Shown: positions 1 to 64,000 of the stretch, piece by piece
Layout of the letters: every line of letters starts with the position of its first letter
How positions within the stretch are numbered: position 1 is the first letter of the stretch
Assembly (NCBI GenBank): GCA_947488345.1
Contig: CANKZQ010000002.1
Span: 496,001-560,000, forward strand
Source of the DNA: an uncultured Flavobacteriaceae bacterium
Lineage (GTDB): Bacteria > Bacteroidota > Bacteroidia > Flavobacteriales > Flavobacteriaceae
Reading direction: 5' to 3'
DNA length: 64,000 nt
Program-made: the position numbers and the translations under genes
The notes under the pieces: model-generated
Databases searched by the model: none
Seen by the model: only the letters and a program-made list of their open reading frames with translations
Told to the model about the DNA's origin: nothing

Positions 1-114
1 TTCGAACCCATCCTCTAATTGATACCCGTCGAATGATACATAGGTTTCTTCATACTCCTTTGTACATGAAAAAAATAATAGCACTATAGATAATAGAATG
101 GGGAATGATTTCAT
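1..114 (-). CDS. N-terminus of a lipoprotein (partial, runs off the left edge)
   Basis: The minus strand opens with ATG at 112-114 and stays open for 38 codons to the window edge. The predicted N-terminus (MKSFPILLSIVLLFFSC) is a hydrophobic signal ending in a lipobox-like FFSC, so Cys17 would be the lipidated residue and the product is probably an outer-membrane or periplasmic lipoprotein. The visible mature part is acidic and has no recognisable domain. A TAnnTTTG-type -7 element lies about 40 nt upstream. The function cannot be told from this fragment. Confidence 0.7.
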   Translation of the reverse strand, partial: MKSFPILLSIVLLFFSCTKEYEETYVSFDGYQLEDGFE

Positions 115-154
115 ACGTTGAGGCAAGGGTTTAATATTGATGTATTGTCACATT

Positions 155-162
155 CAAAGATA
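155..162 (-). promoter_or_regulatory. Bacteroidota-type -7 element for the partial lipoprotein gene
   Basis: On the minus strand this octamer reads TATCTTTG, a full match to the Bacteroidota sigma-ABfr -7 consensus TAnnTTTG. It sits about 40 nt before the ATG at 114. I do not see a clear -33 TTG at the expected spacing, so this is a partial promoter match. Confidence 0.4.
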
Positions 163-253
163 GCCAATGTTCTTTAATCTATTGAACACTAGCAATTTTA
201 TAAACAATACTAGCTCAATGTTACAACGTTAGCGTCAAAAAAACTCACCAAGT

Positions 254-2659
254 TTAACTCCCTAATCTATTTTTTTCATCTTCTAGACCAGTAGTACGTT
301 TCTTAGCCTTTTTTATCTCATTTCGACCAAAATTATATGTTAAATTTAAGCGTACCTGTCTACTATCATTACCTCCATCTCCATTGATAATTAAATTACC
401 AAACTGAGTATCTCCTTGCCATGGAGAGGTGTACAGAATATCGTTAAATGCCAATCTTGCCGTGAACTTATCATTTAAGATTTTCTTTTGCAAAGCTATA
501 TTTAACGAGCCCAGACTTTTTGTACGGTAGGTACCTCCCCAAATAGATGGTGAGCTATACCAACCCGATACTTCAGCTTTAAATCCTTTAGGAAGCTTAA
601 AAGTATTTTGGGCATATAAACTCAATGTATTCTGTGAAATGGGTATAAAATCGGTATTAGTTGCTTCGAAAATACTTCTATATGCGTTGACACTAAAGTA
701 AATACTCCACCAATTGTTAAACTTAGTCGGATATGAAATCCCTACATTGATCACTTTCTGATTTGCTACGTTACGTGTTGTTAAAAAGTTCTGATTCTGA
801 CCTATTGCCTCAGTCACTTTCGCAAAATAGTCTCTAATAAAGCTATAGCTTAAAGAAGTTGTCAATCGATAATTATAGGTATGAGACAATTTCAAATTAT
901 CGGTATATTGTGGCTGCAAAAAAGGATTTCCTTTGCTAAAAGACAATTCATCTATCTTGTATTCGAACGGATTCAAACTTGCGTAATTTGGACGTTGAAT
1001 ACGGCGGCTATATGTCAAAGCAAAAGAGTTTTTCCGATTCATTTGATAGGTCAATCCTCCACTAGGGAACCAATCTGTATAATTACGTTTTACTCTATCG
1101 TTTTGCGTTGATATTAAACTAGTTAATTTACCATCTGAATTTGTTTGCTCAACTCTTAGACCCAATTGTAAATTCCATTTTTTGAACTTTCTATTATAAT
1201 TGACATATGCAGCACTTACTTGCTCATCATAGTTAAAATCATTGGTACGTTCATCGATAAGAATATCAACATCATTTATCCGATCAAAAAAATCGAATTC
1301 ATTGTCTGTTACAACTTTCGAATACTTCATACCAATACCTAACTTACCTTTCAAGAAATTCTGCTCATAATCAACTTTTGAAGTAAGGATATCAATATCA
1401 ATTGGTGTAATCATAAAATTTATAATCTCACTTATCAATAGCGTCTCATCACCGTTAAAATATCTATTCGGTTGTAAATTTTCCCGATCTCGCTCATAAC
1501 GCCCATAATCGATATCAAAATTTACCGAAGTCCCTTTCTTGGTTTTATATTTATAATTACCATTAATATAAAGGTTTACGGTCTGGTTTTCTGAGTCACT
1601 GCCTGCAACTAACACCTCATCTGGTAGGTTATTCCCTATAGTGGTAATAGGTGTTCTAGAGCTACTATTAGCATCCGATTTACTGAAGTTACCAGTTAAT
1701 ATCATACCGAAAGTCGATTTTTTTGTGGCATGCCAATCAAAACCTATTCGAGCATTATTGCTGTTATTGTCAATTATTGTTTCAGTACGTGCATCAAAAA
1801 TAATATCGTTCTGAGTTCTGAAGAGATTTATAAAATTCAAGCTTTCACCAAAACGATTGCTAAATGATCCATAGACGCTCGTTTTCTTATTTCTATTATT
1901 GAACGAAACTGAATTATTATATCTGGCAAATTCACCATATGTTAGCCCTGTGGCAAGGCTACCATTCGTTCCTAAACTTTTATCTCTTTTAAAAATAATA
2001 TTGATAATTCCGGCGTTTCCTTCAGCATCGTATTTCGAAGACGGTTGTGTAATGATTTCAATGGACTCAACATCAGTTGCTTGGATGGTTTTTAGATAAT
2101 TTACCAGATCATCACCACGAAGCACAGAAGGTTTATCATCAATATAAATCAAGACACCCGTTTTCCCTTCTACTATAATATTATCATTATTATCAACGGT
2201 TATTCCTGGCGCTTTTCTAAGTAATTCAAATCCAGAATCTCCTGATGCACTAATCGTATTTTGAATATTAAATACGGTCTTATCTGCTTGTACTTGCACA
2301 ATCGGTTTTTCGGCTTTTATGGAAACTTCATTAAGGGTTTCACTTGCTTCTTTTAATTGAATGGTTCCCAAATCTTTATCGGATTCTAAAAAGGCAAAAG
2401 TTGCAGATGTATATTTTTCAAATCCTAAGATTTCAATTATCAATTTATAAGAACCTGTCTTGATATTTTGTATCATAAATGTACCTTGATCATTACTTAT
2501 CGAGGCTTTTATAAATGTTTTACCGTCTTCTTTGTATAACGATACAGCCGCAAGAGAAACGGGTAGGTTTTCACTATCAATTACTTTTCCGCGAAGGTTT
2601 TGAGCCATCAAATTAGAAGTCATAAATAGGAACATAATAAATGTAAGAACTGCTTTCAT
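254..2659 (-). CDS. Outer-membrane beta-barrel receptor, TonB-dependent-receptor-like (OMP_b-brl_3 type)
   Basis: The protein has 801 residues from the chosen start. An in-frame ATG at 2710 would add 17 residues before a good signal peptide (MKAVLTFIMFLFMTSNLMAQ), so I prefer 2659. After the signal come a carboxypeptidase-regulatory-like beta domain (about residues 20-100), a plug-like domain (about 115-225), and a long barrel region rich in alternating aromatic strands that ends in a short basic tail. This architecture matches the outer-membrane beta-barrel family related to TonB-dependent receptors in Bacteroidota. The ligand is unknown. The gene is divergent from a LytS/LytTR pair, which suggests control by that system, and a direct repeat suited to a LytTR dimer lies in the shared upstream region. 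Confidence 0.85.
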   Translation of the reverse strand: MKAVLTFIMFLFMTSNLMAQNLRGKVIDSENLPVSLAAVSLYKEDGKTFIKASISNDQGTFMIQNIKTGSYKLIIEILGFEKYTSATFAFLESDKDLGTIQLKEASETLNEVSIKAEKPIVQVQADKTVFNIQNTISASGDSGFELLRKAPGITVDNNDNIIVEGKTGVLIYIDDKPSVLRGDDLVNYLKTIQATDVESIEIITQPSSKYDAEGNAGIINIIFKRDKSLGTNGSLATGLTYGEFARYNNSVSFNNRNKKTSVYGSFSNRFGESLNFINLFRTQNDIIFDARTETIIDNNSNNARIGFDWHATKKSTFGMILTGNFSKSDANSSSRTPITTIGNNLPDEVLVAGSDSENQTVNLYINGNYKYKTKKGTSVNFDIDYGRYERDRENLQPNRYFNGDETLLISEIINFMITPIDIDILTSKVDYEQNFLKGKLGIGMKYSKVVTDNEFDFFDRINDVDILIDERTNDFNYDEQVSAAYVNYNRKFKKWNLQLGLRVEQTNSDGKLTSLISTQNDRVKRNYTDWFPSGGLTYQMNRKNSFALTYSRRIQRPNYASLNPFEYKIDELSFSKGNPFLQPQYTDNLKLSHTYNYRLTTSLSYSFIRDYFAKVTEAIGQNQNFLTTRNVANQKVINVGISYPTKFNNWWSIYFSVNAYRSIFEATNTDFIPISQNTLSLYAQNTFKLPKGFKAEVSGWYSSPSIWGGTYRTKSLGSLNIALQKKILNDKFTARLAFNDILYTSPWQGDTQFGNLIINGDGGNDSRQVRLNLTYNFGRNEIKKAKKRTTGLEDEKNRLGS

Positions 2660-2719
2660 AATATTAAATTTTGATATCCCAAAGGTGCGACCCTTTCTAA
2701 AGTTAAACATCTATATTCT

Positions 2720-2747
2720 GATGAATGAGCATATACTTCGATGAATG
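2720..2747 (-). promoter_or_regulatory. Direct repeat, possible LytTR operator
   Basis: GATGAATG occurs at 2720-2727 and again at 2740-2747, with a 12-nt spacer (20-nt period). LytTR-domain regulators typically bind two direct repeats about one helical turn apart from end to start. The site lies between the beta-barrel receptor gene and the LytS/LytTR operon, about 60 nt upstream of the receptor start. The repeat is exact but short, so the assignment to LytTR is inference. Confidence 0.4.
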
Positions 2748-2838
2748 GGATGGGCAGTTCAACGGCAAATAGGTTCACTCACCGAAAATGATATGTAAAA
2801 TAAATGTGATATTTTTAACTTTACAGAAATTAGTGAAA

Positions 2839-3915
2839 ATGCCAAACAAGACTTCATTTTTTAAAAAGACATTTCTAGGAATTCGAATCGATGAACTCAT
2901 AAGTTTTATTTTCTTTTATATTTTCTGGGCCTTTGCCTATCACGTGGCAATTACCATTAACAGTCGAGCTTGGGCCAATGGAGAAATATCGGTTTTTCAC
3001 TTTCGTGATTTTATGGATAGTGTCGGAATCGATTACGTCATGAAAGCACTGATCACCTATCCGATATGGTGGTTGTTGATTCGAAAATTGAAGAATTGGG
3101 ATAATTTAAAGAAAATCTCACTGCATCTCCTCTTGTTACCTGCATTTGTATTGGTATGGCAACAAAGTTATTATTTGGTGAGTGAGTTCTTTGGCTTTGG
3201 TCATTTAAATGGTGTTGCCAGAGTTTGGGACATCTATATACCTTCTCTATTTTATACATTACAATTTGGGATCATTCACTCTTATAATTACTATCTAGAA
3301 AACAGAAGAAAATTAAAGCTTGAAGGTGAATTGCGTACTGCTGCACTCAAAAGTGAATTATCCGCGTTAAAAGCGCAATTGAATCCTCATTTTTTATATA
3401 ATATATTCAATACCATTAGCGCCTCGGTACCATCTGAAAATGAAAAAACAAGGCATATGATTGCTGAACTTTCTGATTTATTTCGTTATCAATTGAAGGC
3501 ATCGCAAGTAGACAGAGTGACCTTAAAAGAAGAGTTGGCTTTTGTAAAAAAATATTTAGATCTCGAAAAAGAGCGTTTTCAAGAACGATTGAAAATCAGT
3601 ATCGATGTAGATGACTCTATATTAGCTGAAAAAGTGCCTCCAATGCTTTTACAACCATTGGTTGAAAATTCGGTAAAGCACGGGTTATCGTCACTCATTG
3701 AAGGCGGAACCATTACCATAAAAATAGAAAAGAAAAATGAGAAATTGTTTTTTGAAATAACCGATACTGGAATAGGAGTTGATGATAAAACCAATGTCTT
3801 TGAAAAAGGTGTAGGACTGAATAATACGCGTTTGCGATTAGAAAAAATGTATCAAAGTACACTCCTACTTACAGATAATACTCCAAGAGGATTAAAAATT
3901 AGTTTTGCCATATGA
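2839..3915 (+). CDS. LytS-type sensor histidine kinase
   Basis: The protein has 358 residues from the ATG at 2839. An upstream in-frame ATG at 2788 adds an unconvincing 17-residue extension that overlaps the likely promoter. The N-terminal half has four hydrophobic segments. A coiled coil leads into the His_kinase domain with the H-box LNPHFLYNIFNT, then an HATPase_c domain with the N-box LVENSVKHG and G-box DTGIGVD. It should autophosphorylate on the H-box histidine and pass phosphate to the response regulator encoded by the next gene, which overlaps it by 4 nt (ATGA). The signal is unknown, and the divergent receptor gene is the likely target. Confidence 0.9.
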   Translation: MPNKTSFFKKTFLGIRIDELISFIFFYIFWAFAYHVAITINSRAWANGEISVFHFRDFMDSVGIDYVMKALITYPIWWLLIRKLKNWDNLKKISLHLLLLPAFVLVWQQSYYLVSEFFGFGHLNGVARVWDIYIPSLFYTLQFGIIHSYNYYLENRRKLKLEGELRTAALKSELSALKAQLNPHFLYNIFNTISASVPSENEKTRHMIAELSDLFRYQLKASQVDRVTLKEELAFVKKYLDLEKERFQERLKISIDVDDSILAEKVPPMLLQPLVENSVKHGLSSLIEGGTITIKIEKKNEKLFFEITDTGIGVDDKTNVFEKGVGLNNTRLRLEKMYQSTLLLTDNTPRGLKISFAI

Positions 3916-4640
3916 AGAAAGTTATAATCATAGATGACGAAGAAGCTGGTCGGAAACTTATTAAAGAATATCTGAAGACATTTACTGATTTGGTCTTACT
4001 TGGAGAGGCGAATAATGGTGTTGATGCTGTTAAAATAATTAATGAATTTAGACCTGATATCGTTTTTCTAGACATTCAAATGCCAGGCATGACCGGTTTT
4101 GATGTTTTAAAACACTTGAAGGAATTGCCACAGATTATTTTTTCAACGGCCTATGACCAATATGCCTTAAAAGCTTTTGAAGTACATGCCGTAGATTATC
4201 TCTTGAAACCCTATACAAAAGAACGATTTAAACTGGCCGTAGATAGACTTACACAAAATAATAATGAAAATAAAGCGAGAAATCTTACCGAGAGTTTACT
4301 TTTTGAAACCTCTAAACACCCAGAAAGAATTTTAGTACAAAGCCAGCGAAAATTAATAACTATCGCACTTGAAGATGTGATTCGCATAGAAGCATATGGT
4401 GATTATTCAAAGTTAATCACTACGGAAAAATCATATGTTAGTAATTATAGAATATCAACCCTTGAGGAAAAATTAAATGGGTTAGTATTTATTCGTGTGC
4501 ATCGCTCAGCAATCATCAATTTAAATAAAGTCAAAGAATTGAATAAATATTCAAAGAGTTATGATGTGACCATGCAAAACAACGATGTTGTACGCGTTAG
4601 TAGAGGGTATATGAATAATATCAAAAAATTGATGTATTAA
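3912..4640 (+). CDS. LytTR-family response regulator
   Basis: The protein has 242 residues. The receiver domain shows the acidic pair Asp8/Asp9, the phospho-acceptor Asp54 in FLDIQMPG, and the switch lysine in the YLLKPY motif. The C-terminal half (about 140-242) is a LytTR DNA-binding domain (FIRVHRSAIINLNKV and a final basic helix). It overlaps the sensor kinase gene by 4 nt, so the two are translationally coupled. It probably regulates the divergent outer-membrane receptor through direct repeats upstream of that gene. Confidence 0.93.
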   Translation: MKKVIIIDDEEAGRKLIKEYLKTFTDLVLLGEANNGVDAVKIINEFRPDIVFLDIQMPGMTGFDVLKHLKELPQIIFSTAYDQYALKAFEVHAVDYLLKPYTKERFKLAVDRLTQNNNENKARNLTESLLFETSKHPERILVQSQRKLITIALEDVIRIEAYGDYSKLITTEKSYVSNYRISTLEEKLNGLVFIRVHRSAIINLNKVKELNKYSKSYDVTMQNNDVVRVSRGYMNNIKKLMY

Positions 4641-4654
4641 TCTAAAAGAAGAAA

Positions 4655-4693
4655 GAGAATCATTTCATCTTCTTCAAAGACTACATGATTCTC
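4655..4693. terminator. Inverted repeat between convergent genes, weak terminator candidate
   Basis: GAGAATCAT (4655-4663) pairs perfectly with ATGATTCTC (4685-4693) across a 21-nt loop. It sits between the convergent LytTR and serine-hydrolase genes. The loop is long and there is no strong T tract, so it may be a bidirectional terminator or just a chance repeat. Confidence 0.3.
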
Positions 4694-4716
4694 AAGTACT
4701 AAAACCCAATCAAAAT

Positions 4717-6303
4717 TTATATTCTTTTCAAATTTAAATCCTGAAAATCAAAGCTAAAGTCAATAAAGCGAGAAATTCCTTTCATTTTAATACCCTGCGC
4801 CTTTCCGTTTCTATCTAAAGAAAAAATAGCGAATGCATCTGCGTTCATATCGCGATACTCCCATTTTATGGCAAATTTATTTTCTTTATATAAATACATC
4901 TTACCGTTCAGTCTTGGTGACTTATACGATTTGAACCAAAGGTCACCATCTTTTTTTAAAATTTCGACTTTACCAAACCATGGATCTTCATATATCCCAA
5001 CATAATTTTTCGCCACATATTTGCTGCTCTTGTTTTTACTAATCTCGTTCCATACTTTTTCTGTTTCTGGGTCTCCCATTTTCTGTTGTTGTTGCATCCC
5101 TTTGGCCATTTCTAACCAATTAATTCCGGTTTCTAACTTCAAATATTCGTCTAGTAACATATATCCGATCAATCCGTTAAGGAATCCGGCACCTTCAGAA
5201 TTGTTTAGTACTACGATTCCCAAGTCGAGCTTTGGAAATAAGAGTACTTCAGAGGACATCCCGGCAATTAATCCCGAATGCTCCACTTTAAAGTGTCCGT
5301 TAAAATCTGAAACAAACCATCCCAAGCCATATCCAGAAAAATTGACTTTAAAGGGTGATCTAGGATCTTGTTGTAAATTCATGGGTGTATGCATCTTCCA
5401 CATTTCTTGCTGTTGTACTTCTGAGAATAATTGGTGTTCTAAGTTAGTGCCATATTTGCCTTTATTCAATTGCACTAACATCCATTTACACATATCTGCT
5501 GCACTGGCCCAAATGCCGCCCGCCGCTCCGTTTAACAGCTGCTTATCGGTGTTAACTTTTGGTACACGTATAACGGCTAATGACTTTCCATCAAAAGAAT
5601 GGGCATCGGCGACCATTGTATTTTTAGTGGCCTCTATAAAACTACTATGGGTGTTCTTCATGTCTAATGGTTGCAACATATGTTCATTCACAAATGATTC
5701 CCAAGATTGTCCGCTTACTCGAGCAATTAATTCGCCTGCTACTATATATAACAAGTTATCATAGTCAAATTTTGTTCTAAATGGCGATACTGGTTCGAAG
5801 TGTTGAAAAACACTCAAAACATCATTGATGTCAAAATTCGAACCAGCCGGAAAAATCATCAAATCGCCAGCTCCTAATCCAAGTCCGCTGCGGTGGGTTA
5901 ATAGATCTTGAATATTAAAATTATTGGTTACATAATCATTATACATCTTGAATTCTGGAATATACTTAATCACCTTATCTTCCCATGTAATTTTGCCTTG
6001 TTCAACTAATAAAGTCAATGCCGTAGCGGTGAATGCCTTCGTATTTGAAGCAATACCAAAAGAGGTATTAGCTGTTACCTGCTCATTTGTTTCTATTGAT
6101 TGAAGTCCATACCCTTTCGCATGCACGACTTTACCATCTTTAACTACGCCAATAGCGAAACCTACAGTATGATCTATCGTGTGTATCGCTTTTTTTACTA
6201 TACTATCTATGTGATGAGCACTTACCTGAGCATGTATATTCATTGTAACTATAAGCGTTACGAATGCGAATAAAATTCTTTTCAACTGTTTATTATATTT
6301 CAT
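4717..6303 (-). CDS. Serine beta-lactamase-family hydrolase (class C/esterase-like) with C-terminal DUF3471-like domain
   Basis: The protein has 528 residues with a signal peptide (cleavage likely after MNIHAQ). The penicillin-binding fold shows all three catalytic motifs: SxxK as Ser86-Asn-Thr-Lys89, YxN as Tyr181-Asp-Asn183, and HSG at 342-344 in place of KTG. The HSG variant is common in esterase and peptidase members of the family rather than true beta-lactamases. The last ~100 residues form a beta-rich DUF3471-like domain. It probably acts in the periplasm on a peptide, ester or cell-wall substrate. The gene is divergent from an ECF sigma operon and shares a mirrored promoter element with it, which suggests it belongs to that sigma factor's regulon. 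Confidence 0.88.
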   Translation of the reverse strand: MKYNKQLKRILFAFVTLIVTMNIHAQVSAHHIDSIVKKAIHTIDHTVGFAIGVVKDGKVVHAKGYGLQSIETNEQVTANTSFGIASNTKAFTATALTLLVEQGKITWEDKVIKYIPEFKMYNDYVTNNFNIQDLLTHRSGLGLGAGDLMIFPAGSNFDINDVLSVFQHFEPVSPFRTKFDYDNLLYIVAGELIARVSGQSWESFVNEHMLQPLDMKNTHSSFIEATKNTMVADAHSFDGKSLAVIRVPKVNTDKQLLNGAAGGIWASAADMCKWMLVQLNKGKYGTNLEHQLFSEVQQQEMWKMHTPMNLQQDPRSPFKVNFSGYGLGWFVSDFNGHFKVEHSGLIAGMSSEVLLFPKLDLGIVVLNNSEGAGFLNGLIGYMLLDEYLKLETGINWLEMAKGMQQQQKMGDPETEKVWNEISKNKSSKYVAKNYVGIYEDPWFGKVEILKKDGDLWFKSYKSPRLNGKMYLYKENKFAIKWEYRDMNADAFAIFSLDRNGKAQGIKMKGISRFIDFSFDFQDLNLKRI

Positions 6304-6368
6304 GATACCTGATTATTAGAGATTGTACATCATCCAAAATGGACTTCTATTTTTCATTTTGTACATCT

Positions 6369-6454
6369 GATACTTGTCATTTTAAAAAGGTTACAAATAG
6401 GTCATGAAAAATAAAAAAGTGCTTCGTTGTAACCTTTTGTGAAAAGCATGTATC
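6369..6454. promoter_or_regulatory. Mirrored pair of ECF-type promoter elements (divergent)
   Basis: TTGTAACC occurs on the plus strand at 6427-6434, followed after 15 nt by GTATC at 6450-6454. The exact mirror is on the minus strand: TTGTAACC at 6396-6389, again 15 nt, then GTATC at 6373-6369. The matching spans AAAAGGTTACAA (6385-6396) and TTGTAACCTTTT (6427-6438), a perfect 12-nt inverted repeat. A GTAAC-type -35 is typical of ECF sigma promoters. The arrangement would drive the hydrolase gene leftward and the sigma operon rightward from the same sigma factor, implying autoregulation. Confidence 0.6.
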
Positions 6455-6487
6455 CAATCAATAAGAATTAATATAAAACCAAAAGAA

Positions 6488-6811
6488 ATGAATGATCCAG
6501 TAGCAATTGTAGTAATTGCCCTAATAGCAGCCGTAGTATTTTCTGTTTTTTACCTTATGAAGAGTAAGCACCTTGAACGGATGGCCAAAATTGAAAGTGG
6601 TATGATAGATCAAGATTTTAAAGAGTCAGGCAATCTCATCTTGAATGTGGGCATACTTTTTTGCTCCTTAGCATCGGGTATATTTATTTCCTATTTATTT
6701 TCTATCTATACCGATATACCAAACTATGTGACCATTCCTGGATTTCTACTACTCTTTGGCGGCATCGGATTTATCATATCATATACGTTAAGTAAAAGGA
6801 ATGAAAATTGA
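6488..6811 (+). CDS. Small inner-membrane protein, DUF6249-like
   Basis: The protein has 107 residues with three hydrophobic segments: one at the N-terminus (about 5-24) and two in the C-terminal half (about 50-70 and 78-98), separated by a charged cytoplasmic-like stretch. This matches the small DUF6249-type membrane proteins that often precede ECF sigma genes in Bacteroidota. Its stop codon overlaps the TTG start of the sigma gene by 4 nt, so it is coupled to it. It may sense envelope state for the sigma factor, but that is inference. Confidence 0.6.
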   Translation: MNDPVAIVVIALIAAVVFSVFYLMKSKHLERMAKIESGMIDQDFKESGNLILNVGILFCSLASGIFISYLFSIYTDIPNYVTIPGFLLLFGGIGFIISYTLSKRNEN

Positions 6812-7365
6812 ATACTGTTTCGGACAACGTCCACATAGAAAAAGTACTCTCAGGCGATAAAGAAGCTTTTCGATATTTAATTAAGGCGTATCAAAGCATG
6901 GCGTATTCTATTGCCATATCAATGGTGAAAAATGAATTTAGCGCCAATGACGTTGTGCAGAATTCTTTTATTCGAGCGTATAAAGCCTTACGTTCTTATA
7001 GATCGGATGCGAAATTTTCAACTTGGCTGTATAAAATTGTAGTTAATGAGTCTTTGAAATTACTGAAAAAAAATAAGCGGTCTCAGGAATTCATTACCTA
7101 TATGGATGATCCCTTTGACTATTCAACCTCATTTAATCAAGCTATTAAATCTTTTGAATTAAAAGATAAGAAAACCCAGATAAACAAGATTATGAATTTG
7201 ATGAAACCTAAAGAAGCATTGATCTTAAAATTGTACTATTTACATGAAGAATCTATAGCTCAAATTGAGAAAATTACAGGATTTACAACTTCAAACATCA
7301 AAGTATTATTACATAGAGCAAGAAAGAGTTTTCTAGCTCTTTCTATTAAACATAACACCTATTAA
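6808..7365 (+). CDS. ECF RNA polymerase sigma factor
   Basis: The protein has 185 residues. The sigma-2 region (about 10-85) shows the AFRYLIKAYQSM and DVVQNSFIRAYKAL patterns, and the sigma-4 region (about 125-180) shows the helix-turn-helix SIAQIEKITGFTTSNIKVLLHRARKSF. The start is TTG at 6808, overlapping the previous stop (TTGA); the next in-frame ATG is 30 residues in and would remove part of sigma region 2, so TTG is favoured. It probably directs transcription of its own operon and of the divergent hydrolase gene through the mirrored elements at 6369-6454. The third gene could encode its regulator. Confidence 0.93.
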   Translation: MNTVSDNVHIEKVLSGDKEAFRYLIKAYQSMAYSIAISMVKNEFSANDVVQNSFIRAYKALRSYRSDAKFSTWLYKIVVNESLKLLKKNKRSQEFITYMDDPFDYSTSFNQAIKSFELKDKKTQINKIMNLMKPKEALILKLYYLHEESIAQIEKITGFTTSNIKVLLHRARKSFLALSIKHNTY

Positions 7366-7367
7366 AA

Positions 7368-7706
7368 ATGAACAAAACAGATCAAAATATACAGAATTTA
7401 TTGGTTGAATCATATAAAAAACAACCGGTCGATTCACAAATAGAAGATCAAATTATGGAAACCATATCAACACAGAAAAACTATGGTTTATTATTGAAAA
7501 AAGCAAGGCAAAAAGCAAAAATAGGATTGCTTGTAAGTCTTATTTTATTGGTTATTTATTTTGTCAAAATTTACACAGACTTAACCACACCGATACGTTA
7601 TAAAGAACCAGAGTTACGTGCTTTTTACCCTTCTATTTTTACGGTTATAGTTGTTTGTGCTATATATTTCGAAATGATTTTTGGAGCTAAATTGCTCAAA
7701 AAATGA
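7368..7706 (+). CDS. Small membrane protein in ECF sigma operon, possible anti-sigma factor
   Basis: The protein has 112 residues. A soluble charged N-terminal half (about 1-45) is followed by two transmembrane segments (about 52-68 and 88-106). The position directly after an ECF sigma gene with a 2-nt gap, and the cytoplasmic-domain-plus-membrane layout, fit an anti-sigma factor. I see no zinc-binding HxxxCxxC motif of the ZAS type, so the family is not established. Confidence 0.65.
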   Translation: MNKTDQNIQNLLVESYKKQPVDSQIEDQIMETISTQKNYGLLLKKARQKAKIGLLVSLILLVIYFVKIYTDLTTPIRYKEPELRAFYPSIFTVIVVCAIYFEMIFGAKLLKK

Positions 7707-7811
7707 GGTGGTACAATTTTGTGAAAAAGAGAGATTACTCCTTCGAATAGTGATATCTCTAAAATGAAAGCTATTGGTTCGACTCCCATCATCTATATGA
7801 CTAATTTACAC

Positions 7812-8999
7812 CTAATCTTTCATCATTGAATAGGTTTGTTTTGCGATTTCTAACTCCTCGTTGGTTGGAATAACTAGGATTTTGACTTTCGAATCTTCTT
7901 TGTGAATTTCTAGAATGGAGTTAGTTCTTATGGTATTCTTATTTTCATCAATTTGAATCCCTAAAGCCTGCATATCTTCACAAACCATAGCACGTAGTAG
8001 ACTTGAATTTTCACCAATACCTGCAGTAAATAGCAATGCATCCAAACCATTGAGAGCAGCAACGTAGCTACCAATGTATTTTTTGATACGATATGATGTC
8101 ATTAAAAGCGCTAATTGACAATCTTTATTTCCTTCTTCTGCTCCCTTTTGTATGTCTCGCAAATCAGCAAACCCTGTAAGACCTAAAAGTCCGCTTTGCT
8201 TTTGTAATAAGTTGTTTACCTTTTCGGATGAAAGCCCCAATTTATCCATCAAATAAAAAACAACCGACTGGTCAATATCACCACTTCGCGTGCCCATGAT
8301 TAGTCCGTTTGAAGGCCCAAATCCCAACGAATGATCAATACTCTGACCATTTTTTATAGCCGTCATACTGCATCCATTTCCTAAATGGACACTGATAATC
8401 TTATTTGATTTCTTTTTCAAATAATCAATAGCCTGTTCCGAAACATACTTGTGACTTGTACCATGAAAGCCATATAACCGAATATGGTGGTCATCAGCAA
8501 TTTCTTTTGGGATGGCGTACCGATATGCTTTTTCTGGAATAGTTTGATGAAAGGCAGTGTCAAAAATAGCAACCTGACTGGCATTCTTAAAAATTTTCTC
8601 TGTCACTTTAATTCCTTTTGCATTTGCAGGATTATGTAATGGAGCTAACGAGGCCAACCGTTCAATTTCGGCTAAGACACTTTTATCAATTTTAGTAGGT
8701 TTATCAAAACGACTTCCTCCGTGTACAACACGATGCGCCACTACGTCAATTTCATCAGAGTGTTTCAAAACTCCGATTTCAGCGTCCATAAGGATATTTG
8801 TAATTGCTTTTAAGCCGTGTTCGTGATCTGCTAAAAATTCTACCTTTGAATGAGACCCATCTTTAGATTGGTAATGGAGCTCTGTATTCTCAAGCCCGAT
8901 GCGCTCTAACAAACCTTTACAAATAACCTCTTTCGAAGGCATTTCTATTACCTGAAATTTTATGGAGGAACTTCCTGAGTTTATAATTAAAATATGCAT
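7812..8999 (-). CDS. ackA: Acetate kinase
   Basis: The protein has 395 residues, the normal family length. It shows the N-terminal phosphate-binding motif INSGSSSIKF (about 6-15), the GFHGTSHKYV signature and the HLGNGCSMTAIKNGQSIDHS nucleotide-binding segment. It converts acetyl phosphate and ADP to acetate and ATP in the cytoplasm. It follows pta by 13 nt, so the two form the classical phosphotransacetylase-acetate kinase pathway that gives substrate-level ATP during fermentation or oxygen limitation. That fits the anaerobic respiration clusters downstream. Confidence 0.97.
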   Translation of the reverse strand: MHILIINSGSSSIKFQVIEMPSKEVICKGLLERIGLENTELHYQSKDGSHSKVEFLADHEHGLKAITNILMDAEIGVLKHSDEIDVVAHRVVHGGSRFDKPTKIDKSVLAEIERLASLAPLHNPANAKGIKVTEKIFKNASQVAIFDTAFHQTIPEKAYRYAIPKEIADDHHIRLYGFHGTSHKYVSEQAIDYLKKKSNKIISVHLGNGCSMTAIKNGQSIDHSLGFGPSNGLIMGTRSGDIDQSVVFYLMDKLGLSSEKVNNLLQKQSGLLGLTGFADLRDIQKGAEEGNKDCQLALLMTSYRIKKYIGSYVAALNGLDALLFTAGIGENSSLLRAMVCEDMQALGIQIDENKNTIRTNSILEIHKEDSKVKILVIPTNEELEIAKQTYSMMKD

Positions 9000-9012
9000 C
9001 TTGGTTTATGGT

Positions 9013-11100
9013 TTAGCTTTCTTGTGCTTGTATAGCCGTTACTATTACTGTATTAAAAACATCTTCAACAGTGCAACCTCTACTCAAATCATTTACGGGT
9101 TTATTAAGACCTTGCAACATGGGGCCTATTGCCAATGCCCCCGTTTCTCTTTGCACAGCCTTGTAGGTATTATTACCCGTATTGAGATCTGGAAATATCA
9201 ACACAGATGCTTGTCCGGCTACTTCAGAATCGGGTAATTTACTTTCACCAACCAATGGGTCTACTGCCGCGTCGTATTGTATCGGTCCTTCAATTTGTAA
9301 ATCAGGATGTGTGTTTTTAACAATTTCAGTTGCCTTTCTTACCTTATCTACTTCTTCACCTTTACCAGAACTTCCTGAAGAATAGGACAACATGGCAATT
9401 TTTGCTTTGATTCCGAATGCCTCCGCCGAAACAGCAGATGATATGGCGATTTCGGCTAACTGTTCTGCTGTTGGATTAGGGTTAATTGCACAATCACCAA
9501 AAACGGAAACACGATTTTCTAAGCACATAAAAAACACTGAAGAGACGACACCGATTCCGGGTTTGGTTTTGATAAATTGTAGGGCTGGTCGTATCGTATG
9601 TTGCGTGGTATGTACTGCTCCCGAAACCATTCCGTCAGCATCTCCTTTATAGACCATCATGGTTCCAAAATAGGATACATCGAGCATGGTGTCTCTGGCA
9701 ACATCCATATTCACCCCTTTATGCTTTCGCAATTCGCAAAAAGTACTTGCATAGTTTTCAAAGTTGGATGCAGTTGTAGGATTCAAGATATTTAAATGAG
9801 AAATGTCAACACCTAATTGCATTGCTTTTTTCTCTATATGCTCACGATTCCCCAAAAGGGTAATATCAACAATACCCAAACTGCTTAGTTCAGTAGCAGC
9901 TTCCAAAATCCGAGGATCTTCCCCTTCAGGAAGCACAATATGTTTTTTTATCGCTTTAGCACGTTGCAAGAGATTGTATTGAAACGTTCTAGGTGTGGTG
10001 CCTTTGGGTTCGAACGTTTCTAAGCGCTTTAGTAATAGTTCACCATCAATATACTTATTGAAAAGTGTTATTGAAGTTGCTATTTTTTGTTTGCTCTGAG
10101 CATATATTTTTGATTTAATATTCCCTACTGAATTAGCGGCATCAAAAGTACCTTGCTCTACAGAAATGATGGGAACGTGAGTTTCAAAACCTTTTAACAA
10201 TTTTAGAATGGACGCTTCTGGAAGAATACCTCCTGTAAGCACGATTCCAGAAATTGTAGGATAATTATCAGAAAGGTTTGCCTGTAGAGCACCTAAAATA
10301 ATGTCTGAACGATCTCCAGGGGTTATTACCAAACTATTATCTCGTAAATGAGTCAGGTAATTATGCAATTGCATCGCCCCAACGCCAAAACTCCCCGTTT
10401 GGTTATTTAAATTCTCCTCGCCGAAAAGTACTTTTCCATTCAAGGATTCTAAAATTTCACGTATCGTTGGATGTGATAAATTCTTGACTCTGGGGACAGT
10501 AAAGGCAACTGTTTTATCTTTCAGTTCCGTTTTCAATCTTTTGTTAACTAGATCTACATTTTCAGCGCGTACCTTATTGGCTACAACCCCCAAAAGTTCA
10601 ATGTCTTTTTGGATGTAGGTGTTCACAGCAGATTCAAGATTACCACAAAATTCCTCCAAGGTTTTACCTCTTGCATTGTCTATTAAAATAACAGGAATAC
10701 CAAGGTTCTTCGCAATATCGATGTTCAAATCGAATTCGATGATACTTCCATCGCTAGAGAAATCACTTCCTTCAACCAACATAAAATCAAATCGCTCTTC
10801 AAGTTGCTTGTATTTTGAAATAATGGTATCCAAAATATCTCCTTGTCGTCCATCGTTATACATATCAACCACCTGACTCTGCGTTAACGCAAAGGCATCT
10901 TCAACGGGAATATCCAACTCAAAATGAGAAACCACTGTATTGATATGATTATCAATTGTTCCTCCTCTAATATCATCAATTACAGGTCGAAAATAACCCA
11001 CCTTCGCCATCTTACCAAGTAACAATTGCATCAAACCTAACACGACTAAAGATTTACCGCTATGGGATTCTAAAGTGGCAACATAAAGAGCTTTTGTCAT
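9013..11100 (-). CDS. pta: Phosphate acetyltransferase (long, multidomain type)
   Basis: The protein has 695 residues, matching the long Pta form. The N-terminal third is a P-loop domain of the BioD/CobQ type (ESHSGKSLVVLG near residue 11-22). A DRTGG domain follows in the middle, and the C-terminal third (about 370-690) is the catalytic PTA_PTB domain (LPEGEDPRI, SYSSGSSGKGEEVDKV). It interconverts acetyl-CoA and acetyl phosphate. It is the first gene of the pta-ackA operon. Confidence 0.97.
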   Translation of the reverse strand: MTKALYVATLESHSGKSLVVLGLMQLLLGKMAKVGYFRPVIDDIRGGTIDNHINTVVSHFELDIPVEDAFALTQSQVVDMYNDGRQGDILDTIISKYKQLEERFDFMLVEGSDFSSDGSIIEFDLNIDIAKNLGIPVILIDNARGKTLEEFCGNLESAVNTYIQKDIELLGVVANKVRAENVDLVNKRLKTELKDKTVAFTVPRVKNLSHPTIREILESLNGKVLFGEENLNNQTGSFGVGAMQLHNYLTHLRDNSLVITPGDRSDIILGALQANLSDNYPTISGIVLTGGILPEASILKLLKGFETHVPIISVEQGTFDAANSVGNIKSKIYAQSKQKIATSITLFNKYIDGELLLKRLETFEPKGTTPRTFQYNLLQRAKAIKKHIVLPEGEDPRILEAATELSSLGIVDITLLGNREHIEKKAMQLGVDISHLNILNPTTASNFENYASTFCELRKHKGVNMDVARDTMLDVSYFGTMMVYKGDADGMVSGAVHTTQHTIRPALQFIKTKPGIGVVSSVFFMCLENRVSVFGDCAINPNPTAEQLAEIAISSAVSAEAFGIKAKIAMLSYSSGSSGKGEEVDKVRKATEIVKNTHPDLQIEGPIQYDAAVDPLVGESKLPDSEVAGQASVLIFPDLNTGNNTYKAVQRETGALAIGPMLQGLNKPVNDLSRGCTVEDVFNTVIVTAIQAQES

Positions 11101-11210
11101 AATTGAGGACTATTTTTTGATGTCATAAAGATATGGGTTTTGTCTTTTTAGAGCACATGAATTTAAGGAGAAAATGACGGTTTGATTTTTACAATAAGGA
11201 TAATAGAAAA

Positions 11211-11972
11211 TTAAGAATTCAACCATTCTTTAAAAAATTTCACTTTTGCTCTACTAATCTCTATGCGATCATTGAAACTAGGATTGACGGTTACTACTAA
11301 TTTTCCATTAAAATACGTTTTTATCTCTACAATGGCATTTTTATTCAGTATAAACTGCCTATTTACTCTATGAAAGTACTTAGAATCTATTTCTAGTTCA
11401 ATATCCTCTAATTTCTCGTTGATAACAAAAGTGGTATTATCAAAAGTAACTGCTTTTACAATTCCAATGTCAATATAGAAATAGGCAATATCAACTACTT
11501 TTACTGGCAGAAAAACATCTCTTTTTTGAACCAAATATGTCAATTTGAAACTTTTCTTTTCTAACCCTAGCGATGCTATAATGTTTTCAATTTGATTATT
11601 AATCGGCTTCTCCAAGAGTTTCACACTCTTAAATTGTTCTATTGCTTGAGATAGCTCACTTTTATTAATTGGTTTCAATAAATAATCTATGCTATTCACT
11701 TTAAATGCCTTCATGGCATATTGATCATAAGCCGTAGTGAAAATTATGGATGTGGCTATTTTCAACTCGTCAAATATTTCAAATGAAATACCATCAGATA
11801 AATGAATATCCATAAAAATTAGTTCGGCGTTGTTGGTTTTTGATAGATAGGCTATCGAAGATTTTACAGAATCCAGAATCGCCAATATCTCAATATCAGG
11901 ATCAATACTTTTGAGTAAAAATTCAAGATGCTCACCGGCCGTAACCTCATCTTCAACAATTAAAACTTTCAT
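11211..11972 (-). CDS. LytTR-family response regulator
   Basis: The protein has 253 residues. The receiver domain has acidic residues Glu7-Asp8, the phospho-acceptor Asp55 in FMDIH, and the lysine of YLLKPI. The C-terminal LytTR DNA-binding domain spans roughly 145-250 (FHRVNRQFILNKNAIVEI). It lies 6 nt after its partner kinase. Possible target sites are direct repeats at 13153-13181 upstream of a small divergent gene. Confidence 0.93.
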   Translation of the reverse strand: MKVLIVEDEVTAGEHLEFLLKSIDPDIEILAILDSVKSSIAYLSKTNNAELIFMDIHLSDGISFEIFDELKIATSIIFTTAYDQYAMKAFKVNSIDYLLKPINKSELSQAIEQFKSVKLLEKPINNQIENIIASLGLEKKSFKLTYLVQKRDVFLPVKVVDIAYFYIDIGIVKAVTFDNTTFVINEKLEDIELEIDSKYFHRVNRQFILNKNAIVEIKTYFNGKLVVTVNPSFNDRIEISRAKVKFFKEWLNS

Positions 11973-11978
11973 GCGTTA

Positions 11979-13028
11979 TTAATTTAAGGGTAACTTAACT
12001 TTAAACTTGTTTTTAGACTGATCAATAATAATGTTATTTCTTTTCAGGATAAGATACCTTTTGTCAATATTATCAAGACCTTGACCTGTACTCTTGACCA
12101 ACGTTTTTCTAGGTCTCATTTCATTTTCTACAACAACATGATTGTCTTCAATATAAACTTTAACGAGTAACGGGTTCTCCTTAGAAATTTCATTGTGCTT
12201 CACTGCATTCTCCACTAACAATTGTAGCGATAGTACTGGAATCGTATGCGTTAACCATTCTTGATCAATAGCTATTTCAATTTCAACGCGATCTCTATAC
12301 CTTGTTTTAATGAGATAGCTATAATTATTTAAAAAATTCAATTCTTGTTCCAATGAGACTAGATCTTCTTCCCGACTTTGAAGAACATATCTATACATTA
12401 AGGACAACTCATCAATAAACTTGGTGGCGTCTTCATTGCCTCGAACTAATGCACTCAAAGAGTTTAAAGAATTGAATAAAAAATGTGGATTCACTTGGTT
12501 TTTTAATGCCATCAATTCATTTTCAAGACTATGTCTTTTCAACACTTCTTTTTCGATCAAATCATGTTTATGAACAACTTGATATCGCAGCACTTTAGCA
12601 ACAAAGAAAAGTATCACAAATACAATGATATAGCCCAAATAAATAAATCCCACTTCCGAAGATGTAGGTTCACTTCCAGTCACCAGGGCGTATACCCATA
12701 GAAACAACTTAATAATACCAAAGAATAGTAAGACGTGAATGATAATAGTTATGACAATTTCAGCAACAAAGAATCGACTTTTAAGCAGATCTCTCCAGTT
12801 AGCATTCAATTGTAAGATTAACCAAGAGGCGAAAAACAAAAAAACAAATCTCACTAATACATCGAGCCAGGGAGTTTCTAAAGTATCTCCCTCGGCTGAA
12901 TTAATAACATCAAATACAGCCAAAGCCCTCGGCAAGTTAAACAGTACAGAAATAACGAAAGCAGACCCAATTATGGTGATCTGATTTATCTTTTGGGGAA
13001 GCGAACTATTATTTAAATTTGAAATCAT
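11979..13028 (-). CDS. LytS-type sensor histidine kinase
   Basis: The protein has 349 residues. Four transmembrane helices occupy about residues 15-155. A coiled coil then leads to the His_kinase H-box VNPHFLFNSLNSL (about 180-193) and an ATPase domain with the N-box LLVENAVKHNE. The classical G box is present as GQGLDNI. It should phosphorylate the LytTR regulator encoded immediately downstream. No extracytoplasmic sensor domain is apparent, so the signal is probably sensed in or at the membrane. Confidence 0.92.
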   Translation of the reverse strand: MISNLNNSSLPQKINQITIIGSAFVISVLFNLPRALAVFDVINSAEGDTLETPWLDVLVRFVFLFFASWLILQLNANWRDLLKSRFFVAEIVITIIIHVLLFFGIIKLFLWVYALVTGSEPTSSEVGFIYLGYIIVFVILFFVAKVLRYQVVHKHDLIEKEVLKRHSLENELMALKNQVNPHFLFNSLNSLSALVRGNEDATKFIDELSLMYRYVLQSREEDLVSLEQELNFLNNYSYLIKTRYRDRVEIEIAIDQEWLTHTIPVLSLQLLVENAVKHNEISKENPLLVKVYIEDNHVVVENEMRPRKTLVKSTGQGLDNIDKRYLILKRNNIIIDQSKNKFKVKLPLN

Positions 13029-13152
13029 AGTATAGTCAAAGTTACATCAATTTTATGCTAAAAACTATCTAATAATAGTATCGATCCTAATTTTTTTATT
13101 TTGAAAACCATTCAGGAATTTTAACAGAAGTAAGTTCAATACTTGTAAAATA

Positions 13153-13181
13153 CACTTCACCCTTCGTTTTAGTCACTTCAC
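13153..13181 (+). promoter_or_regulatory. Direct repeat, possible LytTR operator
   Basis: CACTTCAC occurs at 13153-13160 and 13174-13181, a 21-nt period with a 13-nt spacer. In the longer form ACACTTCAC/TCACTTCAC it resembles the ACAnTTCAG-type direct repeats bound by ComE-like LytTR regulators. It lies 35 nt upstream of the -7 element at 13216, the usual place for an activator, and next to a LytS/LytTR pair. Confidence 0.42.
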
Positions 13182-13215
13182 ATAAATAACGGTATTCTAC
13201 CTTCAATTCTCGATA

Positions 13216-13223
13216 TACATTTG
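13216..13223 (+). promoter_or_regulatory. Bacteroidota-type -7 promoter element
   Basis: The octamer TACATTTG matches the Bacteroidota -7 consensus TAnnTTTG exactly and sits 35 nt before the ATG of a 51-residue gene. No good -33 TTG is visible at the expected distance, which would fit dependence on an activator bound at the direct repeat just upstream. Confidence 0.45.
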
Positions 13224-13257
13224 TATAGAAATTAAAACCAAATAAATACAAATAATT

Positions 13258-13413
13258 ATGAAAACGCAACATTTAACTATCGAAAGAAATCAAACAAATC
13301 AACTAATAGATTTGTTAAACCAAAAAGTGAATTTATTAAAACAAGTTCTAAGAAAACTACACAAAAATTTAGAAGGGCTTAGCGCTGGTGCTGGATATGC
13401 TTTAAGACATTAA
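13258..13413 (+). CDS. 51-residue hypothetical protein
   Basis: The gene starts with ATG at 13258 and ends with TAA at 13411-13413. The product is basic and helical, with a leucine-rich heptad-like middle (residues 17-37) and a glycine-containing end (LEGLSAGAGYALRH). It has no signal peptide. Support comes from a -7 element 35 nt upstream and from its position just ahead of a lipoprotein gene in the same direction with a terminator after that gene. I do not recognise a family. It could be a small regulator or membrane-associated peptide, but no function can be assigned. Confidence 0.5.
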   Translation: MKTQHLTIERNQTNQLIDLLNQKVNLLKQVLRKLHKNLEGLSAGAGYALRH

Positions 13414-13450
13414 TTAATCTATATGTATAACCTATTAAATTTTAGAAATC

Positions 13451-14107
13451 ATGAAAAATATCATTAAGCTAATAAGCATACTAACATTTTCGATCTTACT
13501 CATAGGATGTTCTTCTGTTAGAACCGTCGATTCTTGGAAAAGCAATGAAACTGTAGACATCAATAAAAAGACGGTTATTGTTTTTAGCAAGACCAATAAT
13601 AAGATGATTAGAACACAATTTGAAAAGGATCTCGTTGAACACTTGAACAAGAAAGGTATTAATTCGTTTGAAAGTTACAAGATGTTTCCAACCATAGATA
13701 CTTCAAAAAAACTAAGTGAATTTGAAAAACAAGAGCTGGTAGAAAAATTTCGAGAGGACGGAATTGACATTGTGGTATTAACCGTATTAAAAGACACACA
13801 AGAATATACCACAACGACAACTTCGAGCCCACGATATTCAACACATAGTTATCCGAGATATTATTACAATCGATACACCGGTGGATTCTACGTATACTAC
13901 GATACCATGTTCTATGAATCGGAACCGATGAATACCATTACATATGAAGGTAAAAAGTACATTCTAGAAACGGTGACGTATGATTTAACAAAACCTGATC
14001 AAGAACAGTTAGTCTCAGTTATTACAACTGAAATTGACAATCCAACCAAATTAGGAACAATATCAAAAGATTTTTCGCGAGGCATTGTAAAACAATTAGT
14101 TAAGTAG
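13451..14107 (+). CDS. Lipoprotein of unknown function (paralogue of the one at 41184-41846)
   Basis: The protein has 218 residues with a lipoprotein signal peptide ending LLIGC (lipidated Cys about residue 20). The mature start SSVRTVDSWKS is shared almost word for word with the lipoprotein at 41184-41846 (ASVKVEDSWKS). Both then show a beta-alpha-beta region (VIVFSKTNNK... against IVVSKAKKED...) and the pattern in which a C-terminal helix ends KQLVK or KQFKKN. The middle here carries a low-complexity Tyr/Ser/Thr/Arg stretch (about 118-150). The fold resembles DUF4136-like envelope lipoproteins. Function is unknown. Confidence 0.72.
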   Translation: MKNIIKLISILTFSILLIGCSSVRTVDSWKSNETVDINKKTVIVFSKTNNKMIRTQFEKDLVEHLNKKGINSFESYKMFPTIDTSKKLSEFEKQELVEKFREDGIDIVVLTVLKDTQEYTTTTTSSPRYSTHSYPRYYYNRYTGGFYVYYDTMFYESEPMNTITYEGKKYILETVTYDLTKPDQEQLVSVITTEIDNPTKLGTISKDFSRGIVKQLVK

Positions 14108-14128
14108 GTTATTTGAATTTGGTTTGGT

Positions 14129-14167
14129 ACTGCCGCGGTACCGTTTAAGGCCGCGGCAGTTCTTTTA
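14129..14167 (+). terminator. Rho-independent terminator
   Basis: ACTGCCGCGG (14129-14138) pairs perfectly with CCGCGGCAGT (14151-14160) across a 12-nt loop, followed by TCTTTT. This is a strong GC-rich hairpin in an AT-rich genome and ends the transcript of the preceding lipoprotein gene. Confidence 0.9.
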
Positions 14168-14200
14168 AAACTCCTAGTACACTATTAAAAATAAAATAAG

Positions 14201-14683
14201 ATGAAAAATTTTAAGTACCCATTAATTATGATTATTGCACTTTCAATAAGTGTAGTATCATGCAGCAACGACGACGATTATGACCACAACTATCACTTAG
14301 AAAATGTAAACGTTATAAGTGCAGACCTTCCAGATGAATTTAAATATGGAAGTATTTATGAAATTGACATAACTATATCGCTACCCAATAGTTGTTATTT
14401 TTATTATGACCAATTTGATTATATTTATGATGGAACTACAAGGATCATATATCCTATAGCACATGTAGATGATGGTAATAATTGTACTTTAAATAGTACA
14501 GAAACTACATTTTCAATACCAGTAAGGGCCCTACAGATTGAACCTTATATTTTTAAATTTTATCAAGGTAAAGATGCTGAGGGAAAAGAAACGTTCTTAA
14601 CGATTGAGGTTCCGGTAAACAGAAGAAATCTTGAAAATGGTGAAATCGTTAATTCAAAAATAAGTGTTATCGCATTTCAATAA
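14201..14683 (+). CDS. Small lipoprotein of unknown function
   Basis: The protein has 160 residues with a lipoprotein signal peptide ending ISVVSC (Cys about 22) and then an Asp/Ser-rich linker, the usual Bacteroidota lipoprotein export pattern for surface display. The mature part is a predicted beta-sandwich-like single domain of about 130 residues with two conserved-looking cysteines (SCYFYY and NCTL). I do not recognise a family. It sits alone between two strong terminators, so it is probably a single-gene transcript. Confidence 0.65.
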   Translation: MKNFKYPLIMIIALSISVVSCSNDDDYDHNYHLENVNVISADLPDEFKYGSIYEIDITISLPNSCYFYYDQFDYIYDGTTRIIYPIAHVDDGNNCTLNSTETTFSIPVRALQIEPYIFKFYQGKDAEGKETFLTIEVPVNRRNLENGEIVNSKISVIAFQ

Positions 14684-14691
14684 TAATGAAG

Positions 14692-14730
14692 AGCCAATTA
14701 TAAAATGTATTCAATTTTATAATTGGCTTT
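14692..14730 (+). terminator. Rho-independent terminator
   Basis: A perfect 15-bp stem is formed by 14692-14706 (begins AGCCAATTATAAAAT) and 14714-14728 with a 7-nt loop, ending in TTT. It lies 9 nt after the stop codon of the small lipoprotein gene. Confidence 0.88.
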
Positions 14731-15042
14731 ACATCTGACAAAACGAGAAAACAATAAAGAAAAAGACTTTTTAAAACACAAAATTATTGTTTAATATTCA
14801 TAACGATGAAACTAAATGAACCAATTCTAAATAACTGATTATAAATATTTTACGCTTGTTAACATTTTGTTAACGTTAAACAATTTGTATTCTTCATCAT
14901 TATAAAATAACTTTAATACAGAATATAAAACATTGATTATCAACAATGATATAGATTACTTAAGGTTGATTTATATCATATCATTTAAATCGAAACATTT
15001 ATAAATTAGTAAATACTTACAATCTCCTTAAAAAGCAATCTT
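14731..15042. other. 312-nt intergenic leader of the anaerobic operon
   Basis: No coding frame is supported here. The region is very AT-rich, contains a GTTAAC-rich stretch near 14860-14880, and holds an FNR-like box at 14966-14979. It is the probable promoter region of the operon starting at 15043. Confidence 0.6.
14966..14979. promoter_or_regulatory. FNR/CRP-like box upstream of the fumarate respiration operon
   Basis: TTGAT-TTAT-ATCAT differs from the FNR consensus TTGAT-N4-ATCAA at one base. It ends 63 nt before the ATG at 15043. The same half-sites with the same 4-nt spacing occur at 24268-24281 ahead of the porin-nrfHA cluster. Confidence 0.55.
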
Positions 15043-15462
15043 ATGAACTTAAAAAGAATAGTTTTCATTGGTATAAGTTGTTTTTGTTTTCAAACAATCT
15101 TAGCGCAAGATATAACACCCGAACAGCGAGAACGGCTTACCTATAAGGTGGATATTTTTTCTACCGATGATGAAAAGCTGCAACAATTATGGTATGAAGA
15201 TCGAATGGATCAAATGAAACTCAAAGGTGAACTTCGAGAAAATTATCAAAAAATTGTGGTGTATCATGCCTACAAAATGGAACGTCTGGGTAACTCAAAT
15301 GTTCAATTGAATGATGAACAAATTCGTCGTGAATTTACCAAACAGATAAGAAAACTTCACAAAGATGTTGAAGATATTCTCAACCCTGAACAATTGGAAA
15401 TTCATAAAAAAAGTTGGAATGCCATTCTTAAAGGCGTTTATCAGCGTAAAAACTGGAATTAA
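15043..15462 (+). CDS. Small secreted helical protein, first gene of the anaerobic operon
   Basis: The protein has 139 residues with a signal peptide ending TILAQ. The mature part is highly charged and almost all helix, with ITPEQRERLTYKVD near its start and LNPEQLEIHKKSWN near the end. This resembles small periplasmic Spy/CpxP-like or metal-tolerance proteins, but I do not assign a family. It lies 20 nt before the Dcu transporter gene, so it is co-transcribed with the fumarate respiration genes. A heavily decayed second copy is found at 24095-24265, ahead of the nitrite reductase cluster. Confidence 0.72.
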   Translation: MNLKRIVFIGISCFCFQTILAQDITPEQRERLTYKVDIFSTDDEKLQQLWYEDRMDQMKLKGELRENYQKIVVYHAYKMERLGNSNVQLNDEQIRREFTKQIRKLHKDVEDILNPEQLEIHKKSWNAILKGVYQRKNWN

Positions 15463-15482
15463 CAAACTAAATACTAAAGCAT

Positions 15483-16784
15483 ATGATTTGGATTGAATTA
15501 CTCGTAGTACTCTTTTTTATTTTCTTAGGCTCGAAAATGGGGGGTATTGGTATAGGTTATGCTGGTGGAGCCGGCGTCGTTGTACTCACATTATTTTTTG
15601 GACTCGAAGCGGGTTCAGTACCCGTTGATGTTATTTTAATTATCATGGGTGTGATCTCTGCTATTGCAGCGATGCAAAAAGCTGGCGGCCTAGATTATCT
15701 GGTTCATATATCCGAAAGGATTCTGAGAAAAAACCCGAAACGTGTGACTTTTATTGCGCCCACGGTCACCTATTGGATGACCTTATTAGCAGGTACAGGC
15801 CATACAGCCTATGCAGCACTTCCTGTAATTACCGAAGTGGCTAAAGAAGGCGGGGTTAGACCTTCAAAACCTTTAAGTATTTCTGTAGTGGCATCTCAAA
15901 TCGCCATTACCGCTTCTCCAATTTCAGCAGCTGTAGTCATCTTTGCAAGTTTTTTAGAACCGCTAGGAGTATCGTATTTGCAGTTATTAGCTATTGCAAT
16001 CCCATCAACAATTTTGGCATGTCTGGTAGGAGCAATTGTTGCAAATAGATTAGGAAAACCTTTGGCTGAAGATCCAGAATATCAAAGACGTGTTGCCGCG
16101 GGTTTGGTAAAACAAAGCGATGCAGAAGAACATGAAGATTCGAAAAGTGCAAAATGGTCGGTTGGCATTTTCGGTATTGCATTGGTAATTGTAGTGACCT
16201 ATGCAAGTTTGATTTCAAAAAAAGTTGGACTTATTCCAGATCCAACTATTAGTCGAAATCATGCCATTATCGCTATAATGTTATTAGCTGCTACGGCCAT
16301 AGCTTTAGTATGTAAAATAAAACTAAACGATGTAACGAGTATGTCGACATTTAAGTCTGGAATGAGCGCAGCCATTTGTGTATTAGGCGTTGCTTGGCTA
16401 GGAGATACTTTTGTGAGTAATCATATTGTTGAAATTAAAGAAGCCGCCGGAGGTATTTTGAATGACTATTCTTGGATGTTGGCTATTGTATTGTTTTTCG
16501 CAAGTATGTTGTTATACTCACAAGCAGCAACTACTACTGCTTTAATGCCAGCAGCATTGGCTCTGGGAGTAAGTCCAATTGCGGCCATTGCTTCTTTTGC
16601 TGCGGTTAGTGCATTATTCGTGCTGCCCACGTATCCAACACTATTAGCTGCCGTAGAAATGGATGATACCGGCTCTACCAAAATAGGAAAATATGTATTT
16701 AATCACTCCTTCATTATTCCTGGGGTGGTGACCATTACCGCAAGTGTCATCTTCGGATTTATACTTGGAGGTCTCATTTTATAG
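15483..16784 (+). CDS. dcuB: Anaerobic C4-dicarboxylate transporter, DcuA/DcuB family
   Basis: The protein has 433 residues with 10-12 hydrophobic helices, the normal length for DcuA/DcuB. It shows the characteristic segments TYWMTLLAGTGHTAYAALPVI and SQIAITASPISAAV. Such carriers exchange aspartate or fumarate for succinate across the inner membrane during anaerobic growth. Its place between aspartase and fumarate reductase genes supports aspartate/succinate antiport. The sequence alone does not separate DcuA from DcuB. Confidence 0.9.
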   Translation: MIWIELLVVLFFIFLGSKMGGIGIGYAGGAGVVVLTLFFGLEAGSVPVDVILIIMGVISAIAAMQKAGGLDYLVHISERILRKNPKRVTFIAPTVTYWMTLLAGTGHTAYAALPVITEVAKEGGVRPSKPLSISVVASQIAITASPISAAVVIFASFLEPLGVSYLQLLAIAIPSTILACLVGAIVANRLGKPLAEDPEYQRRVAAGLVKQSDAEEHEDSKSAKWSVGIFGIALVIVVTYASLISKKVGLIPDPTISRNHAIIAIMLLAATAIALVCKIKLNDVTSMSTFKSGMSAAICVLGVAWLGDTFVSNHIVEIKEAAGGILNDYSWMLAIVLFFASMLLYSQAATTTALMPAALALGVSPIAAIASFAAVSALFVLPTYPTLLAAVEMDDTGSTKIGKYVFNHSFIIPGVVTITASVIFGFILGGLIL

Positions 16785-16827
16785 ACGCTTTATTAAAAAA
16801 AAATTTTATCACAAAAAATAAGAAATC

Positions 16828-18252
16828 ATGAAGACAAGAAAAGAAACTGATCTTTTAGGAGAGTTAGAAATTTACGATGAATTGTATTATGGTGTTCATA
16901 CCCAAAGAGCGATCAATAATTTCCATATATCAGGTTCTAAAATTGGAGATTTCCCCATATTCGTAAAAGGACTGGTACTTACTAAAAAAGCATGTGCCGC
17001 TGCGAATAAAGAAATAGGAACTATTCCGGCCGATAAGGCCGACATGATCATTCAAGCATGTGATCATATACTTGACAATTTGAAAACATATGCCGTATTC
17101 TTCCCTTCGGATGTTTTTCAAGGAGGCGCCGGAACTTCCGTAAATATGAATGCGAATGAAGTTATTGCAAATGTGGCTCTTGAATTGAATGGTCACGAAA
17201 AAGGAAGTTATGATATTTTACATCCCAACGATCATGTAAACAAATCACAATCTACGAATGATGCCTATCCAACTGGGTTTAGAGTTGCAGTGTTCTATTA
17301 TATGAATCAATTATTAGAACGAATCAATGTTTTAACAACCAGTTTAGATAAAAAAGCTGCCGAGTTTAAGAACGTCATTAAAATGGGAAGAACCCAATTA
17401 CAGGATGCTGTGCCTATGTCTTTAGGAGATGAATTTGGCGCCTGGTCGATGAACCTAAAAGAAGAAACAAAGAATCTAAAGCATTGCCGCGATCTTATCT
17501 TAGAAGTAAATTTAGGAGCAACTGCCATCGGAACTGGTGTAAATGCTCCCGATGGATTCACAGAATTGTCTATTGGATATCTTCAGCAATATACCAAGGC
17601 GAGCTTTGTTCCTGCAGCGAATCTTATAGAAGCTACTTCTGATTGTGGAGCTTATGTTATGATTTCTGGAGCGTTGAAACGTACGAGCGTTAAGCTTTCT
17701 AAAATATGTAATGATTTACGCTTATTATCATCTGGACCGCGTTGTGGGTTTAATGAAATTAATCTCCCAGAAATGCAAGCGGGGTCCTCTATTATGCCCG
17801 CAAAAGTAAATCCGGTAATTCCAGAAGTAGTCAATCAAGTATGTTTTAAGATTATTGGTAACGATGTGACTATTTCTTTTGCGGCTGAAGCCGGACAATT
17901 ACAATTGAACGTCATGGAGCCAGTCATTGCGCAATGTATGTTTGAGTCGGTTGAATTGCTTTCGAATGCATGTGTTACCCTCGCTGATAAGTGTATCGAT
18001 GGTATTACCGCCAATGAAGAACACACTAAACAAATGGTGTTTAATTCTGTTGGGATTATCACCTTCTTGAACCCATATATTGGTCATCATATGGGTGATA
18101 TATTAGGCAAAGAGGCTGTCGCAACAGGAAAATCTATTCGCGAGTTGGTACTTGAAAAAGAGTTGCTTTCTGAAGAAGAATTGGATAAAATTCTAAGTGT
18201 CGATAATTTGATGCATCCAAAATACACTGCTGCATTACACAAACAGGATTGA
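16828..18252 (+). CDS. aspA: Aspartate ammonia-lyase (aspartase)
   Basis: The protein has 474 residues, the normal aspartase length. The fumarase/aspartase signature [11 protein letters not shown] is at about 319-329, and the N-terminal [10 protein letters not shown] matches aspartases rather than fumarases. Other conserved segments are [12 protein letters not shown] and [17 protein letters not shown]. It deaminates L-aspartate to fumarate and ammonia in the cytoplasm. In this operon it would make the fumarate that the Frd/Sdh complex reduces. Confidence 0.95.
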
Positions 18253-18292
18253 TTATTTAAAAAGTAGTAGAGAAATTTAAAACTCTTTTGGT

Positions 18293-19363
18293 ATGAAATT
18301 ATTAAAAATGAAAATGATGGCTTTTCTAATAGCAGTGACTATAACTGCTATTGGGGTCGCTCAAGATACAGACCTCCCCAATGTTAAAATTTTAGCAACT
18401 GGAGGTACTATAGCCGGATCGGCTTCATCTGCCACTTCCGGGAGTTATTCGGCAGGTCAGATTGGCATTCAGACTATGATTAACGCCGTTCCAGGGATAG
18501 AAAAGTTGGCTGACGTTTCTGGAGAGCAAGTTGCTAACGTCGGCTCTCAAGATATAACGGTTGAGATTTGGTTGAAATTAGCAAATCGTATTAATGAGCT
18601 GTTGGCTTCAGACGATGTGGATGGTATTGTTGTAACTCATGGTACCGATACACAAGAAGAAACTGCATATTTTCTAAGTTTAGTTATTAAAAGTGACAAA
18701 CCCGTAGTAACCACAGGCTCTATGCGTTCTTCCACTTCTATAAGTGCCGAAGGTCCGTTGAACTTATATAATGCTGTTGCTATTGCATCCAATCCTCAAG
18801 CTAAGGGAAAAGGAGTAATGGTATCACTTAATGACCAAATTCATGCGGCTCGTGATGTAAGTAAAATGAACACCACCAATGTGAATAGCTTTCAATCGCC
18901 TATCAAAGGAATGTTGGGAGGTGTGTTTTATGGAAGGCTAGGATTTTTTCGACAGCCTAACACAAAATTTGGAAAAACGAGTAAATTTTCGGTAGCTGGT
19001 GTCAAAGAATTACCACGTGTGGATATTATTTATGCGTACGCGGATATGTCTCCAGATCTAATCGATATGCACGTAAAAGCTGGTGCTAAAGGGATTGTAA
19101 TTGCTGGCGTTGGAAATGGAAATATGACTGATGCTATCTTGAAAGCGGCGAAGAAAGCTTATGAAGATCACGGAGTAATTGTTGTCAGAAGTACCCGCGC
19201 TGCTACAGGATGGGTTTTGCGTGATAATGAATTCAAAGATGACGACTATCATACGACTGCATCAGGAGATTTAAATCCCGCTAAAGCGAGAATTTTATTA
19301 ATGCTTGCCCTTTCTAAAGGTGAAAAATTGAATGAAATGCAACAACTTTTTGATAGTTATTGA
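18293..19363 (+). CDS. ansB: L-asparaginase, type II (periplasmic)
   Basis: The protein has 356 residues with a signal peptide ending GVAQ. It carries both asparaginase active-site motifs: ATGGTIAG (nucleophile Thr36) and VVTHGTDTQEE (Thr115-His-Gly-Thr118-Asp119). The total length and export signal match type II high-affinity periplasmic asparaginases. It releases aspartate and ammonia from L-asparagine. Being next to aspA and the Dcu transporter, it probably supplies aspartate for import and fumarate respiration. Confidence 0.95.
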   Translation: MKLLKMKMMAFLIAVTITAIGVAQDTDLPNVKILATGGTIAGSASSATSGSYSAGQIGIQTMINAVPGIEKLADVSGEQVANVGSQDITVEIWLKLANRINELLASDDVDGIVVTHGTDTQEETAYFLSLVIKSDKPVVTTGSMRSSTSISAEGPLNLYNAVAIASNPQAKGKGVMVSLNDQIHAARDVSKMNTTNVNSFQSPIKGMLGGVFYGRLGFFRQPNTKFGKTSKFSVAGVKELPRVDIIYAYADMSPDLIDMHVKAGAKGIVIAGVGNGNMTDAILKAAKKAYEDHGVIVVRSTRAATGWVLRDNEFKDDDYHTTASGDLNPAKARILLMLALSKGEKLNEMQQLFDSY

Positions 19364-19380
19364 TTTAAAAGAAATAGAAT

Positions 19381-20049
19381 ATGGCTCTTAATCCATTGTT
19401 TTTTAGAAAGACACTCGTCGCAGGAACCGGTTTATTCTTATGTGTTTTTTTGATTGTGCATTTATCCGCCAACTGCATTCTACTATTACCTGAAGACATC
19501 GCAAGAGAAATGTATAATGCATATTCGACGACCTTAAGAGAAAGCCCATTAATAAAGATTGTCGCCTATGTATTATATCTGTCTATTATTTTGCATGTTC
19601 TATATGCATTACTAATTACGATTCGAAACAGAAAAGCAAAACCGCAACAATATGTAGCAAATAATGCCAGTGAAAATAGTAGTTGGGCTTCCAGAAACAT
19701 GGGGATTTTAGGTTCGCTTATCTTAATTTTTATCGTCATTCATCTCGTGAATTTTTGGGCACGAATCAAACTAGGTTTTGGTGAAGAAGTAGCACTAGAT
19801 GTGAATGGAAATAAAGACGTATATGCGGTTACATATGGTCTTTTTCAAAATATTTATTACGTCCTGTTTTATACCATCATGTCAATACCATTAGCATTTC
19901 ATTTGTTTCATGGTTTTAAAAGTGGTTTCAAGACTTTAGGTTTCTACCATAAAAAAGGACTAACAATTCTAGCAAAAATCGCACTGATTTACGCGCTTAT
20001 TATGGGCATTGGCTTCGGAATTATACCATTCGTTGTTTATTTTAAATAA
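19381..20049 (+). CDS. sdhC: Fumarate reductase/succinate dehydrogenase cytochrome b subunit
   Basis: The protein has 222 residues with five transmembrane helices and several in-membrane histidines ([28 protein letters not shown]) suited to two b-haems. This is the single-subunit b558-type anchor typical of Bacteroidota. It anchors the flavoprotein and iron-sulfur subunits encoded next and exchanges electrons with menaquinone. It lies 17 nt after the asparaginase gene. The operon context makes fumarate reduction more likely than succinate oxidation. Confidence 0.92.
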
Positions 20050-20057
20050 AGAGGATT

Positions 20058-21968
20058 ATGAAATTAGATTCAAAAATTCCAGAAGGAAAATTAGAAGAAA
20101 AGTGGCGTAATTATCAGATTAAATCACAACTAATTAATCCAGCAAATAAAAAGAAATTAAATGTTATTGTAGTTGGTTCGGGTCTTTCGGGTGCTGGAGC
20201 AGCAGCAACACTTGCTGAATTAGGGTATGACGTACAATGTTTCTGCTACCAAGATTCTGCTAGAAGGGCACATTCGGTAGCTGCCCAAGGTGGTATAAAC
20301 GCTGCTAAGAATTATCAGCATGATGGCGACAGTGTATGGCGCATGTTTTATGACACTTTAAAAGGTGGAGATTTCAGGTCTCGCGAAGCGAACACGTATA
20401 GATTGGCCGAATTGTCAGCTCCGCTTATTGATCATTATGTGCAACAAGGAGTCCCTTTTGCTAGAGAATACGGCGGCGTATTGGTAAATCGGAGTTTTGG
20501 TGGCGTGCAAGTGCAACGTACTTTTTATGCCAGAGGCCAAACAGGACAACAATTATTATTGGCTGCCTATTCACAGCTATATAAAATGATCCATGCCAAG
20601 AAAGTAACCATGTTTCCACGTAGTGAAATGTTAGATTTGGTAGTCATCAACGGAAAAGCCAAGGGGATCATTGTACGTGATTTGGTCACTGGTGAACTCA
20701 AACGTTATGCTGCAGATGCGGTTGTTTTGGCTACAGGTGGCTATTCTCGTGTATTTAGATTGTCTACGTTAGCAATAGGTTGTAACGGAAGCGCCATATG
20801 GAAAGCCCATAAAAAAGGTGCATACTTTGCAGCTCCTAGCTTTACACAAATTCACCCCACTGCCCTACCTCAGTCTAGCGAAGCACAATCTAAATTGACC
20901 TTAATGTCGGAGTCCTTGCGTAATGATGGAAGAATATGGGTTCCTAAAAAACAAGAAGATACAAGAAAAGCAAACGATATTCCCGAAGAAGAACGTGATT
21001 ATTATCTAGAGCGAAGGTATCCAAGTTTCGGAAATTTGGCCCCTCGTGATATTGCTTCAAGGGCGGCAAAAGAAAGAATCGACGCAGGACACGGTGTAGG
21101 TAGACTTAAAAACGCCGTATATCTCGATTTTAAAGATGCCATTGCTAAGTTTGGCTTAGAAACCATCAAAGATCGGTATGGCAATCTTTTTACGATGTAC
21201 AAAAAGATCACCGGTATTGATGCCTATAAAGAACCCATGCAAATTTCACCTGCAGCACATTTTTCTATGGGAGGATTGTGGGTAGACTATGAATTAATGA
21301 CAACCATTCCTGGCCTATACGCAGTTGGTGAGTGTAATTTTTCTGATCATGGCGCTAATCGTTTAGGTGCCAATTCACTACTTCAGGCCAGTATTGATGG
21401 ATATTTTGTATTGCCAAATACCATTAATAATTATTTGGCAAGTGCTTTAAAAGAAGAGCATCCTACTACTGATCATCCTGAATTTGAAAAAGCTGAAAAA
21501 GAAGTAAAAACTTCGATTGATGCTATTTTAAAAATTAACGGAACGAAAACCGTCGATCATTTCCATAGAGAATTAGGAAAAGTCATGTGGCAAGAATGCG
21601 CGATGAGTCGCAATAAAAAAGGACTAGAAAAAGCCATAGAGGATATTCAAATACTCCGTGATGACTTTTGGAATGATGTAAGAGTCACAGGGAGCGGAGA
21701 TGAGCTAAATACAGAATTAGAGAAAGCCCTGCGATTGGCTGATTTTATTGAGCTAGCGATCCTTATGTGTACTGATGCTTTGGAGCGCGATGAATCTTGT
21801 GGGGCACACTTTAGAGAAGAATTCCAAACTGAAGATGGTGAGGCTGTTCGTAAGGATGAAGACTATTCATATGTATCCGCATGGGAGTATGACAATGGTA
21901 ATTTTAAGCTACACAAAGAGGAATTAGAATTTGAATTTGTAAAACCTTCCGTGAGAAGTTATAAATAA
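20058..21968 (+). CDS. sdhA: Fumarate reductase/succinate dehydrogenase flavoprotein subunit
   Basis: The protein has 636 residues. The FAD-binding [18 protein letters not shown] lies at about 41-58, and the flavin-linking histidine is in [17 protein letters not shown]. Catalytic and substrate motifs include the HPTALPQ region and the [10 protein letters not shown] and [13 protein letters not shown] segments. It reduces fumarate (or oxidises succinate). The length is somewhat below the ~665 residues I recall for housekeeping SdhA in Flavobacteriia, and the sequence looks divergent from it, so this may be a second, dedicated fumarate reductase copy. That comparison is from memory. Confidence 0.94.
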
Positions 21969-21975
21969 TCAACAT

Positions 21976-22719
21976 ATGCAAGTAACATTCAAAATATGGA
22001 GACAAGAAGGTCCAAATGATAAAGGAACTATCAGAGATTATCTGGTAGATGGGTTATCTGAAGATATGTCTTTTCTGGAGGCATTAGATCATTTAAACGA
22101 ATTGTTGGTGCTGAAAAATGAAAAAGTAATCGCTTATGAATATGATTGTCGTGAAGGAATTTGCGGGCAATGTGGCGTTTTTATAAATGGGCGGGCTCAT
22201 GGCCCTCATGACAACATAACCACCTGTCAATTACATATGCGAAGCTTTAACGATGGAGATACTATTGTGGTCGAACCATGGAGAACAGCCTCTTTCCCAG
22301 TAATTAAAGATTTGATTGTAGATCGTTCTGCCTTCGACAGAATCATTGAGCAAGGCGCGTATATAACAGCCAAAACAGGCACGGCGCCAGAGGCAAATGC
22401 CATTTTAATCCCCAAAGAAGTATCAGACAATGCGATGGATGCTGCGGCATGTATTGGTTGCGGCGCTTGTGTGGCTACTTGTAAAAACTCATCTGCTGCC
22501 TTGTTTACTGCAGCAAAAATCAATCACCTCAATAGATTACCGCAAGGAAAAGCAGAAGAACATAAACGCGTCAAAGAGATGACCTATCAAATGGAAATTG
22601 AAGGGTTTGGTAGTTGCACTTTTACGGGTGCATGTGAAGTGGAATGTCCAGAGGGAATCTCTATTACAAATATTGCTGAATTAAATGCAAGGCTCACCAA
22701 AGCCAATTTTTTAGGTTAA
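21976..22719 (+). CDS. sdhB: Fumarate reductase/succinate dehydrogenase iron-sulfur subunit
   Basis: The protein has 247 residues. The [2Fe-2S] ligands are Cys58, Cys63, Cys66 and Cys84 (DCREGICGQCG and TTC). The ferredoxin-like clusters are bound by CIGCGACVATC (159-169) and by Cys214, Cys220 and Cys224 in SCTFTGACEVEC. The cysteine pattern fits [2Fe-2S], [4Fe-4S] and [3Fe-4S] clusters. It carries electrons between menaquinol at the cytochrome b subunit and the flavoprotein. It is 7 nt downstream of sdhA. Confidence 0.94.
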   Translation: MQVTFKIWRQEGPNDKGTIRDYLVDGLSEDMSFLEALDHLNELLVLKNEKVIAYEYDCREGICGQCGVFINGRAHGPHDNITTCQLHMRSFNDGDTIVVEPWRTASFPVIKDLIVDRSAFDRIIEQGAYITAKTGTAPEANAILIPKEVSDNAMDAAACIGCGACVATCKNSSAALFTAAKINHLNRLPQGKAEEHKRVKEMTYQMEIEGFGSCTFTGACEVECPEGISITNIAELNARLTKANFLG

Positions 22720-22734
22720 TTTAAAAATCATATT

Positions 22735-23862
22735 ATGAAAACTCTTTGCTCTAAAATCACTAAAGTAAGTACCCTGCTTATGTTATTTTTTTTGACACAA
22801 GGTATCTATGCACAAACCACTCATACTAACGATAAGAACTGGCTCGATGAAATCAAATCGAAAGTAGACCTTTACGGAAGGTTACACATTGGTGCTGGTT
22901 TTGCCGAAAAAGGAGAAATTGGTATCTCTAATAATACGCCACGCGCCGGTGTTAAACTAAAACATGCCTTATCAAAAAATGAAGACGAAAATTTCAACAT
23001 TATCGGACGAATAGAATTTGGTTTCAATTTAGTATCGAGAGATGAGACAGTAGAATTTGCGGTCGATCCAGGCGCAGGGATTGCACAAGTTGGTGATGCC
23101 GTATTTACCCGTTTAGGTTTCGTTGGGATCTCGTATAAAGAGTTAGAATTTACATTCGGGAAACAAAATTCTGTTTATTACGAATTAGGCGCCAATCAAA
23201 TTGATAAATTTTCGGCATTTGGTGGGGCCGCAATCGGGGTTTGGAATATCTCAGACGGTGGGGTTTCGGGTACCGGTCGTGCCAATCAGTTATTAAAAAT
23301 TAAATATAAAAATAAAGGCTTGACTTTAGGTGTTCAAGGGCAAGCAAGAAATATTTCTGACAATAGTACATCGATAGATACTTATGGTTTTGGAGCGAAC
23401 TATGCCATTGGTGGCTTTACCATTGGTGTTGGTTATAATAAAGTAAATGACGGCGTAGAAGATCCGTTGCCAAATCAAGCGAAAGATGGTGATGAGGCGA
23501 TTGTTACTTCTGCTTCCTACGAAAAGAATCGCTTTACTATTGCCGCTTCCTACGCAAGTTTAAAACAGCACCAAAGATTGGGAGATACTTTTTATGATGC
23601 TTCGGGTATTGAATTTTACCTAGGCTATAAATTCTCTCAAGACAAACGATGGAAAGCCGCAGCAGGGTTCAACTATTTAGAGCCAGATGCTGATCAGAAT
23701 TTAGGAGATTTTAATACAGCTTTCGCCATTGCAGAGATTAGTTACGCTTTTAAAAAAGGAAGTAGTATCTATACCGCCGCTAAAATAGATCAAAGTAAAA
23801 ATACCATCGGTGATAGACGAAACCAAAGTGTTTATGGTATTGGTATCAAGCTGAATTTCTAG
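22735..23862 (+). CDS. Outer-membrane porin-like beta-barrel
   Basis: The protein has 375 residues with a signal peptide (ending GIYAQ) and alternating beta strands to a C-terminal aromatic residue (final GIGIKLNF). The start VDLYGRLHIGAGF and repeated GxxY patterns are typical of gram-negative-type porins. It is the last gene of the operon, 15 nt after sdhB. It probably lets asparagine, aspartate or dicarboxylates cross the outer membrane, though this substrate is inferred only from the neighbours. Confidence 0.8.
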   Translation: MKTLCSKITKVSTLLMLFFLTQGIYAQTTHTNDKNWLDEIKSKVDLYGRLHIGAGFAEKGEIGISNNTPRAGVKLKHALSKNEDENFNIIGRIEFGFNLVSRDETVEFAVDPGAGIAQVGDAVFTRLGFVGISYKELEFTFGKQNSVYYELGANQIDKFSAFGGAAIGVWNISDGGVSGTGRANQLLKIKYKNKGLTLGVQGQARNISDNSTSIDTYGFGANYAIGGFTIGVGYNKVNDGVEDPLPNQAKDGDEAIVTSASYEKNRFTIAASYASLKQHQRLGDTFYDASGIEFYLGYKFSQDKRWKAAAGFNYLEPDADQNLGDFNTAFAIAEISYAFKKGSSIYTAAKIDQSKNTIGDRRNQSVYGIGIKLNF

Positions 23863-24094
23863 TCATAATATTGCCTCATAGCACTATCTATATAGAACCG
23901 AATATAAGGAGTGATATTTGATAATATCGTATCTTTTGAACGGCTAGCGCTTTCTTTATCATAGCAACTTAAATAATTAAGAATAGTGAAATATTTTTAT
24001 TAAGTTAGCATGATAGTCACGGGCAACTATCTAAAATTAAGTATTTTACGTATAGCAACAAAAACGGAGCTTATCGAATTAAAAAAGTCTTTTT
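23863..24094. other. Intergenic stretch between the two anaerobic clusters
   Basis: About 230 nt with no supported gene. It has a short palindrome (GATATT-TGAT-AATATC at 23913-23928) but no clear terminator after the porin gene. The right end merges into a pseudogene relic. Confidence 0.5.
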
Positions 24095-24265
24095 CAATAG
24101 TATATGAGTCTTTATTTTCAAACAATTTTAGGGCAAAATATGACACCCTAATAATATGAACGACTTGCACATAAACTAGGCATTTTTATACAGAAAATAA
24201 TTTATACTATTGCAATAGCTCATAAGCAACCTTAACTCTATATGAAAACTTAAAAACGTTATAAA
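24095..24265 (+). pseudogene. Decayed copy of the small secreted protein gene at 15043-15462
   Basis: In the frame starting with CAA at 24119 the sequence reads QTILGQNMTP, then two stops (TAA TAA), then YERLAHKLGIF. The intact protein reads QTILAQDITPEQRERLTYKVDIF. Counting by eye over the first 70 nt from 24119 gives about 50 identical bases; beyond that the match is patchier, with a recognisable ATGAAA-containing stretch near 24241. Stops interrupt the frame several times and there is no usable start. It is a relic of a duplicated N-terminal portion, now part of the leader of the nrf cluster. Confidence 0.75.
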
Positions 24266-24267
24266 AA

Positions 24268-24281
24268 TTGATAATAATCAT
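24268..24281. promoter_or_regulatory. FNR/CRP-like box upstream of the porin-nrfHA cluster
   Basis: TTGAT-AATA-ATCAT has the same half-sites and spacing as the box at 14966-14979. It ends 75 nt before the ATG of the alginate-export-type porin gene. It suggests that one anaerobic regulator controls both clusters. Confidence 0.55.
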
Positions 24282-24356
24282 GTTTTAATCATTTAGACAG
24301 TAATACTTTTGATGAATAAAGACATCAAGGTCTTTTTATATTTTAAAATAATTATT

Positions 24357-25628
24357 ATGAAACAACTCAGAGGATTTACAATTTTACTATTTGCAGTATT
24401 ACTTACAAACACATATGCCCAATTAAAAGTTGATGCCGATATAAGACCTCGTTTTGAATATCGTCATGGGTTTGGTAATTTATTCCCAGATGATGCTGAA
24501 CCGGCTGCTTTTGTGGTACAACGTTCACGTTTGAATTTTAACTACAAATTAGATAAATTGACCATGATGCTTAGTGTTCAAGATGTTAGTGTTTGGGGAG
24601 ATACAAGACAGATTGATCCTACAGATAGTAACAATTCATTTTCACTTTTTCAAGCTTGGGTCGATTACAAAATAAATGAAAATTGGTCAACGAAACTTGG
24701 TCGTCAAGTTATTTCTTATGACGATCAGCGTATTTTTGGTGGGTTAGATTGGGCAATGCAGGGGCGTTTTCATGATGCAGCTCTACTTAAATATAAGAAA
24801 GAAACTTTTAAAGCCGATATGGGTTTTGCATTTAATCAGCAAAATCAAGCTTTAGAGGGAAACGGATTTTTCTTACAAGGTGCTTTCACATATAAAGCGA
24901 TGCAATATGCATATCTAAAAAAGAATTGGGAGAAAACTACTGCAAGTTTTTTAGTGTTAAATACTGGATTCCAAGATTTTGCTGATACAGGTAATACTAT
25001 TCCTGATGGGGTGTTTTATAGACAAACAATAGGATCTCATTTTACATTTCCTATAGATAATATCAGCTTTATGGGTTCTGCATATTATCAAACCGGAAAA
25101 TCTGATAAAACAACAGATCTCAGCGCATATAATTTTGCATTAGAAGCTAACTATAAGCCAGGTAAAACGATGTTTGGTCTAGGTATTGAATTCTTAAGTG
25201 GAACAGATCAAGATGGTGATTCAAAAAATAAGTCATTCTTCCCATTATATGGAACAAATCATAAGTTTAACGGCTTTATGGATTACTTTTATGTTGGTAA
25301 TCATGCTAATAATGTTGGCCTAAATGACATTTACGCAAAAACTATATTTAAAACGGGGGAAAAATCAACTTTTCTTGCTAAAGTCCATTATTTTGGTGCA
25401 AATGCAAGCTTGAGTGGTAATGCAGATGCGTATTTGGGTACAGAAATCGATTTGGTCTATACACAACAATTAATAAAAGCGGTAAAACTAAATGTTGGGT
25501 ATTCACACATGTTTGCATCAGAAAGTATGAGTTTTATAAAAAACGGTAGACCTCATGATAATTTAAATAATTGGGCTTGGGTACAATTAACTATAAGACC
25601 AACATTATTTACTACAAAAATAAATTAG
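24357..25628 (+). CDS. Alginate-export-type outer-membrane porin
   Basis: The protein has 423 residues from the ATG at 24357, which gives a clear signal peptide (ending NTYAQ); an in-frame start at 24309 would add a poor 16-residue extension. The start of the mature region (LKVDADIRPRFEYR) and the FQAWVDYKINENWSTKLGRQVISYDDQRIFG segment match the alginate_exp barrel family. The gene is immediately upstream of nrfHA, so the pore may admit nitrite or nitrate, but no substrate can be read from the sequence. Confidence 0.82.
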   Translation: MKQLRGFTILLFAVLLTNTYAQLKVDADIRPRFEYRHGFGNLFPDDAEPAAFVVQRSRLNFNYKLDKLTMMLSVQDVSVWGDTRQIDPTDSNNSFSLFQAWVDYKINENWSTKLGRQVISYDDQRIFGGLDWAMQGRFHDAALLKYKKETFKADMGFAFNQQNQALEGNGFFLQGAFTYKAMQYAYLKKNWEKTTASFLVLNTGFQDFADTGNTIPDGVFYRQTIGSHFTFPIDNISFMGSAYYQTGKSDKTTDLSAYNFALEANYKPGKTMFGLGIEFLSGTDQDGDSKNKSFFPLYGTNHKFNGFMDYFYVGNHANNVGLNDIYAKTIFKTGEKSTFLAKVHYFGANASLSGNADAYLGTEIDLVYTQQLIKAVKLNVGYSHMFASESMSFIKNGRPHDNLNNWAWVQLTIRPTLFTTKIN

Positions 25629-25699
25629 ATAAACGAATTTAGCATTAACAACCAATTCCAAAAAAAGAGGTATCTTTATGATAAATAATATATTAAATT

Positions 25700-26296
25700 T
25701 TGAGCATTAAATTTAACATATTCCCTGAGAAAGGAACTTCTTGGCGCACGATGGCTGTATTTCTATTGGCCTGTGTTATAGGCTTGGGATTCTTTATGAT
25801 AAAAGAGGCGAAAGTAGTTTCGTATTTATCAGATGATCCTCAGGCTTGTGTAAATTGTCATGTCATGACTCCCGTATATAATAGTTGGATGCATAGCTCA
25901 CACAGAGAATGGGCAAAATGCAACGACTGCCACGTTCCACATAATAATATTGTCAACAAGTACTTTTTTAAAGCAAAAGACGGCTTGTATCACGCTTCTG
26001 TTTTTACCGCTAGAGCAGAACCCGACGTGATCGAAATGAAAGAAGCGTCTCAAAAAGTGGTGCAAAATAATTGTATCCGATGCCATGTACAGCAAGTCAC
26101 CCAAGCAAAATATGATGGTTGGTTAGAAGGCCATCAAGAAAATAGAACAGGTCGTCAATGCTGGAGTTGTCACAAACAGGTTCCGCATGGAAAAATTCAT
26201 GGGTTATCTACTATAAAATTTAATATAGCACCCTTACCAACCGATCAAGAAGAAATGGTCATTCCTGCTTGGTTAGAAAAAAAGATCAAAGAATAA
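25700..26296 (+). CDS. nrfH: Cytochrome c nitrite reductase small subunit, tetrahaem quinol dehydrogenase
   Basis: The protein has 198 residues. One transmembrane helix (about 17-34) is followed by four CxxCH haem sites at about 50-54, 74-78, 125-129 and 154-158, the NrfH/NapC pattern. The start is TTG at 25700; an upstream in-frame stop excludes an earlier start, and the next ATG (residue 18) would cut the N-terminal cytoplasmic segment. A 10-codon mini-frame (25678-25710) overlaps this start in another frame. NrfH passes electrons from menaquinol to NrfA, encoded 14 nt downstream. Confidence 0.94.
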   Translation: MSIKFNIFPEKGTSWRTMAVFLLACVIGLGFFMIKEAKVVSYLSDDPQACVNCHVMTPVYNSWMHSSHREWAKCNDCHVPHNNIVNKYFFKAKDGLYHASVFTARAEPDVIEMKEASQKVVQNNCIRCHVQQVTQAKYDGWLEGHQENRTGRQCWSCHKQVPHGKIHGLSTIKFNIAPLPTDQEEMVIPAWLEKKIKE

Positions 26297-26310
26297 TAAA
26301 ACCATATCAG

Positions 26311-27810
26311 ATGAAAAATAAAGTATTATTTATCGTAACCATCATCGTAGTTTTTCTGCTAGGGCTCTTAGCCTCTAGTATTGTTAATAGAAAATCTGAA
26401 GCCAAGTATAAATATGTACCTAAGGTCAATATTTCAGAAAATGAACCTAGAAATGCTGTTTGGGGAGAAAACTTTCCGTTAGAATACCAATCCTCGTTGC
26501 AAACGTTAGATACTATGTTTAGAACTTTTCAAGGAGGCTCGGCTATGCGCGATGTCTTAGAAGAAGATCCTAATTTGGTGATTCTTTTTGCAGGATATGG
26601 GTTCTCAAAAGATTACAATCAAGGGCGAGGCCATGCCTATGCTATTGAAGATATTCACAACACCTTACGAACTGGCGGACCTACAGGAAAAGATGATGGC
26701 CCCATGCCCGCAACCTGTTGGACGTGTAAAAGTCCGGACGTACCACGTTTAATGAACGAAATCGGGATTGCAGAATTTTATAGTGGTAAATGGGCAGGGA
26801 AAGGTGAGGAAATTGTAAATCCTATTGGTTGTGCCGATTGTCACGATCCGAATAGTATGAAATTACGAATAACAAGGCCTGCCTTAGTAGAAGCCTTTGA
26901 TGCGATGGGTAAAGACATCAATCAAGCCACGCATAACGAAATGCGTTCGTTGGTGTGTGCACAATGTCATGTAGAATATTATTTTGATAAAAAATTGCCT
27001 GGAAAAGAAGGCGTTCCGTATTTGAAATTTCCTTGGAAAAACGGTATGACCGTTGAAGCCATGGAAGACTACTATGATAATATAGAATTTAAAGATTGGA
27101 CACATAAAATTAGCAAGGCTCCTATGTTAAAAGCACAGCATCCAGGATATGAAACATTTACAACGGGTGTGCATGCTGACCGCGGCGTATCTTGTGCCGA
27201 TTGCCATATGCCATATAAAAGTGAAGGTGGACAAAAATTCACAGATCATCATATTCAATCTCCTTTAAACAATACGTCGAATGCCTGTCAGGTATGTCAC
27301 CGTGAAGAATCTACAAAGTTAATTGCCAATGTGTATGACAGACAACAAAAAGCAGCCGAAAATCGCTTAAAGCTTGAAGGCCTTTTGGTGAACGCACATC
27401 TCGAAGCTGCTAAGTGTTGGGAGTTAGGCGCCACCGAAGAACAGATGAAACCCATTTTAACAGATATCCGTCATGCGCAATGGCGCTGGGATTATTCTGC
27501 TGCCGCGCATGGAGCCTCTTTTCATTCACCAGTTGAAACAGCTAGAGTGATTGGTAGTGGTTTAGTAAAAGCCCAAGAAGCACGGCTAAAACTAGCGCGT
27601 ATGCTAGCCAGCCTAGGTCATAATAAACCTATTGAAATGCCAGATATTTCTACCAAAGAAAAGGCACAAGAATTTATTGGGTTGGATATGGAAAAATTGC
27701 GTTCCAACAAGGCAGCCTTTAAAAAGAACTTACTACCCAAGTGGTTAGAAGAAGCGAAAGCACGGGAGGCTGCAATGGACACTAAATCAGTTTCTTCGAT
27801 AGACAAATAA
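26311..27810 (+). CDS. nrfA: Cytochrome c nitrite reductase catalytic subunit (pentahaem, ammonia-forming)
   Basis: The protein has 499 residues from the ATG at 26311; an in-frame ATG at 26269 lies inside nrfH and is not needed. The active-site haem motif CWTCK (about 136-140) is the NrfA hallmark. Four CxxCH motifs follow (about 174, 216, 295 and 326). An N-terminal membrane helix serves as signal or anchor. It reduces nitrite to ammonium with six electrons in the periplasm. Its haem attachment likely depends on CcsBA encoded just downstream. Confidence 0.96.
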   Translation: MKNKVLFIVTIIVVFLLGLLASSIVNRKSEAKYKYVPKVNISENEPRNAVWGENFPLEYQSSLQTLDTMFRTFQGGSAMRDVLEEDPNLVILFAGYGFSKDYNQGRGHAYAIEDIHNTLRTGGPTGKDDGPMPATCWTCKSPDVPRLMNEIGIAEFYSGKWAGKGEEIVNPIGCADCHDPNSMKLRITRPALVEAFDAMGKDINQATHNEMRSLVCAQCHVEYYFDKKLPGKEGVPYLKFPWKNGMTVEAMEDYYDNIEFKDWTHKISKAPMLKAQHPGYETFTTGVHADRGVSCADCHMPYKSEGGQKFTDHHIQSPLNNTSNACQVCHREESTKLIANVYDRQQKAAENRLKLEGLLVNAHLEAAKCWELGATEEQMKPILTDIRHAQWRWDYSAAAHGASFHSPVETARVIGSGLVKAQEARLKLARMLASLGHNKPIEMPDISTKEKAQEFIGLDMEKLRSNKAAFKKNLLPKWLEEAKAREAAMDTKSVSSIDK

Positions 27811-27832
27811 GCAGTCTTAAAAAATGTTATGA

Positions 27833-27875
27833 TAGAGATACCTTATTCACAAAGTTTGGTGTCTCTATTATTTTT
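27833..27875 (+). terminator. Rho-independent terminator after nrfA
   Basis: TAGAGATACC (27833-27842) pairs with GGTGTCTCTA (27858-27867) with one G-T wobble and a 15-nt loop, followed by TTATTTTTC. It separates nrfA from ccsBA, so the latter may have its own promoter or be expressed by read-through. Confidence 0.75.
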
Positions 27876-27895
27876 CAACAAACTAAATATCGTAC

Positions 27896-30800
27896 ATGCA
27901 TAAATTAATTCGCTTTTTCTCTTCCTCAATTTTAGCAATTCTACTCCTCTTTACCTTTGCACTTGCGATGGCCGTTGCCACTTTTGTAGAAAATGACTTT
28001 GGTACAGCAACAGCCTGGCAGCTTATTTATGATGCTTGGTGGTTTGAACTGGTCATGTTAGGATTAGGTATTTGTTTTATCATGAACATCTACAAATACA
28101 AGCTCTGGAAACTAAATAAATGGCCCTTACTCATGTTTCACCTAGCTTTTATTGTGATTCTCATCGGCGCCAGTATTACACGCTACGCTTCATATGGTGG
28201 TATTATGCGCATCCGAGAAGGTGCTGCCTCTAATGTCATTATTTCAGATAGCAATTACCTGCATATTCATTTAACATCTGGAGAGCACACAAAAACGGTG
28301 CGAAAACCAATTAATTTTTCACCGTTGAGTGATAATGATTTTAGCATCACCACAGAGTTTAACAATGCTCCAATCACCATTTCGTATAATGAATTTATCG
28401 CCGATGCCATTCCACAAATAAAAGAAAACCAACCCAACGGAAAACCGCTACTTCAAATGGTTGTTTCAGCAGGAAGTGGAAGAGAAACGGTTTTTTTAGA
28501 AAAGGGCGAAATTGAAAGTATTGGTGAGCATCAACACAAAGTGGGTTTTGAAGTCGACGAAGAGGGCGTGATTAATATCATTGAAAATGACGGTTTTTTT
28601 AGCATCTTATCACCTCGGGATTTAAGCACTTTCGTTATGGCTACCGAAACAGCAGGCACCATCAAAAAGGATAGCCTCCATGCCATGTCATTACGAACCT
28701 TATATCGCGATGGAGATGCCTCTTTTGTGCCGTTGTCATATCATCCGAAAGCAAGTATTGGCCTCATTAGCGAGTCAGAAAAACCAAAAGATAATGATGA
28801 ACTAAAAGATGATGCCCTAGTGGTGAATGTGCAAGTAAATGATCAAACAAAACAGACAACCCTACTCTATCGCGAAGGCTTTCTACCCACCAAACACGAT
28901 GTTGATATTGGCGAGGTCAATGTGTCGTTATCGTACGGAGCCGAACCCGTAATTACGCCTTTTTCAATTCATTTAGATGATTTTCAATTAGAGCGTTATC
29001 CTGGCTCTACGAGTCCGTCGGCCTATGCCAGTGAAGTCAAAGTCATTGACGATAATCAGGAAATGCCACATCGAATTTTCATGAATAATGTATTAGATTA
29101 TAAAGGCTATCGCTTTTTTCAAGCGAGTTATGATACGGATGAATTAGGTACTGTGTTAGCAGTCAATCATGACGCCATTGGAACAAACGTGACCTATTTG
29201 GGCTATTTTTTAATGATGATTGGTATGTTTTTTACTCTTTTTGGGAAAAGTTCTCGGTTTACCTTAATCAATAAAAAATTAAAAAAACTGAAGAAGAAAA
29301 ATGTCGCCATGTTGTTGTTTTTGCTGAGTATGTCAACACCCTCCTTTTCACAAGAAAACCAATCCACGACTCCTACCATAGATATAAATACCATCGACGC
29401 GCAACGGGTAGACCCACAACATGCAGAACTATTCGGTCGATTAATGGTACAGGATTTAGACGGAAGAATCAAGCCGATCAATACCTTGGCTTCCGAGTTT
29501 TTAAGAAAGCTATCACGTAAGCCTTATTTCAAATTTACTAAGAACGGCGAAAGTGTTCGGTTAAATGCTAATCAGGCCTTTTTAGCCATGCAAGCAGCAT
29601 CGAATGTTTGGCAATATATTCCGATCATAAAAGTAGATCAAAAAAAGGGTGGTGAATTATTTAAAGATGTAAAAATGAGTGAAGATGGCTTGGTGTCATT
29701 TATGGGTTTATTAGATGATAAAGGTAAGTATCTATTAGGCGAAGTTGTTGAAGTAGCAAATAAAAAGAAACCTGCCGAACGTAATGAGTTTGATAAAGAA
29801 GTACTCAAAGTCGATGAACGCTTTAATATTTTGTTCAATGTCTTTTCAGGTAACTATTTAAAAGTGTTTCCGAATAGTAATGATGAAAATAATAAATGGC
29901 ATAGCCAAACACATCATTTTCAAGATTTCCCACCTGAAGATGGTGAATTTGCAAAACAGATCGCCTTCAATTATTTTAAAGATGTCAATGCGAAAAATTG
30001 GGTGGCGGCCAGTGAAAAACTCGATTATATCAAGACCTTTCAGGATGTTTTAGGTAAAGAGATTATTCCGAATAACGAACGTATTGAAGCCGAATTATGG
30101 TATAACCAAATGAATTTAAACTTCTGGTTGTTTCAGGCATTTTTTACCCTAGGAATGGTATTATTGGTCTTGTCGATCGTGAAAATTTTTATGCAGAAAA
30201 AGGGTGTCGAAGCTGTTTGGAATACCTTAATCATTATAACGCTGATTAGTTTTTTGATCTTTACAGGAAACATTCTCTTGCGCTGGTATGTTGCCCAGCA
30301 TGCACCTTGGAGTAACGGTTATGAAATGCTCGTTTTTGTGGCTTGGGTATTATTGCTTTGCGGATTAATGACCTTTCGGAAATCTGATTTTGCATTGCCA
30401 CTCGCTACCTTATTTTCTGGAGCCTTATTGTTTGTGAGTTATTTAGATTGGTTGAGCCCAGAAATTACGAATTTAATGCCTGTATTAAAATCTTTTTGGC
30501 TCAAAGTGCATGTGGCTACAATCGTAAGTAGTTATGCCCCACTGGCCTTATCTTTTATTTTAGGTTTTATGGCCTTATTACTCATGATTTTTAAAACTCC
30601 AACGACCAAAAGTGTTATCAATGTGCGTATCAAAGAACTCACCTATATTAATGAGATTTCTATGACCATTGGGTTGTTTGTATTAGCCGTTGGTACTTTT
30701 TTAGGTGGTATCTGGGCCAATGAATCTTGGGGTCGATATTGGGCCTGGGACCCTAAAGAAACGTGGGCACTCATTAGCATCATTGTGTATGTAATTGTAT

Positions 30801-31039
30801 TGCACTTGCGTTTTGTGCCTGCCTTAAAAAGTAACTATGTGTTGAATGTAGCCAGTGTATTTGCTTTTGGCTCCATCATTATGACCTCTTTTGGTGTAAA
30901 TTACTATTTGTCTGGCTTGCATAGTTATGCGGCGGGTGATCCCTTGCCAATTCCTACGTTTATCTATGTGCTTATAGCGGTGATCGTACTAACATCTGTT
31001 GTAGCTTTTGTAAGAAATAAACAAATAACAAAAACTTAG
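27896..31039 (+). CDS. ccsBA: Fused cytochrome c biogenesis protein CcsBA (System II)
   Basis: The protein has 1047 residues. The N-terminal half is ResB/CcsB-like, with transmembrane helices near residues 10-105 and 425-445 and a long periplasmic domain between them. The C-terminal part is CcsA, with about eight helices and the tryptophan-rich haem-handling motif WGRYWAWDPKETW (about 946-958), plus conserved histidines (QHAPWSNGYEM, KVHVAT, LHSYA). Such fusions occur in Bacteroidota and Epsilonproteobacteria. It carries haem across the membrane and attaches it to CxxCH sites, here most directly those of NrfHA. NrfA's CxxCK site often needs a dedicated synthase. Confidence 0.94.
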   Translation: MHKLIRFFSSSILAILLLFTFALAMAVATFVENDFGTATAWQLIYDAWWFELVMLGLGICFIMNIYKYKLWKLNKWPLLMFHLAFIVILIGASITRYASYGGIMRIREGAASNVIISDSNYLHIHLTSGEHTKTVRKPINFSPLSDNDFSITTEFNNAPITISYNEFIADAIPQIKENQPNGKPLLQMVVSAGSGRETVFLEKGEIESIGEHQHKVGFEVDEEGVINIIENDGFFSILSPRDLSTFVMATETAGTIKKDSLHAMSLRTLYRDGDASFVPLSYHPKASIGLISESEKPKDNDELKDDALVVNVQVNDQTKQTTLLYREGFLPTKHDVDIGEVNVSLSYGAEPVITPFSIHLDDFQLERYPGSTSPSAYASEVKVIDDNQEMPHRIFMNNVLDYKGYRFFQASYDTDELGTVLAVNHDAIGTNVTYLGYFLMMIGMFFTLFGKSSRFTLINKKLKKLKKKNVAMLLFLLSMSTPSFSQENQSTTPTIDINTIDAQRVDPQHAELFGRLMVQDLDGRIKPINTLASEFLRKLSRKPYFKFTKNGESVRLNANQAFLAMQAASNVWQYIPIIKVDQKKGGELFKDVKMSEDGLVSFMGLLDDKGKYLLGEVVEVANKKKPAERNEFDKEVLKVDERFNILFNVFSGNYLKVFPNSNDENNKWHSQTHHFQDFPPEDGEFAKQIAFNYFKDVNAKNWVAASEKLDYIKTFQDVLGKEIIPNNERIEAELWYNQMNLNFWLFQAFFTLGMVLLVLSIVKIFMQKKGVEAVWNTLIIITLISFLIFTGNILLRWYVAQHAPWSNGYEMLVFVAWVLLLCGLMTFRKSDFALPLATLFSGALLFVSYLDWLSPEITNLMPVLKSFWLKVHVATIVSSYAPLALSFILGFMALLLMIFKTPTTKSVINVRIKELTYINEISMTIGLFVLAVGTFLGGIWANESWGRYWAWDPKETWALISIIVYVIVLHLRFVPALKSNYVLNVASVFAFGSIIMTSFGVNYYLSGLHSYAAGDPLPIPTFIYVLIAVIVLTSVVAFVRNKQITKT

Positions 31040-31058
31040 CAGTAAATGTCGCAAAACA

Positions 31059-31358
31059 ATGAAAGGCACTATTACATATCAATTTTCAACCAACCTATGG
31101 AAACATGATTCTCCAGGTGGATGGTATTTTGTTTCGCTACCAAAACAACTATCGAAAGAAATAAGAGAAAACCTTGGCTGGCAAGAAGAAGGCTGGGGAA
31201 GAATGAAAACTGAGGCCGAAATTAAAAATCACCAATGGAAAACCGCCATTTGGTTTGATACAAAAATGCAACTCTATGTGCTGCCTATAAAAGCCGAAAT
31301 TAGAGAAAAACTCAATCTTGAAATCAATAAGATGATAGAAATTAAAATTTGGATATAA
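31059..31358 (+). CDS. DUF1905-family protein
   Basis: The protein has 99 residues and is one compact domain. It begins with a strand (GTITYQFSTNLWKHDSPGGWYFVSLP) and has the GWGRMKTEAEI segment typical of DUF1905. It has no signal peptide or membrane segment. The biochemical role is unknown. It starts 19 nt after ccsBA but probably has no functional link to it. Confidence 0.82.
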   Translation: MKGTITYQFSTNLWKHDSPGGWYFVSLPKQLSKEIRENLGWQEEGWGRMKTEAEIKNHQWKTAIWFDTKMQLYVLPIKAEIREKLNLEINKMIEIKIWI

Positions 31359-31433
31359 AAGAATAAGACTACGGTTAAAGTATATGAGCAATTGTATCGT
31401 GCTATGTAACGTACTTCCACAGCAACAATAAGA

Positions 31434-32174
31434 ATGAATTATAAAGAATACATACCATCAACTGCACTGCAGCCATTCATAGACTCCTATTGGGTAGCAA
31501 CAAACTACGACCAAGATAAGGAGTCTAGCATACTCCCAGATGGATCTATTGATATTATTTTTGATTTAAACGACGATATTGGTTGCCATTGGAAAAATAA
31601 CATCAGAATTTCAGGAATGATGACTAAACATCGTACAGTCATCTCAAAAAAAAATGCTGAAATCTTAGGAGTTCGATTTAAAACTGGTCAATTCAATACC
31701 ATTTCAAACATTGCACTTTCAGAAATAAAAAACAAAACAATAAGTGCCTCAGAAATAGTTCCCATGTTCAACAATTCGATAATAGAAAAATTGAGAGACA
31801 AAAATAATCACGTTGAAAAACTACAATTTCTAAATGACTTCATAACAGCCAAAATTAATTGGTCAAGATCCAACAGCTTAGAACTTTCAGTTTGTAAAGC
31901 TATTCGTTCTAATTTTCAAGAATTAGATCTTATAAAAATAGCCAAAGAGCATTTTATAAGTTTAAGACAATTAGAGAGACGTTTTAAGAAAATAGTTGGG
32001 GTGACTATGAAGGAATACCATGCTATCATCCGTTTTAACAAAGCAATCGAATGTATTGCTACAAATCAAAATACGAGTTTATTATGTATTGCTTTTGATA
32101 CTGGTTATTATGACCATGCGCATCTTACAAAAGAGATACATCGCATGTCTGGATTAAATCCTTCGGCATTGTAA
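31434..32174 (+). CDS. AraC-family transcriptional regulator
   Basis: The protein has 246 residues. The N-terminal part (about 1-130) is a ligand-binding-like domain of the DUF6597 type, with the characteristic SYWVATN and ILPDGSIDIIF. The C-terminal 100 residues are an AraC helix-turn-helix domain: KIAKEHFISLRQLERRFKK and a second HTH with GYYDHAHLTKEIHRMSG. The inducer is unknown. The VOC-family gene that follows is the likely partner or target. Confidence 0.9.
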   Translation: MNYKEYIPSTALQPFIDSYWVATNYDQDKESSILPDGSIDIIFDLNDDIGCHWKNNIRISGMMTKHRTVISKKNAEILGVRFKTGQFNTISNIALSEIKNKTISASEIVPMFNNSIIEKLRDKNNHVEKLQFLNDFITAKINWSRSNSLELSVCKAIRSNFQELDLIKIAKEHFISLRQLERRFKKIVGVTMKEYHAIIRFNKAIECIATNQNTSLLCIAFDTGYYDHAHLTKEIHRMSGLNPSAL

Positions 32175-32215
32175 TTTTGTCGTTTTTTTACAAAGCGGCT
32201 CACTTTCCCTCTTGT

Positions 32216-32223
32216 TACTTTTG
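32216..32223 (+). promoter_or_regulatory. Bacteroidota-type -7 element ahead of the VOC gene
   Basis: TACTTTTG matches TAnnTTTG and lies 83 nt before the ATG of the VOC-family gene. A clear -33 TTG is not seen at the usual distance, so this is a candidate only. Confidence 0.3.
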
Positions 32224-32306
32224 TCATAGATAACTGATGATTAACTACTTGTTAAAGACAACTCAAATCAGTTTTCTTCTTAATATATACTTAACTAATA
32301 AAAACT

Positions 32307-32699
32307 ATGACAAAATTTGAATCTCTTACTCCAAATATAATGGTTAAAGATGTGAACGCAACCCTCAATTATTACATTCATAAATTAGACTTTAAACTCA
32401 TTGATGTAAATCCAGAATCAGGTCAGTATGAATGGGGTTATGTAATGTTTGATAACGTGGGTTTTATGTTTCAGGAAGAAAATTCACTGAAAAATGAGTA
32501 CAAAGAACTAGAACCAATGACTATTGGAGGATCCTTAACCTTCTACGTTCGAATAAAAAACATACATACTTATTATCATAAAATCTCAAACAAAGTTAAA
32601 GTCGTTAAATCAATGAATAAAACCTTTTATGATACAAATGAATTTGCCATCATAGATATAAATGGGTTTATTTTAACCTTTTCAGAAACTACGATATAA
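32307..32699 (+). CDS. VOC-superfamily protein (glyoxalase/bleomycin-resistance fold)
   Basis: The protein has 130 residues, the size of one two-module VOC unit. It shows the NIMVKDVNATLNYYIHKLDFKLIDV opening and the closing FAIIDINGFILTFSE strand. Glu/His metal ligands typical of active glyoxalases are not clearly retained, so it may be a binding protein or a dioxygenase-like enzyme. It follows an AraC regulator gene in the same direction. Confidence 0.82.
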   Translation: MTKFESLTPNIMVKDVNATLNYYIHKLDFKLIDVNPESGQYEWGYVMFDNVGFMFQEENSLKNEYKELEPMTIGGSLTFYVRIKNIHTYYHKISNKVKVVKSMNKTFYDTNEFAIIDINGFILTFSETTI

Positions 32700-32784
32700 G
32701 TCTCGAAATAGTTCTGTCAACAATCTACAAACGATTGGTGCAAGAAAAAACTGTAACAATCATTGATTTATTACATCTTTAAAG

Positions 32785-34338
32785 ATGAACACTCACACAA
32801 ATACAATGCGGTTAACAATTTTAGTAGTATGCATCCTCACTCAATTATCGTCAATATATGGGCAAACATCCTTAAAAGACATCAACCTACAACACGGAAA
32901 ATATGAAGTAGGGTTTCAACATTATACGGTCATTGATAGTACAAGAACTTACAGAATCCGTAATGACTATAATAATCAATTGATCAGCAGGCCCGTCCCT
33001 ATTAGTATTTGGTATCCAGCCAACATTCAAAACGGGGTATCCAAGCAGTTGACTGTGTTAGATTATTTAGAGGTTTTAAAAGAAGAGGAAGAGTGGAAAG
33101 ACCTACCGAATGCCTGGCTATTAGATTGGTTTCCGTATTTATGGAATACCCCACAAAATAAGGCACATCTATCAGAAAGCGTCACTGCCTTTTCAAATAC
33201 GAGTTTTTCAGAAGGGAAATTCCCAGTTGTAGTATACGCTGCTAGTTATCAAGCTTCCTCCATCGAAAATTTTGCCTTATTCGAATACCTGGCAAGTAAT
33301 GGCTATGTCGTCATCTCGAGTCCTTCAAGAGGAACAGATACCCGATGGTTAGAAGGTGGCACCGCAAAAGATATGGAAACACAGTCTAGAGATGTCGAAT
33401 TGCTCTTAAAAGAATTATATAGCTATGAAAATAGCAACCCCAATAAAATAGCGTTGATGGGTTTTAGCTTTGGCGGACTATCAAATGCTATTACAGCGAT
33501 GAAAAACAAGAATATTCGCGCCATCGTAAGTTTAGATGGTACCGAAAGATACAATTACCCAGTGCTAGAAAAATCACCTTATTTTAGTTTAGATAGGTTG
33601 GACATTCCGTATATCCATTTTGCACAAAAAGAGATCCCGAAAGCAGTACTCACTAGTGATAAGATTCCTGCGGAGTTGAATTACAAATTCCAGTTGTATG
33701 ATTCTATAACATATAGCGATGCCCACAGTTACAGATTTCATGACTTATCACATTCATATTTTAGCTCCTATGGGGTGTTATTTGCCAATAGAGATAAAAG
33801 ACAAGACAAAAGTGATGCTAAAATTATGGTGTCTTATAAACTCCTTGCCGAACATACCTTGCAGTTTTTAAATGCCACTTTGAAAAATGATGAGAAAGCC
33901 AAAACGTTCATCGAAAACAGCCCGGAGGAAAATGGTTTCAATGAAAGTCTGATTTCGAAAAAAATGAAAAAATCACTTGATAAACCCTTTGATTATAAAA
34001 ATTTCAATGATTTGGCATTTAGTCAAGATTATCAAGATCTAATTCCGTTATACCAAAAAACCAAGGCAAAACATCCCACCCTAGAGTTGAAAGAAGGGAT
34101 GCTAAACACACTTGGTTTGCACCTGTCTTTTAATCCTTCAACGAAGAAACAGGGTATTCACGTCTTATTATTGGCGGTGCATATCTATCCAAAATCGGCA
34201 AATCTGTATGATAGTTTAGCTGAGGTGTACCTTTACAAAAAGGATATTCAAAATGCGATTACCAACTTTAAAAAGTCGTTAGAACTAAACCCCAACAACG
34301 AGAATGCCCTACTTAAATTGAAGCAATTAAAAGATTAA
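32785..34338 (+). CDS. Secreted alpha/beta hydrolase with C-terminal TPR repeat
   Basis: The protein has 517 residues with a signal peptide ending SSIYGQ. The central region is an alpha/beta hydrolase fold with the nucleophile elbow GFSFGG (about 230-235), and it resembles dienelactone hydrolase or platelet-activating-factor acetylhydrolase. The segment FRFHDLSHSYFSS may hold the catalytic His. The last ~60 residues form a TPR-like helical pair (SLAEVYLYKKDIQNAITNFKKSLELNP). A catalytic hydrolase joined to TPR is a common Bacteroidota layout. Substrate unknown. Confidence 0.82.
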   Translation: MNTHTNTMRLTILVVCILTQLSSIYGQTSLKDINLQHGKYEVGFQHYTVIDSTRTYRIRNDYNNQLISRPVPISIWYPANIQNGVSKQLTVLDYLEVLKEEEEWKDLPNAWLLDWFPYLWNTPQNKAHLSESVTAFSNTSFSEGKFPVVVYAASYQASSIENFALFEYLASNGYVVISSPSRGTDTRWLEGGTAKDMETQSRDVELLLKELYSYENSNPNKIALMGFSFGGLSNAITAMKNKNIRAIVSLDGTERYNYPVLEKSPYFSLDRLDIPYIHFAQKEIPKAVLTSDKIPAELNYKFQLYDSITYSDAHSYRFHDLSHSYFSSYGVLFANRDKRQDKSDAKIMVSYKLLAEHTLQFLNATLKNDEKAKTFIENSPEENGFNESLISKKMKKSLDKPFDYKNFNDLAFSQDYQDLIPLYQKTKAKHPTLELKEGMLNTLGLHLSFNPSTKKQGIHVLLLAVHIYPKSANLYDSLAEVYLYKKDIQNAITNFKKSLELNPNNENALLKLKQLKD

Positions 34339-34430
34339 AACAGGTCACAGTAAGTTCACTCTTTAAACTTAATTATCTTTACACAAATTAGTTGTGTATG
34401 GAACGCCTTGAAATCATTAAATCTATCGTC

Positions 34431-35378
34431 ATGAAATTTGCACTATTTATTGTTGGATGCTTTTTAGTAGTACTTGTTGGTTGCGACACAAAAGTTGAAG
34501 AAGGTGTCATGAAAAGTGATCTTTTAAAAGATGTAGAAATGGTCACCGATTACGGTACTATTATTATTCGTTTATCAGATGAAACACCAATCCATAGAAA
34601 TAATTTTATCAAATTAGTAAACCAAAAGTTTTATGACAGTATCGCCTTTCATCGCGTGATTGAAAATTTTGTTATTCAAGCAGGAAACTCGACAACAAAA
34701 CCTTCAAAGGTATTCAATGGAAACGGAGATCCCGAAGTATCATATACGATTCAAGCAGAAATTAAACCAAACCTATTTCACAAACGTGGGGCTTTAGGGG
34801 CCGCAAGAACAGGACATATATCTAATCGAAGCCGTGTGTCAAGCGGATTACAATTTTATATTGTTCAGCGTGGACTTCAAGTTGATAGTACATTAAACAA
34901 GGCGTCTCAAAGAATCAATAAGCAATTGGCATTCAATACTGTAATTAATCGCCCAGAAATCAGTACAGATATCGATGCGTATATAACATTGAGAGAAAAA
35001 TTGAATGCACTGAAAGAAGATAATATAGCTACAAAAGACACGGTAGTACTCAATACTTTAAAAAATAAGGTTGATGCATATAATATTGATTCTTTAACCA
35101 AAAACGAAGTTGAACAGATGAAAAAATATGTATTCCCTAAAGCACATGACGAAGTATATAGAACCATTGGAGGCACACCGCACTTAGATCAAAACTACAC
35201 TGTTTTTGGAGAGGTTGTTAAAGGAATGAATGTTGTTGATAGCATTGCAGCTGTAAAAACAACGAAGGATGGCAAACCAATAAAGGATGTTCGCATTATT
35301 TCTGTTCAAATGATTAAAAGAATAGCGATCGAAAAACAACGACAATTCAATTTGGATACCGTTTCTAACAGCATATAG
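34431..35378 (+). CDS. Cyclophilin-type peptidyl-prolyl isomerase, lipoprotein, with inserted helical segment
   Basis: The protein has 315 residues from the ATG at 34431, giving a lipoprotein signal (LVVLVGC). Earlier in-frame starts at 34392 (TTG) and 34398 would bury this signal. The cyclophilin halves are DYGTIIIRLSDETPIHRNNFIKL and FHRVIENFVIQAGN, then QNYTVFGEVVKGMNVVDSI. Between the FYIVQRG and YTVFGEV segments there is a helical charged insert of about 100 residues, longer than the usual loop. It probably assists folding of envelope proteins in the periplasm. Confidence 0.87.
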   Translation: MKFALFIVGCFLVVLVGCDTKVEEGVMKSDLLKDVEMVTDYGTIIIRLSDETPIHRNNFIKLVNQKFYDSIAFHRVIENFVIQAGNSTTKPSKVFNGNGDPEVSYTIQAEIKPNLFHKRGALGAARTGHISNRSRVSSGLQFYIVQRGLQVDSTLNKASQRINKQLAFNTVINRPEISTDIDAYITLREKLNALKEDNIATKDTVVLNTLKNKVDAYNIDSLTKNEVEQMKKYVFPKAHDEVYRTIGGTPHLDQNYTVFGEVVKGMNVVDSIAAVKTTKDGKPIKDVRIISVQMIKRIAIEKQRQFNLDTVSNSI

Positions 35379-35465
35379 ACCATAATTACTATGCTGAGAC
35401 TTCTACTAAAAGAATTGAAACTAATGCACTATTTTTATAGCACTTTTATAGACTTAAAATCTGGC

Positions 35466-36473
35466 ATGAAGAATTATATCGCAATACTCTTATTTTTAAC
35501 GTCAATAGCCGTAGATGCCCAAGATCTTACCGAAATTTATAAAAAGGTAAACCCCGCTGTGGTGGTCATATTCACCGAAGAGCAACAATTAGAAACAACA
35601 GGTATCACCAAAAAAATGGTGACTTCTCAAGGTTTAGGCTCTGGGTTTATGATCTCTCCAAAACATGTGGTCACTGCGGCGCATGTGGTTGACGTGGCCG
35701 AAAAATTAACGGTACAGTTTTTAGATGGTGAGAAAATTCCTGCCAAAGTACTCTCTACCAATAAAACGACTGATGTCGCCTTGATTGAATTGATATGGGA
35801 TAAAAAGAACGCCACGCTTGTGAACTTCGGTAATTCTAGTGAACTCAAAATTGGAGAGCGTATATTTATTGTAGGTGCTCCTTTTGGCTTGGGTCATTCA
35901 TTGTCTTCTGGATACGTAAGTGGCTTTAAAATATCGAACGGCAATAATATTTTTACAAAATCAGAATTTATTCAAACAGATGCGGCCATAAACACGGGCA
36001 ATTCTGGCGGGCCCATGTTCAACCTTAAAGGGGAAGTTGTAGGCGTTGTAAGCAAAATTTTAACAAAATCAGGTGGTTTTGAAGGGATTGGTTTTGCAGC
36101 CACCTCGAATATCGCCAAAAGCTTGTTGTTGTATGATAAAATTCCTTGGACCGGGGCCGATCTCATCCCCATTACTGGGAAGACTGCGAAGGCTTTTAAC
36201 GTGCCACAAAACAGTGGATTACTCGTGCAGCGTGTGGTACCTACCTCCAAATTTGGCATTAAAGGGATCAAAGGTGGGGATACCGAAGTATTCATTGAAA
36301 ATCAGAAATTGATTGTCGGAGGTGATATCATTTTATCAATTAATGGCATTCAATTTGACCTAACCGATCGGGCATTGACGAAATTAGGAACCTTCGTGAC
36401 CAATTTAAAGAAAGGAGATAGTTTTGAACTTAAAGTACTCCGACAAGGAAAAATGCTAACTGTTCAATTTTAG
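35466..36473 (+). CDS. Trypsin-like serine protease of HtrA/Deg type with one PDZ-like domain
   Basis: The protein has 335 residues from the ATG at 35466, which starts a proper signal peptide (ending AVDAQ); the open frame begins 75 nt earlier. The catalytic triad is His73 (VTAAHVV), Asp103 (TDVALIEL) and Ser180 (NTGNSGGPMF). A degenerate PDZ-like domain follows (about 240-335, with GGDIILSINGIQFD). It likely cleaves or holds misfolded periplasmic proteins. It lies next to a periplasmic peptidyl-prolyl isomerase gene, suggesting a shared envelope-quality role. Confidence 0.9.
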   Translation: MKNYIAILLFLTSIAVDAQDLTEIYKKVNPAVVVIFTEEQQLETTGITKKMVTSQGLGSGFMISPKHVVTAAHVVDVAEKLTVQFLDGEKIPAKVLSTNKTTDVALIELIWDKKNATLVNFGNSSELKIGERIFIVGAPFGLGHSLSSGYVSGFKISNGNNIFTKSEFIQTDAAINTGNSGGPMFNLKGEVVGVVSKILTKSGGFEGIGFAATSNIAKSLLLYDKIPWTGADLIPITGKTAKAFNVPQNSGLLVQRVVPTSKFGIKGIKGGDTEVFIENQKLIVGGDIILSINGIQFDLTDRALTKLGTFVTNLKKGDSFELKVLRQGKMLTVQF

Positions 36474-36529
36474 TTGTTTTTCATATGCTAAAAATATGGT
36501 ATATTCACTTTTTTATTTCTAAATTATAG

Positions 36530-37192
36530 ATGATCAAAACATCAGTATCACTTATTTTAATTGTACTTTTTTTAGGACTTGGTCAAGGTGTCATGGCTCA
36601 AAATGATTCTATCTCTACGGCATTTAGAAAAGGACGTTGGCTTACGGGATTATCTGGAAACATTAGCTCAACAACAACGCAGGTCGACAATGCTGCTTTT
36701 AAGACAACCTCCAATAATTATGGCATTAACATAGAAAGTGGAAAGTTTCTAAAAAATAGATGGCTCGTTGGTGGCTTATTTCAAGCCAATAAAGCAAGTA
36801 CAAGTGGTACATTAGAAAAAACAACAGAGACTTTTTATATTGGTCCCTTTTCTAATTACTACTTTATGGATGGAAACACAGGCTCGCTTTTTGCTCGATT
36901 TTCGTTGGGATATGTACGTTATAAAGATGAAACGGAATTTATGACCCAAAACAACATAGTTACACAAGAATTTTCGGAAGGTAGTGGCTTAGGATCTATT
37001 CTAGGTGTAGGTTATTCGTATACCATGAATGACTATATTGCTTTTGATCTGGGTATCAATGTCAATTTATTTTGGGTTTCAATTGAGCAAGAATCACTGC
37101 CCTTACAAACCATTTCGAACACCAATATTTCATCGAACGATATTTCTTTTTCTTTTGGATTTAATATTATTCTAGACGATTTCTTTTTTTAA
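36530..37192 (+). CDS. Outer-membrane beta-barrel protein
   Basis: The protein has 220 residues with a signal peptide ending GVMAQ, followed by about eight amphipathic strands. The alternating pattern and the final SFSFGFNIILDDFFF end fit a small eight-stranded outer-membrane barrel of the PF13568-like class. The function is unknown. It abuts the Omp85-like gene with no gap, so the two are co-translated and the operon continues to the deacylase gene. Confidence 0.75.
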   Translation: MIKTSVSLILIVLFLGLGQGVMAQNDSISTAFRKGRWLTGLSGNISSTTTQVDNAAFKTTSNNYGINIESGKFLKNRWLVGGLFQANKASTSGTLEKTTETFYIGPFSNYYFMDGNTGSLFARFSLGYVRYKDETEFMTQNNIVTQEFSEGSGLGSILGVGYSYTMNDYIAFDLGINVNLFWVSIEQESLPLQTISNTNISSNDISFSFGFNIILDDFFF

Positions 37193-38308
37193 ATGAAAAA
37201 AACAATCCTTTACATATCGCTCCTACTTTTTACCTGTACTGTTTTTGGGCAACGGAAAGATGAGAATAATTTGGTGAAAATAGATACTATTTCGAGCACT
37301 AAAAACTACCAACTTATTGCCATACCCATTGCCTTTTATACACCAGAAACAGGATTCGGGTTTGGAGGTGGCGGACAGCTGTTCTTTTTGGGTGAAAATA
37401 ACACTTACAAAAACAGGTTATCGAACATCTTATTTAGCGGAATTTATACCTTAAATAAGCAACTCATGTTCGAAATCACACCTCAAATTTATTTCGGCGC
37501 GGGTGATTATTTTATTGATGCACATTATTTATTAGAAGTATACCCTAATCTGTTCTGGGGTGTTGGTAATAATACACCAGACGAAAATGAAGAAGTCTAT
37601 AATCAAACAACACATGCGGTAAATATTGCATTTATGAAGCGACTACCTCCAGATTTAAGCTTTGGGTTTCAGTTCACATTTAAAAATCATGAGGTTACCG
37701 AAATTCAAGAAGGTGGGATTTTAGAATCTCAAAATGTGTTGGGAAATAGAAGAACGGTCGTAGCCGGATTAGGTGCCGTGTTTAATTTTGATACTAGAGA
37801 TAATACAGGTTCACCAAATAAAGGGTTCTACTACCAGGCCAAGGCCCATTTTTCTAGTGAGATTTTTGGCGCTACTTCGGGCTTTAATAAGTTTGTATTA
37901 GATTTAAGAGAATACTTACCTATAGGAGAGCGCAGTCTATTGGCTTTTCAATTATATTCGGAAAATAATTTTGGAGAAGTGCCATTTCAAGCGCTCGCAA
38001 GTTATGGTGGTGGTAATAGAGCGCGAGGCTATTTTTTTGGACGCTTTTTAGATAAACAGATGTACGTATCTCAACTAGAGTATCGTTGGCGATTCAAGTC
38101 AAGGTGGACTCTTAATGCTTTTGCCTTGGCTGGTGAAGTGGCTGAGCGCCCTGAAGATTTCTTTAGTATCAAGAATATAAAACCAAGTGTCGGTTTAGGC
38201 GCTCGATTTAGAATTTTTAAAGGCAAAGATACCTGGCTCCGTTTTGATGTAGGGAGCGGTGTTGATGGTAATTCAGGAATTTATTTTGGAATTAACGAAG
38301 CCTTTTAA
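37193..38308 (+). CDS. Omp85-superfamily surface antigen-like barrel
   Basis: The protein has 371 residues with a signal peptide (ending TVFGQ). It has no POTRA-like repeats; nearly the whole chain is barrel. The segments NTRDNTGSPNKGFYYQAKAHF and RARGYFFGRFLDKQMYVSQLEYRWRF are typical of the bac_surface_Ag (BamA/TamA C-terminal) domain. Proteins of this short type are widely annotated as surface antigens without known substrate. It directly follows the beta-barrel gene with no gap and precedes the PagL-like gene. Confidence 0.82.
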   Translation: MKKTILYISLLLFTCTVFGQRKDENNLVKIDTISSTKNYQLIAIPIAFYTPETGFGFGGGGQLFFLGENNTYKNRLSNILFSGIYTLNKQLMFEITPQIYFGAGDYFIDAHYLLEVYPNLFWGVGNNTPDENEEVYNQTTHAVNIAFMKRLPPDLSFGFQFTFKNHEVTEIQEGGILESQNVLGNRRTVVAGLGAVFNFDTRDNTGSPNKGFYYQAKAHFSSEIFGATSGFNKFVLDLREYLPIGERSLLAFQLYSENNFGEVPFQALASYGGGNRARGYFFGRFLDKQMYVSQLEYRWRFKSRWTLNAFALAGEVAERPEDFFSIKNIKPSVGLGARFRIFKGKDTWLRFDVGSGVDGNSGIYFGINEAF

Positions 38309-38334
38309 TAATTTTAAAATCAGACTATAACATT

Positions 38335-39480
38335 ATGAGAAAGTTATACTTCTTTTTTTTTATACTTTTTACACACAGTTTAAGTGTATCCTCGCAATCA
38401 GATGCTGAAGGTAAGAATCGATTTAAATTTATCGAAATCAAATCAAACTACGGTGCTTTTTTATATTCTGATAACAGTTTAGGGCAATCGGGCTTACTCG
38501 ATCAAGGCTATGGTGCTGTATCTGTAAAATTAGGGTGGCAACCAACAGATCCCGAAGGTTGGGCAAGCCGATATGGATATCCGTCTTACGGCATTGGTCT
38601 ATACAGTGGTTTCTTAGGTGATGCTAGAGTGTATGGCAATCCGAATGCCATCTATGGCTTTATGAATTTTCCGATTTCAGGATCACATAGAAGAAATGTA
38701 TTTTCTATTGAACCTTCTGTTGGACTCACCTATAATTTAAATCCTTTCGACTCACAAGAAAACCCACTAAATGAAGCCATAGGTGCAAGAATGGCGGTTT
38801 ATTTTAATATTGATTTTGGTTTTGCCTATAAATTTACGCGAGAACTTGATCTACTCTACGGGTTTGACTTTAGCCATTTTAGTAACGGCGCAACCTTTAC
38901 ACCGAATAATGGATTGAACCTTTATGGTATTAATTTAGGAGTACGGTATCACTATAATGCTTCTCAGTTCAGTAAAAATAAAGATCCCTTTACAGATGAT
39001 GTATTACCCGCTAGATTTAAGCGACCCTCAAAATCTCCGAGAGATAAAACACGTGAAAGTGCGATTAGCTTTTATGTCGCTGGAGGTGCTTCTCAAAGAG
39101 ATCAAGACCAAGGGACCAACACTTTATTTGGTGTTTTTTCTGCTGTTGTTGATTATGAACATCAGTTCAATGAAATGCATGGGATAACCGGAGGTATTGA
39201 CTTATTTTATGACAATAGACTGCGTCAAATTGAAACTTCTGAACGACCTCAACTCGGGGCGCATATTGGTTATGATTTTATGTTTCATAAGTTAGCTGTA
39301 AAATTTCAAATAGGTACTTATGTAGGAGATGATAAGGGTAAAGGTGGCTTCTTTATGCGCCCTGCCTTACGTTATAATATATCCAAACTTGTTTTTGCTC
39401 AAATCGGACTCAAAACCTTAAATGGCGGTGCTGCAGATTATATTGAATATGGCATCGGAATTCGACCATTTAAATGGTAA
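38335..39480 (+). CDS. PagL-like acyloxyacyl hydrolase (lipid A 3-O-deacylase family)
   Basis: The protein has 381 residues with a signal peptide (ending LSVSSQ). The catalytic-type motif HFSNGA (about 181-186) in FDFSHFSNGATFTPNNGLN matches the His-Ser pair of PagL-type deacylases. The chain is longer than the ~180-residue PagL; the extra C-terminal half is also strand-rich. It would remove an acyl chain from lipid A in the outer membrane. Grouped with two other outer-membrane barrels, it may be part of an envelope-remodelling operon. Confidence 0.8.
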   Translation: MRKLYFFFFILFTHSLSVSSQSDAEGKNRFKFIEIKSNYGAFLYSDNSLGQSGLLDQGYGAVSVKLGWQPTDPEGWASRYGYPSYGIGLYSGFLGDARVYGNPNAIYGFMNFPISGSHRRNVFSIEPSVGLTYNLNPFDSQENPLNEAIGARMAVYFNIDFGFAYKFTRELDLLYGFDFSHFSNGATFTPNNGLNLYGINLGVRYHYNASQFSKNKDPFTDDVLPARFKRPSKSPRDKTRESAISFYVAGGASQRDQDQGTNTLFGVFSAVVDYEHQFNEMHGITGGIDLFYDNRLRQIETSERPQLGAHIGYDFMFHKLAVKFQIGTYVGDDKGKGGFFMRPALRYNISKLVFAQIGLKTLNGGAADYIEYGIGIRPFKW

Positions 39481-39489
39481 TTAGTCTTG

Positions 39490-40326
39490 TTATCTTTTAA
39501 AAACGATCACTGGCAATTTTGAGTGATTTGCCATGGTCTCCCCTACACTATGTGTAAAGAAATGTGAAAGTCCCTTTTTACCATGCGTAGCAATTGCAAT
39601 TAAATCGGCATTGATCATCTCAGCATAATTACCAATTCCCTTTTCTATAGTATAATCATTGTATACGTAGATGTCATCTCTCGATATCGCAATACTCTTT
39701 TTTGCAATTTTTAGAAAATCCTTAATCAATCCGTTCATTTCTTCTGTAGATTCAAAATCAAGGCCTGGGGTATTCACATACACCAAATGGAATTTTGCAC
39801 CTATAGAATTGCAGAAATCAATCACTTTTGAGAGTGAAGGTATCAGTTTTACATCTAAATCACACCCAAAAACTACGTTCTCAAAATGTATATTTGAAAG
39901 CCTATTCTTCACCACTAAAATTGGCGTGTCTGTATGACGAATTACTTTTTCGGTATTCGTACCGACGAACAACTCTTCTATGCCCTTGGCTCCATGAGAT
40001 CCCATGATGATCAAATCTGCATTGACTTTTTTCGCAACAATTGGTAACTCTTCAAAGACTTTATTAATGGTAATAATTGATTCAATCTCAACATCAATTA
40101 AATATGTCTTATCTAAAAATTGACGCATATCCTCTTTGGCCAACTCTAAGTGACGCTTGACTTCTTCTGATGTTTTTTCTTCCATTCGTACTACAATGGC
40201 TGGCATAATACCTACCATATGAATGGCATAAATTTTTGCACTGTGTTTTTTTGCTAACCCGGCAGCGGTACGTAATGCATTATCTGAATATTCCGAAAAA
40301 TCGACAGGTACTAAAAAATTCTTCAT
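39490..40326 (-). CDS. Universal stress protein with two Usp domains
   Basis: The protein has 278 residues made of two tandem UspA domains. The first carries the ATP-binding motif GSHGAKGIEELFVGTNTEKV (about 115-134); the second ends ATHGKKGLSHFFTHSVGETM. It is the last gene of the efflux operon, 14 nt after the metallo-hydrolase gene. Such proteins bind ATP and help stress survival; the link to the efflux pump is inferred only from the operon. Confidence 0.92.
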   Translation of the reverse strand: MKNFLVPVDFSEYSDNALRTAAGLAKKHSAKIYAIHMVGIMPAIVVRMEEKTSEEVKRHLELAKEDMRQFLDKTYLIDVEIESIITINKVFEELPIVAKKVNADLIIMGSHGAKGIEELFVGTNTEKVIRHTDTPILVVKNRLSNIHFENVVFGCDLDVKLIPSLSKVIDFCNSIGAKFHLVYVNTPGLDFESTEEMNGLIKDFLKIAKKSIAISRDDIYVYNDYTIEKGIGNYAEMINADLIAIATHGKKGLSHFFTHSVGETMANHSKLPVIVFKR

Positions 40327-40340
40327 TATTACTAACTAAA

Positions 40341-41171
40341 TTATAATCTGATGGATTGGCCTTCTCGAGCCAAAAAACAATTCGTAAAACGCGCTTGACA
40401 TTGTTTCTCAATATTTCTTAAGAACTCATCATCATGATCAGGGTCATGATGGGTAAGATATATATTTTTCACCCCTGCCCTTTCGGCAACTTCAATTGCC
40501 TGTTCCCAACTGCTATGGCCCCAGCCTCTGTGAGAAGGAAGTTCTTCTGGTGTATATTGCGCATCATGTATCAATATATCCGCATCTTGACAAAAAGCAA
40601 TGACTTTTTCATCTAAGGTCTCACCATGTTCGATATCACTGCAATAGACAATTATTTTTCCATCTACTTCGAGTCGATATCCATGCGCTCCACCAGGATG
40701 GTTATGTTTGTTCGTCGATAATTTACCCCCATCAAAATGTATGGTATTAGATTTGTTCACGGCATAGGTAAATTTGGCACCCATATTGTCAAGACTGATC
40801 GGAAAATAGGTGCTTTCCATTTGTCGAGCCATTACTGCTTTGAGATCATCAACTTGTGGCGTATCCGATAGAATAAAAAATTCTATTTCTTTACTAGGAT
40901 CGTAGGCAGGTGCAAAAAACGGAAAGCCTTGAATATGATCCCAGTGAAAATGAGAGAAAGCGATGAATATCTTTTTCCCTTTAGCAAAGTCTTTCTTTAT
41001 TAAGGTCTTACCTAAATTTCTGATACCCGTTCCGGCATCGAAAATCAGTACACTTTCTTCATCATCTCTATCTGATGAAATAGAAACACAGGTGGTGTTA
41101 CCACCAAATTCTTGAAATCCGGCATCACAAACAGGTATAGACCCTCTCGTACCATGAAATGTGATTTTCAT
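40341..41171 (-). CDS. Metallo-beta-lactamase-fold hydrolase
   Basis: The protein has 276 residues with no signal peptide. The metal-binding motif is His74-Phe-His76-Trp-Asp78-His79, with further ligands in the VYCSDIEHGE, LIHDAQYTPEE and YLTHHDPDHDD segments. The sequence resembles PhnP-type and cyclic-nucleotide-phosphodiesterase-like family members. The second metal ligand sites look complete, so it should be active. The substrate is not known. It is in an operon with RND efflux and universal stress genes. Confidence 0.88.
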   Translation of the reverse strand: MKITFHGTRGSIPVCDAGFQEFGGNTTCVSISSDRDDEESVLIFDAGTGIRNLGKTLIKKDFAKGKKIFIAFSHFHWDHIQGFPFFAPAYDPSKEIEFFILSDTPQVDDLKAVMARQMESTYFPISLDNMGAKFTYAVNKSNTIHFDGGKLSTNKHNHPGGAHGYRLEVDGKIIVYCSDIEHGETLDEKVIAFCQDADILIHDAQYTPEELPSHRGWGHSSWEQAIEVAERAGVKNIYLTHHDPDHDDEFLRNIEKQCQARFTNCFLAREGQSIRL

Positions 41172-41183
41172 ATGACCATTATT

Positions 41184-41846
41184 TTAGTTTTTCTTAAATT
41201 GTTTCGCTACTAACTTTGAAAATCCTTCTAAAACTTTATCAGCACTTTCTGGATCTGTAACATCGGTTTGTAAAATTCCTACTAACTTTTGATCGCCCTT
41301 CAATGAAAGATTGTATGTTACTGCTTCTAAAAAATATGTTTTTGATCGCAATGCAATCGCATCTTTTCTTGCTGGAGGTGCCGCAATTTTTTGTTGAGAA
41401 TTTACATCAAAATTATACGCTCTAAAAGAAATAAAAGACTTCTCCTTAGGTGCCAAATTTGACATACCATCATCACTCTTTATAATTTTCTTTTTTACTT
41501 TCACATCCTTTAAAGCCGTAACGAGCACACCATTGATACCGTCTTTTTTAAACTGTTCAACTAATTGATCAATCTCTTCCTGAGTTTGACCATCGTTATC
41601 TGTCAATGAAGGATATTTTACATGTCTCTCAATGGCATCAATTCCTTTAGCTCGTAACCGATTTGCTATAGCCGTTTCGTACATTTTACTCACATCCTCT
41701 TTCTTCGCTTTTGACACGACGATTATTTTTTCATCCGTCAAAGAGCTAAAATCATCAGATTTCCATGAGTCTTCAACTTTCACCGATGCGCAACTAGTTA
41801 ATAGTATAACACATGAGAACATTAACAATTGGTTCACTTTCTTCAT
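41184..41846 (-). CDS. Lipoprotein of unknown function (paralogue of the one at 13451-14107)
   Basis: The protein has 220 residues with a lipoprotein signal peptide (LLTSC, Cys at about 19). Its start ASVKVEDSWKS parallels SSVRTVDSWKS of the lipoprotein at 13451, and the two share the order of segments to the C-terminus (KDGINGVLVTALKD against EDGIDIVVLTVLKD). It lies between the channel gene and the metallo-hydrolase gene, with short gaps on both sides. Function unknown; the fold may be DUF4136-like. Confidence 0.72.
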   Translation of the reverse strand: MKKVNQLLMFSCVILLTSCASVKVEDSWKSDDFSSLTDEKIIVVSKAKKEDVSKMYETAIANRLRAKGIDAIERHVKYPSLTDNDGQTQEEIDQLVEQFKKDGINGVLVTALKDVKVKKKIIKSDDGMSNLAPKEKSFISFRAYNFDVNSQQKIAAPPARKDAIALRSKTYFLEAVTYNLSLKGDQKLVGILQTDVTDPESADKVLEGFSKLVAKQFKKN

Positions 41847-41852
41847 TTAAAA

Positions 41853-42515
41853 TTATTTTTTTTGATTTATATATTTTCCTACAATTACCGCTGTTAATAC
41901 TACTAAATAAAATTGCCCAAGTAAGCCTATAAGTACTGCTGCTTTTTTTGCCAATGGAATCGCAGGAACGATTTCTCCATAACCAATAGTCATTAATGTG
42001 ATATAACTGTAATAGATCAAATCTTCACTAATAAAAGTTCGATTTCCATCTATATAATTTAGACCTTGAAAAGCTCCAGGATGGTATAATTCTATGCTCA
42101 AGCATATAAAAAAACCGATCAATCCAATTGACACATAGCCACTAATTAATCCGAATATAACGTTCTTCCCTACTTCTTTGGCAGACCAAACTTGCCGTAT
42201 CAACTCTGTTGCAAGTAACACGTAAAAAAGAAAAAGAGATATTAATTTTACGTTATTTATGGTTTTTATATGTTCACTTTCAGAAACGTCAATGCCCAAT
42301 GCTATAATTGCAATCAACAATAAAATAACAATGAACCACATTTTCTTTCTATTCCTATAGAACATTAAAACAGCGGCCAATAAATTGAAAATAAACAAAA
42401 TTGGGGCTACATACACATCGAACCATGCAGCCGGAAACAACAAACCTCCAAATAAAATCGCAAGTTGAGAAGATAATATAATTTCAAAACGGTATGGGTA
42501 CAAACGTTTCAACAT
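41853..42515 (-). CDS. Potassium-channel-like two-pore-helix membrane protein
   Basis: The protein has 220 residues from the ATG at 42515, which overlaps the RND gene stop (TGATG); an in-frame TTG at 42518 would add one residue. It has about six hydrophobic helices. The last two flank the selectivity filter TIGYGEIVP, typical of Ion_trans_2 potassium channels, with filter TxGYG. There is no cytoplasmic RCK domain. Its coupling to the RND transporter gene is odd and may link ion flux to pump activity, but that is speculation. Confidence 0.85.
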   Translation of the reverse strand: MLKRLYPYRFEIILSSQLAILFGGLLFPAAWFDVYVAPILFIFNLLAAVLMFYRNRKKMWFIVILLLIAIIALGIDVSESEHIKTINNVKLISLFLFYVLLATELIRQVWSAKEVGKNVIFGLISGYVSIGLIGFFICLSIELYHPGAFQGLNYIDGNRTFISEDLIYYSYITLMTIGYGEIVPAIPLAKKAAVLIGLLGQFYLVVLTAVIVGKYINQKK

Positions 42516-45500
42516 CAATCTAACAATTGCTCATTGAATTCATATCCTTTATAATCAACTTTATATAAGACACTATAAAATGCAGGTATAAATAACAAAG
42601 TAATAACGGTGCCAAATAATAACCCGATCATGATTGTTACTGCCATCGGCTCCCACATTTCACCCCCACCTAAATAGAGCGGAACCAAGCCAAGCACAGT
42701 TGTAAACGTGGCCAATAATATGGGCCTGAAACGTTGTAAGCAAGCGGCAATAATAGCATCCTGAGGTTTTCTCTTTACTTCGTTCTCTTCTATTTCTATT
42801 CTATCAACGAGTACAATAGCATTATTAATGACAATTCCAGCTAATGAAATAACTCCTAAAAAGGCCATAAAACCGAAGGGTACTCCGAAGATTAATAATC
42901 CAATAACCATCCCAATCACACCGAGTGGAATTGTACTCACTATCATTGCCATTTTTCTAAAGGAGTTGAACTGAATGATGAGTAACATCACAATAATGAA
43001 TGCAGATAAGGGAAGATAGTTGGCTACAGCTCCCATATTCTCGGCAGAACTTTCAGCATCTCCACCTAAATTATAGGTATAGTCTTTACCCCATATTTCT
43101 TTTTGCTCTTGAAGCCATGGTGTGATAGCAGCTGCAATAGCCGACGCATTTCCTCCTACGGCTAATTCACTAGAGACATTAATAGTACGCGTCAAATTCA
43201 AGCGTTTAATTTTCGAATATTGCCATTGTGGCAAGATAGATGCCACTTGTAACAGCGGTACACTTTTACCAGAATTTTGTGCGTATACGTTCAAAGTTTC
43301 CAAAGAGGCTAATGACTGTTGCTTGTTTTGATCGCTCTTCATCACAATAGGAATCGATTTGTCTCCTTCTCTATACTCTCCTGCTTGAAATCCGTCTAAA
43401 ACAGTTTGTAGGGAGGTCGCAATGTCTTGATTTGTAACACCAGCTGATTGTGCTTTATTCGGATCAATTGAAACTACGAATTTCTTTCCTTTGGGGCCCC
43501 AATCGTCTTTAATATTCTTTGTTCCTGCAATACTGAACAACTTTGATTTTATCGCTTCCGAGATACTTGCTAATTTATCTGGATCATCTCCTGACACCTT
43601 GATTTCAATAGGTGTTCCACCTCCACCCGACCCCAATAAACCAACTTTAATATCAGCATTTGGGAAATTGGAAAATGCAAAAGCATCAATTTTTGAAATC
43701 ATATCATTATTCACCAAGAACGTCGTGGTATTTACTAAGATATGAGCATAATTAGAATTTGCCTCATCGGCGTTATAGCCCAAGTCATAGGCCGATGGCC
43801 CTTCCCCAATATAGGCTGACCAGTCTACAATACCCTCAGGACGATTCTCATTGGCTTGCAACTCTTTAATTATAAAATCTTCAATGGCCAACACGGTTGC
43901 GGTTGTTTGCTCAATTTTGGTGCCCTCAGGAAGATTAATGTCAATAGTGATCATATTACGATCACTATCTGGAAAGAATACAAAGGCTAACTTTGTAAAG
44001 CCAAAAATCGATAAGAAAAACATTAAGACTATACCTACCAAGACAGAACGTTTCCATGACAATGCAATTAAGATAAGGTCTTTATACTTAGCTTTTAATC
44101 CATTGATTAATCTATCTAAGAAACTTACCTTACCTTCTTCTTTAGGTTTTACTTTTAAAAAGTACACACAGAATAAAGTTATAATACTCAAAGCGATGAT
44201 CCACGAAGACAATAATGCAATAGTAATTACCACAAAAATAGGTCCCATAATATCACCCATTACAGATTCCGCCATAAAAAATGCCAAGAAAGCTGCAGAT
44301 GTCGTTAATGTTGATATCAACAGTGGTGTAAACAATTCAGAACAAGAGTCAATCGCCGCTTTCTTCACATCAATTCCTTGTTCTAACTTTACCATAACAG
44401 ATTCTGCCACAACAATTGCATTATCTACCATCATTCCTAAGGCCATAATTAATGCTGCCAATGAAATTTGATTCAGTCCAACATCAATTAACCCCATGAT
44501 CATTAAGGTAGTGATGGTAACAATAGGAATTAAACTCGCGATCACCAACCCTGTTCTTAATCCTAAAAAGAATAACATAACAGCTAGAACAATCCCAATC
44601 GCTTGTAGCAGATTACCAATGAAATCACTAATTTTCAGATCAATATATGTATCGATTGATGCTAGTCTAGAAACCTCTAAACCAACGGGTAATTTTTCTT
44701 GCCATTCACTCAATACTACATCTAATTCTTCGCCAAGCTTGATAATATTAGCTCCTTCTTTAAGTGATACATGTAATGAAACAGCGTCTTTCCCATTCAC
44801 ACGTACTTTTTGTGTTGGCGGATTGATATAGCCCTTTCGAATGGTGGTGATATCTCCTAAGGCGACTACTTGTCCATTATCACCCGTAGGAATCAACATC
44901 TGTTCTATGGCAGTAATATCATTAAAATTACCAGTAGGTTCTAAAATAATACGCTCTGCTTCTACATTAATGGCACCACCAGAACTTAATATGTTGGTGC
45001 TATTGATATTATTCTGAAGCTTACTAGAGGTCAACCCGTATGCTTTGAGTTTCGCATTTTCAAACTCGACAAAAACACGTTCTGCCTGCTCACCATTCAT
45101 TTCCACTTTTGCTGCATCTTCGAGTTTGATCAAATCATCTCTTAAATCATCAGCATATTCTTTCATTTCAATATATGAATACCCGTCACTAATGATACCT
45201 ACGGCAATGCCAAAAACTTCACCAATTCCATCATCTTTCAATTGAGGATTTACATTACTAGGCAATCCTTGTATAGCGCTTAATTTTCGTCGTAATCGAT
45301 CCCATACTGGTTGTAATTGTTCAGGACTTACCTCCATTTTAAGCTCCACGTTCACTACAGATAATCCTGTTCGAGAAGTGCTCGTTACTTTCTTTAATTC
45401 AGGAAGTTCTTGCGCAACTTTTTCGATTTTGTCGGTCACCAATTCTTCAACACGTTCTGGACTTGCGCCAGGAAACGAAGAAACTACAGATGCTACACGA

Positions 45501-45625
45501 ATCGTATATGGCGGCATACTGTCTCTAGACAACGATTTATAGAACATAAGTCCCATCACCATTACTACAGCCAACACACTTAAAACAACTCTATTTTTTT
45601 CAATTGAAAATTTGGTAAGATTCAT
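42515..45625 (-). CDS. RND-family efflux transporter permease (AcrB/CusA-like)
   Basis: The protein has 1036 residues, the normal RND size, with the first helix near residue 10-30 and two six-helix bundles (about 335-540 and 865-1025). Large periplasmic domains lie between them. It shows the LSREDMPP-like opening SLSRDSMPPY, an LIMALGMMVDNAIVVAE stretch in helix 4, and GVISLAGIVINNAIVLVD in the second half. It exports an unknown compound with proton-motive force, using the HlyD adaptor and TolC-fusion encoded upstream. Substrate class cannot be told: it is not of the metal-specific type by any motif I can see. Confidence 0.92.
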   Translation of the reverse strand: MNLTKFSIEKNRVVLSVLAVVMVMGLMFYKSLSRDSMPPYTIRVASVVSSFPGASPERVEELVTDKIEKVAQELPELKKVTSTSRTGLSVVNVELKMEVSPEQLQPVWDRLRRKLSAIQGLPSNVNPQLKDDGIGEVFGIAVGIISDGYSYIEMKEYADDLRDDLIKLEDAAKVEMNGEQAERVFVEFENAKLKAYGLTSSKLQNNINSTNILSSGGAINVEAERIILEPTGNFNDITAIEQMLIPTGDNGQVVALGDITTIRKGYINPPTQKVRVNGKDAVSLHVSLKEGANIIKLGEELDVVLSEWQEKLPVGLEVSRLASIDTYIDLKISDFIGNLLQAIGIVLAVMLFFLGLRTGLVIASLIPIVTITTLMIMGLIDVGLNQISLAALIMALGMMVDNAIVVAESVMVKLEQGIDVKKAAIDSCSELFTPLLISTLTTSAAFLAFFMAESVMGDIMGPIFVVITIALLSSWIIALSIITLFCVYFLKVKPKEEGKVSFLDRLINGLKAKYKDLILIALSWKRSVLVGIVLMFFLSIFGFTKLAFVFFPDSDRNMITIDINLPEGTKIEQTTATVLAIEDFIIKELQANENRPEGIVDWSAYIGEGPSAYDLGYNADEANSNYAHILVNTTTFLVNNDMISKIDAFAFSNFPNADIKVGLLGSGGGGTPIEIKVSGDDPDKLASISEAIKSKLFSIAGTKNIKDDWGPKGKKFVVSIDPNKAQSAGVTNQDIATSLQTVLDGFQAGEYREGDKSIPIVMKSDQNKQQSLASLETLNVYAQNSGKSVPLLQVASILPQWQYSKIKRLNLTRTINVSSELAVGGNASAIAAAITPWLQEQKEIWGKDYTYNLGGDAESSAENMGAVANYLPLSAFIIVMLLIIQFNSFRKMAMIVSTIPLGVIGMVIGLLIFGVPFGFMAFLGVISLAGIVINNAIVLVDRIEIEENEVKRKPQDAIIAACLQRFRPILLATFTTVLGLVPLYLGGGEMWEPMAVTIMIGLLFGTVITLLFIPAFYSVLYKVDYKGYEFNEQLLD

Positions 45626-45641
45626 AGATTAAATTTACTAG

Positions 45642-46733
45642 TTATTGTAGTCTTACATTTTGACCATCTAATAAGGTTTGGAGCCCGGCTGTCGCAATTT
45701 TATCTCCAGAAGATAATCCGCTTTTCACTTTAAATCCGTTTGAAGTTAATTCTCCAATTTCAATCTTTCGTTTTTTCACCTGCCCTGTCAATCCATCTTG
45801 AGAATCTATAATAAATACGAAATTCCCATCACCATCTTCTCCAACTGCCTTTACTGGTATCACCAAAGAATCATCAACAATTTTATCTGAAGTGCTAAAA
45901 TCAAAGGTGACATTCGCCGCCATCCCTGGTTTAATATCTGAAATAGGGTTGTTAATTGCAACAGCAGTAATATATGTTGACGAATTTGGATCTATACTTG
46001 GTGAAACTTCAAAAACTCTGCCTTCAAATACCTTATCTTTCACAACTGAAAACTCTATTTGTGTAGACATATTAACTTTTGCCTTATTGATTACTGCCTC
46101 TGGTAAACCTACTTCGACTTTCAGACCATCGCCTGCATTCAATTCTGCAAATTGATGTCCTGCTGTAACCTGCTCATTAACTGCTCCATCGGTCCAAGCA
46201 ATGACACCATCTTTTGGAGCTTTTATAATCCCATAACTCAACTGTGTGGCTTGTATACTTTTATTGCGTTTTGCAGATTCAAACTGATCCAACGCAGATT
46301 GATATGAATTTTTCGCTTGTTCATAATCACTTAATGAATTACTTCCTTTTTCATACAATGATTTTACACGATCCAAACTTGATTTTGCGGTATTCATAGC
46401 CGATCTTGCCGAATTTAATGCTGATACTGACTGCTCATAAGCTAAATTAGCTTCTACATTGTCTAACCGTGCGATAATAGCTCCTTTTTTAACTTTAGCT
46501 CCTTTCCAATGATTCACTTTTGTGATAATTCCTCCACTTCTAAAACTCAATCCTATAGCATCATTGGCTTTCGCAACACCACTAAATGTTCGAATAGTCT
46601 GAGCATTTGCTGTGCCTACTACTTCAAATTTCACCGGTCGTAAGACAACTTCTTTTTCTTCAACTTTTTCTTTACACGCACTTAAAGAAAGTATCAATCC
46701 AACAACGACGAGTTTATAAGTTTTGTATTTCAT
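45642..46733 (-). CDS. RND efflux membrane fusion protein (HlyD/AcrA family), lipoprotein
   Basis: The protein has 363 residues with a lipoprotein signal peptide (LILSLSAC). A barrel-sandwich hybrid half-motif and a coiled-coil hairpin (about 90-165) come first, then the second lipoyl half (GIIKAPKDGVIAW), a beta-barrel and a C-terminal domain ending GDKIATAGLQTLLDGQNV. It bridges the inner-membrane RND pump and the outer-membrane factor. It lies 16 nt from the pump gene and 13 nt from the TolC-fusion gene. Confidence 0.92.
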   Translation of the reverse strand: MKYKTYKLVVVGLILSLSACKEKVEEKEVVLRPVKFEVVGTANAQTIRTFSGVAKANDAIGLSFRSGGIITKVNHWKGAKVKKGAIIARLDNVEANLAYEQSVSALNSARSAMNTAKSSLDRVKSLYEKGSNSLSDYEQAKNSYQSALDQFESAKRNKSIQATQLSYGIIKAPKDGVIAWTDGAVNEQVTAGHQFAELNAGDGLKVEVGLPEAVINKAKVNMSTQIEFSVVKDKVFEGRVFEVSPSIDPNSSTYITAVAINNPISDIKPGMAANVTFDFSTSDKIVDDSLVIPVKAVGEDGDGNFVFIIDSQDGLTGQVKKRKIEIGELTSNGFKVKSGLSSGDKIATAGLQTLLDGQNVRLQ

Positions 46734-46746
46734 TGTATCTGGTATT

Positions 46747-49083
46747 TTAGTTTTTGTTCAAAATATATTGTCTAGCTCTTTGAGTAAAAGCTTCATTTTC
46801 AGCTTCCGTATGCGTCAAGAAAAAATAACCGATTGCTCTTTCTAATTGCATCGAACTTATTAAATAATTATAATTGGCGGTTGCACTTGCTAACTGCGAT
46901 TGCAAATAGTTACTTTGAGCATCTATCAACTGTATCACAGGTACTGCACCACTTTCATAGGCGTTCTGTGTCAAATCCAAACTTTCTTTTGCTGTACTTT
47001 CGGCAACTTTCGATATTTCGATATTGGCAATTTGATTTACCAAATCTAGCACCAAATCATTCACACTTTTTTCTATACTTAAATAGGTATTGTCTTGTTG
47101 GACTAATAATTGATCTTCTTGAATTTTGGCTGTTTGCTTGTTGATATTACGCTGATTTTGTTGAAAAATTGGTAATGATAAATTCAACCCAACATTATAG
47201 GTGCCATCCGGCGCAAGAGGAACTCCAACGGGAAATGAAGCACCTTTACCTGATTGTGAGATTGCTAAACTATATTGGCCTTGTAAAGCCACTGTCGGTA
47301 AAAAACGCCCTGAAGTATTCAATTTATAATTGCGGTCTATGGCGTTCAAGTTATACGTGATATTTTTCAATTCAGGAGCATTCTTCTTTGCCTCCGCTAC
47401 CAAAAATTCAATTAAAAACGGTTGGAGTTTTGGATTGTCAAGTAATTCGAAGAAATCATCATAATTGTATTGACTAAATACCCCTTTTGAGAGTTCAGCA
47501 TCTTTAACATTTATCTCATTAGAAATAGGGTTGTTCAACAATTGATTAATAGTATTAAATGACTGTTTTAATTGATTACCAGCCTCTATCAAACTCTGTG
47601 TATTTTGCGCCAACTGACTTCGAAAACGTAGGACATCTGACTTTCCTGAAGCACCCGCTTCAAAATTTTGTTCTGCAAGTTCTAAGTTCCTTTTAGTAAT
47701 CAATAAATTTTGATTTTGAATATTGGCATTTGTTTTTAAAATAAGAGAATTAAAATAAGCAACTGAAGCGTTCAATAATGCATCTAATTCGGCAGAATTA
47801 TATACTTCTTGTTGTGCGCTTTGTAGGTCTTTTTGTATTCCCACATTCGTAGAAGCACTTGGTGAATACAGCAGTTGTTTTGCTACAATATTGCCCGATG
47901 TAGAGAACTCTGGGTTTGCACCACCAGCTATTTCTGCAACTCTCGGATCTATATACAATCCGTTGGCACTAGCCGTTACATCCGGTAAATAATTACTTTT
48001 CGCCAATTTGGTATCCTGTGCACTTAAATCAACATTTTTCTTTTCAACTTCTAAAGATAAATTTTTATCAATCACTCCTTTCATAATATCCAAAATGGAT
48101 AAAGAAGTTTCATCTGTATTTTCGTCATTTGTTCCGATAAAATCTGCTGTAGCCAACATACTATAGCGCAGTGGAAATCCAATCTTCTTCGCCGTAGTAA
48201 GATTTAAGGTTGTTTTATTTTTGTAGTCGATATATAGCGGTAATTCTGAAGGATTCGTTCCAGATAGAATCGATTCAACATTCAAGGCGATACGTCTAAA
48301 AAATTGACTAATATTTGTTTCTGGCTGATTCGTAGACAACGCACCTCTTTTTACATCTTGCACTCCATTTGAAGAAAATGAGACTAATTTTTTGGTGTTG
48401 ATAGCGTCGATCATTGATTTAAACTGGGCGTCAGTCAAAGAAAATCCTCCAGTGATATACACGGCGTCAACATCTCCCAAACCATTTTCTATATTTCCAT
48501 CTTCAGGTAAAGTAATCAAATTATACTCAGCAGGTTTCTCCTTGAAATAAGCATCAAAAAGATCCTTTATTGGCAGTGCATCGGGCAGATAACTATCTAC
48601 TACAATTCCTACCTTTTTATAATCATACAGCGATTTTAAGGCTCCTAAATCGTTTTTGTAAGATGAAGGTACCAAAATATAGGTAATGTTATCGATGCCC
48701 GATGTTTGCTGATTTTCAGGTAAGTCTATAAAATCACTATTCACATTACCAAACACAATTGTTGGTTTGTCATATTTTTGAAGTTGATAAATGGCAACAT
48801 TATTCACAACTCCAAAGGCTAAAATAATATCTACCTTACTTTTTGATAAGGCTTGATAATTCGCGGTAGCTACTTCTGATTTATAGTTATTCTCTAAAAC
48901 GTCTAGAAATTTAACGGTGGTATTCTGCCCCACGACAGATCTAATTTCCTTCTTTAAATCTTCTAATAAGGGGGCGGTCTGCGCCGAAGTTTTATCTGCT
49001 AAAATTCCTATAGAAATTGTTTTATTTTGAGAAAAAGTTGCGAAGTATATAAAAAAAGACAATACAAATAAGAGTTTTCTCAT
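46747..49083 (-). CDS. TolC-family outer-membrane factor with N-terminal ABC-substrate-binding-like domain
   Basis: The protein has 778 residues, far longer than the usual ~450 of TolC proteins. After a signal peptide (ending ATFSQ), about residues 22-310 form a two-lobed region resembling ABC_sub_bind/TrpX-type periplasmic binding proteins (ISIGILADKTSAQTAPLLEDL at the start; GVVNNVAIYQLQ, VDAVYITGGFSLTDAQF). From about 335 on come the TolC repeats, including long coiled-coil helices and Asn/Gln-rich turns (SSMQLERAIGYFF near the end). The binding-protein-like part may capture or sense the substrate before export. It is the first gene of the operon. Confidence 0.85.
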   Translation of the reverse strand: MRKLLFVLSFFIYFATFSQNKTISIGILADKTSAQTAPLLEDLKKEIRSVVGQNTTVKFLDVLENNYKSEVATANYQALSKSKVDIILAFGVVNNVAIYQLQKYDKPTIVFGNVNSDFIDLPENQQTSGIDNITYILVPSSYKNDLGALKSLYDYKKVGIVVDSYLPDALPIKDLFDAYFKEKPAEYNLITLPEDGNIENGLGDVDAVYITGGFSLTDAQFKSMIDAINTKKLVSFSSNGVQDVKRGALSTNQPETNISQFFRRIALNVESILSGTNPSELPLYIDYKNKTTLNLTTAKKIGFPLRYSMLATADFIGTNDENTDETSLSILDIMKGVIDKNLSLEVEKKNVDLSAQDTKLAKSNYLPDVTASANGLYIDPRVAEIAGGANPEFSTSGNIVAKQLLYSPSASTNVGIQKDLQSAQQEVYNSAELDALLNASVAYFNSLILKTNANIQNQNLLITKRNLELAEQNFEAGASGKSDVLRFRSQLAQNTQSLIEAGNQLKQSFNTINQLLNNPISNEINVKDAELSKGVFSQYNYDDFFELLDNPKLQPFLIEFLVAEAKKNAPELKNITYNLNAIDRNYKLNTSGRFLPTVALQGQYSLAISQSGKGASFPVGVPLAPDGTYNVGLNLSLPIFQQNQRNINKQTAKIQEDQLLVQQDNTYLSIEKSVNDLVLDLVNQIANIEISKVAESTAKESLDLTQNAYESGAVPVIQLIDAQSNYLQSQLASATANYNYLISSMQLERAIGYFFLTHTEAENEAFTQRARQYILNKN

Positions 49084-49150
49084 TTTGATGGGGTTTAGTT
49101 AATTCAAAGGTAAGCATTTCATAGATTTACTGAGAAATGCTTTTTCACAC

Positions 49151-49306
49151 TTATTTTGTTTTTTCGAATTCAATATGAACTCCATTTTCATCAATGATAT
49201 TCTTGTCTCCAGTTCCATGTTGTAAATGTAACCCAATGACTTTTGTATAGAATTTAACCGCTACGTCCATGTCTACTGTTTTTACTTTCATATTCAAATC
49301 TTTCAT
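49151..49306 (-). CDS. 51-residue VOC-fold fragment, possibly a degraded gene
   Basis: The minus-strand frame runs from ATG at 49304-49306 to TAA at 49151-49153. The product contains VDMDVAVKFYTKVIGLHLQH, then ENGVHIEFEKTK. This is the start of a VOC module plus a strand, about 40% of a full ~120-residue domain. Either it is a small single-module VOC protein or a gene that lost its second half. No ribosome-binding or promoter element stands out. Confidence 0.45.
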   Translation of the reverse strand: MKDLNMKVKTVDMDVAVKFYTKVIGLHLQHGTGDKNIIDENGVHIEFEKTK

Positions 49307-49640
49307 AATAGTATATTCTAAATTTAATATTAATTAATCATTCGAAACATGTTCATTTAACCCTGTTGGTTGCAGACTCTAAAAATAAATAAATTTTAAG
49401 TCTCATGAAAATTTTGATAATCGTCCGAAAAAATGGTAAAACTTTCATCAATCAAATAGCATAAGTTGATGATGATTTTTTAACGTTAGATACGGCTTTT
49501 TATGTGGACAGAATTATGAAAAGAATTTGAACAATTTATCTTTAATATCATACAAGAAATTCGCACTCTTATAAAAAAAGGGTTCTGAATTAATCACCTT
49601 TTATTAATGTCATATAAGTTTAAATTTAATTATGTAAAAC
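49307..49640. other. Intergenic stretch without supported gene
   Basis: About 330 AT-rich nucleotides. No coding frame or strong regulatory element is visible apart from the terminator of the hyu operon at its right edge. Confidence 0.55.
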
Positions 49641-49674
49641 AAAAAAACCTACGAATAGAGTTATTCGGAGGCTT
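49641..49674 (-). terminator. Rho-independent terminator of the hyu operon
   Basis: On the minus strand CCTCCGAATA (49671-49662) pairs with TATTCGTAGG (49657-49648), with one mismatch and a 4-nt loop, followed by a run of seven T (A tract at 49641-49647 on the plus strand). It is about 30 nt after the last gene of the minus-strand operon. Confidence 0.75.
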
Positions 49675-49700
49675 TTGATAATATTTAATAATGGTATAAT

Positions 49701-51284
49701 TTAGTTAATCAAATCTCCACAAACTTTAACTTTTAATTTTACAGTACTAGGCAAATAAGCCAATGGGATTATCTCTTTGGTCAGAACTTTTACACTATTT
49801 TTATTAGCTCCGTTATTTAAAATATTCTGTGTTACCTTATCTATTAATTCTTGTAGTGCTAACTCCTCACTTTTTTGTAAGGTATTTATCACCATTTCTT
49901 CTTGGCTACTTATTTGTGCAATACAGGCACCGAAGGCATTCGCAACTTCCATATGGTTTGGAAAAAGTACTTCGGAAGCACCATCTATTATCTTAGGAAG
50001 TAAAAATGCACCTCCTCCACATGCAATAACTGAAATGTCTTTAGCGTCTGTTTTTAATTTATCAACCAGCTTTTCAATAGCATTTTTGATGCTATTCTTG
50101 GTCATTTCTAATGCTTCATTATAATCTAATTGTGAAATTTCAACGATCCTATTCTTCAAATCAGATATTGCTATTGTACCTTCTATTTGGATTTGATTTT
50201 CTGCAATGAAAAAGTCCGACAGCGTTAATATCTCTCCCTTAAATGCCAATGCTTTTTCCTTTAATAGATATCCCACCGAATCTGGTCCTAAATGACATTC
50301 ATCATTGATAAATCTCACAATGGTTCCTCCTCCTATCCCAACAGCGACAACATCTGGCATCCTAAAATTGGTTGTTACTCCACCAATTTGAGCAGCTTGC
50401 GTGCTTTCTCTTGGGAAGTAATCGACCAACATCCCGGCATCAGACGTGGTTCCACCAACATCAATCACTACACCATCCTTTGCTTTGGAAAGTGCTCCTG
50501 CGCCTCTTATGCTATTTGTAGGGCCAGAGGAAATAGTTAGTACCGGAAAATTTCGTACTTGGTCTAAAGACATTAATGTGCCATCATTTTGACCAATGAA
50601 TAATTGAGGTGTTAATCCCAAATCACTAACTGTTTGTTTAAAGGCTGTAACCATTTTCATAGCTACACCCTGCAAAGCGGCGTTTAGGATGGCAGCATTT
50701 TCACGTTCTAATAATCCTAGACCACCTACTTGATGCGAACAACTAATTCGAACTGAATCACCAAGAATGTCTTTGGCCCATTGTGCAACTTGCAACTCTT
50801 GATCGGGCAAGGTTTTTGAAAATATACCAGTAATTGCTAAAGATTCTATAGCTCCTTTCATCTTTTTCAAACAGTCTTTTACTTCATTCTCAATCAAAGG
50901 ACTAATAAATCTTCCATCATATTCGTACCCGCCATGTACCATATAATTGTGATTTCCTAGAACAGTTTTTAAATCTTCGGGAAAATCTGTCATTGTTGGT
51001 ATCGCTTTACTAGCCGGTAGTCCAATACGAATACTTCCAATTTTATGAAGATGCTTACGTTCTACTAAGGCATTCGTACAATGCGTTGTGCCAAGCATAA
51101 TATACTTTATATCCTCTTTAGGTACCTTTTTTGCATTCAACACAAATTTTATCGCATTTGCAATGCCCGAACTAATATCTAATGTGGTGGTTTGTTTGGT
51201 TTTTGCCAGAATCTTGTTTTCATGAGATACTAAAACTGCATCTGTATTTGTGCCTCCGACATCTACTCCAATTTTATAGAACAT
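49701..51284 (-). CDS. Hydantoinase/oxoprolinase family protein, short HyuA type
   Basis: The protein has 527 residues. The N-terminal phosphate-binding motif GVDVGGTNTDAVLV (about 6-19) and the second VIDVGGTTSDAG (about 273) are ASKHA-ATPase motifs of the HyuA/HydA family. It also has GIGGGTIVRF (about 316). It is shorter than the ~690-residue HyuA at 55596 and pairs with the DUF917 gene that lies 4 nt upstream, a pairing known in this family. It probably couples ATP hydrolysis to opening of a cyclic amide or to a carboxylation. It is the last gene of the operon. Confidence 0.88.
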   Translation of the reverse strand: MFYKIGVDVGGTNTDAVLVSHENKILAKTKQTTTLDISSGIANAIKFVLNAKKVPKEDIKYIMLGTTHCTNALVERKHLHKIGSIRIGLPASKAIPTMTDFPEDLKTVLGNHNYMVHGGYEYDGRFISPLIENEVKDCLKKMKGAIESLAITGIFSKTLPDQELQVAQWAKDILGDSVRISCSHQVGGLGLLERENAAILNAALQGVAMKMVTAFKQTVSDLGLTPQLFIGQNDGTLMSLDQVRNFPVLTISSGPTNSIRGAGALSKAKDGVVIDVGGTTSDAGMLVDYFPRESTQAAQIGGVTTNFRMPDVVAVGIGGGTIVRFINDECHLGPDSVGYLLKEKALAFKGEILTLSDFFIAENQIQIEGTIAISDLKNRIVEISQLDYNEALEMTKNSIKNAIEKLVDKLKTDAKDISVIACGGGAFLLPKIIDGASEVLFPNHMEVANAFGACIAQISSQEEMVINTLQKSEELALQELIDKVTQNILNNGANKNSVKVLTKEIIPLAYLPSTVKLKVKVCGDLIN

Positions 51285-51288
51285 ATTC

Positions 51289-52371
51289 TTATCGTTTATT
51301 TAATTCTTCAATAGGGGTATATTTCTCTGCGTAGCCAAACTTTTGCGGACCACCTAATAGAAGCCCCGCTTCTGTTCTCCATTGTTCATCGGCTTTCATT
51401 CCCAAAACAATAACACGCGTACCAAATTGAATTGTTTCAGCCGTAATAGGCTGAGCATTTTCTGCATCTATTAATACAATTAAATCTGGGGTTATTGCTA
51501 CAGGTATTCCGTTCTTTTTTGCCATTAAAAATTCATTTTGAAAATCAATTTTCATGGTACTTCCTTGATCTTTATTCAAACCCAAAATTTCACAAACACC
51601 TTTGTTCCAGCGTCCATCAACTTTCGTATTGACATTACTCACTTTCCCTGAAAACAATTTAATAGCTGATGCTTTCTCTATCAAAGCATCAACTGGATTT
51701 TCAAGATTTATCTTAGCATCTAAAATGGCCTCCCCTAATACTTGAGCATAGCTTATAATACCATGGATTGCTGCCTTTTTTACTTGTTTCCCATTCATAG
51801 GATAACATCCAATGGCACAACTACCTCCCATTTGTATCGCTGTAGCACCCACCAACGTCTCTCCCCAAATATTATTAATAGTATGATATACATTCATATT
51901 ACCTTTTTCATCTGCTTGGGTAATTGGTGAAACGGGAATATCATGAAGCGTGAACGTGACCATTTCTAGACGAGGAAAAGCTCTACCCATACCATCAGCA
52001 TCTACTATTGGAATACCTTTTTCGGCAGCCACAGAAAACGGAATTACGCCATTTAAACCTCCAGCTTCAGCAGGCATTACTGCATCTATTTTCCTGCTAA
52101 GATAATTTTCCATCATTTCAAAGGCCTTGATAAATTCATCTCCCGAAAATAACTTTTCTACAAGGATCATCGGAGCACCAAATGCCGCGATTGGAACAAC
52201 CAAGGCATCATCACTTAATTCTTCAGCACTAATCAAAGTTACCTCTCCGAATTTTTTTATGGCTTCTTTGGCCAATAGTTTACCGATATATGGATCTCCT
52301 CCTCCACCCGTTCCTAAAACTGTGGATCCCATGGCAATGTATTCAATATCAGAAATAGTTACTTTTCGCAT
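51289..52371 (-). CDS. DUF917-family protein
   Basis: The protein has 360 residues with no signal peptide. Near the start is MGSTVLGTGGGGDPYIG, a glycine-rich motif typical of DUF917, followed by VVPIAAFGAPMI and GGSCAIGCYPMNG. DUF917 proteins are usually encoded beside, or fused to, short hydantoinase-A-like proteins and may be their catalytic partner. Here it lies 4 nt before the short HyuA gene and 1 nt after the permease gene, so it is tightly coupled to both. Confidence 0.85.
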   Translation of the reverse strand: MRKVTISDIEYIAMGSTVLGTGGGGDPYIGKLLAKEAIKKFGEVTLISAEELSDDALVVPIAAFGAPMILVEKLFSGDEFIKAFEMMENYLSRKIDAVMPAEAGGLNGVIPFSVAAEKGIPIVDADGMGRAFPRLEMVTFTLHDIPVSPITQADEKGNMNVYHTINNIWGETLVGATAIQMGGSCAIGCYPMNGKQVKKAAIHGIISYAQVLGEAILDAKINLENPVDALIEKASAIKLFSGKVSNVNTKVDGRWNKGVCEILGLNKDQGSTMKIDFQNEFLMAKKNGIPVAITPDLIVLIDAENAQPITAETIQFGTRVIVLGMKADEQWRTEAGLLLGGPQKFGYAEKYTPIEELNKR

Positions 52372-52372
52372 G

Positions 52373-53572
52373 TTAGTTATTTATTTTTTGAAGTATGATA
52401 TAGACTAGCGCTGCAACTAAAATGCCTAAAATATTTTTAATATCCGACGTCATTATCAACATTAAACTCACCCCACTTAACCACGAGATAATACCTTTCC
52501 AATTTACTTTCTCAGGTTTTTCATTGTACGTTTTCGTTAAAAAATAATCGGCTATCATAACACCAGCAATTGGGGTTATCGCCACTGTTAAAACCGTTAT
52601 AAAACTCATAAAATAATTGAGTATTCCTATAATAGCAAGACCTATCCCCAGCATACCTGCGATCATTGTCACTTTAGATCGTGAAGATTCTTTCAGTTTT
52701 AGCATGTTCGTAAAAGCTAATCCTGATGAATAAATATTCACCACATTTGTCGTCCATGTAGCCAGAATAAGCGTTGACATCGCAAAGAAAGGATATCCTA
52801 AGGATGAAAATATCTCTACAATATCATAGGTGTTTTGTGTAATAGCAAATATGGCTCCTATCGCCAATAAGCAAATTGCCGATGGTATGATTCCAACAAT
52901 AGAACCCAAAATAGCATCCTTTTTAGTGGCCGCGAACCGGTTATAATCTGGCGCAATTACACCACCTACAGCTACAAAACCTATCGTAAAACCTATTGCT
53001 TGAAATAATGGCATTGATTGTGTTGGTTTAAAGTTCATTATCTCACTAAAACTATGAGTTTGAAAGGTTACTACAAGGCTATACATGAGCAATATTAAAA
53101 GAGTCGGTACAGCAATATAGTTTAACCATTTTAGATATTTAAAGCCAAATACAGCGGTAAGTACCATGACCATGCCCCAAAAAGCAGAAGATACCCAAAC
53201 TGGAATTTCTATTCCGTTCATTTCGAGGATTATTTTTGAAAAAGAAGCCCCAGCAATATTACTTTGTATACCAAACCAACCGAGAGTTGAAATGCCAATT
53301 ACGAGTCCAACTATAATGGTAGCCCCCAATTCACCAAAACTACTAGATGCTAACGAAACTGTATTTTTTCTCTGCTCAACTGCGGCGACGCTTAAAAATG
53401 ACATAAATAGTACAACAAAACTAAAACCAATTAGTCCAGCCAGAATAGTATATTCAAAACTAAGTGCTGCAATAAGTGTACTTCCAATGAGTAAAGATGG
53501 TACACTTACCATACCTCCGAACCAAATACCAGCGAGACTATACCATCTAATATTATTTTGATTTTCTTTCAT
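52373..53572 (-). CDS. NCS1-family permease (cytosine/purine/hydantoin type)
   Basis: The protein has 399 residues with 11-12 transmembrane helices. The N-terminal half shows the GIWFGGMVSVPSLLIGSTL and GLVIGISTLGWFGIQSNIAGASF segments typical of NCS1/CodB transporters. GFVAVGGVIAPDYNRFA is a conserved loop. It imports an unknown small molecule, most likely the substrate of the hydantoinase-like enzymes encoded around it. Families with this fold carry nucleobases, allantoin and hydantoins. Confidence 0.87.
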   Translation of the reverse strand: MKENQNNIRWYSLAGIWFGGMVSVPSLLIGSTLIAALSFEYTILAGLIGFSFVVLFMSFLSVAAVEQRKNTVSLASSSFGELGATIIVGLVIGISTLGWFGIQSNIAGASFSKIILEMNGIEIPVWVSSAFWGMVMVLTAVFGFKYLKWLNYIAVPTLLILLMYSLVVTFQTHSFSEIMNFKPTQSMPLFQAIGFTIGFVAVGGVIAPDYNRFAATKKDAILGSIVGIIPSAICLLAIGAIFAITQNTYDIVEIFSSLGYPFFAMSTLILATWTTNVVNIYSSGLAFTNMLKLKESSRSKVTMIAGMLGIGLAIIGILNYFMSFITVLTVAITPIAGVMIADYFLTKTYNEKPEKVNWKGIISWLSGVSLMLIMTSDIKNILGILVAALVYIILQKINN

Positions 53573-53584
53573 GGTTTTTCATCA

Positions 53585-53932
53585 TTAAATTTTCTGAATT
53601 TCATGTGTCATGTTTTGATTCAACACATAAATAAGTCTTGTATCTTCTATCACATTACCAGCTTGTGCCTCACCTGCATTGATATACACAACACTGCCTT
53701 TTTCTAGTTTACCAATTGGTAAGCCATCTTCATCCAACATTTCTATACATCCTTCTATGATGATAGAAACCTCATTAAACGGGTGTCTCGAAGATCCTGT
53801 TTCTGGAATTCGAGTTCCTTTTTTTAAGAATACGGTTCCGCATATGGTATTCACGTTAGCATTAGTTTGGGAAATAAGTTCTTTATTGTAATACTCTTCT
53901 GCTGATGGATATGTTATTCTTTTTAGTTCCAT
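53585..53932 (-). CDS. Single-domain cupin
   Basis: The protein has 115 residues from the ATG at 53932, which lies just after the HyuB stop; an in-frame TTG at 53938 would add two residues and overlap that stop. The cupin motif 1 region shows GSSRHPFNEVSIIIEG and the motif 2 region GSVVYINAGEAQAGNVIED. Metal ligands are partly retained (His in motif 1, Glu). Its place between HyuB and the permease suggests a sensor, isomerase or dioxygenase role for the same substrate. The function is unproven. Confidence 0.78.
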   Translation of the reverse strand: MELKRITYPSAEEYYNKELISQTNANVNTICGTVFLKKGTRIPETGSSRHPFNEVSIIIEGCIEMLDEDGLPIGKLEKGSVVYINAGEAQAGNVIEDTRLIYVLNQNMTHEIQKI

Positions 53933-53934
53933 AT

Positions 53935-55596
53935 TCAAATTTGATAAAACTCTTGCGCCTCCTTTTTGGTGATATAACCATTTTTTATATCTAATAAAAC
54001 TTGTTCTTTTGGGCGATTCTTCGGATCGCCATAACCACCTCCAGTAGCGGTTGCGCAGCGCACAATATCTCCTTTTTCTAAGAAGATGTTGGTTCCTAAA
54101 CTATGTCTTTCTTTAGTCCCATCTTTTCTAATAATCATGAAATAGTTATAAGATCCATCGTGCCCGCCGTTCATTCCCCATGTTTTCGTTTTTTCGCCTA
54201 AAAAAGCTCCCGTTACATGAGCACCGTCAGAAATAATTTTATAGTCTACGTACTGGCCATTTCCTCCTTGAAATTCTCCATATCCTCCTCCTTCGTTATG
54301 AAAAGCATATTGCTCTACTTCAATACCGTAGCGCATTTCACGTATTTCTATAGGGATATTATATGATTCGCCACTGCCGCAAGAGAGCTGTCCTCTATTA
54401 CCATCATGAGTTGCAGAAGCTCCCCAACCACCTGCTAAAGGCTCTGCCTGAATATAAAATTGATTCGTATCTGGATGCATTCCCGAAATAAAAGTCGCAC
54501 AGACAGAACGCATATGTCCTGCAGGCAATTTATCTGGAATCAACGGAGCCAAAATTTTCCATATCAAATCTATTGTGGTAACCATGACTTCATAATATAC
54601 TGATACAGCCGAAGGTGTAACGGCACTTACTATAGTGCCAGGTTCACAAAGTACTTTCATAGGTCTAAACGCACCTCCATTGGCATTCATACTTGGCGTT
54701 GTAATAGCTTTAAAAAGACTTCGACATCCGGTGACCAATCCACTATATGATAAATTTGTTGCGCCTTTCACTTGCGGATGAGAACCATTAAAGTCTACTA
54801 TAAATTCAGTATCAGAAACTGTTATTTTTGCTTTGATCGGAAAAGGGCCTTCTCCAAAACCGTTATCCTCAATTTCTGAAACTCCTTCATAATCTCCATT
54901 AGGTATTGTTTTTAAGGCCTCAATGCACATGCGTTCACCATAATCTAGAAAATCATCTTTAGCTTTTATAAATGTTTTTAATCCGTATTTCTCAATTATT
55001 GAAATTACACGTTTTGCACCTACTTCTGCAGCTGCAATTCCTGCAAATAAATCTCCAAGCGTACTATCAGGTAATCGTACATTCGCTTTAATAAGATCAA
55101 CCAAAGCGTCATTTAACTTACCTTTTGATTTTACTTTTATGAATGGAAACTGTAAACCTTCTTGATAAATTTCTGTTGCTACTGTAGACACCGAACCGGG
55201 AAAAGTGCCTCCTAATTCTGTCCAATGTGCTTTGTTAACCGTGAATGCAACCAATTCTTTATGATAAAAAACTGGATATATTACTGACACATCGGACAGA
55301 TGTGTTCCTCCTCCAGCGTAAGGTGTATTTGCAATAATAACATCACCTTCTTCTAAAACGCTCTCTCCGTTAAATTTTTCCAATGTAGCTCTTACAACCG
55401 AATCTAAGGCTGCTAAAAAAGCAGTTACTCCATTACCTTGCGCCAATAATTCTCCTTTTACGTCGGTTATGCCCACTGCATAATCTAACGATTCATATAT
55501 AATAGGACTCATACTTGTTCGCTGTAATGTTTGAAACATCTCATCTCCAGCTGCTACCAAGGTGTCTTGTATTATTTCTAAAGTAAATTTTTCCAT
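53935..55596 (-). CDS. hyuB: Hydantoinase B/oxoprolinase family protein
   Basis: The protein has 553 residues. It has the HyuB opening LEIIQDTLVAAGDEMFQTLQRTSMSPIIYESLD and the NTPYAGGGTHLSDVSVIYPVF segment. The GGWGASATHDGNRGQLS and EGGGYGEFQGGNGQ stretches are also family hallmarks. HyuB forms the second subunit with HyuA, and its gene overlaps the hyuA stop by 1 nt (TAATG). The pair may open N-methylhydantoin, 5-oxoproline or a similar ring, or act as an acetone-carboxylase-like enzyme; the sequence does not decide. Confidence 0.9.
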   Translation of the reverse strand: MEKFTLEIIQDTLVAAGDEMFQTLQRTSMSPIIYESLDYAVGITDVKGELLAQGNGVTAFLAALDSVVRATLEKFNGESVLEEGDVIIANTPYAGGGTHLSDVSVIYPVFYHKELVAFTVNKAHWTELGGTFPGSVSTVATEIYQEGLQFPFIKVKSKGKLNDALVDLIKANVRLPDSTLGDLFAGIAAAEVGAKRVISIIEKYGLKTFIKAKDDFLDYGERMCIEALKTIPNGDYEGVSEIEDNGFGEGPFPIKAKITVSDTEFIVDFNGSHPQVKGATNLSYSGLVTGCRSLFKAITTPSMNANGGAFRPMKVLCEPGTIVSAVTPSAVSVYYEVMVTTIDLIWKILAPLIPDKLPAGHMRSVCATFISGMHPDTNQFYIQAEPLAGGWGASATHDGNRGQLSCGSGESYNIPIEIREMRYGIEVEQYAFHNEGGGYGEFQGGNGQYVDYKIISDGAHVTGAFLGEKTKTWGMNGGHDGSYNYFMIIRKDGTKERHSLGTNIFLEKGDIVRCATATGGGYGDPKNRPKEQVLLDIKNGYITKKEAQEFYQI

Positions 55597-57662
55597 TAAG
55601 CAGTTCTTTGAGGGGTAATAATTAAATTTCCGTATTCATCCACTAAAACTTCATGAAGCGGCGTAACTACAGTGGTAGTAGCATTTTCTGCTATAACAGC
55701 CGGCCCCTTTAACATCATGTTTGGTTCTAAGAGTTCTCGTCGATAGAAAGATGTGTCATGTTTTCCTAAATCATCAAAATCGACTTCTTTGGTATCGAAA
55801 ATAGCATCTTCTACTTTTCTATCTGTAACCCTTAATTTCGGAAAATCAGGTTTTTCTACTTCTACTTCTGCTACCAGATGGAAATTAACCAGTTCTACTG
55901 GAGCATCTAACTCAAACGAATACTGTTTTTTATGTTCACTATGAAAATTTGCAATTATGGTTTTAAGGGGCGTATTTTTCGAGAAGTTCGTAAGCATCAC
56001 CTTTACATAATGTTCTTGTCCAACATATCTCAGATCAGCATAATATGTGAATTTCATCTCATTTTGTTGGTAATTATCTGCTTTAAAATTTAAAACTGCT
56101 TCGTCTTTAATTTCTGAAAAAATTGATAGTATCGTCTCTTTTTGTTTCTCAGAAAGTGTTAAAACGTTTGTTCTAATATAATCTCTTCGAACATCCGACA
56201 TCAGCATACCGAATGCTGAAAACACTCCTGCATGCGGAGGAATAATTAATTCGGATACCTGAAGTTCTCTTGCTAAATCTGCTCCATGCATGGCACCACC
56301 TCCACCAATTACAATCATAGAAAAATCTCTTGGATCATGTCCTTTATTAACTGAAATAAGTTTTAATGCGTTTACCATATTCGCATTTGCGATACGAAGA
56401 ATACCCTTTGCAACGTCCTCTTTAGAAGCATTTAATTTTTCACATAAGACACGAGAGGCTTCCTCTATACTTGAATAATCAGGTTGTATTTCTCCTCCTA
56501 TGAAGTAATCGGGATGTATGCGGCCTGTAATAATATTCGCGTCTGTAGTTGTCAAGTTCTTTCCACCTCTTCCGTAAGCTGCTGGTCCAGGTGAAGCTCC
56601 TGCACTTTTGGGACCAACGTGCATTTTACCACCTTGATCTATCCATGCAATACTTCCTCCTCCATTGCCAATTTCAACAATATCAATCACAGGTGTTTGA
56701 ATGGGGTATCCTGCTTTCGTTCTAGAGTGGTCTATCTTATAATTGGTCGTTATTTTTACTTGTCCGTTTTCTACCAAAGCACATTTTGCTGTGGTTCCAC
56801 CTATATCTAAAACAATTAGATCTTTTTTATCAATAACTTTTCCTAAGGCAATGGCTCCAAAAACACCACTAGCGGGACCCGACTCTACCATGGTAATAGG
56901 ATTTGACTTCACATCATTTATACTAGTGATACCGCCATTAGATTGCATTATAAAAGGTGCATTTCGTAATTCTTTTTCTCTTAACCTCTCTTCGAGGTTA
57001 TTTAAATATTTCTTGGCAATAGGTAATACATATCCTGATAATACTGTAGAACTAGTCCGTTCATATTCTCGCCATTCTCGGGTGATTTGGTGAGAAGCAA
57101 TAATCTCAATATCACTATTTAAATGAAAAATTTCTTTCAAAAGTTGAATTTCATGTTTCGGATTCTTATACGCATGTAGTAAACAGATCGCTATCGATTC
57201 TACGTTTTCTTCTTTACATGTTTTAAGAATAGACTTTAGCGTTGACGTATTTAATTCTTTATTAATTTCACCTTTATAATTTATTCGCTCTTCAACCTCA
57301 AATCTTAAATGTCGAGGCACAAAAGGAGGTTGTTTTATAAAGTTAAAGTTGAACAAATCTGGTCTATTACAACGTGCAATTTCCAGTACATCTCTAAAGC
57401 CTTTTGTAGTAATCAATGCGGTTTTCGCACCTTTACGTTCTGTCAATGCATTAATTACAACTGTAGTGCCATGGGCAAAAAAATCTATCTCTTTTAGATT
57501 TATATTGCCTTTAGCGATGGTATTCAATATTCCTTGTTCAAAGTTTGACGGGGTCGTATCAGATTTTACAACTTTTACTCCTAATGAGTTGCCTGATTTC
57601 TTGTCAAATTCTAAGCATACCAAATCTGTAAAAGTCCCGCCTATATCTGTTGCAACTCTCAT
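55596..57662 (-). CDS. hyuA: Hydantoinase A/oxoprolinase family protein
   Basis: The protein has 688 residues, the normal HyuA length. The ATP-binding motif ATDIGGTFTDLVCL lies at about 4-17, with the second phosphate motif VLDIGGTTAKCALV (about 283-296) and GGGGAMHGADLARELQVSELIIPPHAGVFSAFG (abridged: about 445-478). It pairs with the HyuB protein of the next gene. The reaction is ATP-dependent ring opening or carboxylation, with the substrate unknown. It lies about 95 nt downstream of the TonB-dependent receptor gene, with a terminator-like hairpin between them. Confidence 0.9.
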   Translation of the reverse strand: MRVATDIGGTFTDLVCLEFDKKSGNSLGVKVVKSDTTPSNFEQGILNTIAKGNINLKEIDFFAHGTTVVINALTERKGAKTALITTKGFRDVLEIARCNRPDLFNFNFIKQPPFVPRHLRFEVEERINYKGEINKELNTSTLKSILKTCKEENVESIAICLLHAYKNPKHEIQLLKEIFHLNSDIEIIASHQITREWREYERTSSTVLSGYVLPIAKKYLNNLEERLREKELRNAPFIMQSNGGITSINDVKSNPITMVESGPASGVFGAIALGKVIDKKDLIVLDIGGTTAKCALVENGQVKITTNYKIDHSRTKAGYPIQTPVIDIVEIGNGGGSIAWIDQGGKMHVGPKSAGASPGPAAYGRGGKNLTTTDANIITGRIHPDYFIGGEIQPDYSSIEEASRVLCEKLNASKEDVAKGILRIANANMVNALKLISVNKGHDPRDFSMIVIGGGGAMHGADLARELQVSELIIPPHAGVFSAFGMLMSDVRRDYIRTNVLTLSEKQKETILSIFSEIKDEAVLNFKADNYQQNEMKFTYYADLRYVGQEHYVKVMLTNFSKNTPLKTIIANFHSEHKKQYSFELDAPVELVNFHLVAEVEVEKPDFPKLRVTDRKVEDAIFDTKEVDFDDLGKHDTSFYRRELLEPNMMLKGPAVIAENATTTVVTPLHEVLVDEYGNLIITPQRTA

Positions 57663-57684
57663 ATCTATTTTTATCTAATTTGAT

Positions 57685-57715
57685 TAAAAAAGCCACTAAT
57701 GAATTTTAGCGGCTT
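57685..57715 (-). terminator. Hairpin with T tract between TonB receptor and hyuA
   Basis: On the minus strand AAGCC (57715-57711) pairs with GGCTT (57694-57690), then after a C/A mismatch CTAA with TTAG, with a 6-nt loop and a run of T just after (A tract 57686-57690). It would end or reduce transcription after the receptor gene, before hyuA. Confidence 0.6.
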
Positions 57716-57757
57716 AGTATTCACTTAAAAACTAATTCAAAATTCTTTAGCGAAATA

Positions 57758-60121
57758 TTAAAATTTATAGGTTAAAGTTGTACCAAACGCCGCCGGCTGA
57801 CCTAACCATGCCAAATCGGATCCTCCATTGGAGAATGTTTGATCAAAAAATTCAGTAATATACTGGGTGTCCGTTATGTTAGTCCCCCAAAGACCTACTG
57901 TAAACTTATCAAAGGTGAAATTGACTCTAGCATTTAAAATGCTATATCTTGGTGAAACGGCCGCGTTGTCTTCATGCCAGTACATTTCTCCTGTACCTTT
58001 TAAATTTACATTACCACTGAAAGCAATCTTATCTGAAATATCAAATCTAGATTCAAGACCAATACTGTAACTATCTTGTGGTACAAGAGGCGTTGCATTG
58101 CCAGATACATCAATTGTTTCGTTCGCTCCTGTACTTACTGTAGAACTACCATTTTCGATAGTAGACTTACTCACTCCGTAACTAGCTAGAATATCGAGCC
58201 AATTAGAAGCCCTTATACGCATGTCTGCTTCAAAACCAAATGATTCACTTTCAGGAACATTGAAATTTCCTATAAGAATTTGACCAGCTCCTCCATTGAG
58301 TACCAATGCATACAACTGCTGATCTGTAAAGTCGATATAATATCCCGATAGATTAAGAATAAAACGATTGTTCCAATAAGAATTTTTAATACCTATTTCA
58401 TAATTATCTGTAATTTCGGGATTGAAAGAAGTATCGTAACGAACTGTCGTACCTTGATTAAAGCCACCGGTTCTATACCCCTTGCCATAATTGGCATACA
58501 TCAACATATTCTTGGTTGCCTGAAGAGACAACGAAAACTTGGGTTGCAATTGTGTATCGACTCTATTTGGATTTGTACCTTCACTTCTATTATCCTGACT
58601 GATCTTGTCATTATCATAACGCATTCCTGCTGATAAGGTTAATTTATCTGATACTTTAAAGTTAACAAAGCCAAATACTGCAAACGTTTTATAATTATTG
58701 GTAAAATCACCCACTGCCAGAGGACTTTGAACGCCTGATGGAGCGAAAGGAGGTGCAAAAAAACCAAAATCTGCCGAAGCTCTCGTGGTTAATAGCTTAT
58801 CTAAGTTCTGATAAAACGCTCCTAAATCCCAGCTAATATTACTATTTGAATCATCTTTAGAGCTCAAGCGAATCTCTTGATTAAATGATTCAGTATTACT
58901 ATCTTGATCTTGTCGTAAAATATCTGCAGGAGTAAAATCTAAATCTCCAAAAGCATTTCTTTCTGCTTTGTTATATGTAGTTAAAGATGTTAATCGTAAT
59001 TTTTCGTAGTTAAAATCAACTTTTAAATTACCATATGTTCCTTTAAGCGTGCCAACTCCTCTCTGGTCAGCTTGAATTGCCAAGTTGTCATAGTCATCTG
59101 GGGCTATTTTCGCCTGTCCATTTGTTGGAGCCGCATAGTATACAGCCCCTGCTTCAGTATCAATAATTTGACCTGTTAAAGTTGCTGAAACTTTAGATGA
59201 CAACCTTGTTTTTAATTGTCCGCGTATTGATAAATCCTGCATGAAATCCGGTGCTTCATTTAAGGTAATATTATTTAAAAGACCGTCTCCCTTTTTATAA
59301 GAGCCAGATACTCGATAAAACAATTTATCTTTTACTATCGGACCAGTTGAAGACAATTGTGCGCTAAATAGGTTTCCATTTGCATACCCAACTTGTACTT
59401 TGTTTTTAGAAGTATTTGTGGGTTCATTCGTTACAATGTTAATAGCTCCTGCAATTGCATTCTTACCGTACAATGCACCTTGAGGCCCTTTAACCACCTC
59501 AATTAAAGCAACATCAAATAATTCTTGATTTAATAAGTTGGCATCTGGCAGCGTCACTCCGTCAATTACAAAGGCTATTGGAGCATCACCATTTCTAATT
59601 TGTGAAATTCCGCGAACAGTAATAAAGTTATTACCTACGTTCTGGGACGTTGTAAAATTAACGTTTGGAATCTGATCGGCAAATGTTTGAACATTACTAA
59701 TACCTTTCACTTCAATATCCTGAGCGGTAAAAGCAACTACCGATTCAGGAATAGACTGTACTGATTCTGTTCTTCTTCTAGCGCGACTATTCACATTATC
59801 AAAACCACGAATGACAACTTCATCTAATTGAGATGCATCTTCTTCGAGTGTCACATTAATAGTTCGTCTTTCATCAAGAACTACTTCTTTCGATTTATAA
59901 CCTAAAAATGAAAAAACTAGCGTCGCTCCTTGATTTACCTTGATCGTATAATTTCCATTAACGTCTGTGGTCGTTCCGTTAGAGGTTCCTTTTTCAATAA
60001 CATTTACACCGTATAATGATTCAGAAGTAGACTTTACATTACCACTAACTGTAATTTCTTGGGAGAATGATAAAAAAGGAAATAAAAGAACTAATAGTAA
60101 TAAATTTCGTGTCATTTTCAT
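57758..60121 (-). CDS. TonB-dependent receptor with carboxypeptidase-regulatory-like N-domain
   Basis: The protein has 787 residues with a signal peptide (ending LSFSQ). A carboxypeptidase-regulatory-like beta domain (about 22-95) leads to the plug (about 120-230, with PNVNFTTSQNVGNNFITVRG) and a 22-stranded-type barrel to the C-terminal GTTLTYKF. The length is shorter than SusC-type (about 1000) receptors and there is no SusD gene here, so it resembles siderophore or small-molecule receptors. As first gene of the locus, it should bring the substrate of the Hyu enzymes across the outer membrane. Confidence 0.92.
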   Translation of the reverse strand: MKMTRNLLLLVLLFPFLSFSQEITVSGNVKSTSESLYGVNVIEKGTSNGTTTDVNGNYTIKVNQGATLVFSFLGYKSKEVVLDERRTINVTLEEDASQLDEVVIRGFDNVNSRARRRTESVQSIPESVVAFTAQDIEVKGISNVQTFADQIPNVNFTTSQNVGNNFITVRGISQIRNGDAPIAFVIDGVTLPDANLLNQELFDVALIEVVKGPQGALYGKNAIAGAINIVTNEPTNTSKNKVQVGYANGNLFSAQLSSTGPIVKDKLFYRVSGSYKKGDGLLNNITLNEAPDFMQDLSIRGQLKTRLSSKVSATLTGQIIDTEAGAVYYAAPTNGQAKIAPDDYDNLAIQADQRGVGTLKGTYGNLKVDFNYEKLRLTSLTTYNKAERNAFGDLDFTPADILRQDQDSNTESFNQEIRLSSKDDSNSNISWDLGAFYQNLDKLLTTRASADFGFFAPPFAPSGVQSPLAVGDFTNNYKTFAVFGFVNFKVSDKLTLSAGMRYDNDKISQDNRSEGTNPNRVDTQLQPKFSLSLQATKNMLMYANYGKGYRTGGFNQGTTVRYDTSFNPEITDNYEIGIKNSYWNNRFILNLSGYYIDFTDQQLYALVLNGGAGQILIGNFNVPESESFGFEADMRIRASNWLDILASYGVSKSTIENGSSTVSTGANETIDVSGNATPLVPQDSYSIGLESRFDISDKIAFSGNVNLKGTGEMYWHEDNAAVSPRYSILNARVNFTFDKFTVGLWGTNITDTQYITEFFDQTFSNGGSDLAWLGQPAAFGTTLTYKF

Positions 60122-60166
60122 AATTTGATTTAGTTAATTCTGATGATAAAAGTATACATCTTCATT

Positions 60167-60229
60167 TTCCAAACATATAATTCCAAATATTAATTTATAT
60201 ATTAGTAATTCCAACAGCAAAAATTGGAA
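60167..60229. promoter_or_regulatory. Cluster of TTCCAA/TTGGAA repeats in the divergent region
   Basis: TTCCAA occurs at 60167-60172, 60181-60186 and 60209-60214, and its inverted form TTGGAA at 60224-60229. The last two form an inverted repeat with a 9-nt spacer. The cluster fills the ~110-nt region between the TonB receptor gene and the divergent 411-residue gene, so it may be the operator that controls both. Confidence 0.45.
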
Positions 60230-60233
60230 ATAA

Positions 60234-61469
60234 ATGGAAAATTCTATACATAAGAATACAAACGAATCATTGCTCTTGACAAAACAAACTTTTAATAGAC
60301 TACTTAAAAGCGTCATATCCCATTTTAAAAAGTCTCATGATTTCCCTTCAAAATATAAGGATTCACAATTATATGGTTTTGGTAATTACGATACCACAAA
60401 GCCAAATCTAAAGAATGACTTAGAACTCATATTGAGAGGTTATGTAAATGGTAAGTATTTATATAATAAACAACGCGAAGTAGCTTCTGGAAAACCTATC
60501 GTCAAAATTAGTCGAGACTATAGGGAACTATATTTTAATTATTTGGGTTATACCGGGATTTATGATTTTCTAGATAAAGAAATGAAAAATGTTGACGAAC
60601 GCGAAAAACAGATACAACTTATAGAAAACATATCACGAAATGAGGACTTCCATTACGTATGTTACTATTATGGAGAAGACAAAAAAATGACTAAAGGCCA
60701 ATTAATTATTCATAACAATTGGAAAACTTTTGAGTTAATTTTTGTCTATTTTAATCCACGAAATGAACATGTCTTCTATGAGTTATTTGGTAGTATAAAA
60801 CAAGAAAGTAATTTTTTACATTTTGATTGTAAACATTTTGTTCATAGAAAAAAGATGGAAGGGTCGAAAATGATTTTTTACGTTGGTTTAAATTCATTCA
60901 ATGATAGACCTATACTCATTGGAGCTTATTCATCGAATGATAAGTATGATCATAGTATTGCTGGTAAACTAATGCTTGTACAAATGAATTCAAAGCAAGA
61001 AATGGAAGAAGAATCAAAGTCTCTTCATTTTGATCCAATTATTTGTCAAGAACTGGTTCAATCTCGTTATGTGATACCAAGTAGGATACCTACTCAATTA
61101 TCGAAGATATCTTCAAAAAGCCCTTATGCTAGTATCTTCGGAAAAATCCCTTCAAATTATAAAGCAAAATTTATTATGACGGATAATGAAATTGACCTTC
61201 GGTTTAGTATAAAGAAGTACCATTATAATATTGTGAGTGATATGGAGGATATTGTCTTAGAAAACGATAGAATTCAAATTGTGAGTAAGGGACAGATACT
61301 AGAACTTCATTTTGAAATTACCGGAATTTTTCTGCTTCAAAACATATCTATGTATATTAAGAATTATGAATTGTTTTCTAAAAATAGAGCGACTACGGGA
61401 CATTTCTCTGGTATTGACATTAATAATAATCCTGTTTCTGGTAATGTTCAAATAGAAACGCTGAACTAA
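60234..61469 (+). CDS. 411-residue cytoplasmic protein of unknown family, divergent from the hyu locus
   Basis: The protein has no signal peptide or transmembrane segment. The N-terminal ~115 residues are mostly helical and charged; a segment at about 96-112 (YRELYFNYLGYTGIYDF) recalls the YLGY...DF helix found in some uncharacterised Bacteroidota regulators, from memory. Residues about 135-260 are beta-rich (KKMTKGQLIIHNNWKTFELI, then GSKMIFYVGLNSFNDRPILIGAYSS), and the C-terminal ~130 residues form another beta-rich block. Its divergent position and the repeat cluster between the genes suggest a ligand-responsive regulator of the hyu locus. No catalytic motif is seen and I cannot name the family. 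Confidence 0.7.
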   Translation: MENSIHKNTNESLLLTKQTFNRLLKSVISHFKKSHDFPSKYKDSQLYGFGNYDTTKPNLKNDLELILRGYVNGKYLYNKQREVASGKPIVKISRDYRELYFNYLGYTGIYDFLDKEMKNVDEREKQIQLIENISRNEDFHYVCYYYGEDKKMTKGQLIIHNNWKTFELIFVYFNPRNEHVFYELFGSIKQESNFLHFDCKHFVHRKKMEGSKMIFYVGLNSFNDRPILIGAYSSNDKYDHSIAGKLMLVQMNSKQEMEEESKSLHFDPIICQELVQSRYVIPSRIPTQLSKISSKSPYASIFGKIPSNYKAKFIMTDNEIDLRFSIKKYHYNIVSDMEDIVLENDRIQIVSKGQILELHFEITGIFLLQNISMYIKNYELFSKNRATTGHFSGIDINNNPVSGNVQIETLN

Positions 61470-61505
61470 TATCAGATTAGTGCTTGAAACACTCATCCAA
61501 CAATC

Positions 61506-62411
61506 TTATTCGAAGTATGTCGCATGCTTTGTTGATAATTCATCAAGTAGTCTTATTTTGATTTCTTTAAAAAATAGTTCAGCCGCTTCACTTTGTAATT
61601 GAATTTTACCTTTTTCTAAGGGTACTACTTCGCCATTTTCATTGATATATCGTGAATCTTTCAATACCATCACAACCTCCCCATTTACGATATGCAAACT
61701 TTTACCATTAAAGCAAACCAAATCAAGCGTATTCCATTCTCCAGGATCATTTTCATAGTTATTACTTCTCAAACAATATTTTCCTGCCTCTCCTCTTTCA
61801 CCAAAACTTAGAAAATCTTGACTTTCGTGCGCCATAGGATTTAGACCTGACTCAGAAGCATATGCTCGAATATCAATTGCTGATGTTGCCTGACTCCAAA
61901 AATCTCCTGTATGCGCTTCCATAATTTGAAATTCTTGCGACATCATCCATGAACGCCAATGTTCTGCTCCAAAATCACCAACAGAATGATATAAAATACC
62001 AGAGTCTTTTAAACGATTTTTTCTAGGAACCAATTTTTTGTCTCCCCACTTAAACTTCAATTGAAAATGGTAATTATCATATATTTCCTTCGTCACCAAA
62101 CATCCATAATATTCGCCAGTAACTTTAATGACTTGTTCATTATCCTTCATAAACGTTGAAAAAACATCATAACCCGGTTGATTCAAACCAATTGGAGCTA
62201 TTTTATTTCCTAAAGAGTCGAGCGGATGACTTCCATCATAGCCTACTTGGTGTTTAAAACTTAAATAGGTATCCCATTTTGAGAGATCTTTATCAACCAA
62301 ATTGGTCCATTCAATTGTATCTTCTTCCTCTCGATTTTCGACTTTATCACATGAAAAACAAAGTATACAAATGCAAATAGACATCAATAATTTCTTAAAC
62401 GATATATTCAT
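61506..62411 (-). CDS. DUF1080-family lipoprotein (3-keto-disaccharide hydrolase type)
   Basis: The protein has 301 residues from the ATG at 62411, giving a lipoprotein signal (LCFSC, Cys21). The open frame starts 84 nt earlier with a charged, non-signal stretch. The fold is a concanavalin-like beta-jelly-roll; the segments IEWTNLVDKDLSKWDTYLSF, HFQLKFKWGD and SGILYHSVGD are typical of DUF1080. Family members hydrolyse 3-keto-glycosides, or bind sugar chains, in sugar-degradation loci. It follows a DUF5060-type hydrolase gene in the same direction, supporting a glycan-utilisation role. Confidence 0.85.
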   Translation of the reverse strand: MNISFKKLLMSICICILCFSCDKVENREEEDTIEWTNLVDKDLSKWDTYLSFKHQVGYDGSHPLDSLGNKIAPIGLNQPGYDVFSTFMKDNEQVIKVTGEYYGCLVTKEIYDNYHFQLKFKWGDKKLVPRKNRLKDSGILYHSVGDFGAEHWRSWMMSQEFQIMEAHTGDFWSQATSAIDIRAYASESGLNPMAHESQDFLSFGERGEAGKYCLRSNNYENDPGEWNTLDLVCFNGKSLHIVNGEVVMVLKDSRYINENGEVVPLEKGKIQLQSEAAELFFKEIKIRLLDELSTKHATYFE

Positions 62412-62523
62412 TTGCATTTTTAATTTAAAAGAATCGAACTTCGATAGTTCAAGATGTACGCAGTCTTTCATGTTTTTGTTTTGTTTATTGATCATTTTCG
62501 TTTATTTGATTTATTCAATCTTG

Positions 62524-62542
62524 TGTTGAAATGTTTTCAACA
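62524..62542. promoter_or_regulatory. Perfect 19-bp palindrome upstream of the DUF1080 gene
   Basis: TGTTGAAA-TGT-TTTCAACA is a perfect inverted repeat (8 bp arms, 3-nt centre). It lies 5 nt after the stop of the glycoside-hydrolase gene and about 113 nt before the DUF1080 start. No T tract follows in either direction, so it fits an operator for a dimeric regulator better than a terminator. Confidence 0.5.
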
Positions 62543-62546
62543 TTTC

Positions 62547-64000
62547 TTATTCTTTGATTTTTCGCACAAGACATACCCAGTCTTTTTTATCTGCATGTAT
62601 CTGTCGAACTGGTGCATTACCGAGTACTCTAATCGCACCGCCTTTAATTTTCTCTAATGATCCTTTTTGTAACGCACCTCCGTTTAACGGATCATACCAC
62701 TCAATACTAAAATCACCCGATATATTTGATAAATCTAGCGTATGTTGTCCTGCTTTAGGAAAGTACAAAGCGTACGTTTGACCTTTTTTTTGCAAACAAT
62801 ATGCATTCTTAGTATTGGTCAATTTATTCGCTGACTCCATTTCCCAAAAGGGCAAATATTCCTTAAAAAAAGTAATAGCATGATTCGTTAATTCCCATAA
62901 CCGATCTCTCTGTCGCCAATCTTCTGAAGTTAAATCATTATGTGGATATCTGGCCCCAAAATACCATTCTATTCCTGCTCCTCCCGACAATAATGTTCCC
63001 CAGAGAACATAACTACGCAATGTATCATGATCTGGATCTAGACTATCAGGTAATGCCGCTGTATGCCACATACCAATCTCATCCATTGTAATCAACCAAT
63101 CATGTCCGGCTTTCTTCGCCCTCTTTTTCCATGTGTCAACCACACCAGCGGCTAATTCCCGTTTATCTTGCTGAAGCGATAATCCATCGATATATTTAAA
63201 TCCTACAATCGAATCTAGTACGGTACTTCTTAAAGGATCATAAGCATGTGTATGTAATAGTACTGGGTGTTTATACGGATCATGATTTTTTATAAATTTA
63301 GCCATTGCTTTTCGTTGACGATCATTTTGACCAATAGGAGACCACGATGCTGGGCCATTTTCTTCACCGAGATTCCAGGTTAATGCCAAATGATGACCAA
63401 AACGAGCTATGAGCTCTCTTAGATATAATTGTCGCGTCTTACCTGTATCACCGTTATCGAGCATCGTCTCATTTTCTGTTTCCTGCAAGACCATATGAAG
63501 TAATATTCCTTTTGACTGCATATGTTCAAAAACTAGTTCCCATTGTGCTAGTTTGCTTACATCGAATCGCATCACATCTTTAGGGTTAGCATAGGGCCAA
63601 ACATCTTTACCGTCTCCTAAAATGTTCATTGTCAAGAAATAAGAAGAATTCATACCTTTACTTGCTAGATAATTGTATGCCCCTATTAACGATTTTCCTT
63701 TCCCGTTTTTCCAGGTAGGATCTCCTTGTTTCCAATCTTTTAAATGAGGTTCAAAAGAATGTATCACATCAGTAACACTGGCTTCTCCTTCTTCATTTTG
63801 TCCCTGCATCCGATATGTATCATCAAAATCTGTATATGCCAGCAAATTCTCAGGGCTATTTGCCCCTCCTTTTATCCAATAGTTATCAGCATCTTGAAAT
63901 TTATAATAACCTTTATATGCTTTTAATCTACCGTTGGCTCTAAAATCGACCTTGTCTTTGTCAGAAGCACTAACCACAAATTGACCAGTTGAATTGCCAA
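62547..64000 (-). CDS. DUF5060-type glycoside hydrolase, C-terminal part (partial, runs off the right edge)
   Basis: The frame stays open to the window edge (first visible residues GNSTGQFVVSASDKDK), so the start is outside; the GTG at 63977 is only an internal codon. About 484 residues are visible. The segment ANGRLKAYKGYYKFQDADNYWIKGGANSPENLLA (abridged: FxDADNYWIKGG) is typical of DUF5060 proteins, followed by a TIM-barrel-like body with candidate catalytic glutamates in TWNLGEENGPASW and ITMDEIGMWH. The C-terminal ~80 residues look like a beta-sandwich. It probably cleaves a plant or algal polysaccharide outside the cytoplasm. Confidence 0.85.
   Translation of the reverse strand, partial: GNSTGQFVVSASDKDKVDFRANGRLKAYKGYYKFQDADNYWIKGGANSPENLLAYTDFDDTYRMQGQNEEGEASVTDVIHSFEPHLKDWKQGDPTWKNGKGKSLIGAYNYLASKGMNSSYFLTMNILGDGKDVWPYANPKDVMRFDVSKLAQWELVFEHMQSKGILLHMVLQETENETMLDNGDTGKTRQLYLRELIARFGHHLALTWNLGEENGPASWSPIGQNDRQRKAMAKFIKNHDPYKHPVLLHTHAYDPLRSTVLDSIVGFKYIDGLSLQQDKRELAAGVVDTWKKRAKKAGHDWLITMDEIGMWHTAALPDSLDPDHDTLRSYVLWGTLLSGGAGIEWYFGARYPHNDLTSEDWRQRDRLWELTNHAITFFKEYLPFWEMESANKLTNTKNAYCLQKKGQTYALYFPKAGQHTLDLSNISGDFSIEWYDPLNGGALQKGSLEKIKGGAIRVLGNAPVRQIHADKKDWVCLVRKIKE

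What the first reader, a model, noticed from the sequence alone, without database searches (positions are those of the whole stretch)
49701..61469. Uncharacterised hydantoinase/DUF917 catabolic locus with its own receptor, permease and unknown divergent protein
A TonB-dependent receptor, HyuA, HyuB, cupin, NCS1 permease, DUF917 and a second, shorter HyuA are consecutive on one strand, with overlaps of 1-6 nt in most steps. Two different HyuA modules with different partners are combined in one locus, which suggests a two-step pathway for an unknown cyclic amide, imide or ring compound. There is no SusD or dihydropyrimidinase gene, so the usual hydantoin or polysaccharide schemes do not fit.
Basis: partly seen in the sequence, partly recalled or inferred. 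Interest (0 to 1): 0.72.

Follow-up and report, generated by a model that had tools for sequence, protein, structure and literature searches.

The report
Probable cyclic-dipeptide uptake and degradation operon
A flavobacterium carries a compact gene set that probably imports ring-shaped two-amino-acid molecules and uses ATP to open the ring, which would supply candidate genes for a long-known but genetically unexplained way of feeding.

Summary
The locus is a real, conserved unit: 13 other Flavobacteriaceae loci share NCS1-DUF917-HyuA2, and 11 of the 12 with that stretch held also have HyuA1-HyuB. Most carry a racemase-family gene that this genome lacks; its nearest solved relative, OpaE, epimerises a residue inside a cyclic peptide. 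On plasmids of 12 genera with HyuB at 40% identity or more (one locus each), 11 have an Xaa-Pro-peptidase-type or proline-metabolism gene nearby; flavobacterial sister locus L088 holds P5C dehydrogenase and proline dehydrogenase. No M20-type carbamoylase over cut-off and only one urocanase in the genome speak against hydantoin and ergothioneine routes. Best reading: TonB-fed uptake and ATP-dependent ring opening of cyclic dipeptides (2,5-diketopiperazines), probably prolyl ones. The two HyuA systems are separable modules, not shown to act in series; DUF917 probably replaces HyuB as partner of the short HyuA. The substrate is inferred, not shown. New variant of a known kind.

The parts
57758..60121 (-). 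TonB-dependent receptor (787 aa; CarboxypepD_reg-like extension, plug, barrel), presumed outer-membrane importer
   Evidence: Pfam PF00593, PF07715, PF13715; orthologues at 61-81% identity in the other Flavobacteriaceae loci where held
55596..57662 (-). HyuA1, long form (688 aa), ATP-using subunit
   Evidence: PF05378, PF01968, PF19278; phosphate motifs at 6 and 286 and adenosine motif GASPGP at 355
53935..55596 (-). HyuB (553 aa), metal-dependent ring-hydrolysis subunit
   Evidence: PF02538, 508 bits; D38, H99, D102, H124 invariant in 10 of 10 aligned HyuB, matching the CapB metal tetrad Asp41, His99, Asp102, His124 described in PMC8453981 (equivalence of D38 and Asp41 inferred from the alignment offset)
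53585..53938 (-). Small cupin-like protein (TTG start as listed; likelier ATG start at 53932); role unknown
   Evidence: weak cupin matches; homologues in the same slot; start choice
52373..53572 (-). NCS1 permease, presumed inner-membrane importer
   Evidence: PF02133; best solved relatives are cytosine permease 7qoa (E 8e-29) and hydantoin permease Mhp1 (E 4e-21)
51289..52371 (-). DUF917 / S-Me-THD-like protein, proposed hydrolase partner of HyuA2
49701..51284 (-). HyuA2, short form (527 aa), proposed ATP-using partner of DUF917
   Evidence: PF05378, PF01968, no PF19278; phosphate motifs at 8 and 275, no GxxPGP
60234..61469 (+). Divergent 411-aa protein of unknown family, candidate regulator or sensor of the receptor gene (role inferred from position only)
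   Evidence: no family match; divergent from the TBDT in 10 of 11 testable flavobacterial loci, window included, and in 6 of 6 fetched paralogous TBDT loci
57690..57715 (-). Terminator-like stem-loop with T tail between TBDT and HyuA1, possible attenuator
   Evidence: pattern scan only, not above the shuffle mean in number

Best explanation
The locus imports cyclic dipeptides (2,5-diketopiperazines), probably proline-containing ones, and opens the ring with ATP. Proposed route: the TonB receptor takes the compound across the outer membrane and the NCS1 permease across the inner membrane. HyuA1 activates one ring amide with ATP, as in caprolactamase, and HyuB hydrolyses it at its metal site to a linear dipeptide. 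A general prolidase or dipeptidase then releases amino acids. HyuA2 with DUF917 is a second, separable ATP-dependent ring opener in which DUF917 takes the place of HyuB, for other isomers or related rings. In most relatives an epimerase of the OpaE type brings D-containing rings to the usable form; this genome lacks it. Shown here: gene content, conservation, motifs, fold of DUF917, neighbourhood associations. Inferred: substrate, direction of each step, HyuA2-DUF917 partnership, regulatory role of the 411-aa protein.
For: HyuAB is nearest to ATP-dependent cyclic-amide hydrolases and keeps the catalytic motifs. Of 12 plasmid genera with HyuB at 40% identity or more among the 40 records listed of 917 (one locus each), 8 have an M24 Xaa-Pro-type peptidase within the held flank (in pieces in Planococcus), 5 have dipeptide-type ABC transporters, and 11 have M24, proline dehydrogenase, P5C dehydrogenase or a proline-racemase-family gene; Mycetohabitans has none. 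Two M24 proteins compared with the PDB are nearest to Xaa-Pro aminopeptidases and dipeptidases, with ectoine hydrolase far lower; for seven M24 proteins the best NCBIfam model is PepQ, all under its cut-off. Flavobacterial sister locus L088 holds P5C dehydrogenase (760 bits, cut-off 613.6) and proline dehydrogenase (PF01619, 254.7 bits) with TBDT-HyuAB-cupin-NCS1. Relative L050 adds a branched-chain aminotransferase over cut-off and a pyrroline-2-carboxylate-reductase-like gene under cut-off. Enterococcus raffinosus has two permease-DUF917-HyuA sets beside D-proline reductase and proline racemase. The gene missing here is nearest to OpaE, which acts on a residue in a tricyclic peptide product, with both catalytic cysteines in 13 of 13 homologues. 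PMC11055893 reports PF01177, DUF917, dipeptide ABC transporters and peptidases around cyclodipeptide-oxidase-like genes. The HyuB tree places the window inside a group of mostly peptidase- or proline-linked loci.
Against: No window gene is a peptidase or is tied to a known substrate; no flavobacterial DUF917-type locus has an M24 peptidase in the held flanks, so the dipeptidase must come from elsewhere (four M24 genes in the genome, none shown to be a prolidase). More distant HyuAB loci lack the link: L037 and L038 (37-38%) have no M24, proline dehydrogenase or proline racemase (only a 28% aldehyde-dehydrogenase match in L038, annotated phosphonoacetaldehyde dehydrogenase), and L024 (34%) and L025 (38%) no M24. 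Devosia and A. vitis have sugar-type ABC transporters; the Devosia racemase-family protein scores best as trans-3-hydroxyproline dehydratase, under cut-off. Some neighbours could fit hydantoin-type chemistry: amidohydrolases in L024 and L036, an ArgE/DapE deacylase in L035, an M20 hydrolase and an amidohydrolase in L055. The nearest solved HyuAB is called N-methylhydantoinase. The authors of PMC11055893 took DUF917 for hydantoinases and favoured hydantoin/allantoin-like substrates. HyuA2 lacks the adenosine motif, so its ATP use is unproven. Lactobacillus-type and Peribacillus DUF917-HyuA cassettes show no proline neighbour.
Confidence: 0.58

Rival explanations
1. Another proline- or amino-acid-derived cyclic amide (a lactam or imide that is not a diketopiperazine) is the substrate; the chemistry is the same but the product is not a dipeptide.
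For: CapAB-type enzymes act on simple lactams (PMC8453981, passages); Devosia, A. vitis and Rhodococcus relatives have proline-related genes but sugar-type ABC transporters and no M24 peptidase in the held flank.
Against: Eight of 12 genera have an Xaa-Pro-type peptidase, which needs a peptide product; the epimerase is closest to OpaE.
Confidence: 0.22
2. Hydantoin or allantoin use: HyuAB opens 5-substituted hydantoins to N-carbamoyl amino acids, the NCS1 protein being an Mhp1-like hydantoin permease and the lost gene a hydantoin racemase.
For: Gene set recalls the Pseudomonas Hyu cluster (recalled, no call); N-methylhydantoinase is the best solved hit; Mhp1 is the second-best solved family for the permease; amidohydrolase or M20/ArgE-type genes near L024, L035, L036, L055.
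Against: No carbamoylase over the TIGR01879 cut-off in the genome (four weak matches under it; the control rings over cut-off in 6 of 14 genomes); proline and Xaa-Pro neighbours are unexplained.
Confidence: 0.1
3. Ergothioneine or thiohydantoin breakdown, because DUF917 includes thiohydantoin desulfurases.
For: NCBIfam best hits of DUF917 are S-methyl-thiohydantoin and thiohydantoin desulfurase.
Against: 128.7 and 122.8 bits against cut-offs 450 and 440; only one urocanase in the genome, whereas the pathway as I recall it needs a thiourocanate hydratase besides HutU.
Confidence: 0.04
4. A biosynthetic or modifying role on cyclic-peptide natural products, as for cyclodipeptide oxidases and OpaE.
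For: PF01177 and DUF917 are enriched near cyclodipeptide-oxidase-like genes (PMC11055893); OpaE is biosynthetic.
Against: TonB receptor and permease here, and ProDH/P5CDH and peptidases in relatives, point to uptake and breakdown.
Confidence: 0.04

Closest known systems
Caprolactamase CapAB (Pseudomonas jessenii) and the ATP-dependent lactamase/hydantoinase/oxoprolinase family
   Same: HyuA1-HyuB share domains, ATP motifs and metal tetrad; best NCBIfam equivalogs are CapA and CapB
   Different: 494 and 264 bits against cut-offs of 1000; receptor, permease, cupin and DUF917-HyuA2 alongside
Permease-DUF917-hydantoinase cassette of Firmicutes (C. difficile CDR20291_1615-1617; Enterococcus, Lactiplantibacillus, Limosilactobacillus, Peribacillus plasmids)
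   Same: same three gene families side by side as NCS1-DUF917-HyuA2
   Different: on those plasmids without HyuAB in the held flanks and with PucR, TetR or other regulators; here joined to TonB receptor, HyuAB and cupin
HyuAB-epimerase-Xaa-Pro peptidase loci (Roseateles, Rhizobium BG6, Ketogulonicigenium, Thermus, Parageobacillus, Novosphingobium plasmids)
   Same: HyuA1 49-53% and HyuB 42-51% identity; cupin annotated in several
   Different: these hold the peptidase and the epimerase, and several a dipeptide ABC importer; the window has TBDT plus NCS1, no peptidase, no epimerase
OpaE (oxepinamide epimerase, 9qbx)
   Same: nearest solved relative of the epimerase found in sister loci, both catalytic cysteines kept
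   Different: fungal biosynthesis; the gene was not found in this genome (no positive control)
Thiohydantoin and S-methyl-thiohydantoin desulfurases
   Same: same two-domain superfamily
   Different: far under both equivalog cut-offs; the window protein sits beside a HyuA

Membership tests
ATP-dependent lactamase/hydantoinase (HyuAB) family | HyuA phosphate motifs and GxxPGP adenosine motif | tested here: met
   HyuA1 has all three, as 8 of 8 long HyuA checked, window included
ATP-dependent lactamase/hydantoinase (HyuAB) family | HyuB Asp-His-Asp-His metal tetrad | tested here: met
   D38, H99, D102, H124 invariant in 10 of 10, compared with positions in PMC8453981
ATP-dependent lactamase/hydantoinase (HyuAB) family | ATP-dependent ring opening | not testable with these tools
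   needs protein
Caprolactamase CapAB | NCBIfam equivalog cut-offs NF050156 and NF050157 | tested here: not met
   494.3 and 263.8 bits against 1000
HyuA2 as a full-length HyuA | adenosine motif GxxPGP and C-terminal domain PF19278 | tested here: not met
   GxxPGP in 0 of 13 short HyuA; no PF19278 in the window protein
Thiohydantoin desulfurase / S-methyl-thiohydantoin desulfurase | equivalog cut-offs NF058529 and NF058532 | tested here: not met
   122.8 and 128.7 bits against 440 and 450
DUF917 / S-Me-THD-like superfamily | both domains and the fold of 2o3i | tested here: met
Hydantoin-utilisation (Hyu) cluster | N-carbamoyl amino acid amidohydrolase | tested here: not met
   no TIGR01879 match over cut-off in the genome; only this M20-type family was tested
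Hydantoin-utilisation (Hyu) cluster | hydantoin permease of Mhp1 type | tested here: inconclusive
   NCS1 protein matches cytosine permease better than Mhp1
Sus-type polysaccharide locus | SusD partner next to the receptor | tested here: not met
   no SusD family among the ten proteins scanned, which include the eight of the locus
Diketopiperazine-degrading system (no formal family) | dipeptidase and proline catabolism genes in the locus | tested here: not met
   absent from the window locus; present in related HyuAB loci and in L088 (proline genes)
Diketopiperazine-degrading system (no formal family) | turnover of diketopiperazines | not testable with these tools
   needs protein or culture

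The most novel reading that the evidence does not exclude
Short HyuA plus DUF917 is a new two-component ATP-dependent ring hydrolase in which HyuA2 turns a ring amide into a phosphorylated lactim and DUF917 hydrolyses it, chemically parallel to its relatives that hydrolyse S-methyl-thiohydantoin. Together with HyuAB it gives Bacteroidota a TonB-fed pathway for cyclic dipeptides, with two unrelated hydrolase partners for the same kind of HyuA activator.
Probability: 0.35. Interest if true: 0.78.

Novelty: new variant of a known kind. Interest (0 to 1): 0.6.

Why it matters
Microbial breakdown of cyclic dipeptides has been measured repeatedly, yet an AMB Express paper of 2013 (PMC3852281, passages read) concludes that it remains unclear which enzymes hydrolyse them. 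This locus and its relatives give named candidate genes for uptake, epimerisation and ring opening in cultivable strains, so the question becomes directly testable. If right, it would also correct some 'hydantoinase/oxoprolinase' annotations and suggest a role for the DUF917-HyuA cassettes of gut and food Firmicutes.
Full report
Observation. The ORFs at 49701-61469 are present as described and Pfam names them TonB-dependent receptor, long HyuA, HyuB, NCS1 permease, S-Me-THD/DUF917 and short HyuA; the cupin is only weakly matched and the divergent 411-aa protein has no family. Spacing is tight but mostly by short gaps, not overlaps: 95, -1, -4 (or +2 with the likelier ATG), 12, 1 and 4 nt. A terminator-like stem lies in the 95-nt gap, in a region where such sites are no commoner than in shuffles.

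Conservation. One scan of genome contigs with DUF917 returned ten loci, nine of them from Flavobacteriaceae (by record title and recalled taxonomy) at 78-85% identity, and one archaeal at 36%. A family draw of 397 genomes has six with DUF917, the own included; a phylum draw of 395 has one, the own. NCS1-DUF917-HyuA2 run together in 14 of 14 loci, window included. HyuA1-HyuB are present in 12 of 13 loci where that stretch is held (L009 is too short; L053 lacks them). Flanks differ by eye. The set is thus rare, patchy and kept as a unit.

What the window lacks. Between HyuB and cupin, 9 of the 12 HyuAB-bearing loci have an intact Asp/Glu/hydantoin-racemase-family gene of about 265 aa; it is broken in L005 and absent in L006 and in the window. 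It was not found elsewhere in the own genome (which had no positive control). Its best solved relative is OpaE (E 4e-32), ahead of allantoin/hydantoin racemases. OpaE converts a D-Phe residue within a tricyclic peptide product to L, using two cysteines (PMC12661438, first part and passages read); both cysteines are invariant in the 13 homologues aligned. PMC8159430 (abstract read) reports raised alpha-proton acidity of prolyl residues in diketopiperazines and triketopiperazines, which makes epimerisation chemically reasonable. Other additions: an MDR oxidoreductase in L002, L010 and L050, and in L050 a branched-chain aminotransferase (over cut-off) and an ornithine-cyclodeaminase-family protein whose best model is a pyrroline-2-carboxylate reductase (271.5 bits, cut-off 322).

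Neighbourhood in other phyla. tblastn of HyuB on plasmids matched 917 records, of which 40 were listed; the listed ones at 40% identity or more fall in 12 genera, and I fetched one locus from each. Eight have an M24 peptidase: Parageobacillus, Novosphingobium, Planococcus (in pieces), Thermus (26% to the query), Rhizobium BG6, Roseateles, Qingshengfaniella and Ketogulonicigenium. Parageobacillus also has PruA and proline dehydrogenase; Rhodococcus has both without M24; Devosia and Agrobacterium have a proline-racemase-family gene; Mycetohabitans has none. So 11 of 12 have a proline or Xaa-Pro gene, and 5 of 12 a dipeptide-type ABC transporter (DppB match: L019, L021, L023, L033, L063). With one M24 query at E 1e-8, 366 places were found in the 7.3-Gb collection, 0.001 per 20 kb on average; with a far more generous one per Mb, 8 of 12 would still be very unlikely (rough, the collection is uneven and the query misses distant M24). 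More distant HyuAB loci do not show it: L037 and L038 (37-38%) have no M24, proline dehydrogenase or proline racemase (L038 has a 28% aldehyde-dehydrogenase match annotated phosphonoacetaldehyde dehydrogenase), and L024 (34%) and L025 (38%) no M24. Seven loci (L019-L025) were first met through the racemase search; five of them are among the 12, L025 is listed at 36.8%, L024 is not listed. Against the reading, amidohydrolases lie in L024 and L036, an ArgE/DapE deacylase in L035, and an M20 hydrolase plus an amidohydrolase a few kb from DUF917-HyuA in L055.

Flavobacterial sister loci. HyuB at 63-69% identity also occurs in G103, G747 and as a second copy in G766. L088 (G103) runs: 411-aa homologue (divergent, 29%), TBDT (41%), P5C dehydrogenase (TIGR01236, 760 bits, cut-off 613.6), MDR, HyuA (60%), HyuB (64%), cupin, an unknown gene, NCS1 (31%), proline dehydrogenase (PF01619, 254.7 bits; under the cut-offs of the NCBIfam models it matches). 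This puts proline catabolism in an operon of the same build within the same family. In the HyuB tree (30 rows; Thermus not included, its HyuB being cut off) the window lies in a supported 14-row group with L088 and Novosphingobium, inside a supported 23-row group of mostly peptidase- or proline-linked loci that also holds Mycetohabitans (none); several outer rows have long branches and unsure places.

The DUF917-HyuA2 module. In 14 of 14 records fetched outside Bacteroidota (not a random sample; nearly all found by DUF917, HyuA2 or racemase searches) short HyuA and DUF917 lie together, with HyuB in the held stretch in only three (L022, L024, L026/L031). Companions are cytosine-permease-type transporters (8 records), dipeptide-type ABC transporters (L011, L027, L028, L030), an M24 gene best matched by PepQ under its cut-off in the archaeal L011, and in Enterococcus raffinosus D-proline reductase, proline racemase and selD. 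Peribacillus, Limosilactobacillus, Lactiplantibacillus and Arsenophonus cassettes show no proline neighbour. C. difficile has permease, DUF917 and hydantoinase genes under consecutive locus tags (PMC12915319, passage). Of 13 short HyuA, 11 have both phosphate motifs and none has GxxPGP; 8 of 8 long HyuA have all three. My proposal that DUF917 stands in for HyuB rests on this pairing without HyuB and on the analogy between a phosphorylated lactim and the S-methyl-thiohydantoin substrate of named DUF917 relatives; it is inference. The DUF917 model (pLDDT 83.8) matches only 2o3i well.

The receptor and the 411-aa protein. The 411-aa gene is divergent from the TBDT in 10 of 11 testable flavobacterial loci, window included (L006 has no match in the few hundred bases held), and in L088. 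Of 397 genomes, 20 hold a match at E 0.001 or better, some partial. Six loci without HyuAB in the held stretch (L091-L096) were fetched: all six have the 411-aa homologue, a TBDT (43-47%), a protein of 341-362 aa without Pfam match over cut-off and an NCS1 permease; L092 also has an M20 dipeptidase over the TIGR01893 cut-off, and L094 a protein that looks alike but was not scanned. So the receptor-permease pair belongs to a wider group, part of which is linked with peptide use.

Verdict. The substrate class 'cyclic amide' is well supported by HyuAB homology and motifs. 'Cyclic dipeptide, probably prolyl' is the reading that best joins the Xaa-Pro peptidases, dipeptide transporters, proline catabolism, OpaE-like epimerase and the published cyclodipeptide-oxidase neighbourhoods (PMC11055893, passages). 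PMC6061476 (passages) had already suggested that some genes annotated as oxoprolinases may be cyclic dipeptide hydrolases. No biochemical proof exists here, and the authors of PMC11055893 preferred hydantoin-like substrates for their clusters. I put 0.58 on the diketopiperazine reading.

Noticed in passing
L091-L096, between TBDT and NCS1 (e.g. L093:12332-13369): A protein of 341-362 aa takes the enzyme slot in paralogous TBDT loci; no Pfam match over cut-off (weak M29 in two of six) and only a weak match to 2,5-dihydroxypyridine dioxygenase 7cn3 (E 1e-4). Possibly another peptide or ring hydrolase.
   Followed up: partly
L006:3093-4445 and L053:8408-9763: A protein with both DUF917 domains, in L006 with a lipoprotein-like N-terminus by my reading, sits just after the TBDT in two loci that lack the epimerase; a role outside the cytoplasm, without ATP, is unexplained.
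   Followed up: partly
L005:7354-8149: The epimerase gene of Gillisia sp. CAL575 is frameshifted, a loss beside those in L006 and the window.
   Followed up: partly
L049 (own genome, contig C7 near 107-112 kb): A second, distant HyuAB pair (35% and 28% identity) lies with FAD oxidoreductase, aconitase-family and methyltransferase genes, so it probably serves another pathway.
   Followed up: partly
window 46747-49083, - strand: A 778-aa outer-membrane efflux protein has a long N-terminal part that looks like a periplasmic binding protein (my reading of the sequence); Pfam matches only the efflux part.
   Followed up: partly
L039 (Enterococcus raffinosus plasmid): Two PucR-permease-DUF917-HyuA sets in a row beside the D-proline reductase genes, suggesting that they feed proline to its reduction.
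   Followed up: no
L041 (Rhizobium leguminosarum plasmid): HyuA-DUF917-DUF917 with an Asp/Glu-racemase-family gene and a nitroreductase-family gene, resembling the cyclodipeptide-oxidase neighbourhoods described in PMC11055893.
   Followed up: no
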